From Candidatus Omnitrophota bacterium (GTDB taxonomy: Bacteria; Omnitrophota; Gorgyraeia; VGKH01), in NCBI GenBank assembly GCA_016867135.1, contig VGKH01000007.1, positions 1 to 42,198 on the forward strand: 42,198 nucleotides of DNA, read 5' to 3'. The stretch's first letter is position 1. Every line of letters begins with the position of its first letter. Made by a program: the position numbers and the translations under genes. Shown here piece after piece: positions 1 to 42,198 of this stretch. The notes below the pieces were generated by a model that saw only the letters and a program-made list of their open reading frames with translations, did not search any database and was not told the origin of the DNA.

Positions 1-274
1 CAGCCTGAAGATTGGTGATCCAGTCATTTGTTGCGTCATGTCTTGTCAAGTAAATATTATCGTCGAATTCCTGGCGTACAGCAAAGAAAGGAACAAGCAT
101 TTTCTTTTCTGCGGTAAATGGATGATAAAATGACTGGAACCACTGGTCGCTTTCCGCTGTGTAAGGAAAATAGAAGGGCGCGTAGAAACCCGTTGCTTCT
201 TCTTGCGCGAATGCGCAATAAGTAATGCCCAAAACAATGCCTATAACAACAAAGAACAAAATCTTTTTAAACAT
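1..274 (-). CDS. Outer-membrane beta-barrel protein, N-terminal fragment
   Basis: The reading frame begins with ATG at 274 and runs off the left edge of the window, so only the first 91 residues are visible. An AAAGGA ribosome site lies 6 bases before the ATG. Residues 1-23 form a signal peptide (basic MFKK start, hydrophobic stretch, cleavage near CAFAQ-EE). The mature part holds the pattern VRQEFDDNIYLTRHD followed by DWITNL. This resembles the first strand of outer-membrane beta-barrel proteins linked to exopolysaccharide export (typical text EFDDNIFLT...DWI). It is preceded by a strong promoter at 331-359. The function beyond envelope barrel is not visible in the fragment. Confidence 0.72.
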   Translation of the reverse strand, partial: MFKKILFFVVIGIVLGITYCAFAQEEATGFYAPFYFPYTAESDQWFQSFYHPFTAEKKMLVPFFAVRQEFDDNIYLTRHDATNDWITNLQA

Positions 275-330
275 ATATTCCTTTCTTTTGAAGGGTTATA
301 TTAATATATATTAATTTATAATTGCCTTGA

Positions 331-359
331 AGTATAACACGCGGAATTTATTTTGTCAA
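331..359 (-). promoter_or_regulatory. Sigma-70-type promoter for the beta-barrel gene
   Basis: Minus-strand TTGACA (354-359) and TATACT (331-336) are separated by exactly 17 bases. A start near 324 would give a leader of about 50 bases containing the AAAGGA site before ATG 274. The rest of the 275-532 spacer shows no gene. Confidence 0.7.
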
Positions 360-532
360 GAAAGCGTTTTCTTCAATCTTATAACTATCTTTGATATAAT
401 AAGTTCGGGAAAATACCTATTGATAACTTTGGCTGGTGAATTAATAATACAAAATTATCGGAAAAATGTCAAGAAATATCGTATTTTGCCGCCACTTAAT
501 TGTTTTACCAGGACAAAAACTCTTTTGTCTGT

Positions 533-1621
533 TTAAAGATGGGCGCTTTTAATCAAGCCGCCACCCAAAACAGTATCTTTGCTATAAAAAACAACTGATT
601 GGCCGGGCGTTATCGCCCTTTGAGGCTCTAGGAATTCTACTTTTATCTGATTTTTCTTTAAAGGCACCAGCCTGCAGGAAGCTTCCTTATGGTTATAGCG
701 TATCTTGGCTTTAACACTAACCGGCTTGCGCGGAAAATCCATGCCTATAAAACTCAGACTCTCAGCGGCTAAAACCTTGGAATACAAATCTTCTTCTTGC
801 CCTACTACTATTGCATTCTTTAATTTATCGATTTTAACTATATATGCCCGATAGCCCAATGCAATACCCAATCCCTCGCGTTGCCCCAAAGTATAGAAAC
901 ATATTCCTTTATGAGTTCCCAAAACTTTACCTTTTAGATCTATTATAGGTCCGGGTTTTATCTTAACGCCTGTTTTGGCCAATCTACTTCTCAGGAAGTC
1001 GCGATAATCTTCCTTAATAAAGCAGATTTCCTGGCTCCCGGGCTTATCTGCAACCTTTATCCCTATCTTTTTCGCCATTAGTCTGACTTGTTGCTTTGTA
1101 TGATTGCCTAAAGGAAATAAAATATGCGGCAGGGCGTCTTTCCTAATATTATATAGGAAATAAGACTGGTCTTTTTGTCCATCTTTGCCTTTTTTCAATA
1201 GATACCTCTTGGCTTTACGTCTATAACCGATGCGGGCGTAATGGCCGGTGGCAAGAAAATCAGCCTCAAAAGCTCTAGCCTTTTTGAGCAATAAGTCAAA
1301 TTTCAAGAATTGATTGCATCTGACACAAGGGTTCGGGGTCCTGCCTTTAAGATATTCACTGCAAAAATTATCAATGATCTTGGATTCCAATTCCTTGCCG
1401 AAATTCAATACATAATGGGAAATACCGATTTTTTCCGCTACGCGCCTGGCATCTTCAATACTCTCAATACCGCAGCAAGAAGGCCTTTTGCGACTTCCTT
1501 GAGGCAAATTAAAACACATAGTTATTCCTATTACCTCGTATCCTTGTTTTTTAAGCAACCAGGCAGCTACCGAGGAGTCTACTCCACCACTCATTGCTAC
1601 AACAACACGTTTTTTAATCAT
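533..1621 (-). CDS. mnmA: tRNA-specific 2-thiouridylase MnmA
   Basis: MnmA activates U34 of Lys, Glu and Gln tRNAs with ATP and inserts sulfur to make 2-thiouridine. The 362-residue length is normal for the family. Visible motifs are the N-terminal PP-loop SGGVDSS (residues 11-17), the catalytic cysteine in NPCVRCN (Cys99) and the second catalytic cysteine in GSQEICF (Cys200), followed by the beta-barrel C-terminal domain with YTLGQREGLGI. All key residues are present. mnmG, whose product modifies the same wobble base, lies elsewhere in the window (18569-20428), not in one operon. The gene is preceded by an unusual hairpin-rich spacer (1742-1845). Confidence 0.95.
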   Translation of the reverse strand: MIKKRVVVAMSGGVDSSVAAWLLKKQGYEVIGITMCFNLPQGSRKRPSCCGIESIEDARRVAEKIGISHYVLNFGKELESKIIDNFCSEYLKGRTPNPCVRCNQFLKFDLLLKKARAFEADFLATGHYARIGYRRKAKRYLLKKGKDGQKDQSYFLYNIRKDALPHILFPLGNHTKQQVRLMAKKIGIKVADKPGSQEICFIKEDYRDFLRSRLAKTGVKIKPGPIIDLKGKVLGTHKGICFYTLGQREGLGIALGYRAYIVKIDKLKNAIVVGQEEDLYSKVLAAESLSFIGMDFPRKPVSVKAKIRYNHKEASCRLVPLKKNQIKVEFLEPQRAITPGQSVVFYSKDTVLGGGLIKSAHL

Positions 1622-1741
1622 TTTTCTTCTTCCAGTCTGTACGAAAATTTAAAGTAAAGACTCTCCCATAAATCACGGGGCTTCTTTTCTGTATAGTTCC
1701 GACGCTTCCCGACGATTCTGCTCCGACGCTCTCTTTGATAG

Positions 1742-1845
1742 GTCGGAGCTCCGACAGAATCGTCGGAGTCCCGACTCCGAACTGAAAACGTCGGAGCCTC
1801 CGGAGGCCGGAACTCCGACCCCCGACGATACGTCGGGGGTCGGAG
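1742..1845. repeat. GC-rich array of nested TCGGAG/CTCCGA hairpins
   Basis: The 249-base spacer between the TonB receptor and mnmA is much more GC-rich than its surroundings and is built from one repeated word, TCGGAG, and its complement. It holds a 14-base perfect palindrome GTCGGAGCTCCGAC (1742-1755), the stem TCGGAGTC/GACTCCGA with a 2-base loop (1763-1780), an arm pair GTCGGAG (1790-1796) and CTCCGAC (1813-1819) around CCTCCGGAGG, and a perfect 15-base stem CTCCGACCCCCGACG/CGTCGGGGGTCGGAG with loop ATA (1813-1845). Its role is unknown: terminator of the receptor gene, leader structure of mnmA, or a REP-like mobile element. Confidence 0.8.
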
Positions 1846-1847
1846 CA

Positions 1848-1853
1848 ATTATA
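1848..1853 (-). promoter_or_regulatory. Possible extended -10 element upstream of mnmA
   Basis: The minus strand reads TGGTATAAT (a TGn-TATAAT extended -10). A transcript from here would start at the edge of the 15-bp hairpin and give mnmA a leader of over 200 structured bases. No good -35 is seen (TGGTAA at the expected distance), so this is tentative. Confidence 0.35.
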
Positions 1854-1870
1854 CCACAACTATCCCAACC

Positions 1871-3658
1871 TTACCATTGGACTCTTAATCCGCATTTTAT
1901 CCATCTTCCTGGCTGAGGTATACCTTCTATTTCCTGATATTCGACATTAAAGAGATTTTCTATATTGACAAACAATTCAGCATTTTTTATATCTTTAGCG
2001 ATCCTAAAGTTAGCTAATAACCAACCATTTCTATCCGGTCTTTTTTTGAAGGAAAAATTAATCGCTTGTTTAGTAGACAAAAAATCATAATCAAGGCCCA
2101 TGTTTAAATGATGCCTTAAGCTTATAGGGCCATATTTAGGAATGTATTGGTCCTTGTTCTCTATCTGCCTATTTATATAGGTATATTTAAAAGATAGATC
2201 TGCTTTCTTAAGATCGAAATTGGTAAGAAATTCTAGGCCCAGCACTTTTGCCTTGCCAATGTTTTTAGCTTGCCATTTTGCGTCAGAGACAGAAGATTTC
2301 GCCCAATCAATCAAATCTTTTTCTTGGCGAGAAAAAATGTTAAATCCCAATTGATTTCTATTTTCTAGATTATGGATTATTCGTATTTCATAATTTAGCG
2401 CCTCTTCGGCCGAAAGCCCGGCGTCGCCTTGAGTAGTAGGATCGTTATAATAAAGTTCGGTAAATGAAGGCTGACGAATGGAGCGGCTGGTTAGAAAATG
2501 TAAAACCGATGAGCCCATTTTATATTTGATTAAGAAGAGCGGCGAGAAATACGGTTTAAAGCTATCTAAATGATCGTATCTATTGCCTAGGCTGATTACC
2601 AAATCTTCAAAAATCATTTTTTCATTCTGCAGATAGAAACTATAACTTTCGCGCGCATGTTTGCCTAAATTTGTTGATTTTATCTTCTCCCGCGAAGTCT
2701 CCTGGCCTAACTTTACCTCTCCTAAAAACTCGCTAGGAAAAGATAAAGAAAAATCTTGGGTTAATGCGTCGCTCACATGATGATTCAAAGACAAACTTGG
2801 ACGAGTATCATCCAGCATAAATTTATCATAGTGCCGGCGCCAATATATCCTGGGATTAAATGTAAATTTACCTTTGTTCAGTTTGGCGCTAAGCGCGCTG
2901 AATTCCGTCTTGGTCCATTCCCTTGAAGGATAACCCTTTCCTGGAGTATAAAAATCGTATGCGCCGAATTCTTTTTGGTTATAACCCAGATCTAGCTGAA
3001 CATCCCCAGATTCAAAATCGTAGATATGATGTGAAGAAACTGTAGATATTTCAAAATCTGTACCCGGACGGAAACCATCAGATTCTTGCCGTTTTATGGA
3101 AAATTGATTGCTAAGATTATTTTTCTTGTTCTCAAAAGAAAAAACACCTGCCCTATCCCAGCGCTCTCCTGTTTCCAACCGCAAGGTGTATTTAGTCTTT
3201 TGCGGGGTCTTAGTTATAATATTTATCGCGCCGGCAAAATTATCCAACCCAAAAGAAAGATTTGAGTTGCCGGGATAAATTTCGATTCTTTCTATATCTT
3301 CAAGATTTACGGGCAAATCAGAATTATGGTGGGCGGTCTGAGGATCATTCAAGCGCATACCGTTTAAAAGAATCAAAACGCCCTGGAATGTCGAACCTCG
3401 TATAGAAAAGTCTGACTGCACTTCGGAAGCAGAACGGCTCTGAATATCAACGCCTAAATAACTTATTGCCTCGCAAATAGAATTAATCGGAAGGTTTTTG
3501 ATCTGTTCTCCGGTAATTACTCGACCTGGGCCTAATTGATCTAGCCCTGTTTTATAGACGACTATTTTGTCTAGTTCCTGGAATTCGTCCTGGGCGGAAA
3601 TATTCCCCGGAACTGCAAAAATACAGATTAGAAAAAAATAAAAAAAATATTTTCTCAT
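1871..3658 (-). CDS. TonB-dependent outer-membrane receptor, BtuB-like
   Basis: This 595-residue protein is an energy-coupled outer-membrane transporter. Residues 1-22 are a signal peptide (hydrophobic run, NISAQ-DE cleavage). A TonB-box-like DKIVVY follows at about residue 30. The plug domain includes GPGRVITGEQIKNLP, FSIRGSTFQGVLILLNG and IERIEIYPGNSNLSFG; the rest is a 22-strand-type barrel ending in the aromatic Trp of GLRVQW. The plug text most resembles BtuB (vitamin B12) receptors. Cobalamin is a sensible cargo because nrdJ in this window needs B12, but no cobalamin riboswitch is visible and iron chelates or sugars cannot be excluded. Promoter and an overlapping inverted repeat lie at 3671-3710. 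Confidence 0.87.
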   Translation of the reverse strand: MRKYFFYFFLICIFAVPGNISAQDEFQELDKIVVYKTGLDQLGPGRVITGEQIKNLPINSICEAISYLGVDIQSRSASEVQSDFSIRGSTFQGVLILLNGMRLNDPQTAHHNSDLPVNLEDIERIEIYPGNSNLSFGLDNFAGAINIITKTPQKTKYTLRLETGERWDRAGVFSFENKKNNLSNQFSIKRQESDGFRPGTDFEISTVSSHHIYDFESGDVQLDLGYNQKEFGAYDFYTPGKGYPSREWTKTEFSALSAKLNKGKFTFNPRIYWRRHYDKFMLDDTRPSLSLNHHVSDALTQDFSLSFPSEFLGEVKLGQETSREKIKSTNLGKHARESYSFYLQNEKMIFEDLVISLGNRYDHLDSFKPYFSPLFLIKYKMGSSVLHFLTSRSIRQPSFTELYYNDPTTQGDAGLSAEEALNYEIRIIHNLENRNQLGFNIFSRQEKDLIDWAKSSVSDAKWQAKNIGKAKVLGLEFLTNFDLKKADLSFKYTYINRQIENKDQYIPKYGPISLRHHLNMGLDYDFLSTKQAINFSFKKRPDRNGWLLANFRIAKDIKNAELFVNIENLFNVEYQEIEGIPQPGRWIKCGLRVQW

Positions 3659-3670
3659 CTTAAAATAATC

Positions 3671-3710
3671 GACCCGCTTCTATGATAATTAAAAGCGGGT
3701 CAATTGTCAA
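3671..3710 (-). promoter_or_regulatory. Promoter with overlapping operator-like inverted repeat
   Basis: Minus strand TTGACA (3705-3710) and TATCAT (3682-3687) are 17 bases apart. A perfect 9-base inverted repeat GACCCGCTT (3671-3679, 3693-3701 as AAGCGGGTC) brackets the -10 element with a 13-base gap. That position suits a repressor operator; an early-transcript hairpin is less likely because the repeat straddles the predicted start near 3675. Confidence 0.6.
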
Positions 3711-3735
3711 CTTGCTTTAGAAAATTAGTTTACAA

Positions 3736-4692
3736 TTACCTGAGCCTTATTATGTCACCGGTGTAAATCTTCTCGAGAAAACCTGAATCTTTTCGGATAA
3801 GCAAAGCACCGTCTTTATCTATGTCGGTAGCCTGGCCCTCAATTTCTTTGCCTTGAGAGATCGCCTTTACGCGCTTATTTAACGTTGAAGATAGATGTTT
3901 AATTTTTTCTAGGATAGCGGCAAACCCTTCTTTTTGAAAAACTAGATAAAGATGGTCTATCTGCCTTAAGATTTCCCTGACCAATTCTATGCGGGATATT
4001 GCCTCGGACTTCTCCTCTTTTAAGGAAGTTGCCCTAGCCGGCAAGAAGTTCTTTTTGGTATTAACGTTTATGCCTATTCCTAATATAACAAATTTTGTCC
4101 TATCCATCTCGGCATTCAGCTCAGTTAAGATTCCGCCCACCTTTTTTTCGTTCACCAGGATATCATTGGGCCATTTTATCTGACAGTCAATACCAGTAAT
4201 TTTCTTTATTGCCTCACAAACTGCCAAGGCAGTCAGCAAAGTAAGCCTGGGGGCTTCGTTAGGTGAAAAATGTGGCCTAAGAATAACCGATAGGTATATC
4301 CCTTTTGATTTAGGGGAAACCCATGACCTGCCTAATCTGCCTCTTCCTGCATGCTGCGATTCTGCGCAGACCACAGTCCCTTCATCCGAAGATTCCAAGG
4401 CCAATTTAAAAGCAGTATCCATCGAAGAGCTTACTACATCATAATGATAAATATTCTTTCCTACGATCTTCGTATCAAGCCCGAATTTAATCTCCTCAGG
4501 AAGCAATTTATCCGGAGAGGAAACTAGCCTATAGCCCAAATTGGGCACGGCTTCAATATCATAACCATCGTGTCTCAATTCCTGGATATGTTTCCAGATG
4601 GCTGCACGAGAAATATCGCAAACGCTGCTTAAGTCTTCTCCGGAAATATAGGCATTGGCTTTTCTAATGTGTTTTAGTATCTTTTGTTTCAT
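3736..4692 (-). CDS. birA: Bifunctional biotin ligase / biotin operon repressor BirA
   Basis: BirA makes biotinyl-AMP and attaches biotin to carboxylase subunits; class II forms also repress biotin genes. The 318-residue protein has an N-terminal winged helix (residues 1-60: ISGEDLSSVCDISRAAIWKHI), the ligase ATP/biotin loop GRGRLGRSWVSP near residue 115, KWPNDILVNEKKVGGILTE near residue 173, and a C-terminal SH3-like domain (GQATDIDKDGALLI). It is therefore the two-domain, class II type. It is divergent from the S26-nucleotidyltransferase gene across a 188-base spacer. Its promoter puts transcription start within a few bases of the ATG, so its mRNA is probably leaderless. Confidence 0.95.
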   Translation of the reverse strand: MKQKILKHIRKANAYISGEDLSSVCDISRAAIWKHIQELRHDGYDIEAVPNLGYRLVSSPDKLLPEEIKFGLDTKIVGKNIYHYDVVSSSMDTAFKLALESSDEGTVVCAESQHAGRGRLGRSWVSPKSKGIYLSVILRPHFSPNEAPRLTLLTALAVCEAIKKITGIDCQIKWPNDILVNEKKVGGILTELNAEMDRTKFVILGIGINVNTKKNFLPARATSLKEEKSEAISRIELVREILRQIDHLYLVFQKEGFAAILEKIKHLSSTLNKRVKAISQGKEIEGQATDIDKDGALLIRKDSGFLEKIYTGDIIRLR

Positions 4693-4700
4693 GATTGTTT

Positions 4701-4728
4701 ATTATAACTTTGCAGGGCTTATTGTCAA
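4701..4728 (-). promoter_or_regulatory. birA promoter, apparently leaderless
   Basis: Minus strand TTGACA (4723-4728), 16-base spacer, TATAAT (4701-4706). The birA ATG begins at 4692, only 8 bases past the -10 hexamer, so the transcript should begin at or within about 3 bases of the start codon. There is no room for a Shine-Dalgarno site. Confidence 0.7.
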
Positions 4729-4777
4729 CACGTTCGTATAATTAAAGAAACACCTAAAGGATAGATATACTTCAGCG

Positions 4778-4822
4778 TTGACACTGAGAGCCCAAAAGAT
4801 ACTTTTGGGCCGAATGTGTCAA
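4778..4822. promoter_or_regulatory. 45-base palindrome between divergent birA and the S26-NTase gene
   Basis: Outer arms TTGACAC (4778-4784) and GTGTCAA (4816-4822) enclose a perfect 9-base stem GCCCAAAAG/CTTTTGGGC with loop ATA (4790-4810). Neither flanking gene ends here, so it is not an ordinary terminator. It lies 24 bases before the -35 of the S26-NTase gene and could be an operator or the remnant of an inserted element. Confidence 0.55.
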
Positions 4823-4845
4823 TTCATCATTATGTTTATTGGTGT

Positions 4846-4874
4846 TTGACGCCCATAGGTAAATATAATATAAT
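4846..4874 (+). promoter_or_regulatory. Promoter of the S26-NTase gene, apparently leaderless
   Basis: Plus strand TTGACG (4846-4851), 17-base spacer, perfect TATAAT (4869-4874). The ATG is at 4881, exactly where transcription is expected to begin (6 bases beyond the -10). No Shine-Dalgarno sequence precedes the ATG. Confidence 0.7.
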
Positions 4875-4880
4875 TTTGAT

Positions 4881-6635
4881 ATGAATACGCGTGATTTAAC
4901 ACAACAAGATGCTATTGCCCTCCTTCTTAAAGACGGCCTGTCAAAAGGTTTACACCCGGAATTCCAAATCATCAGCTCCAGCATGCATCCCGTTCTGCAA
5001 CCCGGTGACAGGATTTTTGTCAAAGAATACTCCGTAAACAGCTTATCTTGCGGCGATATCGTAGTCTACAAAATAAAAGATCATATTATTGCCCATAGAT
5101 TCCTCTATATAAAAGATAATAGCCATTTTATAACTCAAGGCGATAATACTAAGCAAATCGATGCCCCGATTAATAACGACGCGCTGCTGGGTAAAATAGT
5201 CATGATTGACAAGAATGGAAACAAAATCGATCTAGAAACAAAAAAGTGGAAAACAACAAATAATATCCTCGGAAAAATCCTGCTATCAAAACTTCATATT
5301 AAGGATAAAAATTCTTCTATAAAGATTCCCTCTCCTATCGTTTGCAAATTCTTAAAAATCTACGCCCTTATTATAAATTCCGAATACCGGAATATATTGG
5401 AATTCAGGAAAAGCTCGCTTCTTTTGGAAAAAGAGCTGCTTAAAATCTGCGCTAAAAAGGAATTACGCAATGAAGATATAAAATTCATAGAAGAAGCAAC
5501 CGAGAAAGACATCGACTGGGATAAATTCGCCTGGCTTGCGGAATATAATTCGGTTGCTCCAATCGTTTTTATTAACTTATCAAAAATCAAACAAGATTAT
5601 ACCCCAGAGGAGATAATTCAAAGGCTAAAAAACACCTATACCGAAAGCTTCCTTAAAACCGCCCCGATTTATGATGACTTATCTAAATTACTCAAAGAAT
5701 TAAATTCCCTTGCAGTAAAAATAATTGTCTTAAAAGGCTGCTCTTTGGCCGAACAGCTTTATGGAGATTTCTCCCTGCGACCGATGAAAGACATTGATAT
5801 CTTAGTCAAAAAACAGGATTGGCCTAAAATTAAAAAAGTGTTAGATAAACTGGGCTTCAAAGCCGAGAAGGACTTGCTTGAGCTAGAGAATACTCTTGGA
5901 TCCCCCGCCGACTGGCATCTTTGTTACAGGAACGCGCGCGATACAAAAATTGAATTCAAATTCAATCTTTTCATACTAGACTTTCCGGAATTTGATTCAT
6001 CAGATTACTGGCAAGAGGCGATATCTATTAAAATAAACAATATTGAAACTCTTGGTTTATCAGTTGAGGATCAAATCATATATTTATCCAGCCGTATGAT
6101 TAATGTGGGTTTTAGAAACCTGCTCTGGTTCTGTGATCTGAGGGAACTGATCAATACCTATAGCAAGGATATCGACTGGGGGAAAATAATCGTAAAAGCC
6201 AAAAAGAAGAAAATAACAGTTGCTTTATATAATAGCTTGCTTATATTAAACAAAGAATTAAGCGCCGGTTTGCCAAAAGAAGTCTTAGATGAGCTTAAGC
6301 CTTCCTTTGTTAAAGAAAAAATTTTTAGCGCTTTCTATAGCCTCAAATATCCCTTGTTTTTACTGCCGGAAAATATATTTAATCCAAACCCGATAATCAG
6401 CCTATGCCTTGTTTTCGGCAAATTTTCCCTATGGCCAAAAGATATGGTTAAATTGATACGCTACGCAAAAAAGATTTTCTTCCCTCCTCTAGACTATATA
6501 GCCTATCGCTATAATCTGCCTAAAAAGCGCGGCGCTATCTTATATTGGTATCTTCATAGATTAAAGGAATTTATGATTAGATTCTTACTTTTGGGAAGGA
6601 TTTTTAATAAAAAGCCAAAGTACCTTTTGTCTTAG
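4881..6635 (+). CDS. Fusion of S26-type signal peptidase domain and NTP_transf_5 nucleotidyltransferase
   Basis: This 584-residue protein joins two parts. Residues 25-120 resemble the S26/S24 peptidase fold: SSSMHPVLQPGD gives the Ser-Met pair (Ser34), and IIAHRF (His72) fits a Ser-His dyad of the SipW/archaeal kind; QGDNT follows. Residues about 160-560 resemble uncharacterised nucleotidyltransferases (NTP_transf_5): IIVLKGCSLAEQLYG, then RPMKDIDILV with the D-x-D metal site. Both families are recurrent neighbours of PqqD and HPr-kinase-like genes in lasso-type peptide loci (family knowledge). I infer leader cleavage or nucleotidyl tailoring of the peptides encoded at 9297-10334. It is the only plus-strand gene of the locus; its last 32 bases overlap the exporter permease gene end to end. 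Function is unproven. Confidence 0.8.
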   Translation: MNTRDLTQQDAIALLLKDGLSKGLHPEFQIISSSMHPVLQPGDRIFVKEYSVNSLSCGDIVVYKIKDHIIAHRFLYIKDNSHFITQGDNTKQIDAPINNDALLGKIVMIDKNGNKIDLETKKWKTTNNILGKILLSKLHIKDKNSSIKIPSPIVCKFLKIYALIINSEYRNILEFRKSSLLLEKELLKICAKKELRNEDIKFIEEATEKDIDWDKFAWLAEYNSVAPIVFINLSKIKQDYTPEEIIQRLKNTYTESFLKTAPIYDDLSKLLKELNSLAVKIIVLKGCSLAEQLYGDFSLRPMKDIDILVKKQDWPKIKKVLDKLGFKAEKDLLELENTLGSPADWHLCYRNARDTKIEFKFNLFILDFPEFDSSDYWQEAISIKINNIETLGLSVEDQIIYLSSRMINVGFRNLLWFCDLRELINTYSKDIDWGKIIVKAKKKKITVALYNSLLILNKELSAGLPKEVLDELKPSFVKEKIFSAFYSLKYPLFLLPENIFNPNPIISLCLVFGKFSLWPKDMVKLIRYAKKIFFPPLDYIAYRYNLPKKRGAILYWYLHRLKEFMIRFLLLGRIFNKKPKYLLS

Positions 6636-7440
6636 CCCGCCTTAAAGCCCAGCGAAATATAATCATGCTAATCGGCAGCAAAACCAGGCAGAAACCCAAA
6701 AGCACAATTATATCGCCTGATAGCATATCCCAAGAATAACCTTTAAGCAGGGCGAAACGCAAGGCTCTAAGCGCATAGGTAATCGGGATGGAATAAGAAA
6801 TTACCTGAAGATATTCTGGTAAGACGCTGACAGGAAATAAAACTCCGCCGAAAAATGTAACCAGGCCCGACATAAGCCAAAGCACTGGATCTCCGCGCTT
6901 AAAAACCATGGTAAAGGAGGCGGAGATTATTCCGAAACAAGAAAAAGATATTATGGTGAGTAACAAAACTATTAGCGCGGCAGATAAGTTAGCTCCCCCA
7001 AAGTTAATTCCTAGAAAAGTTACTCCGACAAAAACATATAAAAATACATTCACCGAAGCTAAAATGAAATCATACAATGACAAAGAGATGAGAATTGCGG
7101 GAAGTTGCGTCGGGGTAGTAAGCATAACCTCTAAAGTGCCCCAGATTTGCTCTTTGGTAATTTTGGAAGAAAAAATAGTAAGGCTTGTGCCGATATAGTT
7201 TCTGGCGGCAATACCAACCAATACAAAAGGAAAATAATCTCCTCCGTATTCCGCTAAATATCCCGATGCCTGTTTTCCAACAATCTTGGAAAGATAATAA
7301 AATGTGAATATGGATACAAAAACTCCCACCCATTGAGTCAAAAAATCAATTTTATAACTTATATTACCCAAGAAATCTTTTCTTATGAATGCCTTGGCCT
7401 TATTTAAAAATAAATAAACTGACGTAAAAAATCCTCTCAT
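6604..7440 (-). CDS. ABC-2 type exporter permease
   Basis: The 278-residue protein has six hydrophobic segments and the layout of ABC-2 permeases: cytoplasmic N-terminus, first helix near 35-55 (WVGVFVSIFTFYYLSKIVG), an amphipathic stretch TKEQIWGTLEVMLTTPTQLPAILIS typical of the family, and the late loop FGGVLFPVSVLPEYLQVISYSIPITYALRALR. It starts 2 bases after the ATPase gene, so the two form an export complex, probably as a dimer of each. Position at the end of the RiPP operon suggests export of the mature peptide. Its 3' end overlaps the convergent S26-NTase gene by 32 bases (6604-6635), which could allow antisense interference. Confidence 0.88.
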   Translation of the reverse strand: MRGFFTSVYLFLNKAKAFIRKDFLGNISYKIDFLTQWVGVFVSIFTFYYLSKIVGKQASGYLAEYGGDYFPFVLVGIAARNYIGTSLTIFSSKITKEQIWGTLEVMLTTPTQLPAILISLSLYDFILASVNVFLYVFVGVTFLGINFGGANLSAALIVLLLTIISFSCFGIISASFTMVFKRGDPVLWLMSGLVTFFGGVLFPVSVLPEYLQVISYSIPITYALRALRFALLKGYSWDMLSGDIIVLLGFCLVLLPISMIIFRWALRRAKTKGTLAFY

Positions 7441-7442
7441 AA

Positions 7443-8240
7443 TTATTCTTTTATGTAGTAATCAAAAACCTCGTCTATGCCTGCATTGGGCATTGACATC
7501 TTTTGTCTTAATTCATCAAAGGGGCCGCTTGCCTTAAGCCTGCCTTTAGCCATTATTGCGATAGTATCGGCTAAGTTCTGGATTTCATTTAATGAGTGGC
7601 TCGTGAAGATCACCGTCTTTTTCTTCTGCTCAACGAGTTTTTTGCGGATAAAATCTCTCAGAGTCTTTGCGCTTGAAGGATCTAAGCTTTTAGTAGGCTC
7701 ATCAACCAATAAAATCGGCGCATCATTCAAAAGGCCTCTAGCTAAAGCGAATCTCTGTTTTATGCCGGAGGAATATTCCTGATACATGATATCAAGCTTA
7801 TCTTTTATCGCTAAAAGTTCGGACAGCTCTTCTATTTTCTTATCCGCGCTGCTTGAAAACAAGCCGTACAAACTAGCAAAGAAACGAAGGTTTTCCCTCC
7901 CGCTAAGCCGCACGTAGAAACTTCTGGTTTCGCTTGTAACCAACCCGATGCAAGCCCTTACTTTGTCATCTTGCCCTGATACATCAAATCCGTTTACCAT
8001 CACCTTCCCGCTATCGGGCAAGATAATGGTTGACAATATTTTCAGCAAAGTGGTTTTCCCGGCGCCATTGGGGCCGACTAAACCAAAAAGCTCCCCCTCT
8101 CTTACCCTTAAGTCAACTTCGTTACAGGCAACTATAAAATCACCGCGCTTGCCAAAGAAATTAAAGGCATCTTTAAAAGACGGGGATTTGGTAGGCGAGA
8201 ATTTCTTATAAAGCTTAATTGTTTCTATGGCGTATTGCAT
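7443..8240 (-). CDS. ABC exporter ATP-binding subunit
   Basis: This 265-residue ATPase has Walker A GPNGAGKTT (about residues 55-63), a Q-loop region (IGLVTSETRSFYVRLSGREN), a degenerate signature YSSGIKQR in place of LSGGQ, Walker B ILLVDEPTKSLD and the H-loop TSHSLNE. It belongs to the drug/polysaccharide exporter group that pairs with ABC-2 permeases, which is the next gene. It follows the HPr-kinase-like gene by 7 bases. The N-terminal stretch (TKSPSFKDAFNFFGKRGDF) is longer than in minimal ATPases, as in CcmA/NodI-like proteins that act on large or bulky cargo. Peptide export is inferred from context. Confidence 0.93.
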   Translation of the reverse strand: MQYAIETIKLYKKFSPTKSPSFKDAFNFFGKRGDFIVACNEVDLRVREGELFGLVGPNGAGKTTLLKILSTIILPDSGKVMVNGFDVSGQDDKVRACIGLVTSETRSFYVRLSGRENLRFFASLYGLFSSSADKKIEELSELLAIKDKLDIMYQEYSSGIKQRFALARGLLNDAPILLVDEPTKSLDPSSAKTLRDFIRKKLVEQKKKTVIFTSHSLNEIQNLADTIAIMAKGRLKASGPFDELRQKMSMPNAGIDEVFDYYIKE

Positions 8241-8247
8241 ATAAAGG

Positions 8248-9231
8248 CTATAAGAGCTTGCCCATAAGCTCTGGTATTATATCAATATCTTGATCTTTAT
8301 AAATTAGCTTATAAGTTTTTGTTTTATTGACCAAATTAGATAATGCCTGAAAGTGCAATCTAGAGACATCTTCGTATTTGCCTTGAAATACCCGGAACTT
8401 ATCCTCAATAAGACGTCTTAAGACATACCGTTTATCCACCGGATAAATACCCGTTTTTAGATGCGCGCTAAAACAGGGAAATATTATTACTTTTGGGATG
8501 GCTTTTTCCTGGAAAGAATTGGGATAAAGCTTTTTTAAATCCACCCTTTGTTTTTTGTCTTGCCTGATAGGCTTTAAATACTTCTTTTTCATCTCCGGAA
8601 AGAAGCGTACAAGCCCATCTTTAATCTTGAGGCTGCAATAAAAAGCGAAACACTCAACGATGCCACCTTTTTGCCTCAAGAACGTATCATCATCCGTAAG
8701 ATATTTATATCCTTTTCTCACTAAACTAAGGCTGACAATGCTTTTTCCGCTTCCCGGAACGCCCGGCAACAATATCGCCGACTGGCCTTTTGCTAAACAG
8801 GCGGCATGCAAAACGTATATTTTATGAAATCTTAAAAGAAATCTTAGCGGCTGGAAGAATACCAGATCGAAAAACAAATTTCTATCGATAAAATCTTGTC
8901 CGCGGGCAATACATACGTGGACATAATCTTTTTTGGGATCGATATTGACTTGCAAACTCCTGAAACCAACGTCAATAATAATCTTGCTATCAGCGATATG
9001 CTCATCTTGAAACAAAGGCTCTTCTTTAAAAACATCCCGTTTTGTCCTGGGGATTTTGTAAAAGTCTGTTCTTTCTAAATTAAATAAGATCTCAAAATCC
9101 GGTTTTTTAATTTGTTTTGGATTTGGAGTGTCAAGTTGCTCTTTTATCAAATGAAAGATTTTGCGGTCATTTGTAATGACTTTTAATCTAAAATTATTGA
9201 TTGAAAGTGAAGTGGTTAACCTATCTGACAT
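8248..9231 (-). CDS. HPr-kinase-like (HprK-related) P-loop protein of a RiPP locus
   Basis: The 327-residue protein has an alpha/beta N-terminal half and a C-terminal P-loop domain. GVPGSGKS (residues 157-164) follows the strand SAILLP, and LTDDDTFL (about 178-185) supplies acidic residues placed as in HPr kinase. HVLHAA-type text (IYVLHAACLAKG) precedes the P-loop, as in HprK-related proteins found beside PqqD genes. In the lasso peptide paeninodin a homologous kinase phosphorylates a serine of the precursor (established for that system). Here the precursors hold serines just before or within the variable tails, so phosphorylation is possible but inferred. No clear Shine-Dalgarno precedes ATG 9231. 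Confidence 0.78.
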   Translation of the reverse strand: MSDRLTTSLSINNFRLKVITNDRKIFHLIKEQLDTPNPKQIKKPDFEILFNLERTDFYKIPRTKRDVFKEEPLFQDEHIADSKIIIDVGFRSLQVNIDPKKDYVHVCIARGQDFIDRNLFFDLVFFQPLRFLLRFHKIYVLHAACLAKGQSAILLPGVPGSGKSIVSLSLVRKGYKYLTDDDTFLRQKGGIVECFAFYCSLKIKDGLVRFFPEMKKKYLKPIRQDKKQRVDLKKLYPNSFQEKAIPKVIIFPCFSAHLKTGIYPVDKRYVLRRLIEDKFRVFQGKYEDVSRLHFQALSNLVNKTKTYKLIYKDQDIDIIPELMGKLL

Positions 9232-9296
9232 TATTATTAGGTAAGCAAAAAAGAAACGATACTTTTAGAAACAATGTATTAAAAGCGGTTTAATTT

Positions 9297-9383
9297 TTAC
9301 AATTCATACCCGCTGGGAGGCAATGCCGCTGATATTGTCGCCTGGATCCTTTTTATCTTGGAATACCTAAGAGATCTTCTCAA
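9297..9383 (-). CDS. Short precursor-like ORF 5b, TTG start overlapping the stop of precursor 5
   Basis: A 28-codon frame starts at TTG 9383 and overlaps the TGA of precursor 5 as TTGA, with GAGGG 10 bases upstream inside precursor 5. The product opens MRRSLRYSKIKRIQA and ends TISAALPPSGYEL. It keeps the basic YSKIKRIQA block of the family but lacks Y-x2-P-x-L. It could be translated by coupling, or be the 3' half of a decayed precursor. The upstream 98 bases are an exact copy of those before ORF 4b, while the tails differ. Confidence 0.45.
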   Translation of the reverse strand: MRRSLRYSKIKRIQATISAALPPSGYEL

Positions 9384-9442
9384 TGCCCAATTCCCTCAAC
9401 AAATTCTCCTTCTGCAACACTAGCCGCCTGAATTCTCTTTAT
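9345..9442. repeat. 98-bp exact direct repeat, copy 1
   Basis: Identical to 9696-9793, 351 bases away. It covers the 3' end of precursor 5 and the first part of ORF 5b. The identity stops abruptly on both sides, which indicates recent segmental duplication or gene conversion within the precursor array. Confidence 0.93.
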
Positions 9443-9532
9443 TCTTAAGAATTTGATCAGTCGGGGCCTCTTATATAATCTTTTCTGAACCTGTTTAAAG
9501 TAATCTTTTTTAGTATATCTTCTCACAGTCAT
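9380..9532 (-). CDS. Candidate RiPP precursor 5 (50 aa)
   Basis: An intact 50-residue frame from ATG 9532 to TGA. The leader is basic (MTVRRYTKKDYFKQ), then LYKRPRLIKFLRIKRIQ carries Y20-x2-P23-x-L25, the spacing of the leader motif recognised by PqqD-like domains in lasso systems. The C-terminal part is AASVAEGEFVEGIGH, shared with precursor 4 and nearly with precursor 1. GTAAGTT before the ATG is shared with precursor 3. No cysteine is present, so a thioether product of the sactipeptide type is unlikely. The peptide is too short for usual gene callers. Confidence 0.7.
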   Translation of the reverse strand: MTVRRYTKKDYFKQVQKRLYKRPRLIKFLRIKRIQAASVAEGEFVEGIGH

Positions 9533-9553
9533 AACTTACTAAAAGCGGTACTT

Positions 9554-9625
9554 TTATATAACATTTGTAGGAGGAGTAATCACAGACGCCGATTGAATCC
9601 TTTTTATCTTGGAGTTTCTTTGCAT
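9554..9625 (-). CDS. Short precursor-like ORF 4c (23 aa)
   Basis: ATG 9625 follows AGGA by 9 bases. The 23-residue product starts MQRNSKIKRIQSAS and ends VITPPTNVI. It keeps the SKIKRIQ block but not Y-x2-P-x-L. The ending PP-x-NVI matches the tail of the broken unit at 10040-10172 (PPQNVI), and the bases after it resemble the bases between units 2 and 3, so units 4c-5 and 2-3 look like duplicated pairs. It may be a relic or a leaderless variant. Confidence 0.45.
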   Translation of the reverse strand: MQRNSKIKRIQSASVITPPTNVI

Positions 9626-9653
9626 ATCATTAATCCTGCTAAATGATTAATCT

Positions 9654-9734
9654 TTATCCGCCAATCTCAAAAGGACCCGCCGCAGAATCTCCATAGATCC
9701 TTTTTATCTTGGAATACCTAAGAGATCTTCTCAA
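9654..9734 (-). CDS. Short precursor-like ORF 4b, TTG start overlapping the stop of precursor 4
   Basis: A 26-codon frame starts at TTG 9734 and overlaps the TGA of precursor 4 (TTGA), exactly as ORF 5b does. The product starts MRRSLRYSKIKRIY and ends GDSAAGPFEIGG. The tail is unlike any other in the array. Translation would depend on coupling from precursor 4. Confidence 0.45.
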   Translation of the reverse strand: MRRSLRYSKIKRIYGDSAAGPFEIGG

Positions 9735-9793
9735 TGCCCAATTCCCTCAACAAATTCTCCTTCTGCAACACTAGCCGCCTGAATTCTCTTTAT
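9696..9793. repeat. 98-bp exact direct repeat, copy 2
   Basis: Identical to 9345-9442. It spans the 3' end of precursor 4 and the start of ORF 4b. Confidence 0.93.
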
Positions 9794-9868
9794 CTTGGAA
9801 TACTTAATGAGTTTTGGTTTGCTGTAGATTCTGGTTTTATGTTTTTTACAATTACATTTCTGATACAT
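9731..9868 (-). CDS. Candidate RiPP precursor 4 (45 aa)
   Basis: Intact frame from ATG 9868 to TGA 9731. Product begins MYQKCNCKKHKTRI, continues YSKPKLIKYSKIKRIQ with Y15-x2-P18-x-L20, and ends AASVAEGEFVEGIGH. Its leader cysteines (Cys5, Cys7) lie before the recognition motif, so they are unlikely to be in the product. No strong ribosome site is seen before ATG 9868 (AATATT ATG), yet the frame is fully conserved against precursors 1 and 5. It is the best template for judging the broken units. Confidence 0.72.
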   Translation of the reverse strand: MYQKCNCKKHKTRIYSKPKLIKYSKIKRIQAASVAEGEFVEGIGH

Positions 9869-9883
9869 AATATTTTAAAATAC

Positions 9884-10017
9884 CTAGATATATTCTCCGG
9901 TTAGGCCCGCCGTCGATATCGCCGCCTGGATTCTCTTTACCTTGGAATATCTAATCAGCTTGGGCTTGGCGTAATGCCTGTTTTTATGTTTAGCGGCGGT
10001 TTTTTACCACATTCCAT
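9884..10017 (-). pseudogene. Precursor unit 3, frame broken at an A6 run
   Basis: ATG 10017 has AGGAG 10 bases upstream. In its own frame it ends early as a 20-residue peptide. The family text (HYAKPKLIRYSKVKRIQ, then AAISTAGLTGEYI) continues in the -1 frame to TAG 9884. One extra A in the six-A run at 10000-10005 would restore a 44-residue precursor whose middle (KKTAAKHKNRHYAKPKL) aligns with precursor 4. No in-frame ATG, GTG or TTG lies between the upstream stop and the motif. It is either a real pseudogene, an assembly error in the homopolymer, or uses frameshifting or transcript slippage. Confidence 0.6.
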
Positions 10018-10039
10018 AACTTACAGACTCCTAACTAGA

Positions 10040-10172
10040 CTATATAACATTTTGAGGCGGAGCACTAGATGCCGCACTTATTCTTTTAATCTTGGAATAT
10101 TTAATCAAAGCTGGCTTGCTATAATGCCTCAACAATTTTTATCGCTATTATTTCTTTCGTGTATTTACCCAT
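10040..10172 (-). pseudogene. Precursor unit 2, frame broken at an A5 run or starting at TTG
   Basis: From ATG 10172 the frame (MGKYTKEIIAIKIVEAL) stops before the motif. Dropping one A from the five-A run at 10136-10140 gives a 43-residue precursor with HYSKPALIKYSKIKRIS and tail AASSAPPQNVI, ending at TAG 10040. Alternatively a TTG at 10135 opens a 31-residue product that still contains Y-x2-P-x-L, but no ribosome site precedes it. The shift needed here has the opposite sign to unit 3. Confidence 0.55.
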
Positions 10173-10190
10173 GTGTTTGTTTTAAAAACC

Positions 10191-10334
10191 TTATAGATGT
10201 CCGCCGATTCCCTGAACAAATTCGCCTTCTGCAACACTAGCCGCCTGAATTCTCTTTATCTTGGCATACTTAACGAGCCTTGGCTTTTTATAAGATTTGG
10301 TTTTAGTTACATCTTTTCTATCATATTTGTACAT
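10191..10334 (-). CDS. Candidate RiPP precursor 1 (47 aa), coupled to the radical SAM gene
   Basis: The ATG at 10334 lies one base after the radical SAM stop codon (TGATATG) and AAGGAG sits 4-5 bases upstream, overlapping the end of that gene, so translation is coupled. The 47-residue product begins MYKYDRKDVTKTKS, has YKKPRLVKYAKIKRIQ with Y15-x2-P18-x-L20, and ends AASVAEGEFVQGIGGHL. Compared with precursors 4 and 5 the tail has Gln for Glu and two extra residues. This is the best supported precursor: good ribosome site, intact frame, and immediate linkage to a modifying enzyme. Confidence 0.78.
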   Translation of the reverse strand: MYKYDRKDVTKTKSYKKPRLVKYAKIKRIQAASVAEGEFVQGIGGHL

Positions 10335-10335
10335 A

Positions 10336-11349
10336 TCACTCCTTATTTTTATGAAATATCTGATTTATTCTGCAAATCTCTAGCGGTTTAGCAGTAATAC
10401 TGCCTTGCTCAAGATAAGCTATATCGCGGTTCCTGCAGCATTTATTATAATACTTACAAGAAAAACATTCAAATGATTTCTCATTTAGGTTCCTTATGTA
10501 ATTAAATACCTTTGACCTATGCCAAATATGGGAAAAAGTGCTTTTTCTTAAGTCTCCTGCTTCCATGCGGTTGATTACGGATGGAAAGACTTTCCCGGAT
10601 GAACCTATTTCCAGCCCTAAGTGACCACGGAACCTATCTTCGGCTCTAAATCTTTTTTTGCTCGCTTTTTTATTTGACCATATCAAAAGTTTTGATTTAG
10701 CCGCTGATTTTATTTGTTCATCGCTTGCCCTTAAAATTACAGGGTCTTTGGAGCTCCAAATCGCGGGAAATATAACAAAATCAAAACCTATATCCCATTT
10801 CTCCTTTTTAGCCATTTTTCTAAGCTCTTTTAATTCTTCAAAATTCTTGTTAAACGACATCGTGGCAATTTTAAAAGAAACTTTATGTTTTTTTAGAAGC
10901 CTTATAGTATTCATTGTCTTGTCAAAAGAACCTTTGACCAAAGTTATTGAATCGTGCATAGCGGCCGTAGCGCCATAAAGACTAAGCTGTATATTCATAA
11001 TTCCTAGCTTCTTTAACGTTTTGGCGTCTCCTTCATCAAGAAGGGTACCATTTGAAAGAATAAGCACGGCAAATTGCATTTTAGTAGCAAGTTCCAGTAT
11101 TTTAAAGAAATCTTTTCTCAAAAACGGCTCTCCGCCGGAAAACCTCTGAACCATACAATTCTCTGCCTTAAGTTGATAAAGTATGTCTTTTATTTCCTCA
11201 AATGTCAATTCGCCATTCAAATGCTCATTTTTAATACAGCAGTGGATACAATCCAGGTTGCATCTTGTCGTCAGTTCCCACTGAGCTAAAAAAGGAACAG
11301 TACTCTGTTTTAATTTATAAAATAATTTGTCGAAGCTTTTTAATTCCAT
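10336..11349 (-). CDS. Radical SAM/SPASM peptide-modifying enzyme
   Basis: The 337-residue protein has the radical SAM cluster motif C30-x3-C34-x2-C37 in ELTTRCNLDCIHCC and the SAM-binding FSGGEPFLRKD near residue 70. A C-terminal cysteine set (Cys295, Cys298, Cys304, Cys305, Cys326) fits a short SPASM or Twitch domain for one or two extra Fe-S clusters. SPASM enzymes modify ribosomal peptides (PqqE, AlbA, mycofactocin MftC). The precursors start one base downstream and two PqqD domains lie upstream, so peptide modification is the clear reading. The chemistry cannot be read from sequence; lack of core cysteines argues against thioether formation. Confidence 0.92.
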   Translation of the reverse strand: MELKSFDKLFYKLKQSTVPFLAQWELTTRCNLDCIHCCIKNEHLNGELTFEEIKDILYQLKAENCMVQRFSGGEPFLRKDFFKILELATKMQFAVLILSNGTLLDEGDAKTLKKLGIMNIQLSLYGATAAMHDSITLVKGSFDKTMNTIRLLKKHKVSFKIATMSFNKNFEELKELRKMAKKEKWDIGFDFVIFPAIWSSKDPVILRASDEQIKSAAKSKLLIWSNKKASKKRFRAEDRFRGHLGLEIGSSGKVFPSVINRMEAGDLRKSTFSHIWHRSKVFNYIRNLNEKSFECFSCKYYNKCCRNRDIAYLEQGSITAKPLEICRINQIFHKNKE

Positions 11350-11359
11350 ATATTAAGCC

Positions 11360-12601
11360 CTACGCTGCTATTAAGATATTCTCCTGCCGCAGCTGATTAA
11401 TAAAATCTATTACATCTTCCCTTATTGCCTCTGGCCCGGATTCATATTCCTCAGATATCCCGTTTATGGCGTCACTTAAATTCTGTCCATCGATTAAACG
11501 CTGCCATATTTCAGCCGCGGTCTCGTTAAGCCTATAGAACAAGTCATCTTTTAAGTTAAAAATCCTTAAGGAATCATTGTTTAAAAACCAAACTACCCCG
11601 GAATTTAACTTTAAATCAAAGCCGTTATATTTTATATAAATTTCTTTGGGCGCAACACGCCTTATATCAAGGCGGTTTGATAATTTTATCGGTTTTAAGG
11701 ACATACAAATTTGACCAAAAACAAAAAATAACTGTACAATATTCTCGATAAATAAATGCGCTTTTTCTTTTCCTTTATTTATTTGAAGTATCCGAAATGC
11801 GTTTATCGTCAGCCTCCATAGCGCCCTAATTCTTGTTAAAAAATATTTAGTTTTTGATACGTCGGGACCTAAAATATACCTATATTTTCTAAAAACTAAA
11901 TGGGAGGCGCATCCGTATTCAAACTGATGCAGGAAAAAATTCTTAAAATCTCTTATATGAAGGTGATAAACTAAAGATTCTGGGATATACTTCATCTGAT
12001 AGCCACCAAAGGACAATCTCCAGCCTAATTCAGTATCTTCAGAAGTTATTAAATCTTCATCGAAGAGGCCTATTTCTTCTAAGACGTCTTTTCGAAAGAT
12101 GGCATTTGCTGTTACAACTCGAGGTATCTCCTGGTTGACATCCGAATCCATTGCCAATTTTTGGCTAAGCATATCTCTTTCTTCCGCAAATCTTTCGAAA
12201 ATGTTATCTGTTTTGTGGGCGACGATCTTCCCCCCGCAAGCAGCAATATTATCATCGCTTTCTACAGCTTCAAATAATATCTTAAGCCAATTTTTATCAA
12301 CAATGCAATCCGAATCAGTAAAGGCAATGTATTTACCTTTCGCAACGCTTATTCCCTTATTCCTGGCAGCGCCCCTGGTTCTTTTTGATTCAAATACATA
12401 TTTGACGGGATAGGGCGAAACTATCTCTTTTGTTTCGTCCGTGGAGTTATTGTCTACGACTATTATCTCTCTTTCTTCAGCTGGAAAATCAAGATTGAAT
12501 AGCGAATCAAGACAAAAAGCGATTTTTTGAGCGGCATTATAGGCGGGAACAATAATAGAAACTTTTAGATTCTGAATATCGTTAAGACTTTCTTGAACCA
12601 T
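11360..12601 (-). CDS. Family 2 glycosyltransferase fused to a PqqD-like recognition domain
   Basis: Residues 12-260 form a GT-A glycosyltransferase: VSIIVPAYNAAQKI, IIVVDNNSTDET, the acceptor-base region TRGAARNKG, and the metal site FTDSDC. EDTELGWRLSFGG is the family's later motif. After a linker, residues about 325-413 resemble PqqD: SGVVWFLNNDSLRIFNLKDDLFYRLNETAAEIWQRLIDG, then a helical tail. PqqD folds bind leader peptides. A tethered PqqD domain suggests that the transferase glycosylates the precursor encoded nearby, but the domain could also be a cluster mark of another substrate. It sits 10 bases upstream of the radical SAM gene and 7 bases downstream of the free pqqD gene. Confidence 0.87.
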   Translation of the reverse strand: MVQESLNDIQNLKVSIIVPAYNAAQKIAFCLDSLFNLDFPAEEREIIVVDNNSTDETKEIVSPYPVKYVFESKRTRGAARNKGISVAKGKYIAFTDSDCIVDKNWLKILFEAVESDDNIAACGGKIVAHKTDNIFERFAEERDMLSQKLAMDSDVNQEIPRVVTANAIFRKDVLEEIGLFDEDLITSEDTELGWRLSFGGYQMKYIPESLVYHLHIRDFKNFFLHQFEYGCASHLVFRKYRYILGPDVSKTKYFLTRIRALWRLTINAFRILQINKGKEKAHLFIENIVQLFFVFGQICMSLKPIKLSNRLDIRRVAPKEIYIKYNGFDLKLNSGVVWFLNNDSLRIFNLKDDLFYRLNETAAEIWQRLIDGQNLSDAINGISEEYESGPEAIREDVIDFINQLRQENILIAA

Positions 12602-12608
12602 TCCTATC

Positions 12609-12875
12609 CTATTTAACTAATAAAAGTTTTTCTTTTTTTAAATCGCTTATTAGCGAATCCAAGTCTTTTTTCGCTCTCTGTTCAGAAATATTGTAATCCT
12701 GGCTTATTCTTTGGGTTATCTGAGCGGCATCTTTATGCATATTAAGCATTTGCCAAATAAGCGTTCCAATTTCATTGAGGGTATAATAAAAACCATTATC
12801 TAAATTAAGTATAACCGCTTCGCCATCAATGTTTCTCCAGACAACCCTATCAGAATTAACGGAATATTTTTTCAT
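12609..12875 (-). CDS. Stand-alone PqqD-family leader-binding protein
   Basis: The 88-residue protein fits the PqqD fold: VVWRNIDGEAVILNLDNGFYYTLNEIGTLIWQMLN, then helices with ITQRISQDYNISEQRAKKDLDSLISDLKKEKLL. Size is normal. PqqD proteins bind the leader of a precursor and deliver it to a radical SAM or other enzyme. GAAGG lies 9 bases before the ATG. It is first in the tightly packed run pqqD, GT-PqqD, radical SAM, precursors. The 85-base gap before it shows no convincing promoter, so it may be cotranscribed with the sulfur genes. Confidence 0.9.
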   Translation of the reverse strand: MKKYSVNSDRVVWRNIDGEAVILNLDNGFYYTLNEIGTLIWQMLNMHKDAAQITQRISQDYNISEQRAKKDLDSLISDLKKEKLLLVK

Positions 12876-12960
12876 AGATATAACCTTCTTTACTAAATTT
12901 ATTTATAAAGTTAAAATGAAAATCCCTTGTTTTGCGATTAATATATCTGACTGCGAATTA

Positions 12961-13149
12961 TTATTTCTTATTTAGTTCTTTAACCGCGGAAAAGATAGAA
13001 AGCAAAATGATAAAATATCCCAGCAATATAACAGTGCTGGATCTAAAGGTTTTAAACGCTACACCTTGCTGACCATAAACAGCCGAAAAACAAGCGTAAG
13101 CTACCACCAGCAAACCAACTACAAATAGAATATTGCTTAACTTTTGCAT
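12961..13149 (-). CDS. Small two-helix membrane protein (62 aa), unknown
   Basis: The ATG at 13147-13149 is preceded by GGAGG at 5 bases, so I prefer it to an in-frame ATG 12 bases upstream that lies on the ribosome site. The product has two membrane helices (LFVVGLLVVAYACFSAVYG and STVILLGYFIILLSIFSAV) and a basic tail (KELNKK). I do not recognise the family. It sits between larE and pqqD in the same direction. It might serve the envelope stage of the peptide system, but nothing in the sequence shows that. Confidence 0.6.
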   Translation of the reverse strand: MQKLSNILFVVGLLVVAYACFSAVYGQQGVAFKTFRSSTVILLGYFIILLSIFSAVKELNKK

Positions 13150-13164
13150 TTTCACCTCCATATC

Positions 13165-13971
13165 TTAATGCAAAACCTCGTTTAAACTCCCCGTTCTGTA
13201 ACCCTGTAAATCTATACAAACGTAATTATACCCCAATTTCTTCATTTTGTTAATAATAATTTTTCGATGGCGAATCGCCCTGGAAATATCCTCGCTGGCC
13301 ACCTCAATCCTTGCCAGATTATCATAATGCCTGACTCTTGCTTGCTTAATCCCGAGTTTCTTAATTGCCTGTTCTCCCTTTTTAATCTTTGATAAGTTAT
13401 TTTCGTTGATTTTCTCTTTGTAGGGGATTCTACTTGCCAAACACGCGAATGCCGGCTTATCCCAAGTGGAAAGCCGAAAACTCTTAGATAATTCCCTGAT
13501 ATCTTGCTTGGTTAACCTAGCCTCTTTCAAAGGAGACCTGATTTTGAATTCTCTGAGGGCCAACGACCCCGGTCGGTAATCTTTATTGTCATCAAGATTG
13601 GAACCATCGGCAATATAATTTAAGTTGTTTTTCCTGGCAATTTTAGTTAATTCTTTAAAAAGCTCTTTTTTACAAAGATAACAGCGGTTAACGGGATTTC
13701 TCGCAAAGGCTATGTTTTGAAGCTCATTAGTACTAATAATCATATGCTTTGCGCCTATTTTCTTTGCTATGCTCTTTGCCTCTTTGATTTCATCTTCGGG
13801 ATAAAGAGGAGATTTTGCAGTGACGGCCAAGACATTCTTAACTAAAACATCTTTTGATATCTTTAAAAGAAGACTGCTATCTGCTCCTCCGGAATAGGCA
13901 ATAAGGATACTTTGCATTTTAGAAAGTATGGCGCGTAACCGAAGAAGTTTTTTCTGAAGTTTTTTTCTCAT
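13165..13971 (-). CDS. larE: LarE-like ATP-dependent sulfur transferase
   Basis: LarE proteins adenylate a carboxylate and transfer sulfur; the known role is synthesis of the nickel-pincer cofactor of lactate racemase. The 268-residue length is normal. Motifs: PP-loop AYSGGADSS (residues 25-33), NRCYLCKKELF (Cys97, Cys100), ADGSNLDDNKDYRPG, and PAFACLASRIPY with the sulfur-carrying Cys177. LarB, LarC and LarA are not in the window. The neighbours are homocysteine genes and an Nfu-like protein, so this copy may handle sulfur in that pathway, or thio-modify the nearby peptides. Both are inference. Confidence 0.87.
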   Translation of the reverse strand: MRKKLQKKLLRLRAILSKMQSILIAYSGGADSSLLLKISKDVLVKNVLAVTAKSPLYPEDEIKEAKSIAKKIGAKHMIISTNELQNIAFARNPVNRCYLCKKELFKELTKIARKNNLNYIADGSNLDDNKDYRPGSLALREFKIRSPLKEARLTKQDIRELSKSFRLSTWDKPAFACLASRIPYKEKINENNLSKIKKGEQAIKKLGIKQARVRHYDNLARIEVASEDISRAIRHRKIIINKMKKLGYNYVCIDLQGYRTGSLNEVLH

Positions 13972-13989
13972 TTTAAAGATAAGGAAAGA

Positions 13990-14403
13990 TTAAAAACGTA
14001 TCTCCATTGCTCGCGTGGGGCAGACTTTTATACAAAGTTCGCAAGCAATGCATTTATTCTCGTAAAATTGCACTTTGCGGGTTACATGGTCTACTGCCAA
14101 GGCTCCCGTAGGGCATATAGGGACGCAGACTCCGCAATCGGTGCATTTGGCGACATTGCGCTTGACGTCTTTACTCAACGGCTGGATCTTAACTCCGCAT
14201 TTTTTTAAGTAAGCTACGCCCTTGTCGTAGTTTTCCTTCTCTCCGGTCAGTTCTAAAATCATAAGGCCCTCTTCCTGCGGAGTGACATAGGCCTTAAGGA
14301 TATTAAATTGCAGATCAAAATCCTTAACTAGCTTGTAGACAATCGGCTGATCTACCATGCGGTGCGGAAAATGCAAAACTATTCTTTCTGAATGTTTTTT
14401 CAT
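13990..14403 (-). CDS. NIL domain and two-[4Fe-4S] ferredoxin protein, homocysteine biosynthesis partner
   Basis: The 137-residue protein has an N-terminal NIL domain (residues 5-75: RIVLHFPHRMVDQPIVYKLVKDF) and two ferredoxin motifs, CTDCGVCVPICP and CIACELCIKVCP. This is the layout of the methanogen protein MA1822, which works with the DUF39 protein to make homocysteine from aspartate semialdehyde and sulfide-level sulfur (known from methanogens and some anaerobic bacteria). It overlaps the hcyB gene by 4 bases (ATGA), so the two are translated in a coupled way. The clusters probably supply the electrons for the reductive step. Confidence 0.92.
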   Translation of the reverse strand: MKKHSERIVLHFPHRMVDQPIVYKLVKDFDLQFNILKAYVTPQEEGLMILELTGEKENYDKGVAYLKKCGVKIQPLSKDVKRNVAKCTDCGVCVPICPTGALAVDHVTRKVQFYENKCIACELCIKVCPTRAMEIRF

Positions 14404-15599
14404 ATTCTCTCTTTTAAAGGTTTAAAACTATACCCTGATTCTGCGGAAGGAATCGCAGCAACTTTTTCGGTCAAGAAAAACTTGCCCTTTTCTATCCAGG
14501 ATTTTAACTCCTCGGATATCTCTCGAGCTTTTGAATAACTGGAAAGCGCGCCAGTAGGCACATCTTTATTTTTTACCTTTATAGAACCAGTATTTAGTTG
14601 TTTGTAATTTACCTCGCCTAAATCAGACGGTTTGCAATTTGGATAGTTTTCGCTGTAGTCAACAATTGGCGCGTGAATGTCTTCATCGCGCACAGCTGTG
14701 AATTTACAAATCTCTTCGTTTAAAATAGGTATAGGTATGCCTATGCCTACAGTCAAGGTCACCCCATAACCAAGCATTGACGTACCAACAAGCCAATCAG
14801 GTTTCATATGTTTTAGATCGCCGATTACTGCCAAAGTACCCGCTGGCGCCTTAGGCAAACCCAAATCGTTTCTTTTTACCGACGGATTATGCTGTGTGCC
14901 CCACCAGGCGACATAACCAACTCCGCCGCCTAAGAAGATCTTTGTTCCGATTCCTATAGTTTTGTAATAAGGATCGTTAAAAAGCGGTGAAAGCTGGCCC
15001 GCAGAACAATAATTGGCATTACCTAATTTGGGCTTTAGAACTCCCATGTAAGTGTAGATCATTTTATCGGAAAGGTTAACCGCGACGTTGTAATTCTGGT
15101 AAGCATTCCTGATATTAAACAAGACTGCTTCATTGAGTTCCTTTAGGTTAATCAAGGTCTCAAGGCTCTTTCTAGGATAACAATCTGTGCCATAAGCAGT
15201 GGCTTTCAGGGCGACGTCTTTTCCGGCAACCAAATCCTGGATTACATGGCCGCCACCGTATTTAAACTCACCCGGGTATACCTTATTTAAAGGATCACTT
15301 TCCGGTAAAGCAGTGGCCCCCAGATAAATATCCGCTGCGGCAAATCCTGTATAGGTAGGGACATCGTTTAAAGTGCAAGTCCCGCCGCCAATCTTTATCC
15401 TGGGCCTGGAATGGCCGATATTAAAATAGGCGCCCGATGAACACATCGGACCAAAAGTTCCAGTTGTTACAACATCGACTTCCGCGGCCGCCTTAGAGAT
15501 ACCTTTTTCTTTAACAATATCGATTATCTCTTCGGCCGTAACAACTACGACTTGACCTTTTTTTATCTTTTCATTTATTTCTTGTATTGTCTTGGGCAT
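14400..15599 (-). CDS. Homocysteine biosynthesis protein HcyB (DUF39), aspartate semialdehyde sulfurtransferase
   Basis: DUF39 proteins convert aspartate semialdehyde to homocysteine with the NIL-ferredoxin partner, bypassing O-acylhomoserine and free methionine-pathway sulfur carriers. The 399-residue protein shows the conserved cysteines in FGPMCSSGAYFN (about residue 53) and YGTDCYPRK (about residue 140), plus GGGTCTLNDVPTYTG and VGYVAWWGTQHNP. I chose ATG 15599 over the GTG three codons upstream because GAGGG lies 8 bases before it. Related older DUF39 fusions carry CBS domains at the C-terminus; here the end is free of them, and the NIL-ferredoxin is a separate gene. Confidence 0.93.
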   Translation of the reverse strand: MPKTIQEINEKIKKGQVVVVTAEEIIDIVKEKGISKAAAEVDVVTTGTFGPMCSSGAYFNIGHSRPRIKIGGGTCTLNDVPTYTGFAAADIYLGATALPESDPLNKVYPGEFKYGGGHVIQDLVAGKDVALKATAYGTDCYPRKSLETLINLKELNEAVLFNIRNAYQNYNVAVNLSDKMIYTYMGVLKPKLGNANYCSAGQLSPLFNDPYYKTIGIGTKIFLGGGVGYVAWWGTQHNPSVKRNDLGLPKAPAGTLAVIGDLKHMKPDWLVGTSMLGYGVTLTVGIGIPIPILNEEICKFTAVRDEDIHAPIVDYSENYPNCKPSDLGEVNYKQLNTGSIKVKNKDVPTGALSSYSKAREISEELKSWIEKGKFFLTEKVAAIPSAESGYSFKPLKERI

Positions 15600-15639
15600 G
15601 ACTACCACCCTCTTCTAAATCCAAAGAAGCAAGATTATC

Positions 15640-15861
15640 TTAAACTGCTTCTACTGATTTTACTTCTGGAACCTCTTTTTTAAGGGCCTGTTCAATCCCC
15701 ATCTTTAAGGTCATTTGGCTCATGGGACAGCAACCACAGGCGCCAGTAAGCTTAACTTTGACAATGCCTTCTTTTGTGACCTCAACTAATTCTACATTGC
15801 CGCCATCCGCTTCAAGCATAGGCCTAAGTTTTGACAAAACCGCCTCTACTTTTTCTTTCAT
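15640..15861 (-). CDS. Nfu/NifU C-terminal-domain Fe-S scaffold protein
   Basis: A 73-residue protein matching the NifU C-terminal domain: [17 protein letters not shown] and [23 protein letters not shown] with the C-x2-C cluster site. ATG 15861 has AAAGGA at 6 bases, so the 9-residue upstream extension to ATG 15888 is rejected. It starts the sulfur operon and could furnish clusters to the NIL-ferredoxin and the radical SAM enzyme. Confidence 0.92.
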
Positions 15862-15886
15862 ATTATATCCTTTCTCAAATGAGCGC

Positions 15887-16060
15887 ATAAGTTACGGAGC
15901 AAAAGCGACGTAACTTATCTACCTGTCGTAAGACACGTAAGTGCGAATTTGACCCCCACACCAATTGCTACAATTTTTAATAGTGAGCAATTGGTGTGGG
16001 GGTATGTTCATCCAGACAACTTATGTCGTCCCGATATATCATCGGGACTTCCATAAGTTG
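15887..16060. repeat. Intergenic cluster of three strong inverted repeats
   Basis: The 245-base spacer between the PP-loop gene and nfu holds a 10-base stem ATAAGTTACG/CGTAACTTAT (15887-15918), a perfect 18-base stem ACCCCCACACCAATTGCT (15952-15969 with 15986-16003, 16-base loop) and a nested pair: CAACTTATG/CATAAGTTG (16017-16060) around GTCCCGAT/ATCGGGAC. No T-run follows the 18-bp stem, so it is not a textbook terminator. The ACTTAT words recur in all outer arms. Confidence 0.75.
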
Positions 16061-16106
16061 CGGCTTCACATATAATATACCATCCAACCTTAAAAATTGC
16101 CAATAT

Positions 16107-17129
16107 TTATTTCTGGGCCTTCCGGACCCTCAAATTCTCAAGCGTTTTATCATCTAGCGCAAGACACGAAAATTCTTTTGCCCCCAGAAAACCCAAGCCT
16201 TTTTTCCTTAAGTTTATTTTAACTGGCTCACCATACTGAGAATCGCTGTATCTTGAAACTATGCGGCAGGCTAAATTCACTAATTCTTTATTATCAAATC
16301 TGCCTCTGCCTAGGGCCACCGGACCAGGTATCCCTTGGGGCTCAAAAAGATAGTCTCTGTTCCTGGCCAGCTTAAGCAATTTTTCATTTTCTTCCTGATT
16401 TCTGCCTACGACCAGCTTAATTTGATCTCCCAAACGAAAATGCCTACCAAATTTGAGTATCTCTATCTCATTATTATTCAAGGCCTTAAGATTGTGCTTT
16501 AACAAATCTTTCATCCGTAGGCTAAAACCTGCGTCTGTCAATAAGCAGCCGCCGGCCGGAGTCTGATAATCTTTTATTCCCAATTCTTTAGCCAAGGCAA
16601 ACTGAGGACTTCTAGAACGGCCGGAGAAATCAAAAAGCTCGCTTCGTTTTACCCATCCTTCTTTTTCGGGTATCGTTTCATCTAATAACTTAGCTGAAAG
16701 CGGCCGCAACAACAAACCCTGCAAGCCAGATTTTCTTTCGATTAATTCTAGCGCGTGGCGATGCTGAGACATCGGTCGTTGACCTAATACCTCTCCGGTG
16801 ATTACAAACGAAGCTTCAAGCCTTTCCAAAAGCCCCTTGGCTTTCTTAAGCATTAAAATATGGCAATCGATGCAGGGATTTAAATTACTTCCTAGCCCAA
16901 ATTTAGGATTCCTTATCATCTCTAATGACTCATCAAAGATATTCACAGACATGATGTCTATGCCTAAGTTATCGAAGAATTTTCTTAAATTGAAACTACG
17001 TCTAATCTTATCAATCGGACTAAAAGGAGTAATAAAATTTATCCCAACGACATTAATACCCTGCTTAGCGATTACTTTCGCTGCCAGTGCACTATCCAAT
17101 CCTCCGGAAATTAAAGCGATTGCTTTCAT
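16107..17129 (-). CDS. PP-loop ATPase of the MnmA/ThiI kind, putative tRNA thiolation enzyme
   Basis: The 340-residue protein begins [16 protein letters not shown], a PP-loop (SGGLDS, residues 8-13). [34 protein letters not shown] and [13 protein letters not shown] are later conserved stretches of a family annotated as tRNA U34 or U8 thiolases in many anaerobes. The C-terminal third ([34 protein letters not shown]) looks like the NFACT-R/DUF814 domain. It starts 4 bases into the end of thi4, so the genes are coupled. Sulfur transfer to tRNA is the usual guess; supply of sulfur for thiazole synthesis is an alternative suggested by context. Confidence 0.78.
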
Positions 17130-17902
17130 TTTAATCTTTTAATCAAATCGTTGGCAACTTTTCTTCCCGCCAACAGCATCCCGCCGAATATCGGGCCCAT
17201 ACGCGGACCTCCGAACACGGCGTTTGATGCCATGCCTGAAGCATAAACTCCGGGATAAAATTCTTTGGAATTCTTGACAATGGTGTCTTCTGCCATTTCT
17301 GCCCACATGGAAGTTTCGCCGACTGTCTTGCCAGTTTTGGTCTTGAGTTTTACATTAGTTTTCTTTTCTAAAACTCTGGCGATTTCAGCGGCGTGTCCAG
17401 TCGCATCTACCACAAATTTGGAACGGATAGTAATGGGATCAACATGTAGTTTGGCAATTTCTACTGCCGACCAATTCAAAACCAAGCCTGTAACGCGCCC
17501 GGTACGGATCATCACATCTTCGACCGAAAGCAGATTAAAGATCTTTGCTCCGGCCTTGATGGCTTTATCTGCTAATGCGCAAACCGATTCCACTGAATCT
17601 GCCAAGAAATATTCGCCTTCAAATCTTTTAGTCCTTATGCCGAATTCATCAAGGATTTCTTTGGCTTTAGTCTGCACTACGATCTCGTTAAACATAATCC
17701 CGCCGCCCCACATGCCGCCTCCGACGGAAAGTTTCCTCTCGAAAATCGCAACTTTGATGTTTTTCTTGGCTAGATAATAGGCGCAAGCCAATCCCGATGG
17801 GCCGGCACCAGCGATAGCCACATCAACATCTAAATTGTCCATTAGTTTCTTAAAATATGAACCCACTATTGCCCTGCTGATTTTTATTTCATCAAGACTC
17901 AT
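17126..17902 (-). CDS. thi4: Thi4, sulfide-dependent thiamine thiazole synthase
   Basis: Thi4 makes ADP-thiazole from NAD, glycine and sulfur. The 258-residue protein has the dinucleotide fold [30 protein letters not shown] and the C-terminal [22 protein letters not shown]. At the position of the suicidal cysteine of yeast and plant Thi4 it has His (residue 153, in [12 protein letters not shown]). This is the methanogen type, which uses free sulfide with iron and turns over repeatedly (family knowledge). ATG 17902 has AGGAGG 6 bases upstream; the longer frame from 17962 lies in the preceding gene. It overlaps the QueG-like gene by 11 bases. Confidence 0.93.
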
Positions 17903-18569
17903 TTGTCCCTCCTGTTTTTCCTTTGCAAGCCTTAACGCAGACCCCGCAGATATATTGGTCAACGATATGCTGGCTCTGGAATTCTTTTAGCTTTTCCAAA
18001 CATTTAACATGATCAAAATCATCTTTACTCTGTTTTATTGCGTTTGCCGGACAGACCTCCATGCAGAGTTTACAAGTTCCGCAATCTTTATTAAGCGGCT
18101 TATCGGCTTCCAAATCCATGTCAGTTAAAACCGTAACCAGCCTGAATTGGCTGCCTAATCTTTCATTCACTAAAAGGTTATTTCTTCCTATCCAGCCAAG
18201 GCCCGCCATAAGGCCGATTTTCTTATGCGATAAATGCGCATTCTGTTTTTGCCAGTCTACAATCTGCGAAGCTGGAATAGGTAACGCAAAAAAACCTTCG
18301 CCTTGAATTAAATTCGCCAAACGTAGAGCCATCTGATCCAAAAACATATTTAATGTTCGGTAATGATGAAAATAAATCTTTGTGGGCTTATCAGAAATTT
18401 CATCTAAAACAGCTCCGGATACACGAACACCTAAACTAATTGCCCGTTTTACTTTTTTCTTTGCCGACTCAGACAGCAGGAATTCATCCTTTAACGAACT
18501 TACATCGGCCACGCCGAATAAATCCGCTCCCCAACCTGAACATAATTCATTTAATTCTGATTTGTGCAT
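17892..18569 (-). CDS. QueG-like [4Fe-4S] protein, short form
   Basis: The 225-residue protein shares with epoxyqueuosine reductase QueG the stretch [32 protein letters not shown], then [16 protein letters not shown] and [10 protein letters not shown], enough for two [4Fe-4S] clusters. It lacks the C-terminal HEAT-like part and is much shorter than full QueG (about 350 residues or more). Queuosine reduction is therefore uncertain; a general corrinoid or redox role is possible. Its ATG shares a base with the mnmG stop, and its end overlaps thi4, so it is inside a tight four-gene operon of tRNA and thiamine sulfur chemistry. Confidence 0.75.
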
Positions 18570-20428
18570 TATTTTTTATCCAGATACACCATCAAAATTG
18601 AAATCGCTGCAGGCGTAACGCCTGAGATACGGCTTGCATGGCCTACTGAAACCGGCCTAGCATGAAAAAGTTTCTCCCTGATTTCCCGCGAAAGCCCGGG
18701 AATTGATGCAAAATCTAAGCCATCAGGAATTTTTATATATTCGATTTTCCTGAAACGCTGGACTTCCTTTATTTGTCTTTCAATAAAACCGGAATATTTA
18801 ACTTCTGCCTCAACCTGGAATTTAACATCATCGGGCAATTTCGGACTCAAATGATTTAATTTGCAAAGCTTATCAAAATCAATCTCCGGCCTTTTTAGGA
18901 TCTGCTCTAAGCTAGTCGCGCGTTTTAGCGGGCTAGATTTCAGATTCTTTAGCCTTCTATTTGTTTTCACGTCGGGGGTTAAATTAGTTTTTTTAAGACT
19001 ATCTAGCTGTTTCTTTATTAAGAAGATTTTTTTCTTGGTTTGACGGTAATCTCTTTTATCTACAAGGCCGATATTAAAGCCTAATTCTTTTAAACGGATA
19101 TCGGCATTGTCCTCGCGCAACAGAAGCCTGTACTCTACGCGCGATGTAAACATACGATACGGCTCATTCGTGCCTTTAGTCGTAAGATCATCAATCAAAA
19201 CTCCGATGTAGGCTTGGGATCTATCCAAAATAAAAGGAGCTCTACCTTTTACTTTTAGCGCGGAATTTATTCCTGCAATTAGGCCTTGTGCCGCCGCCTC
19301 TTCATAACCTGTGGTGCCATTAATCTGTCCAGCTAAATATAAATTCTTGATTGATTTTGTCTCCAGCGTCGGCAGAAGCTGCGTGGGGTCAACTAAGTTA
19401 TGCTCGATGCCATAACCCGGTCTGGTAAATTCCGCTTTTTCTAATCCTTCAATGGAACGAATCATTTTTACCTGGATATCTAAAGGCAAGCTAGTAGCTA
19501 AGCCGTTAGGATAATATTCATAAGTGTCCAAGCCTTGGGGTTCTAAAAATATCTGATGCCTTTCTCGCTCTGCAAACTTCACGATTTTATCTTCTATCGA
19601 AGGGCAATACCTTACTCCTGTAGATTTAATGATTCCTGTGTATAAAGGAGACCTATCCAAACCCGAACGGATTATCTTGTGCGTATCCAAATTGGTATAA
19701 GTCATATAGCAAGGGACCTGTCTTAAGGCTGCTTTTTTAGTGGAAAAAGAGAAAAATGATGGCCGTTTATCGGAGTCTTGTTTTTTTAATTTTCTAAAGT
19801 TGATGGTTCTTCCGTCAAGGCGCGGACAGGTGCCCGTCTTAAATCTCTGCGGTCGTAAACCTAGCTCTTCTAAGTTTTTTGATAAGCTAACACTTGCCGG
19901 CTCATTTAATCTTCCTCCGGAAAAATGCGTAAGGCCAATATGTATAAGCCCGTTTAAGAATGTCCCGGGGCAGATTATCACTGTTTTGGCTAAAAACTCT
20001 TCTTGTGTGCTTGTCCTAACACCTTGGACAACAGAGTTGTTAACAATTATCTTAACTATTTCGGCTTGTTTTAAAAATAGATTCTCCTGTTTTTCTAATG
20101 TGTGCTTGGAAAGCAATCGATACCTTTCCATATCTGATTGGCAACGCGATGAACGCACTGCTGGCCCCTTAGAAGTATTTAATAACCGGAATTGTATCGC
20201 GGTGGCATCGGCTAACTTGCCCATCTGGCCGCCGAGCGCATCAATCTCTTTAACCAGCTGGCCTTTTCCTACGCCGCCGATTGCGGGATTACAACTCATC
20301 TGGCCGATTTTATCCAAGTCCATAGTGACAAGCAGGGCCTTACAACCCAAACGCGCTGCGGAAAGTGCCGCCTCAATACCCGCGTGTCCTGCGCCGACAA
20401 TAATACAATCAAATAATGTTTTTTTCAT
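18569..20428 (-). CDS. mnmG: tRNA U34 carboxymethylaminomethyl modifying enzyme MnmG (GidA)
   Basis: MnmG with MnmE adds the carboxymethylaminomethyl group at C5 of wobble uridine in tRNA. The 619-residue length is standard. Motifs: FAD site DCIIVGAGHAGIEAALSAARLG (N-terminal), MSCNPAIGGVGKGQLVKEIDALGG, KTGTCPRLDGRTI, GYGIEHNLVDPTQLLPTLETK, LAGQINGTTGYEEAAAQGL, and the C-terminal GVTPAAISILMVYL. All conserved blocks are intact. It begins a four-gene run (mnmG, QueG-like, thi4, PP-loop). Confidence 0.97.
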   Translation of the reverse strand: MKKTLFDCIIVGAGHAGIEAALSAARLGCKALLVTMDLDKIGQMSCNPAIGGVGKGQLVKEIDALGGQMGKLADATAIQFRLLNTSKGPAVRSSRCQSDMERYRLLSKHTLEKQENLFLKQAEIVKIIVNNSVVQGVRTSTQEEFLAKTVIICPGTFLNGLIHIGLTHFSGGRLNEPASVSLSKNLEELGLRPQRFKTGTCPRLDGRTINFRKLKKQDSDKRPSFFSFSTKKAALRQVPCYMTYTNLDTHKIIRSGLDRSPLYTGIIKSTGVRYCPSIEDKIVKFAERERHQIFLEPQGLDTYEYYPNGLATSLPLDIQVKMIRSIEGLEKAEFTRPGYGIEHNLVDPTQLLPTLETKSIKNLYLAGQINGTTGYEEAAAQGLIAGINSALKVKGRAPFILDRSQAYIGVLIDDLTTKGTNEPYRMFTSRVEYRLLLREDNADIRLKELGFNIGLVDKRDYRQTKKKIFLIKKQLDSLKKTNLTPDVKTNRRLKNLKSSPLKRATSLEQILKRPEIDFDKLCKLNHLSPKLPDDVKFQVEAEVKYSGFIERQIKEVQRFRKIEYIKIPDGLDFASIPGLSREIREKLFHARPVSVGHASRISGVTPAAISILMVYLDKK

Positions 20429-20446
20429 ATTGTGCGATAATCTGGA

Positions 20447-20791
20447 TTAACCGGTTTTTAGCTCTTTTATTAATTCCGACATCATCTCTTGGGTAACCTC
20501 TTTGGGATAGGCAAAAGTGATTCTTGATATGAATAAAGACTTTTCAGGGATACTCCAACTTTCAAGAACCTTTCCCAGGAGAGTAATCTTGCTTTTCGAC
20601 TGGGGGGTCCGAAAATTCAATTCCAGAATATTATCGGTATTCAATTCGAATTTTGTAGCAATCTGGGCTCCGCCAATACTGATATTCTTAATTTGGGAGA
20701 ACTCAACAGACTGCTCAGTCCTTTTATAAACCTTACAGGTGAAATTAAAAGAAGCATCAATCCTTATATTCTCTCGTCTGTCTTCTTCCAT
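20447..20791 (-). CDS. PilZ-domain protein (cyclic di-GMP receptor)
   Basis: The 114-residue protein is a single PilZ domain. It carries the two c-di-GMP binding motifs RRENIR (residues 5-10) and NISIGGAQ (about 40), followed by a beta-barrel pattern (LELNFRTPQSKSKITLLGKVLES). The downstream effect is unknown. It lies between a small lipoprotein gene and mnmG with short gaps. Confidence 0.85.
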   Translation of the reverse strand: MEEDRRENIRIDASFNFTCKVYKRTEQSVEFSQIKNISIGGAQIATKFELNTDNILELNFRTPQSKSKITLLGKVLESWSIPEKSLFISRITFAYPKEVTQEMMSELIKELKTG

Positions 20792-20820
20792 TTCAAGTTT
20801 TAGTTCGGTGCTAAATATAT

Positions 20821-21066
20821 TTATCTAAAAAGAATTTCTTCCCTCTCCTGATCAGATTTAAGCCTCTCATATTCCAGCTCGCCTAATTTTATCTGGTATT
20901 CGCTATAGCTGATTTCTTTGTTGAGATACTCGCTCTCAAGCTCGGATTTCTTCTGCTCAAATCGGGAGAAGTTAGAATCTGTGATAAGCCTCTCTGGCTG
21001 GTCTTCTATACTAACACAGCCGTAAATAAACAAAACCGCTAATAATAAATAACAAAAACTTCTCAT
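20821..21066 (-). CDS. Small lipoprotein (81 aa), unknown
   Basis: Residues 1-17 form a signal peptide ending in a lipobox, FIYGC. The mature part (SIEDQPERLITDSNFSRFEQKKSELESEYLNKEISYSEYQIKLGELEYERL) is charged and probably one or two coiled helices. ATG 21066 follows AGGAGG at 4 bases. I do not recognise a family. It sits between a structured repeat (21133-21303) and the PilZ gene. Confidence 0.75.
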   Translation of the reverse strand: MRSFCYLLLAVLFIYGCVSIEDQPERLITDSNFSRFEQKKSELESEYLNKEISYSEYQIKLGELEYERLKSDQEREEILFR

Positions 21067-21132
21067 CCTGCCTCCTATTTTGAAATGAAATTATGGATTA
21101 TTATAATACTTTCTGGGGGTTTTTGCTACTTA

Positions 21133-21303
21133 ATTCTACTTCGCATAAGAAATAGAAACAATGGTAAATGTCCGCCTTCGTTAAAACTTCGGCGAGATTT
21201 CTCCGTAGCTTTAGCGAAGGAGAGCTTCGTGGAATATTCTCGTTAGGAATAATTCTCCGAAGCCTATACCATAGTGTATAGTTTGTGAGGCGAAGGAGAA
21301 TAA
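21133..21303. repeat. Dispersed structured repeat, copy A
   Basis: Shares with 32814-32930 the blocks ATTCTACTTYGCATAAGAA, AATGGTAAATG, CTTCGTRGAATATTC, GAAGCCTAYACCATAGT and GGCGAAGGAGAATAA, in that order and orientation. Its ends are near inverted repeats (ATTCTaCTTCGC against GCGAAGgAGAAT), and ATGGTA pairs with TACCAT inside. Copy A has about 50 extra bases with their own hairpin. It begins directly after the apgM stop codon, as copy B does after an unrelated gene. Confidence 0.8.
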
Positions 21304-22587
21304 TTATTCAGAAGCGAATTTGGAAAGTAAGCCCATTATCTGCCGGCCTAGAATCTGGCCGATAGACCCGGTCTTGGCCTCTGTCTCGCTGAAGGCGTTA
21401 TTCCCATCGGGGTTAATCTTTCCTCCGCAGAATAAAACCGGAACGGGATCGGCCGTGTGGGCCTTAACAGCGCAGACCGTAGAATGGTCTGCTGTCACTG
21501 TAATAATAAAATCGTCTAAATTTATATTAGGGATAAGTTTAGCAAAGAAAAAACTATCAATCTGTTCAATAACTTCTTTCTTTAAATTGAAATCTCCATC
21601 GTGCGCTGGCTCATCAGGGCCTTTTATATGAATATAAAGCCCGTCGAATTCATTTATCTTCTCAAGGGCAATCTTCGCCCAAACGCCGTAATCTACATCA
21701 GGATGACCCGTGCGCGATGGAACATCCACAACCTGCATTCCGGTCAATAAAGCGATCCCTTTCTCTACCGGCATCTCTACAAAAGAACCAAAATTCAAAC
21801 CAATGCTCTCTTTTATAGGAGGGAACTTGGGTAGACGATCTCCTGCATCGCGGCTCAAAATTAAATTGGCTGGAAGCTTGCCTGCCTGGATTCTCTTTTT
21901 GTTAAGCGGAGACTGATTCAACACGTCTATGGCCTTTGCAGTGAATTCATTAATCAGTTTTGCCGATTCGATTGCTTCTTCAGACTTCTTGTATTCGGGC
22001 ATGGGCTTTGATTCCTGTAAAATATTTTCAAACTTCTCTTTAGCCACGCCAAAGACGCCTTCCCGGTAGTATGCCGGATCTGTATTAGTCACCCAGCCGG
22101 AAAGCCGTCCGTGCATACTACGGATAACCAAAACTCCACGATGGCCAATCGTATTTTTGAACTCAAAAGTAGCGGTGCTTAAAGTAATCTTGGAATTTAT
22201 CTCTTTACAAAGAATACTAGCTTCCTCATTAGTCAAACCTCTTCCGGCGCGCCGGTCTCTTATCGTCTTTTTGTCGTCAGCAACAGTAGCAAAATTAACC
22301 CTGAAGGCCAAATCTCCGTCGGTAACAGCTAAACCTTCAGCAAAACTCTCTAACGGGCCACGCCCAGTATAATATTTATGGGCGTCGTAACCTAAAAGGC
22401 TAATAACAGCAATATCTGATTCCGGGGCAATGCCTTTGGCCACCGGATATACTAATCCTAATTTAGATTTTTTGGCTAAATTATCTAGATAAGGAGTCTT
22501 GGCTGCCTCAAGCGGTGTTTTATTGCCTAACTCTTTTAACGGCAAATCGCCAAGGCCATCTAGGACTATGTAGAATATTTTGCGCAT
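21304..22587 (-). CDS. apgM: 2,3-bisphosphoglycerate-independent phosphoglycerate mutase, archaeal type
   Basis: The enzyme interconverts 3- and 2-phosphoglycerate in glycolysis and gluconeogenesis. The 427-residue length and the alkaline-phosphatase-like metal sites match ApgM: IVLDGLGDLPLKELGNKTPLEAAKTP, the catalytic-serine region APESDIAVISLLGYD, IHIKGPDEPAHDGD and VTADHSTVCAVKAHTADPVP. I chose ATG 22587 (AGGAG 9 bases upstream) over a TTG two codons earlier. It stands alone between two hairpin-bearing spacers. Confidence 0.93.
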   Translation of the reverse strand: MRKIFYIVLDGLGDLPLKELGNKTPLEAAKTPYLDNLAKKSKLGLVYPVAKGIAPESDIAVISLLGYDAHKYYTGRGPLESFAEGLAVTDGDLAFRVNFATVADDKKTIRDRRAGRGLTNEEASILCKEINSKITLSTATFEFKNTIGHRGVLVIRSMHGRLSGWVTNTDPAYYREGVFGVAKEKFENILQESKPMPEYKKSEEAIESAKLINEFTAKAIDVLNQSPLNKKRIQAGKLPANLILSRDAGDRLPKFPPIKESIGLNFGSFVEMPVEKGIALLTGMQVVDVPSRTGHPDVDYGVWAKIALEKINEFDGLYIHIKGPDEPAHDGDFNLKKEVIEQIDSFFFAKLIPNINLDDFIITVTADHSTVCAVKAHTADPVPVLFCGGKINPDGNNAFSETEAKTGSIGQILGRQIMGLLSKFASE

Positions 22588-22608
22588 TAACAACTCACTC
22601 CTTATAAT

Positions 22609-22713
22609 TATCCCGCCCTTTTGGCTTAATGCGTAATTTTACTTCAGTCAAAAGGGCGGGATTAATTCGCGCTTATCACTTACGTCAAGCTACGCTTTCC
22701 GTAAGTGATGCGC
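22609..22713. repeat. Two hairpins between nrdJ and apgM
   Basis: A perfect 14-base stem ATCCCGCCCTTTTG/CAAAAGGGCGGGAT (22609-22622, 22649-22662) and a second stem ATCACTTACG/CGTAAGTGAT (22675-22709) flanked by GCGC. The second begins just past the nrdJ stop and resembles the 15887-15918 stem in its GAGCGCAT-hairpin-GCGAATT layout. The pair probably ends or attenuates nrdJ transcription, though a T-run is missing. Confidence 0.6.
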
Positions 22714-22716
22714 TCA

Positions 22717-25023
22717 TTAACATTTAGAGAACCCGCAAGAGTGGCATTTAAAACAGCCTTCTTCGTGACGCAGTGCACCGCCGCAATCAGGGCATACGCC
22801 TACTATATTGGCACTGGCACGTTTGCCAGAACTTGCTACTGGATCTGCCTCTGTCTCAACAACCGAATCGCCTACAACAATCTTAATCTCCTCTGTTACT
22901 GCGATCTTGTCCTCTGCCTCATCTAGAGAAGAAACTGCGTCTATCAGACGCCTTTCAATTACGCGGGAAATGGCATCTGCGCAAGAAAATATTCTCACAC
23001 CTTTTTCCCAAGAAGGTGACGGACACCTGATACCGTGAAGTTGGTCAATTATCGACTTTATATCGATCCCTGAGCGAAAAGCCAAAGATAAAAGCCTGCC
23101 TACGGCTTCAAGTTGGCTGGCTGCGCAACCGCCGGCCTTACCCATCTGGGTAAATACCTCAAATGGCTTATTGTGCTCATCGGAATTAATAGTAACATAA
23201 AGATTACCGCACCCGGTAGAAACCTTTGTAGTTGTGCCCACAACTACCTCTGGCCTGGGCCTTGGGCCGATCTTCACCGGCTTGGGCTTGGCTTCTTGCC
23301 TGGCGATATTAAGCACTTGCTCCTCGCGTGAGCCATCCCTATATATAGTAACGCCTTTGCAGCCTGATTGAAATGCGGTTAGATATACATTGCGGACATC
23401 TTCCTCGGTTGCCGAATTCGGAAAATTAACTGTTTTGGATACGGCATTATCGGTAAACCTCTGGAATGCTGCCTGCATCTTAATATGCCACTCTGGAGCA
23501 ATATCATGAGAACATACGAAAACCCGGCGGATATCTTCGGGGATTTCTTTGAAATCCTTGACCGAGCCTTTTTCGGCAATCTTTTTCATCAATTCTTCAG
23601 AATAAAACCCTCTTTCTTTGGCAACTTCTAAAAATACTGGATCGGTCTCAACCATTTTTTCATTATCCAAACAATGTGCGCGGTAGTAAGATATGGCGAA
23701 TATCGGCTCTATGCCTGAGCTGCATGGGCCGGCGATCAAGCTAATGGTCCCGGTAGGGGCAATTGTAGTCACAGTAGCATTCCTTAATTCAAATTTGCTG
23801 TTCTTGGCATATTTACTTTGGCTAAATGCAGGGAATGCGCTCTTTTCCTTGGCCAAATGATTAGACATCTGTCTTGCTTCTCTGGTAACAAACGACATTA
23901 CTTTATCGGCGAGATTAACCGCCTCTTCGCTGTCATAAGGTATTCCCATCCTTAAAAGCGCGCTGCCCCATCCCATTACGCCAAGGCCGATTTTTCTGGT
24001 TAGCTTTGTCTGTTTTTCAATTTCGGGAAGGGGGAATCTATTGACATCAATAACATTATCCAGAAAATGCACAGCTTTATGCACGGTGTTCTTTAATTTT
24101 TCCCAATCGATAGAGTAGCTGCCGTTATTTTTTACTAACATCTTGAGCAAATTAATAGAGCCTAAATTGCAACTTTCATAAGGAAGGAGCACCTGCTCTC
24201 CGCAAGGATTGGTGGACTCATACTTGCCGAGTTTCGGCGTGGGGTTAAATTCATTCATCCTATCAATAAATATGATTCCAGGCTCTCCGTTTTTATGAGC
24301 CATCTTAACAATCAAATCGAAAACCATCTTGGTATTAAGATGATTGACAACTTCGCCTGTATGCGGATCCAATAAATTATAATCCTCTTGATTTTCCAGC
24401 TTTTTCATAAATTCATTAGTAACCGCAACTGAAATATTAAAATTATTTATTTCTTTATCGCTTTCTTTACAGGTTATAAATTCTAGTATATCGGGATGAT
24501 CAACTCTTAAAATTCCCATGTTTGCCCCGCGCCTGGTACCACCCTGTTTAACTGCCTGGGTTGCGGAATCAAAAACCTTCATAAAGGAAACTGGCCCGGA
24601 CGCCACGCCACCAGTGGACCTTACAACGCTATTTTTAGGTCTTAACCTGGAAAAAGAAAAGCCGGTTCCACCGCCAGATTTATGTATAAGGGCTGTGGCT
24701 TTAAGAGTTTCAAAAATGGATTCCATGGAATCGCCAATCGGTAGGACAAAACATGCGGATAACTGACCCAAATCCTTACCGGCATTCATAAGGGTGGGAG
24801 AATTGGGCATGAATTCCAGATCGGTCATAATCTGGTAAAATTCCTCTTCGGTTTTATAGATTTGCTTAGGAGTATACTCGTATCTTTTATCCGCTGAGGC
24901 TATTGCTTTAGCAACGCGGCTAAACATCTCCTCTGCTGTTTCAATGATTTTGCCATTATTATCTTTTTTAAGATACCTTTTCTCTAAAACTTTGCGGGAA
25001 TTTTCAGACAGATTAAGCGACAT
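22717..25023 (-). CDS. nrdJ: Class II (cobalamin-dependent) ribonucleoside-diphosphate reductase NrdJ
   Basis: NrdJ makes deoxyribonucleotides with adenosylcobalamin and needs no oxygen. The 768-residue protein shows LSACFVLPIGDSMESIFETLK, HKSGGGTGFSFSRLRP, the active-site region STNPCGEQVLLPYESCNLGSINL, ATVTTIAPTGTISLIAG, the TSCPD domain (STGCGNLYVTIN to GIRCPSPS, about 620-690), and a C-terminal zinc ribbon CPDCGGALRHEEGCFKCHSCGFSKC split by short linkers. The last cysteine pair can act in thiol regeneration. No N-terminal ATP cone is visible. AGGAGG lies 9 bases before the ATG. Its promoter holds a palindrome suited to NrdR or another repressor. Confidence 0.96.
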   Translation of the reverse strand: MSLNLSENSRKVLEKRYLKKDNNGKIIETAEEMFSRVAKAIASADKRYEYTPKQIYKTEEEFYQIMTDLEFMPNSPTLMNAGKDLGQLSACFVLPIGDSMESIFETLKATALIHKSGGGTGFSFSRLRPKNSVVRSTGGVASGPVSFMKVFDSATQAVKQGGTRRGANMGILRVDHPDILEFITCKESDKEINNFNISVAVTNEFMKKLENQEDYNLLDPHTGEVVNHLNTKMVFDLIVKMAHKNGEPGIIFIDRMNEFNPTPKLGKYESTNPCGEQVLLPYESCNLGSINLLKMLVKNNGSYSIDWEKLKNTVHKAVHFLDNVIDVNRFPLPEIEKQTKLTRKIGLGVMGWGSALLRMGIPYDSEEAVNLADKVMSFVTREARQMSNHLAKEKSAFPAFSQSKYAKNSKFELRNATVTTIAPTGTISLIAGPCSSGIEPIFAISYYRAHCLDNEKMVETDPVFLEVAKERGFYSEELMKKIAEKGSVKDFKEIPEDIRRVFVCSHDIAPEWHIKMQAAFQRFTDNAVSKTVNFPNSATEEDVRNVYLTAFQSGCKGVTIYRDGSREEQVLNIARQEAKPKPVKIGPRPRPEVVVGTTTKVSTGCGNLYVTINSDEHNKPFEVFTQMGKAGGCAASQLEAVGRLLSLAFRSGIDIKSIIDQLHGIRCPSPSWEKGVRIFSCADAISRVIERRLIDAVSSLDEAEDKIAVTEEIKIVVGDSVVETEADPVASSGKRASANIVGVCPDCGGALRHEEGCFKCHSCGFSKC

Positions 25024-25056
25024 GACCCCGTTCCTCCTCTCCTTCAGGGATTACAA

Positions 25057-25085
25057 ATTCTACCACACATATTGTGGTATGTCAA
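25057..25085 (-). promoter_or_regulatory. nrdJ promoter with a 19-base palindrome in the spacer
   Basis: Minus strand TTGACA (25080-25085) and TAGAAT (25057-25062) are 17 bases apart. The spacer plus the first two -10 bases is the inverted repeat TACCACA-ATATG-TGTGGTA (25061-25079), a perfect 7-base arm pair. NrdR boxes also read roughly CCACAATAT-GTGG, but are 16-base even palindromes and usually occur as two copies; only one is seen here. The remaining spacer up to 25284 shows no gene. Confidence 0.72.
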
Positions 25086-25284
25086 GCTGGAAAATACCAT
25101 ATCTTGTGTTTAAGAAAAAACGATCTGCTTACTTAGAAGAAGTTTTTGATTTATTGTTTGGCAGTTTGAGGGAGGTTTTTTATTTTATAAAAAATTATTT
25201 ATGAAGACTCCTCAAACAATGATTATTCTATCACTCTAAATTCTTTTGTCAATAAATTTATTTTTCTGAAGAACAGAAATATTT

Positions 25285-26316
25285 CTAAATGCTCAAATCA
25301 TTGGCGACTTCACAAGCTAAGACGTGAATTTTCTTTGCTGATTCTAGGTCTAGGGTTCCGGTGCCGCAACTTGGAGTGATTATTCCCTCTTCAAGCAGCA
25401 AGCCTTCAGATTTCTTAACGGCCTGTTTTACTTTATCGATCAATTCTTGTTTTTTTATGCCTTTTTTAACAATATCAGAAGTAGGGATTATGCCCCAGGC
25501 AAAAATTCCTTCTTCTCTTAAGAAATTTTTTATTTCTTTTTTATAAAGCAAAAAATTATCTAAATAATTATAGGCATCAAAACTCAAAATATCGATTTCT
25601 GTTCCCAAAATTATTGACCAATCGGTATTGCCGCAACAATGAATGCCTGCCCAGGCATCATTTTGATGAATTATCTGCACCAGTTCATTTATATCGCTTA
25701 TAATTTTTTCTTTAGACAAAGAAACAAAACTTGAGCCGACCGAAACTAAATACGGTTCATCAATAAAAATTATAATTTTAGTTTTGGGGTTTGCTTTTTT
25801 TATTTCTCTTACCTGCCATGCGGCTTTCATCGCAAGCGCCTTAACTATTGCTTGGTAAAGATCTTGATTATATATCACTGCCTGCTGATTCTTCTGTTTT
25901 ACCGATAAGCCAAAACTTATCGGGCCGATAACCTGGCCTTTAAAAAAATCATATTTGTTCTTTGAGGCAAAATCCAGCATAGCGTAAAAACCTTCGGCAT
26001 AATTTCTTGAAATGGAAAAATAATCCAAGTCTCCGTCGAGATAATGCTGTAAACAAGATTCCAATTCCTCTTCAAAGTTATCTCTCTGATTATCAATGAT
26101 AATGGTTTTGTTATTATTATCTATTTTTACTCCGGGCATGCCTTCGGAAAATTGGACATACATATTCTCCAAGAAATCTCGGCGGGTAAGTTGCGGCCAA
26201 AAGACCATATCATCCCTAAAATGATCATGGATAAACTGGGTGGCTTCTTTAGGATCTATGAAAGGAATGCTTCCGACGCCACAAGCAAGAAATTTTTTCT
26301 TAAAGATTTTTTTCAC
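25285..26316 (-). CDS. Core methionine synthase-like protein (MetE C-terminal barrel)
   Basis: The 343-residue protein matches only the C-terminal catalytic barrel of cobalamin-independent methionine synthase. Zinc ligands are visible as HCC (His226, Cys228) and TPSCGTG (Cys317); IDEP (Glu187) and GVGSIP at the N-terminus also fit. It lacks the folate-binding N-terminal half. Folate-independent core MetE families (Mes proteins) take methyl groups from corrinoid proteins in anaerobes, so a methyl-cobalamin or corrinoid protein donor is plausible. With HcyB and its partner in this window, it would complete a homocysteine to methionine route. An alternative is another thiol methyltransferase or a UROD-like enzyme. 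It follows the LacI gene by 11 bases. Confidence 0.8.
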   Translation of the reverse strand: MKKIFKKKFLACGVGSIPFIDPKEATQFIHDHFRDDMVFWPQLTRRDFLENMYVQFSEGMPGVKIDNNNKTIIIDNQRDNFEEELESCLQHYLDGDLDYFSISRNYAEGFYAMLDFASKNKYDFFKGQVIGPISFGLSVKQKNQQAVIYNQDLYQAIVKALAMKAAWQVREIKKANPKTKIIIFIDEPYLVSVGSSFVSLSKEKIISDINELVQIIHQNDAWAGIHCCGNTDWSIILGTEIDILSFDAYNYLDNFLLYKKEIKNFLREEGIFAWGIIPTSDIVKKGIKKQELIDKVKQAVKKSEGLLLEEGIITPSCGTGTLDLESAKKIHVLACEVANDLSI

Positions 26317-26327
26317 GGTAAAGACTA

Positions 26328-27338
26328 TTACTTAGATTTAGACGCGTTTGTGCAGGATTCTCTGATTACAAGTTCTGCTGGTAAGATTTTTTTAACAAGC
26401 GTTTTAGTTTTGCCCGAAATAATCTTGTGGAGCTCTTTAACTGCTTCTTGCGCCATTTGAAATAGAGGCTGTTTTACTGTCGTAAGCGTAACCGGGCCAT
26501 ACAAGCAAGATGGGTTATCATCAAAGCCGAGAACCGAAATATCTTCAGGCACTCTTAAACCTTTTTCCAATATAACTTCTAGTGCCTCTAAAGCCATGTC
26601 ATCGCTTGCCGCAAAGATTGCGGTTGGCTGTTCTTTGAGTTTTAATAATCTCTCCGTAGCAATCCTGGCAGAGCGCCGAGAATAATCTCCCTTAATGATG
26701 TATTCCTCTCTGATAGGAATACCGTTCTTTTCAAGAATGGATTTATACCCCTCTAGCCTTTGGACTCCCGCCTGAGTAATAGGATCACCGGTTATGGTGG
26801 CGATTTTTCGATGGCCTATGTTGACGAGATACTCTACGGCTTTTTTTGCACCGCCTAAATTATCCACAGCTATGTAATTAACCGGGATCGTATCCGCGGC
26901 ATTATTTATGACTATGCAAGGAATATTGTCTTCTAGGGCAGTGGTCAAGTCTTTTTCGTTCCCTAATATATCGGCAAAGATTACCCCGCCCATATTGCCT
27001 AGATTGACCGGTGTACGCCCGTTAGAAATGTGAAGCAGCAAATCTAATTTCAAACCTTCGCAGGCGATACCAACGCCTCGGATTATCTCCATGGCAAAAA
27101 AGGAAAAGAATATTCCTTCGTAGCGAGGAATAACCAGGCCTATGGTATAATTAACTCCTTTTGCCAGACGCTGGGCAGTAACATCGGGACGGAATCTTAA
27201 TTTGCGGACTGCTTCGTCTACTTTTTTTCGGTTATCCTCGGTAACGGTGGGAACCTTATTTATTACCCTAGAAACTGTAGTGATAGATACGCCGGCAAGC
27301 TTTGCCACATCTTCTATGCGATTTCTTTTCTCTGCCAT
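26328..27338 (-). CDS. LacI-family transcriptional regulator
   Basis: The 336-residue protein has an N-terminal helix-turn-helix (IEDVAKLAGVSITTVSRVINKVPTVTEDNRKKV), a hinge NYTIGLVIP near residue 65, and a periplasmic-binding-protein-like sensor with VDNLGGAKKAVEYLVNIGHRKIATITGD, AIFAASDDMALEALEVI and VLGFDD. Such regulators respond to sugars. It may control the carbohydrate genes at 29.9-41.7 kb, but the operators were not located. It lies between an envelope protein gene and the MetE-like gene. Confidence 0.93.
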   Translation of the reverse strand: MAEKRNRIEDVAKLAGVSITTVSRVINKVPTVTEDNRKKVDEAVRKLRFRPDVTAQRLAKGVNYTIGLVIPRYEGIFFSFFAMEIIRGVGIACEGLKLDLLLHISNGRTPVNLGNMGGVIFADILGNEKDLTTALEDNIPCIVINNAADTIPVNYIAVDNLGGAKKAVEYLVNIGHRKIATITGDPITQAGVQRLEGYKSILEKNGIPIREEYIIKGDYSRRSARIATERLLKLKEQPTAIFAASDDMALEALEVILEKGLRVPEDISVLGFDDNPSCLYGPVTLTTVKQPLFQMAQEAVKELHKIISGKTKTLVKKILPAELVIRESCTNASKSK

Positions 27339-27349
27339 AAAATTCTATC

Positions 27350-28519
27350 TTAAGGAGATGTAACTGAGTCTCCTGTAGCAATCTTATCTTTTGAATATTT
27401 TATATCGGCCGCGGAAATATCCTTGCGCGTCTGTATTACTTCTACTGTCGCAACATGTTGATTATTGCGGAAAATCCTGAATATATCACCTATTTTTACG
27501 TTTTGGTTCTCTCCAATATCAATAATTACGAAGTTTTGATTTTCGTTTATTGATAAAATCTTGCCCATTTCTTTTGCTTTTGTCTGGATGCTTTGTGTTG
27601 CCTGTTGGCCTCCGGCTTTTACCACGATAGTAGGGAGCTCAACGGATTCGGATTGCCTAGCTTCGCCAGATAAGCCAGCGCCTAAAGAAGATTCCAGGTC
27701 TTTCTTTATTTCTAAAAGCTCTCTCATGCGGGTAGAAAGTATATCCTCCGTTGTTGATATTCGTTCAGCAAGGTTATCTTTTTCATTTTCTAAATTCTTT
27801 AATCCTTTTTCTAAAGAAAGCTTCGCAGAAGAAAGTTCTTTAACCTGCTTTCGTAAAGATATATTTTCTTTTCTTATTTTATCAATCTGCTCTATTATGC
27901 TTGCCTTATCTGACTTTTCTCTCACTAATTCCCTGGAAAGGCTGGAAACCATCTGCTGATTATAATCCAATTGCCTATCCAATTCTTCCTTTGACTGTTT
28001 CAGAGAACCCAATTCTAGCTCGGTATCTGATTTTTCTTTTTTGGCCTCTTTTAATTTAATCAAATTATCTTTTAAAACTTTATCTAACTCTTGCAGGCGT
28101 ATTTCTAAAGCCGTCTTTTCTTCCAACACCCCCGCCCAGTATTCATCTTTAATTCCTGTTTTCCCCGTAGGAGCGAATGGTTGCTCAAGAACAACTGGCT
28201 TAGTTTTAATCTGCTCTATTAATTCTTCTTTTTCTTTTTTAGCCAATTCGTATTTTTTCTTCCAGTCGTCACGCTCAGAAGCAATCTTTCCTATCTCGCT
28301 TTGGATGGAACCAAGTTTATCCTGTAGCAATCTTCTATCTTGATCAATCTGCGCTAGCTGAGATTGAAGGCCGGAATTTTTCTCCGTTAGAACCCTCTCC
28401 ATTTCTTTAGATCTATTGAGGATTTGCTGCTTACCGCTATTACTGTTGTAGGCAAACACAAGGCTTAATAAAAATAAGAGAGCTAAAGCTATGACAATAA
28501 GCTTTGACCCTTTTTCCAT
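27350..28519 (-). CDS. Membrane-anchored coiled-coil protein with SH3-like C-terminus
   Basis: The 389-residue protein has one N-terminal membrane helix (residues 7-24, LIVIALALLFLLSLVFAY), a coiled coil from about 30 to 280 rich in Glu, Lys and Leu heptads, and a small beta domain at about 315-388 (GKILSINENQNFVIIDIGENQNVKIGDIFRIF, then VATVEVIQT). That last part resembles domains found at the end of envelope proteins in this group. A bitopic envelope or cell-wall spacing role is likely; no enzyme motif is present. Confidence 0.72.
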   Translation of the reverse strand: MEKGSKLIVIALALLFLLSLVFAYNSNSGKQQILNRSKEMERVLTEKNSGLQSQLAQIDQDRRLLQDKLGSIQSEIGKIASERDDWKKKYELAKKEKEELIEQIKTKPVVLEQPFAPTGKTGIKDEYWAGVLEEKTALEIRLQELDKVLKDNLIKLKEAKKEKSDTELELGSLKQSKEELDRQLDYNQQMVSSLSRELVREKSDKASIIEQIDKIRKENISLRKQVKELSSAKLSLEKGLKNLENEKDNLAERISTTEDILSTRMRELLEIKKDLESSLGAGLSGEARQSESVELPTIVVKAGGQQATQSIQTKAKEMGKILSINENQNFVIIDIGENQNVKIGDIFRIFRNNQHVATVEVIQTRKDISAADIKYSKDKIATGDSVTSP

Positions 28520-28646
28520 TTATCCTCCCTTTTTATAATGATAACCGCTTAAAGACCAAGCATTAGCTTGAGTCAACACTTAACTCTTTGTATACCACAT
28601 AGTTTTAGTCAATTCAAGAGAAATTTATCAAAATAAAGTTTTTTTA

Positions 28647-29900
28647 TTAAGATTGGGCAAAAATTTGTCTGACCACCAGGCTTGCCGCACCTAGCGCGAC
28701 AGAATTTTCCTTGAGCTTCGAAGGAATAATCTTTAAGTTGCCAGACATTTCTTCGAATGCCCAATCTGAAACTGTCTGCTTTATTGTATCTAGAAACACG
28801 CTGCCGGCCTCTTCGATGCCTCCGCCGATTATCACCACTTCGGGATTAAGGAGATTGACTAAATAGGAGATTTTTATTCCCAATCGCTTACCGGCCTGTT
28901 TAATTAAATCCAAAGCCAAGGCGTCATTTTCCTTCGCCGCTTGAAATATATCCTGAAGCCTTATATTATTAACGTCTTTAGAAGCTAGCTCTAGAATCTT
29001 ACTTTCTACTATTGTATTATTGCGCGCGGATAATCTTCTCTTCGCCTCATCTACCAAACCTAAATCCGCATCCCAACGTTTTAAGAAACAGGGGCTGGCA
29101 AATTGGCAATTGAATAGCCCATTCTCCTTGTTATTGTCAATGGAAACCTCTCCTGCCCCTCCGGAAAATCCGCGGTATATTTGTCTATTTATCATAATGC
29201 CGCAGCCCACCCCGGAAAACATGTAGATTACATTCTCGATCTCCGGCTCGAGGCTAAGCCATTGCTCTGCGAAGCAGGCAACCGTAGCATCATTTTCAAC
29301 CATGCAAGGAATATTAAATTCCTTCTCGATGATTTCCTTTAAAGGCAAATACATCGACGTATAGACACATCCTTTATTGCTCACTTTCTCTGGCCAGCGT
29401 ATAGTGCCGCCTTTATGGTTTACTATCCCGGCTATGCCAATCCCCACGCCTCGTATTCTAGAAGAATCACCAGCACCTCTATCAAGGAGTTCCTTAATTA
29501 TTTCCATAACAGAATCGACTAGCTCTTTAACCGGAACATCGGCGCGGTCTCTTTTTGTTTTATAAACTATATTGCCGCTTAAATCGGTAAGAACTCCGAC
29601 CAAACTTGAAAGGTTTAAGCCTACGCCTATAGCAAGGTGTGCTTTGGAATTTAGATCTAACAGCACCGGCCTTCTACCTCCGGCGGATACATCCAACTCT
29701 TTTTCAAAAACCAACCTTGTTTTTAAGAAATTATCAACGTAGTTTGAGACAGTTACCACATTCAATCCCGCCAAGGAAGAAATATCCGTTTTGCTTATTG
29801 GGCCGGATCGCCTGATAGCCTCTAAGATCGCCAAATTCTTTCTTTCTCTTTCGCTAAGAGTTTCGCCCCTGATACCTAGAGGTCTCATAAAATTATCCAT
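28647..29900 (-). CDS. ROK-family transcriptional repressor (NagC/XylR-like)
   Basis: The 417-residue protein has an N-terminal winged helix (ILEAIRRSGPISKTDISSLAGLNVVTVSNYVDNFL) and a ROK fold: VGIGIAGIVNH, ENDATVACFAEQWL, IYMFSGVGCGIMINRQIYRGFSGGAGEV, and EVVIIGGGIEEAG. The classical ROK zinc motif C-x-C-G-x2-G-C is absent; only FNCQFASPCFLKRW is left. The phosphate-binding D-x-G-x-T is replaced by GVGLNLSSL. It is thus a regulator, not a sugar kinase. It starts upstream of the envelope coiled-coil gene and is 37 bases from the end of the TPR-porin gene. Confidence 0.9.
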   Translation of the reverse strand: MDNFMRPLGIRGETLSERERKNLAILEAIRRSGPISKTDISSLAGLNVVTVSNYVDNFLKTRLVFEKELDVSAGGRRPVLLDLNSKAHLAIGVGLNLSSLVGVLTDLSGNIVYKTKRDRADVPVKELVDSVMEIIKELLDRGAGDSSRIRGVGIGIAGIVNHKGGTIRWPEKVSNKGCVYTSMYLPLKEIIEKEFNIPCMVENDATVACFAEQWLSLEPEIENVIYMFSGVGCGIMINRQIYRGFSGGAGEVSIDNNKENGLFNCQFASPCFLKRWDADLGLVDEAKRRLSARNNTIVESKILELASKDVNNIRLQDIFQAAKENDALALDLIKQAGKRLGIKISYLVNLLNPEVVIIGGGIEEAGSVFLDTIKQTVSDWAFEEMSGNLKIIPSKLKENSVALGAASLVVRQIFAQS

Positions 29901-29937
29901 TCCTTTTCATCCGTGGCTTTCAAAAAATAAATTATAA

Positions 29938-32688
29938 TTAAAAAACCCTTCTATAGAACAACCTAAGAATATGCTGTGTGTCAACTGTCTGCAAAGATCC
30001 TCCAAAAGGATCGTAGCTAGTGAAATTAATGGGCGTTATGCCGCCCACGCCGTACTGCAGGGCCACATGGCCATTTTTATCTATCATATAATGCAGTTCC
30101 GTAAAAAAGTTATGATGTTTTGTATATTCAACATTATTATTAGTGGCCATTTCGTAAATGTCATTCCAGAAAGATAAGGTATATTTAAAATACAAACCTA
30201 ATTTCTCCGTAGGAAGATAAGACAATTCTAAACCAAAATGATTCATATTGTCATCTATCGGCCCGGCGTGCTCAAATACATTTCTTGTGCCACTTAAGAA
30301 TATTTCAAAATCTTTTCTTGGTCTTAAACTTAAACCTATTTTATAAATATTATAATAGGGGTAAGGCGGCACCGGAAAGAAACCCTGGCTATAAAGGAAA
30401 GGATAGATCGTACGGAAAATCTTACCCGCCTCCTCAAAAGTTGTCATTTCTTCGTAGGTCGTCAAGGACGAACCGTTAAAAGCCGCTCGAGGAAAATTAT
30501 CTGTGCCTACAGTTATATCATTTGTTCGTTCAAAAATTCCGTATACTCCAAACCAATCGTTTGGAGTATACTCTAATCCTAAAGATCCGGTCTTTAAACT
30601 AGGATCTTCTCCATCGGGTATGACGGTATTGTTATAGAATGTGTCTGACTCGGGCTCAGTTACAAAAGGATCCTTGCCGCCTTTTGTCTTGGGTAAATCA
30701 TGATTAAGAAAAAGTGCCTTGGTTTTCCATTGCGGGTTAATTTCGTAGTCCCATTCCGTCCTTGCTACTGTCTCGATATATTTTCCTTCGTTGGAACGAA
30801 CATTGCGTATATCTCCTAATCCTTGCAAACGATTGTCTAATAGACTTACTTCTGTGCGTAGGCCGATAACTTTTCTTCCCGCATCAATACCATCGCCGAT
30901 TCTAAAAGGTTCTATGTCATCATAGGACAGGGATGGATTATAAAATTTTGAAAACTGCATTGGTTTTCGAAAATGAATATGCCTTGACCAAAATGTATCG
31001 TCCCGTGTCTCGCGGAAATTAGAAAGGGATGGATCGAAACTACTATCCATTCTAACCAGCAACAGACGGCTTTTGAAAAATACATCTTCTCTTTCTGGTT
31101 TAATCTGCTCATATTTTAAGTCGACTAAATTTTCTCTGGGCGAACTAGCAACTAAAGATAGGTAGTATGCATTGCCTCTTTTGCGGGTTTTGTAGCTTGA
31201 ACTTGAATCTTGATCACTGAAAGAACCCGCGACCTCGGTAGCCAATTTAAGATTGGTGGTAGGCGCATAACTTGTGTCTGCACCGAATGCATTATTTACT
31301 GCATCAAAAGAATTTTCATTAATACCGCTATGGAATGTATAAGTTCCGCCGATTCTTAGATTATCGGCAATTAAGTGCTTCAGTCTTGTAGCCAGGGCAT
31401 AGGTATCAAAACTTTCATAATCCTGCCAAAGCTCTTTAGGAGAAGCGATCGTCGCAGATAAATCCGTACGATCGGTAGGAAGCCAATTAACGGAAAAACC
31501 TCTTAAAGAGGTAAGTCTAGTTCCATCGCTATCTTTAGTAAAAAAAGCTAATGTATCGTCCCATTCCCCTTTAGTGAAATCTTCGGGGGTGGTTCCAGTG
31601 TTTACGTTTCCCGGTTTCCATCTCGCCAGCCAGGGGCTTTCTTCCCACCAAATATGATGGTTTGATAATCCTATAGGATCGTCAGTGGTCAATGCCTGGT
31701 TTTCATAGGCTACCGGGAAGAATCTGAATTTAAATTCTTCACTTGGAACGTAATCAAGCCAAAATTCCCGTAAAGGCCAAAGTTCTCTATGAATTTCTTG
31801 AGAGGGAATAACAAAAGTATTACCCCATAGACTTCTAATACTTGCCACATCTGTTTCGCCACCAAGTACTTTCATCTCTGGCAAATTAAAAGAATCTCCT
31901 TTGGTTGAAGTATAAACCGTTTGGTTAACTGTATAACCTGTATTGGACCAATACAACAATTGCACCTCTGCCGCGTCTCCGGTTGCCCCTGTAACGCTAA
32001 ATTTATCAGACTTACCGATAAAACTCCAGGGATCCATGGTAATATTTGAATAAAAGCTTAACGAGTCATCTAATTTTCCTTCGGCATTAACTCTTACCCT
32101 GTCGTAAATAGAAGGGTCATAGGTATTGTATTTGTTATTCATTGCATTATCAGAAAGTATGCGCCAGTTCTTTTCGTTTAAATCGGCGTTAGCGCGCTTC
32201 CAATATGTATCATGCGAAGTAAACCCTAAGCTTGCAACCACTTCGCCGGTGACCTTAACCGAGGAGACTTCTTCAATCTTAAGCTTTTCTTCTTTAATCC
32301 TACCCACCAAGCTTTTTTCCTCTTTTGCTACTTCCAGAACCTGATTATCCTCTATTTTTTTCTGCGTATCAAGGAGGGCTTTGTTTATTTCCAGGTCTCT
32401 ATTAATACTTTGTTCAATATTTTCTCTTCTAGAAGGTAAAACCTTCGGATCGAACACCTTTGTTGCGGAAACACCTTGAGATTCAAACTCGCTAATAAAT
32501 GTTTTTGCTTCTGTATTATTAGGATTCAGGATTAAGGCTTTTTTATACTCGTGGAGGGCGGAAGAATAATCTCCTTTTTGATAATATCGGCGGGCCAAAT
32601 CGCACAAGAAATCTTCTACCGAAGCTTCTGCACAAAAAGGAATAAATATAAAAATTATAAAAACAAAAAAAATTATAACTCTTTGCAT
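29938..32688 (-). CDS. TPR-porin: large outer-membrane beta-barrel protein
   Basis: The 916-residue protein has a signal peptide (residues 1-23, ending CAEAS), one or two TPR motifs (about 24-70: LARRYYQKGDYSSALHEYKKALILNPNN), a charged helix (about 85-135), and then over 750 residues of alternating aromatic beta-strands with many Trp and Tyr (DTYWKRANADLNEKNWRIL; HIHFRKPMQFSKFYNP). It ends in Phe (LRLFYRRVF), the outer-membrane insertion signal. No known family text was recognised. As the first gene before a glycosidase and sugar transporters, it could be the outer-membrane channel for oligosaccharides; this is inference. Its promoter suggests a leaderless mRNA. Confidence 0.8.
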   Translation of the reverse strand: MQRVIIFFVFIIFIFIPFCAEASVEDFLCDLARRYYQKGDYSSALHEYKKALILNPNNTEAKTFISEFESQGVSATKVFDPKVLPSRRENIEQSINRDLEINKALLDTQKKIEDNQVLEVAKEEKSLVGRIKEEKLKIEEVSSVKVTGEVVASLGFTSHDTYWKRANADLNEKNWRILSDNAMNNKYNTYDPSIYDRVRVNAEGKLDDSLSFYSNITMDPWSFIGKSDKFSVTGATGDAAEVQLLYWSNTGYTVNQTVYTSTKGDSFNLPEMKVLGGETDVASIRSLWGNTFVIPSQEIHRELWPLREFWLDYVPSEEFKFRFFPVAYENQALTTDDPIGLSNHHIWWEESPWLARWKPGNVNTGTTPEDFTKGEWDDTLAFFTKDSDGTRLTSLRGFSVNWLPTDRTDLSATIASPKELWQDYESFDTYALATRLKHLIADNLRIGGTYTFHSGINENSFDAVNNAFGADTSYAPTTNLKLATEVAGSFSDQDSSSSYKTRKRGNAYYLSLVASSPRENLVDLKYEQIKPEREDVFFKSRLLLVRMDSSFDPSLSNFRETRDDTFWSRHIHFRKPMQFSKFYNPSLSYDDIEPFRIGDGIDAGRKVIGLRTEVSLLDNRLQGLGDIRNVRSNEGKYIETVARTEWDYEINPQWKTKALFLNHDLPKTKGGKDPFVTEPESDTFYNNTVIPDGEDPSLKTGSLGLEYTPNDWFGVYGIFERTNDITVGTDNFPRAAFNGSSLTTYEEMTTFEEAGKIFRTIYPFLYSQGFFPVPPYPYYNIYKIGLSLRPRKDFEIFLSGTRNVFEHAGPIDDNMNHFGLELSYLPTEKLGLYFKYTLSFWNDIYEMATNNNVEYTKHHNFFTELHYMIDKNGHVALQYGVGGITPINFTSYDPFGGSLQTVDTQHILRLFYRRVF

Positions 32689-32696
32689 TAAATAAT

Positions 32697-32726
32697 ATTA
32701 TAACAAAAAATAATTAACATTGTCAC
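32697..32726 (-). promoter_or_regulatory. Promoter of the TPR-porin gene, apparently leaderless
   Basis: Minus strand GTGACA (32721-32726), 18-base spacer, TATAAT (32697-32702). The ATG is at 32688, so transcription should begin about 0-3 bases before it. No Shine-Dalgarno sequence is present (ATTATTTA before ATG). Confidence 0.6.
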
Positions 32727-32770
32727 TATTTTTTTTAATTTTTTATTAGGCCCACTGGCTCTAAAAAATA

Positions 32771-32814
32771 AAAAAGGACAACAAATCTTATAAAAATTGT
32801 TTGTTGTCCTTTTA
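32771..32814 (-). terminator. Intrinsic terminator after the carbohydrate operon
   Basis: Stem AAAAGGACAACAAA/TTTGTTGTCCTTTT with a loop of about 14 bases (32772-32813). On the minus strand it is followed by TTTTTT-A-TTTTTT, the expected U-tract. It separates the 32.9-41.7 kb genes from the TPR-porin promoter. Confidence 0.82.
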
Positions 32815-32930
32815 TTCTACTTTGCATAAGAAGTAGCGATAATGGTAAATGCTTCGTAGAATATTCCTGCCTGCCGGCAGGCAGGGAAGCCTACACCATA
32901 GTCTTCTATTAGTAAGGCGAAGGAGAATAA
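32814..32930. repeat. Dispersed structured repeat, copy B, with a 20-base palindrome
   Basis: Same ordered blocks as copy A (21133-21303), shorter by about 50 bases. In the middle it has CCTGCCTGCCGGCAGGCAGG, a perfect 20-base palindrome absent from copy A. It starts 10 bases after the stop of the jelly-roll lipoprotein gene. Confidence 0.8.
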
Positions 32931-32939
32931 ATTTAAGTT

Positions 32940-33602
32940 TTATTCGTAAATTATATCGTCAAGATAAAACGTGCAGCCTTCCGGGTTAACATCAAGGTTT
33001 GTCGCCCAGCAAAAACCGCCGCTTATATAGGAAAGATCTTTACCACCTAAGTCAATAGTATATTCTTTCCAATCTTTTGTTAGAATCACAGGGCCGATTC
33101 CGGCGGCATCCGAATCTGGATAATCTCCGCCGATACCGCCCATTTTGAATTCTTCGATTCTTTCTCCGCCTTTTTCACCTCTTGCCCAGAATGTAAGTTT
33201 TGTCGCGCCGGTCAAATCAAAACCGCCCTTAGATTTTCCCCAGTTACTCGCGGGATTCTGCCAATAGAGACCGGCCCAACGATTTCCTCCGGAAGCAGCA
33301 TTAGAATACGTTATCTTGATACAAGTTTTTCCGGAACGAGGATTCTCTGTAATAACATCGCTAAAAGTTATATCCGCCGTATCTCCCATCCATCCCGACG
33401 GAATAAAATGATTGTCGATAGCGCCCTTGTTAGTATAGACCGAGAATTGTTTAAATGCCCCGGCAATTGCGACCGATGTTTTATTTGTAGACTCTACTGC
33501 GTTCGTGACTGCCTCGCCTGTTTTTTCTTCGGCGTATTTACCGCAGCCAATAACGGAGAAAATCAACACCGCGCACAAAGCTAAAATGATTCTTGTTTTC
33601 AT
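32940..33602 (-). CDS. Lipoprotein with jelly-roll carbohydrate-binding-like domain
   Basis: The 220-residue protein has a signal peptide ending in the lipobox VIGC (Cys20) and a C-terminal domain of about 165 residues. That domain reads like CBM11/jelly-roll modules: GKTCIKITYSNAASGGNRWAGLYWQ, LTGATKLTFWARGEKGGERIEEF, WKEYTIDLGGKDL, CTFYLDDIIYE. Such folds bind glycans. It is the last gene of the run from the GH gene, so binding of the sugar polymer at the cell surface is a fair inference. The exact ligand is unknown. Confidence 0.8.
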   Translation of the reverse strand: MKTRIILALCAVLIFSVIGCGKYAEEKTGEAVTNAVESTNKTSVAIAGAFKQFSVYTNKGAIDNHFIPSGWMGDTADITFSDVITENPRSGKTCIKITYSNAASGGNRWAGLYWQNPASNWGKSKGGFDLTGATKLTFWARGEKGGERIEEFKMGGIGGDYPDSDAAGIGPVILTKDWKEYTIDLGGKDLSYISGGFCWATNLDVNPEGCTFYLDDIIYE

Positions 33603-33635
33603 TACTTTTCAACCCTCCTTATTCAGGGAAGATTC

Positions 33636-34517
33636 TTATTGCATCTCTGCCATTTTTTCTTTGGCAGCATCTACTGGTTTCCAAAACCAACCTTTAGAAT
33701 CCCAACACTGCGCAAGGAAATAATCGTTTATCAAACTATTGAATGCTTCCTTAGCCTCTGAAATTTTTCCCGCTTTACGCAGCATCTCTCCCTTTATAAA
33801 TAAACATGTACCCACATCATTCAATGCCCAATGTTGAAATACGTTCTTTTTTTCTTCCTCTTTTGTTTCTCCCCAGGCATATTCAGTTAAAGAAGCCTGC
33901 ATGGTTTTTGCTTTATCTTTGTAAAGGTCAATGCATTTATTAGTATAGGCTAAGCCCGCCTCTAAATCATTCTGATTAAACGCTGCCCAGGCCTTAGTTG
34001 TCAAAGTCTCTGAGCGGAAATCGCCGTAATCATAAGATTTTCCAGTCTCGATTTCTTTAAGCCTATCTTTTGCGGCTTCTGATGGTTTCCAAAACCATCC
34101 TTTGGTATCCCAAGCTTGCGCAAAAGAATATTCGTTGATAAGTTTATTGTAGGCTTCTTTTGCCTCTTCTAGCATATCGGCCTTACGATAGGCCTCGCCC
34201 TGAATAAATAGGCAGGTTCCCACATCATTTAGCGCCCAGAAGTTAAAAACATCCTGGTTCTTGCCACCGTCGGCTTCACCCTTAGGATACTCAGTCAAAG
34301 ACGCCTGCATCTTTTTAGCCTCTTCACCGTATAGCTCTATGCATTTATTGGTATAGGCTAAAACAGCTTCCACGTCGCCTTTTTCTAATACTCCCCAGGC
34401 TTTAGTAGTGATGGTCACGGATTTAAAATCGCCGAAATCATACTCAACAGAAAATGCTAAAGGCACCAAGCAAGCCATCAATACCATCGCCAATACTATT
34501 GAAATTAATTTTTTCAT
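33636..34517 (-). CDS. Secreted protein with two copies of a TPR-like repeat domain
   Basis: Signal peptide residues 1-23 (MKKLISIVLAMVLMACLVPLAFS). The mature protein is two tandem copies of one 120-130 residue domain (about 27-155 and 158-290). Shared landmarks are TTKAW, LAYTNKCI-LY, MQASLTEY, WALNDVGTCLFI-GE, A-EAF/Y--LIN-Y-FAQ, and the strongly conserved W-D-x-K-G-W-F-W-K-P. A third copy forms the N-terminus of the glycosidase encoded just upstream (36995-34662), so these proteins may share a partner. TPR-like helical pairs are likely. I know no named family for the GWFW signature. Confidence 0.82.
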   Translation of the reverse strand: MKKLISIVLAMVLMACLVPLAFSVEYDFGDFKSVTITTKAWGVLEKGDVEAVLAYTNKCIELYGEEAKKMQASLTEYPKGEADGGKNQDVFNFWALNDVGTCLFIQGEAYRKADMLEEAKEAYNKLINEYSFAQAWDTKGWFWKPSEAAKDRLKEIETGKSYDYGDFRSETLTTKAWAAFNQNDLEAGLAYTNKCIDLYKDKAKTMQASLTEYAWGETKEEEKKNVFQHWALNDVGTCLFIKGEMLRKAGKISEAKEAFNSLINDYFLAQCWDSKGWFWKPVDAAKEKMAEMQ

Positions 34518-34558
34518 TTTGCCATTCCTCCTTCCACTAAATTTTGAATTGTTTCTCT

Positions 34559-34587
34559 ATTATTTTATTAACTCTTAAAAAAGTCAA
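34559..34587 (-). promoter_or_regulatory. Possible promoter of the repeat-protein gene
   Basis: Minus strand TTGACT (34582-34587), 17-base spacer, AATAAT (34559-34564). ATG 34517 has GGAGG 9 bases upstream. This would let the repeat protein and lipoprotein be expressed apart from the glycosidase. Confidence 0.5.
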
Positions 34588-34661
34588 CAAAAATTTTTTG
34601 CTACCGAATCACTGGTAACCACCTCCTTTAAAAGCACTATCATATCCAAGATGAAACTTAT

Positions 34662-36995
34662 TTATTGTTTCCATAATTTTTGATAGGTAAAATAAGCCTT
34701 TCGCAGTACTCTCAGGAATGGGCTGTTTGCCCCATCTCCCTGGCCGCAAATCCCCAGCCACTCTTCATACATAAAACCTTCGGGAAACGGCCCTGTAAAT
34801 AATCCTTCTGAATCATGAAGGTACGGTTCATAGGCTTTCCACCATTCATCAAGCCATTCAAATATTACTCCGCCTAAGGCATTGCCCGCTCCTTCTCCGC
34901 CAATCATATTGTATTCTATATCTTCCCAACAGCCTGAATGGTAATCTGCCTGAGATTGCTCTGCCTCTTCTGTGTGGCCATTCTTTAAATAAGCAGGGCA
35001 GCCGTATTCGGTAATATACGCGGGTTTTCCTGTGGCATCGAATACCTGTTCCCAGAAAGAACCGAATCCGTAATCGCCTCTATATGCATTTGCCCCAAAA
35101 ATATCTACATCAGGGCAATTCTTGGTGTATATATCCAAATAAAGAATATCACCGTTAGCGATAGACACCGGATGCTCTTTATCCAAACTCTTGATTAATT
35201 TTGCCGCTTCGTTTACAAATTTGTAAAATGCTTCGGGATTCTTATCGGCATTACAAGCCACGCCATAATTATTCTCATTGCCTAAAACCCACATCAGGAT
35301 AAACGGCTCATCTTTAAATTCCAAAACCATTTTTTTGACCGCATCGAGCATGTTTTTCTGATGCTCCGGGTTGGCGTAATCAGTGCCTTCATACCAGCTC
35401 GCGCCAGAACCCAGCGCATATTTTCCTAAGAAATCGCCCATAATAACCTTTATGCCATAATTATTGTAAAGATCACGCAGTAATTCTTTGCTTATCTGGA
35501 AAGGCTGATGATAAAGCCTAATGGTATTTATTCCCATATCTTTCATGAGCTGGAAATCCCCGACTATTGGCTCATCTATATCCCGTCGATTATTCCTATT
35601 TTTATCTACCCAGGAATCATAAGGACCATCTATCTTACCATTCTGGTTAATATCTTGTTCCATCCAATTCGTAAGCGTTCCTTCATCTGGGCTTTCTCCT
35701 ATTCTTGTAGGTGTATAAGTTATAGCTTTAATAATGTAAGGTTGGCCGTCTACCAAAAGCTGCCAATGATTATTTTTATACTGTACCAATTTAACTTTAC
35801 CGTCGCCCAGAAATCTTTTGACTCTTTTATCTTGAGGTTGTTTTTTGACAGCGCAAAAACGATCTTTTATTTTATCTATTATACAGATTTTTCTTAAAGT
35901 GCCTGGGTTGGTACTAATTTCATCGTTTCGAATGTCATTGTCAAAACCATTCTTGATTGTTATCTTTGCGTCTTCAAGCCGTAAACATAATTCGGGGTGC
36001 CTGCGGATAAGAAATCTTATCTTCGCCAAAGCAGCCAGTCCGGGATACCACGGTGTATTCCAATAAGTCTTAGCTACAACGCTAGGAAAATGCACCACTA
36101 ACGCATAATAAGCTTTTATAGCATGATTAATATAGCCGGCCCTCTCTAGTGCCTGTCCAATATAAAAAAGCTTTACTCCCGGCGGCTCGGTAGCAATATT
36201 CCATTTATAAAAATTAGCTTCCATATCATCGCTATAAATAAAATCCCATTGGTTTCCTTCAAGCCTGCCTTCTTTCTTAGCCTTTAGGTAATTGGGGTCT
36301 TTTAAAACCGCGCTGGAATTAGGATATATACCCTCTCCTGCAGCTTCAATCAAACCCTTTTGATCTTCAACCTTGTATTTATAGTCTTTGGTCCCGACGC
36401 CGGTAAAGTTACCATATTTTTTATAATTAATTACGTCTTCCGTCCCAACATCCTGAAGAACAAGCTTGGTTATTATTCTCGGTTTTTTATCGGCTTCGGC
36501 CTTTTGCCTCTCCCGGTCTATCGTCTTCTCCAATTTATCGATACTGGCTTTGCTTTTCTCCGCTACCGACCAGAACCAACCGCGCGGGTCCCAGGCTTGA
36601 GCAAATTTATATTTATCCATAATGAGTCTAAAGATTTTCTTTGCCTCTTCGAATTCTCCCTGGCGCATAAATGATTCTGCCTGAATAAAATAGCAAGTCC
36701 CCACATCATTTAAGATTTGGTATGCACCAACTTTCTCCTGGGCGGGCAACCCAGAAAGCGAAGCTTCTTGCTTGTCAGCCTCGGACTTATATTTTTCTAT
36801 GCACTCATTGGTATATTTAAAAACATCTTCCCACTGGCGCTTGCCCAGCACCTCCCACGCCTTAGCTACATAGTCCTGCGATAGGAGCTGCTCCTGCGAG
36901 AAAGCAGCGTTACTACAAAATAAATACACGCACCAACACAATAAGGATATTAAATAACGCGTTGGTCTTTGTTTATATAGCGTACGTTTTATCAT
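34662..36995 (-). CDS. Secreted glycoside hydrolase (TIM barrel, GH2/GH5-like) with TPR-like N-terminus
   Basis: The 777-residue protein has a signal peptide (to about residue 33), the GWFW repeat domain (about 38-160), a second helical region (about 250-340), an EF-hand-like calcium stretch (DINQNGKIDG at 448-457, then DKNRNNRRDID), and a TIM barrel from about 475. Catalytic residues expected for clan A glycosidases are Glu574 in LGNENN (acid/base) and Glu663 in ITEYG (nucleophile). MGINTIRLYHQPF and GGVIFEWLDEWW also fit. It should cleave a beta-linked sugar outside the cytoplasm; the sugar is not predictable. It follows the GPH symporter gene by 8 bases. Confidence 0.85.
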   Translation of the reverse strand: MIKRTLYKQRPTRYLISLLCWCVYLFCSNAAFSQEQLLSQDYVAKAWEVLGKRQWEDVFKYTNECIEKYKSEADKQEASLSGLPAQEKVGAYQILNDVGTCYFIQAESFMRQGEFEEAKKIFRLIMDKYKFAQAWDPRGWFWSVAEKSKASIDKLEKTIDRERQKAEADKKPRIITKLVLQDVGTEDVINYKKYGNFTGVGTKDYKYKVEDQKGLIEAAGEGIYPNSSAVLKDPNYLKAKKEGRLEGNQWDFIYSDDMEANFYKWNIATEPPGVKLFYIGQALERAGYINHAIKAYYALVVHFPSVVAKTYWNTPWYPGLAALAKIRFLIRRHPELCLRLEDAKITIKNGFDNDIRNDEISTNPGTLRKICIIDKIKDRFCAVKKQPQDKRVKRFLGDGKVKLVQYKNNHWQLLVDGQPYIIKAITYTPTRIGESPDEGTLTNWMEQDINQNGKIDGPYDSWVDKNRNNRRDIDEPIVGDFQLMKDMGINTIRLYHQPFQISKELLRDLYNNYGIKVIMGDFLGKYALGSGASWYEGTDYANPEHQKNMLDAVKKMVLEFKDEPFILMWVLGNENNYGVACNADKNPEAFYKFVNEAAKLIKSLDKEHPVSIANGDILYLDIYTKNCPDVDIFGANAYRGDYGFGSFWEQVFDATGKPAYITEYGCPAYLKNGHTEEAEQSQADYHSGCWEDIEYNMIGGEGAGNALGGVIFEWLDEWWKAYEPYLHDSEGLFTGPFPEGFMYEEWLGICGQGDGANSPFLRVLRKAYFTYQKLWKQ

Positions 36996-37003
36996 ATCTT
37001 ATC

Positions 37004-38515
37004 CTAGTCCCGTCTTTCTTGTTTTCGCCTTTCTTCTTCTACTCGTCTTTCTTCGTTTTGTCGCCTCTCTTCTCTTCGCCTTTCGACCCGGACACGAATA
37101 TCGCAGGCCTTAGCTTCTGTGATATCAAAAGTCATCATAATGAAAATAGCGGCTAAAGAGGTCGCAATTGGGATGCCGATATCGAACAGCCGCATATTCA
37201 ATAAAGTTTGAGGTGTTTGGCTAAGGCCCAATGCAACATTGAATCCGCTTACATTCAGAAGAATTCCGGAAATAAACGATGAGGCCGCTACTCCTATTTT
37301 TACCATCCACCAGTAAATAGCGCCAAACATACCTTCTCTGCGCGTATCGGTTGTGAGTTCATCAAGGTCGCAGACATCGGCTACCATGGAGCTGACTAAG
37401 GTAAAGAGCGACCCAAGACCAAAAGCAATAAAGGGCGCAGCCAACAGCAACAGGTATGGGTGTTGAGGGTTATACCCAAGCCATTTCAAAGCATAACCAA
37501 TGATCGAAAGCGGAATAGTAATAAAAAATGTGTTTCTCTTCCCAAGCTTTCTGGACAGCACTGTGGTTAAGTAAATAGCGCCCATAGTGCAAATAGCAGA
37601 GAACGTTCCGTAGATGCCAAGCAAAAAGCCGCCTCTTGCATAAGCTTGATCAAGAATAGGAGAATTCCCGAAGACATAAAAGAAAACAACGTAGATGGTA
37701 AAAGCTGACGCGCACATGAATCCGCCAAAGATTAGTAAAGTGAACAGGCACAGCTTAACAAAAGGCTTACATTTAAGAGTGATCAAACCCCCAGCAAAGA
37801 AGTTTTTCATCACATTCCAAGGACCCTTAACATCAGGCTTTGGCAAGGTGTGGAAATGTTCTTTATTAAAGATAGCCGGCATGATTCCGCATGCAATGAT
37901 AACAGTACCGATGATGATGGCAAGAACTCTTCCGCCATAAACTATATCCGGAAACCACGCCCGGTTATGCATAATGGCCCAGCACCAAGGAGCGATGAGC
38001 CAGGGCAATTGGCCGACAACATTGCTCGCCCCCTGCAGGCGTGTGCGCTCATGATAATCAGGCGTCATTTCATACCCGAGGGCGATCCAAGGAATTGAAA
38101 AACAGGTAAATCCGATGAAATAAAGTGCCTGAAATATCCCGAAATACCAGATATAGAAACTTTCGCTATGCCCCTTATGTAGTTGATACATCAATGCGTA
38201 ACAAATACCGCCGGTAATCGCGCCAAAGAATATAAGCGGCCTGCGGCGTCCCCAGCGGGTCCGCAGATTATCAGAAAAGTAGCCAGTTATGGGATCTGAT
38301 ACGGCATCGATAATACGAGGAAGGGCACCCACCAAGCCGACTAAAGCAGGATTTACGCCTAATCCTAGGTTTAGAACAATGACCATCTGCCCAATAAAAG
38401 CAGCCTGAGCAGTATTCGCAAATGCCCCTATGCTATATATGGCTTTTTGAAAAACTGGGATACGGTCTTTGCTAGCTACAACATGGTGTTTTGGCTGACC
38501 GGTTGGTTTTTCCAC
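37004..38515 (-). CDS. GPH-family sugar:cation symporter (MFS)
   Basis: The 503-residue protein has 12 hydrophobic segments and the GPH signature near the N-terminus: DAVSDPITGYFSDNLRTRWGRRRPLIFFG. GYEMTPDYHERTRLQ and DLDELTTDTRREGMFGAIYWWMVKIG are the other family landmarks. GPH symporters import glycosides, pentosides and hexuronides. It fits as the uptake route for sugars freed by the neighbouring glycosidase. Odd point: the last 30 residues are a run of Arg and Glu (RVERRREERRQNEERRVEEE), a cytoplasmic helix not usual for the family. Confidence 0.92.
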   Translation of the reverse strand: MEKPTGQPKHHVVASKDRIPVFQKAIYSIGAFANTAQAAFIGQMVIVLNLGLGVNPALVGLVGALPRIIDAVSDPITGYFSDNLRTRWGRRRPLIFFGAITGGICYALMYQLHKGHSESFYIWYFGIFQALYFIGFTCFSIPWIALGYEMTPDYHERTRLQGASNVVGQLPWLIAPWCWAIMHNRAWFPDIVYGGRVLAIIIGTVIIACGIMPAIFNKEHFHTLPKPDVKGPWNVMKNFFAGGLITLKCKPFVKLCLFTLLIFGGFMCASAFTIYVVFFYVFGNSPILDQAYARGGFLLGIYGTFSAICTMGAIYLTTVLSRKLGKRNTFFITIPLSIIGYALKWLGYNPQHPYLLLLAAPFIAFGLGSLFTLVSSMVADVCDLDELTTDTRREGMFGAIYWWMVKIGVAASSFISGILLNVSGFNVALGLSQTPQTLLNMRLFDIGIPIATSLAAIFIMMTFDITEAKACDIRVRVERRREERRQNEERRVEEERRKQERRD

Positions 38516-38606
38516 TAATCTACCCCCTATCTTTTAGACACAATCCTGATATTTAAAGTTCCATTGTAACAAATATATTTCGCGTAAGCAAGATTAAACA
38601 ATCTTT

Positions 38607-39455
38607 TCATCCGAATACCGTTTGGGACGCTACTCCCTTGACAATATACTTCTGCATAAACAAATACACGATGATTATAGGCAGGGCTGTTATGGTAAGC
38701 CCTGCCATCAAAAGCGGGTAATTAGTCAGGAATTCTCCCCTAAACATCATTAGCGCCCTCTGAAGGGGCATCAGGTTTTTGGAATCAAATATTATCAAAG
38801 CCAACACATATTCATTCCAGACATTAAGAGCATTAAAAACTATTACCACCGCAAGCGCCGGCTTGGCAAAAGGCAAAGCCACGTGCCGCCATATACCCAG
38901 CTTTGAGCAGCCGTCGATACGCGCAGCATCTTCAAGTTCTCTTGGCATCTTATCAAAAAAGGTCTTAAGCAAAAATATGCTCATAGAAAGCCCAACGCTG
39001 ATCATACAAAGGATATAACCCAACGGCGTATTGCGCAGATGTAATTTATTCAATAGGATAAATAAAGCCACGAAGCTACCTGGGATAGGAATCATCATTG
39101 CCGCTATAAAAACGGTAAAGATGATGTTTCTACCGGGAAACTTAAGGCGCGAAAACGCATAAGCCGCCATCGAGGAGATAACCACTATCCCGAATACCAC
39201 GCTAATGGTGTAAAAAACGCTGTTTAAAAAATAGCGGCCGAAATCACTCTTACTGACCGCAAGATAATAATTTTCAAAATGGAATTGCCTGGGTATAAGC
39301 GAGATATCGCTAAAAATAGTCGCTTGTGTTTTAAAACTTGAAGCAACCATCCATAATAAAGGATAAAGACAGAGCAACACCATGCTCAAAAGGAATAAAT
39401 GAACCAAGAAATTTATCGCAACCTTTTTTGTCTGGTAATAAATTGAGCTTTTCAC
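38607..39455 (-). CDS. ABC sugar importer permease, MalG/CUT1 type
   Basis: The 282-residue protein has six membrane segments and the ATPase-contact loop LEDAARIDGCSKLGIWRHVALPFAKPA (EAA motif). The opening (LLSMVLLCLYPLLWMVASSFKT) and the end (MQKYIVKGVASQTVFG) are typical of MalG-like CUT1 permeases. It forms the membrane channel with the MalF-like protein. No ATPase gene is in the window, so a shared MsmK-like ATPase elsewhere is likely. A 97-base hairpin-bearing spacer separates it from the malF-like gene. Confidence 0.95.
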   Translation of the reverse strand: MKSSIYYQTKKVAINFLVHLFLLSMVLLCLYPLLWMVASSFKTQATIFSDISLIPRQFHFENYYLAVSKSDFGRYFLNSVFYTISVVFGIVVISSMAAYAFSRLKFPGRNIIFTVFIAAMMIPIPGSFVALFILLNKLHLRNTPLGYILCMISVGLSMSIFLLKTFFDKMPRELEDAARIDGCSKLGIWRHVALPFAKPALAVVIVFNALNVWNEYVLALIIFDSKNLMPLQRALMMFRGEFLTNYPLLMAGLTITALPIIIVYLFMQKYIVKGVASQTVFG

Positions 39456-39490
39456 CCCGCTCTTCCTCCCGTATTATATTATGCCCCTAA

Positions 39491-39548
39491 CCCTTCCATA
39501 TATTTTTCAGGAAGGGCGGGGTTCATCCAGCCCTTCCTTATTAGGGCT
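39491..39548. repeat. Hairpins between the two permease genes
   Basis: Stem CCCTTCC/GGAAGGG (39491-39516) and stem AGCCCT/AGGGCT (39529-39548). Inside an operon, such structures may act as processing or stability points that set the ratio of the permeases to the binding protein. Confidence 0.5.
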
Positions 39549-39552
39549 GGGC

Positions 39553-40437
39553 TCATGCCTCGCGGTACCTCTTGGACAATCTATACTGGATAAAAGAAAT
39601 CGCCACCAAAATCGCTCCGAAACTGATACCTTGAGCGCAGGCATAGCCAAAGCGCGATGAATCACGCATGACCGCCAATATTCTTAGGACCGGTACTGAG
39701 GTATGCCCGGCAAACTCTCCGCCCACTAACCCCAAGATCAATGCGAATGCCTGCATTGTCCCTAAGATGGTAAGTATCGCCACCACCACAATCACCGGAA
39801 CCATCAAAGGGATAATGATCTTCTTAAAATAATCCCAGGCGCTGGCGCCATCCACGCGCGCTGCCTCATAAAGTTCTTTAGGTATTGTCTGCAAGCCGGC
39901 AAGAAAAATCAGAAACCCCCAACCAAACCCTTTCCAGCTATGCACCAGGGCAACCGTGGTCAGGGCGGTCTTGGGATCGGATAACCAATTATGCACCAAT
40001 TGCGGCAGGCCGACTGAAACTAGCATCCGGTTGATTATGTTAGCACCGTCAACGTCACTGATAATGAACCTCCATGCCATGCCTACTACTATTTCCGATA
40101 ATACCGGGGGGATAAAAAAGATCGCCCGGTAAAAATTCTTCATTTTTATTTCGCGGTCGCAGGCCAAAGCTAACAAAAAAGCCACGGCATTCTGAAAAGT
40201 GAGGGCAATCAAGGTGATGTAACCGGCGTTCCGCATCGCCTGCCACCAGCTGGGATCTTGAATGACAATCTCCTTAAAATTCTGGAACCAGATAAAAGTC
40301 TTGGTGGGCAATATTCCATCCCAATCAAACATACTCAACTGGAATACCCATAAAAATGGTATGATATAAAATATGGCGAAGATAATGACTGCGGGCAGGA
40401 TGAAAAAGTAATTTTCCAGGGTTGATTTAATTCTCAT
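39553..40437 (-). CDS. ABC sugar importer permease, MalF/CUT1 type
   Basis: The 294-residue protein has six membrane helices, the family opening FFILPAVIIFAIFYIIPFLWVFQLSMFDW, and the EAA loop LYEAARVDGASAWDYFKKIIIPLMVP near residue 200. It lacks the extra N-terminal helices of E. coli MalF, as is usual for CUT1 systems. It is encoded 9 bases after the binding-protein gene, in the order binding protein, MalF-like, MalG-like. Confidence 0.95.
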   Translation of the reverse strand: MRIKSTLENYFFILPAVIIFAIFYIIPFLWVFQLSMFDWDGILPTKTFIWFQNFKEIVIQDPSWWQAMRNAGYITLIALTFQNAVAFLLALACDREIKMKNFYRAIFFIPPVLSEIVVGMAWRFIISDVDGANIINRMLVSVGLPQLVHNWLSDPKTALTTVALVHSWKGFGWGFLIFLAGLQTIPKELYEAARVDGASAWDYFKKIIIPLMVPVIVVVAILTILGTMQAFALILGLVGGEFAGHTSVPVLRILAVMRDSSRFGYACAQGISFGAILVAISFIQYRLSKRYREA

Positions 40438-40446
40438 AAATAGTAC

Positions 40447-41742
40447 CTATGGTTTCTTGCGCGCCAGTTCGCGCTCTTTTATCTTCTGCACCTCGATGGC
40501 AACCTGTTGGGGTGTTTTTTCGCCTATTATAATTGATTGTATGCCTTTATCCAATGTCTCGGTAACTATGGGAAATTCGGAAATCCCCCAAATGTTAGGA
40601 TGGGTGGTATAATCCATATCATCTGCAAACTGCGCTAAAATTGGAGGAATACCTGTAAGCGCATCTTTGTTTGCAGGAAGATTGTTGGTTTTATTTGCCA
40701 GGAAAACCTGCTGATCCTTATCGCTCAGCCATTTTAAAAATTCAATGGCAATTTCTTTATTGGCGGAACGGTCATTAATCAACAATGAAGAACCAGCCCC
40801 TCCCCAGACCACCATAGGAAAACTATCAGAAGCTGCTGGGGGAAGCATTACCCCATACTCCAAATCAGGATTCATCCCCTTGTATACATTTACGCACCAT
40901 GACCCGTTAAAGGCAAAGGCGCATTTTTCATTGGCGAACAATTGCTCGGCGGTTTTATTAATCATAGTGATTACGCCAGTAACCAATGCCTTGTTGTCAC
41001 GCATTTGGGCAAACAAATCAAAGACCTTAATCCAGTCAGGGTCGGTATATGGGATTAGTCCCTTAATCGTATCCAAAACTTTTTTCTCTCCCATAATGTT
41101 AAAGGCATAATTGGAAGCAAAACAATCAATCATCCAGATCTCGCTCCAGCCGGAAACTAAACCCGGGATATTGGCAGCCCTTAGCTTCTCTATAGCCGCC
41201 AGGAATTCTTCCCAAGTAGCCGGCGGCACATCAGGATTCAAGCCTGCCTTTTTAAATAGTTTCTTATTATAGAGCATCTCAATAGTCATTACGTCAATGG
41301 GTATTCCGTAAAACCCCGCTTCCACCCCGTAGGTATTATCGGGTTTAAATTCGTTTACCTCCAATGCCTTAGTAAAGAATTCTTTCTTCCATCGACCGTT
41401 ATCGGATTCTAAATAAGGAGTAAGGTTGGCTACGTGTCCGCTCTTAATAAAAGAAGCAAAATCTTTTTTTTCGCTTAAAATACCGAAGATATCAGGAAGG
41501 TTTTTGCCTTGTGCTGCGGCACGCACCTTCTGGGAATACTGCTCGGAAGGGGCGTATAATTCGAAATTGACTTTTATGCCAGTTTTTTGTTCGTATTGTT
41601 TGGCAAGCTCCTGGAAGGACTCGTCTCTGTCGGTCATCCAGTGCCAGACAGTGATTACTTTTTTCTTGTCTTGAGCTGCCTTGCAGCAACCAAAACAAAA
41701 CAAAAAACAGAAAATTAATCCCAATAAAAACAATCTTTTCAT
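40447..41742 (-). CDS. ABC sugar-binding lipoprotein (extracellular solute-binding protein family 1)
   Basis: The 431-residue protein has a lipoprotein signal peptide (LIFCFLFCFGC, lipobox FGC near residue 19). KKVITVWHWMTDRDESFQELAKQYEQKTGIKVNFE is the opening of family 1 binding proteins; GFYGIPIDVMTIEMLYNKKLFKKAGL, FAFNGSWCVNVYK and FLKWLSDKDQQVFLANKTNNLPANKDAL follow. It captures an oligosaccharide in the periplasm and delivers it to the two permeases. The ligand is unknown. GAGGGG lies just before the ATG. No clear promoter was found in the 84 bases upstream. Confidence 0.95.
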   Translation of the reverse strand: MKRLFLLGLIFCFLFCFGCCKAAQDKKKVITVWHWMTDRDESFQELAKQYEQKTGIKVNFELYAPSEQYSQKVRAAAQGKNLPDIFGILSEKKDFASFIKSGHVANLTPYLESDNGRWKKEFFTKALEVNEFKPDNTYGVEAGFYGIPIDVMTIEMLYNKKLFKKAGLNPDVPPATWEEFLAAIEKLRAANIPGLVSGWSEIWMIDCFASNYAFNIMGEKKVLDTIKGLIPYTDPDWIKVFDLFAQMRDNKALVTGVITMINKTAEQLFANEKCAFAFNGSWCVNVYKGMNPDLEYGVMLPPAASDSFPMVVWGGAGSSLLINDRSANKEIAIEFLKWLSDKDQQVFLANKTNNLPANKDALTGIPPILAQFADDMDYTTHPNIWGISEFPIVTETLDKGIQSIIIGEKTPQQVAIEVQKIKERELARKKP

Positions 41743-41826
41743 CTACCCCTCTGTAAATTTGACAACTATCTCCTGGCTAAAAGAAAGAACCTATCTTTGC
41801 CTGATCTCGACAATTTTTTTATTTGG

Positions 41827-42162
41827 TTAACGCGGATTGTCGATGCTGCCTGCCTCGTTCACGAATCGATACGGATTTTTGTTATGGACTAGGCATCCAT
41901 CAGTGAAATAATTGCGAGTTTTACTCACCTCCAAGTTGTAAACATCTACTGGAGAATTATCAGTAATTATACTGATAATCTTAGTGGGCGTCAACTTATT
42001 ATTCTTTAAAATTGAAATTTTATCGCCAACTTCAAGGCTTCCTACTTTACTCCGCTTTTAAACCCCGGCTCGGTAAATAAATTCGCCGCATAACAAAAAA
42101 GAGGCTGTCCCTAAAATCAAAGAGCCTATTGCCAGAACTTTCAAGAAAGCGTTTGCTTGCAA
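41827..42162 (-). pseudogene. Remnant of a Hint (intein/Hedgehog-like) domain gene
   Basis: A frame starts at TTG 42162 (GGGGGA 8 bases upstream), encodes a membrane or lipoprotein-like segment (FLKVLAIGSLILGTASFLLCG) and meets TAA at 42058-42060. The same frame continues for 76 residues to TAA 41827 with SLEVGDKISIL, VDVYNLEVSKTRNYFTDG and CLVHN. This is the end of a Hint domain, with the His-Asn that completes autocleavage. No good start codon lies after the internal stop. It is thus a decayed gene, or a sequencing error at the TAA. The normal N-terminal block (Cys then a G-T-x-V strand) is not seen. The rest of 41743-42198 holds nothing else recognisable. Confidence 0.65.
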
Positions 42163-42198
42163 TATTAAAATCCCCCTTTGCTTGGAATTCTATTTTAT

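Follow-up and report, generated by a model that had tools for sequence, protein, structure and literature searches.

A probable RiPP biosynthetic cluster in Omnitrophota that joins lasso-type components to a radical SAM enzyme

Results

A lasso-type gene set with a radical SAM enzyme

Positions 4881-12875 of the window (the whole 42,198-nucleotide stretch of Candidatus Omnitrophota DNA analysed here) probably hold a RiPP biosynthetic cluster in which a lasso-type gene set is combined with a radical SAM enzyme replacing the cyclase, and which would operate by the full pathway proposed below. The locus is in effect a lasso cluster in which a radical SAM enzyme stands in for the cyclase. Four features support the RiPP reading of the original prediction: the RRE, the leader motif, synteny, and the position of the precursors, which lie next to the radical SAM gene in most of the homologous loci examined. 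ORF inspection and profile searches found the seven accessory genes and the peptide array where they had been predicted, and the encoded proteins gave the following profile matches.

4881..6635, plus strand: S26 peptidase domain fused to NTP_transf_5 (TIGR02228 9e-16, above cut-off; PF14907 1.1e-50)
6604..7440, minus strand: ABC-2 permease, DrrB-like (PF01061 3e-14; syntenic)
7443..8240, minus strand: ABC exporter ATPase, DrrA-like (PF00005 7.9e-28; syntenic)
8248..9231, minus strand: HprK-like peptide kinase of the lasso-kinase type (TIGR04352 7e-21, below cut-off)
Between the HprK and radical SAM genes: array of eight units, each with the motif ...KIKRI-xxx
10336..11349, minus strand: radical SAM enzyme with a half-emptied SPASM domain (PF04055 1.1e-22)
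11360..12601, minus strand: GT2 (GT-A) glycosyltransferase with a C-terminal RRE (PF00535 2.9e-35; PF05402 2e-14)
12609..12875, minus strand: discrete PqqD-type RRE, lasso B1-like (PF05402 1.7e-17)

Gaps of 2-16 bases had been noted, which is only roughly right, since the gaps outside the array measure 1, 2, 7, 7 and 10 bases, and the permease gene and the S26-NTase gene, which converge, share 32 bases. Promoter and terminator scans of the locus did no better than on shuffled sequence.

Related loci and the extent of the family

Relatives were sought at class and phylum level because searches of the family and order covered only two genomes. A contig scan with a single generic radical SAM pattern missed the nearest relatives and was used for outgroups. 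The window's own genome (G000) is about 92% complete. The comparison of synteny proposed with the prediction found the gene order kept in a genome of the same genus (G001), with full synteny including the flanks and five intact precursors that share a leader and differ in their cores. A genome from another family (G032, contamination listed at 8%) has the same gene set. The radical SAM enzymes of these two are 69% (G001) and 53% (G032) identical to that of the window.

Among 22 homologous loci, PqqD is present in 22 and HprK in 21. The family consists of a lasso-type RRE, an HprK-like kinase, a radical SAM enzyme and a YxKP precursor, usually with a nucleotidyltransferase and an ABC exporter, and apparently represents a RiPP family not previously characterised, which this analysis covered in Omnitrophota. 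The broader family, many of whose members have B2 or S26, an NTase and an ABC exporter, occurs throughout the class and is also seen in other phyla. The window locus is the derived end of this broader family, with clear ties to lasso clusters. The claim that no described RiPP class has exactly these parts stands for the exact set, although the locus is not an isolated one. Literature on the expression of Omnitrophota biosynthetic gene clusters was found in general terms only.

A precursor array with a lasso-type leader

The array had been counted as one precursor set. Precursors are indeed present, but the ORF is intact in only three of the eight units; in the remaining five it is either cut short or not in frame.

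10191..10334, minus strand: precursor 1, intact, with a good Shine-Dalgarno sequence (AAGGAG), core QAASVAEGEFVQGIGGHL
10040..10135, minus strand: unit 2, degenerate, TTG the only start, core SAASSAPPQNVI
9884..10003, minus strand: unit 3, degenerate, core QAAISTAGLTGEYI
9731..9868, minus strand: precursor 4, intact, core QAASVAEGEFVEGIGH
9654..9734, minus strand: unit 5, leader truncated and without YxKP, core YGDSAAGPFEIGG
9554..9625, minus strand: unit 6, leader truncated (MQRNSKIKRI), core QSASVITPPTNVI
9380..9532, minus strand: precursor 7, intact, core QAASVAEGEFVEGIGH
9297..9383, minus strand: unit 8, leader truncated, core QATISAALPPSGYEL

The upstream leader ATG of unit 2 (about 10172) is out of frame owing to a frameshift at an A run, and unit 3 has a leader frameshift at an A6 run and no in-frame start. 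Possible TTG starts of units 5 and 8 overlap the stops of units 4 and 7, respectively. With five of eight units degenerate, the array may be decaying. A dying cluster, with an inactive radical SAM enzyme lacking AuxI and a field of pseudogenes for an array, would account for the broken units, but we regard it as highly improbable: the AuxI-less enzymes persist in four genomes with their RS and AuxII cysteines, the intact precursors of G001 number five, and those of G032 are preceded by strong Shine-Dalgarno sites. Within the window, the cores of the three intact units are also nearly identical, and copies 1 and 4 differ mostly synonymously.

Leaders are basic and end in YxKPxLxK[YF]xKxKRI, and the Y, P and L of YxxPxL are invariant in 15 of 15 aligned precursors from four genomes. 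The array is not a chance set of ORFs, given this invariance and the conserved gene order and five intact precursors of the same-genus genome. Within G001 the leaders are 73% identical and the cores 15% (five intact precursors), the pattern expected of a RiPP, whose short precursor keeps its leader and varies its core.

YxxP is a known lasso RRE motif, as described in PMC12710340 and PMC10368454, and a YxxPxL leader together with a discrete RRE, as in lasso clusters (PMC10368454), is found in the window. The best NCBIfam model for the PqqD protein is lasso_PqqD_Bac (59 bits, below the cut-off of 80), and the best solved structure is the lasso RRE TbiB1 (5v1u, 1.9e-9). Both RRE family and motif match lasso examples, and from this sequence likeness the RREs are predicted to dock the leader.

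Joint loss of AuxI and of core cysteines

The radical SAM enzyme reaches the SPASM model at only 0.0019, below the cut-off. It retains the CxxxCxxC of the RS cluster; a census of ligands shows that the AuxII cysteines are kept and those of AuxI lost, leaving the enzyme with ligands for only one of the two auxiliary clusters of a SPASM protein. In the radical SAM tree the AuxI ligands were lost once, in a single clade (support 100). Loss of AuxI coincides with Cys-free cores: Cys is absent from all window and G001 cores, and the cores of the window clade are essentially Cys-free. This association represents a single evolutionary event. Related loci in Omnitrophota that share this RRE and kinase combine Cys-rich cores with full SPASM enzymes, and the window clade is derived, having lost AuxI and nearly all core cysteines and gained glycosyltransferase-RRE fusions.

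Those related loci would favor a thioether-forming (sactipeptide or ranthipeptide) cluster, as would the AF2 model of the enzyme (pLDDT 85), for which SkfB and CteB are among the closest folds in the PDB, alongside anSME, SuiB and PqqE. With neither core cysteines in the window and G001 nor AuxI ligands, a thioether product is nonetheless extremely unlikely. Streptosactin (StsA/B/C) shares with the window a radical SAM/SPASM enzyme and a separate PqqD-type RRE, which in streptosactin binds a W/YxxP leader, as described in PMC12710340. The window differs in its Cys-free cores, its loss of AuxI, and its additional kinase, NTase, S26 domain and glycosyltransferase, and its radical SAM enzyme scores only 81 bits against the StsB model (cut-off 625).

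The best NCBIfam radical SAM match of the enzyme is the heme b synthase AhbD (156 bits, cut-off 500, chiefly over the radical SAM core), a function we rejected because of the RRE and precursor context. PADLOC pVip matches are generic to the fold.

Kinase, S26-nucleotidyltransferase and exporter

The HprK-like kinase has a P-loop and the His-Lys-Asp-Asp catalytic motif of lasso-tailoring kinases (PMC9266682); H142, K163 and D180 are invariant across six loci, and the second Asp is Asp or Glu. Lasso kinases phosphorylate and the nucleotidyltransferase PsmN hexosylates Ser, as reported (PMC9266682). The conserved C-terminal Ser of lasso-kinase substrates is missing from the window clade, in which no precursor ends in Ser; any action of the kinase on the core would be at a site other than the C-terminal Ser. 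There are exceptions both to hydroxyl tailoring and to Cys loss: one G032 core, AFCP, has Cys and lacks Ser/Thr, and Ser/Thr is also missing from the G338 core KRLVI.

In the S26 domain, S34, H72 and D88/D94 are invariant and align to the SEC11 active-site region, giving a Ser-His-Asp triad of the SEC11/archaeal type. S26 and NTase are encoded by separate genes in relatives; from its sequence, the window fusion is a candidate leader peptidase and tailoring enzyme, and its Ser-His-Asp domain likely substitutes for the absent lasso B2 protease. Among the 22 loci, S26 occurs in 12 and B2 in 4, never together, a weak exclusion (about p = 0.03, a hypergeometric estimate uncorrected for phylogeny). 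A peptidase domain was looked for in the ABC ATPase and not found.

The lasso clusters of paeninodin, pseudomycoidin and bsf have the same discrete PqqD-type RRE, YxxPxL leader motif, HprK-like kinase H/K/D residues, NTP_transf_5 gene and ABC exporter, and some window relatives still keep the lasso B2. On these grounds the window might hold a lasso peptide cluster, with the genes for the cyclase and the B2 protease in another part of the genome. This is nearly refuted, and we give it hardly any probability. PF13471 (B2) has no match in the window's genome, as had been predicted, or in G001 or G032; the predicted absence of a cyclase holds for the locus, by inspection of its genes, and the cyclase's place is taken by the radical SAM enzyme in related loci. 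Several cores lack Asp/Glu altogether, hence also at positions 7-9, and lack a Gly1 acceptor, and window cores cannot form the Gly1-Asp/Glu ring. The S26 domain and the GT-RRE fusion further set the window apart from lasso clusters.

A glycosyltransferase with its own RRE

The AF2 model of the glycosyltransferase (pLDDT 76) has a GT-A domain and helices followed by strands and three helices as in an RRE, and the protein carries the motifs TDSD and SEDTELGW. At least five GT-RRE genes occur in G032, and several of them adjoin a short YxxPxL precursor with a strong Shine-Dalgarno site. PF00535 fused to an RRE is among the domain architectures listed in a structure-based RRE mining study (PMC12710340); the entries for these GT2s there give no precursor or pathway, whereas here GT-RRE genes adjoin YxxPxL precursors.

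The peptides could instead be primers or anchors of a surface glycan, with a sugar chain assembled on them by the GT-RRE and the nucleotidyltransferase and the conjugate shipped by the ABC-2 exporter, the radical SAM enzyme being minor. The GT-RRE paralogues of G032, its UDP-galactopyranose mutase and GT1/GT2 genes, the very short cores (3-6 residues) of some of its precursors and an exporter without peptidase are consistent with this. We consider it unlikely, since the window has one glycosyltransferase and no polysaccharide polymerase and the strong core variation suggests that the peptide sequence matters.

Mycofactocin (MftB/C/F) likewise combines an RRE, a radical SAM enzyme and a GT2, and below the cut-offs the window glycosyltransferase matches MftF (148 bits) and the radical SAM enzyme MftC (119 bits). 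An oligoglycosylated electron carrier, made as a redox cofactor in the manner of mycofactocin or PQQ, would need an invariant core, but the cores differ strongly within one genome. They share no C-terminal Val-Tyr (VY in 1 of 16 precursors) and no Glu-x3-Tyr, dehydrogenase partners are absent and MftD/E were not seen at the window locus, and the window glycosyltransferase has a C-terminal RRE. This reading is very improbable; PQQ membership was rejected on the tested features.

The SynChlorMet cassette (ScmC/D/E, NCBIfam) also brings together an HprK-like protein, PqqD and a radical SAM enzyme. Omnitrophota kinases match ScmC at 3e-8 and 1.5e-7, the window PqqD matches ScmD and its radical SAM enzyme ScmE. 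All these matches are far below the curated cut-offs and place the window outside the cassette; a search of the available literature for it found no paper.

Discussion

We propose the following pathway, each chemical step of which we infer. The basic leader would dock on both the discrete PqqD and the glycosyltransferase's own RRE. The radical SAM enzyme, with RS cluster and AuxII only, would then carry out Cys-independent, non-thioether C-H chemistry (epimerisation, dehydrogenation, or a C-C/C-O link) on a short core of small residues. A Ser/Thr of the core, close to its start or at another position, would receive a phosphate from the HprK-like kinase, a sugar through the GT2-RRE and the nucleotidyltransferase, or both. 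The soluble S26 domain would cut off the leader in place of the lasso B2, and the ABC-2 exporter would secrete the product. We suggest, tentatively and as somewhat less than an even chance, that this is a new RiPP class, defined by a lasso-type chassis, an AuxII-only radical SAM enzyme (the reverse of a Twitch domain), S26 cleavage, and phospho- or glycopeptides made with a leader-docking glycosyltransferase.

The family ties lasso-peptide machinery to radical SAM chemistry, is widespread in a poorly known phylum, and has key enzymes that reach no named RiPP model's cut-off; the locus supplies precursors of known sequence for testing. An S26 enzyme would be a type of leader peptidase that the protease review PMC10885120 does not mention. 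RRE-fused glycosyltransferases adjoining precursors would mean a leader-directed system of peptide glycosylation. That AuxI and the core cysteines were lost together is a direct handle on the debated role of AuxI in thioether-forming SPASM enzymes and, if the locus is indeed a new class, would be a natural experiment on AuxI function.

Gene content of the locus

All seven genes and the peptide array that the original prediction had placed at 4881-12875 were found there. The minus-strand order starts with a discrete PqqD and a GT2 glycosyltransferase-PqqD fusion, followed by a radical SAM enzyme whose SPASM match is weak; beyond the peptide array come the genes for an HprK-like protein, then the ABC ATPase and last the ABC-2 permease. 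The fused S26-nucleotidyltransferase gene is convergent with the permease gene and overlaps it by 32 bases. Intergenic gaps, the array excepted, are 1-10 bases. PqqD domains in this genome are confined to the locus, and a profile search found no peptidase domain in the ABC genes.

By anatomy the locus is a radical SAM RiPP cluster. For each of the lasso, sactipeptide/ranthipeptide and mycofactocin systems, defining features were tested and found lacking, and none of the curated models scoring above cut-off assigns the radical SAM enzyme, the kinase or the glycosyltransferase-RRE to a RiPP system. Published work already lists RRE-GT2 fusions, giving no pathway for them in the portion consulted (PMC12710340).

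Precursor peptides

The array consists of eight units with a common boundary sequence, ...KIKRI-xxx. Intact precursor ORFs occur in 3/8 units and their cores are nearly alike, QAASVAEGEFV[QE]GIG, with mostly synonymous differences between copies 1 and 4. The leaders of units 2 and 3 are out of frame with the closest upstream ATG and adjoin short A runs; either decay or slippage may explain the broken frames. Units 5, 6 and 8 are without the YxKP part, and units 5 and 8 have a possible TTG start overlapping the preceding stop. A 164-base duplication (9345-9508 and 9696-9859, 80% identity) takes in a truncated unit together with part of the precursor before it, suggesting a route of array growth in which leaders are retained and trailing cores diverge.

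The original prediction depended on homologous loci carrying precursor ORFs, and YxxPxL precursors are indeed conserved, 15 of them in four genomes, with Y, P and L invariant in all. The same-genus genome G001 has a gene order identical to the window from the BirA gene through the LarE-like gene, in a locus broken by a contig end within the glycosyltransferase gene. Its five intact precursors have YxKPxLLKFSKVKRI-like leaders and differing cores (73% identity among leaders versus 15% among cores); conserved leaders with divergent cores are what marks a RiPP precursor family. G032 belongs to a different bacterial family; its radical SAM enzyme shows 53% identity, and it also has the kinase, ABC and S26-nucleotidyltransferase genes, several PqqDs and at least five glycosyltransferase-PqqD genes, most near a YxxPxL precursor.

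The cluster surroundings include (LarE-like and BirA labels by sequence reading, no profile):

13165-13971, LarE-like (PP-loop) gene at the PqqD end, in three genomes (also G001, L137 975-1781; G032, L136 6312-7115)
12961-13161, between the PqqD and LarE-like genes, a small hydrophobic protein kept in G001 (L137 768-965)
3736-4692, BirA gene at the opposite end (also relatives' contigs L005 900-1856 and, in G032, L028 18646-19602)

A conserved insertion site would account for the LarE-like and BirA flanks, as would a functional link. The system is expanded over ~30 kb in G032 (L136 7525-19381, L028 1-17425), with repeated PqqDs and glycosyltransferase-PqqDs, two additional radical SAM types (UPF0004-type and B12-binding), an aldo-keto reductase-SPASM fusion and a UDP-galactopyranose mutase.

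Distribution of the family

Radical SAM matches (E <= 1e-40) were found in 24/384 genomes sampled in the class. The contig of G210 is identical to that of the named Omnitrophota genome UBA10183, an identity that assigns the window to this phylum. Of 22 loci read closely, all have PqqD, 21 the HprK-like protein, 16 a nucleotidyltransferase, 12 S26 and four the lasso-type leader protease B2; S26 and B2 never co-occur in these loci. The G144 order is PqqD, B2, HprK, radical SAM, precursor, nucleotidyltransferase, ABC: this locus is a lasso cluster with the cyclase replaced by a radical SAM enzyme. Precursors identified in such loci have a [YW]xKP-type leader and a Cys-rich core. Similar gene sets occur in Elusimicrobia, Kiritimatiellia, Nitrospiraceae and others.

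Loss of AuxI and of core cysteines

In four radical SAM enzymes (window, G001, G032, G338) the RS cysteines and AuxII ligands persist but the ligands of auxiliary cluster AuxI are gone; AuxI is kept in every other Omnitrophota example examined. The four form one clade (SH-aLRT 100), and a separate AuxI loss occurred independently in Bacillus-type TIGR04053 proteins (L114, L116, L117, L121, L125). In G338 another SPASM radical SAM protein is encoded between PqqD and the precursor (L029 2867-3871), next to the AuxI-less one. Cores in these four genomes are Cys-free, with one exception (AFCP in G032). Wherever a precursor was identified at an AuxI-bearing locus, its core has two or more Cys. AuxI is the cluster closest to the active site, and in CteB a peptide Cys ligates it (PMC6231123). 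Since the association reflects a single evolutionary event, the joint loss is only suggestive of a switch away from thioether chemistry.

Proposed pathway

The nearest match to the window RRE is lasso TbiB1, and the precursor leaders carry the known lasso motif (PMC10368454, PMC12710340). The HprK-like kinase retains the His, Lys and Asp that are catalytic in lasso kinases, and the pseudomycoidin nucleotidyltransferase is reported to add hexoses to phospho-Ser (PMC9266682). The glycosyltransferase is modelled as a GT-A domain with a C-terminal RRE-like fold, and the window copy has the usual acidic motifs. Ser/Thr occurs in 14/16 precursor cores, mostly at core position 4 or 5, and the S26 domain retains Ser, His and Asp. 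From the RRE and leader motif, the kinase, glycosyltransferase and S26 residues, the core Ser/Thr and the peptidase-free ABC genes, we propose a scheme in which leader docking would be followed by radical chemistry independent of Cys, Ser/Thr would be phosphorylated or glycosylated, S26 would trim the peptide, and export would be the final step.
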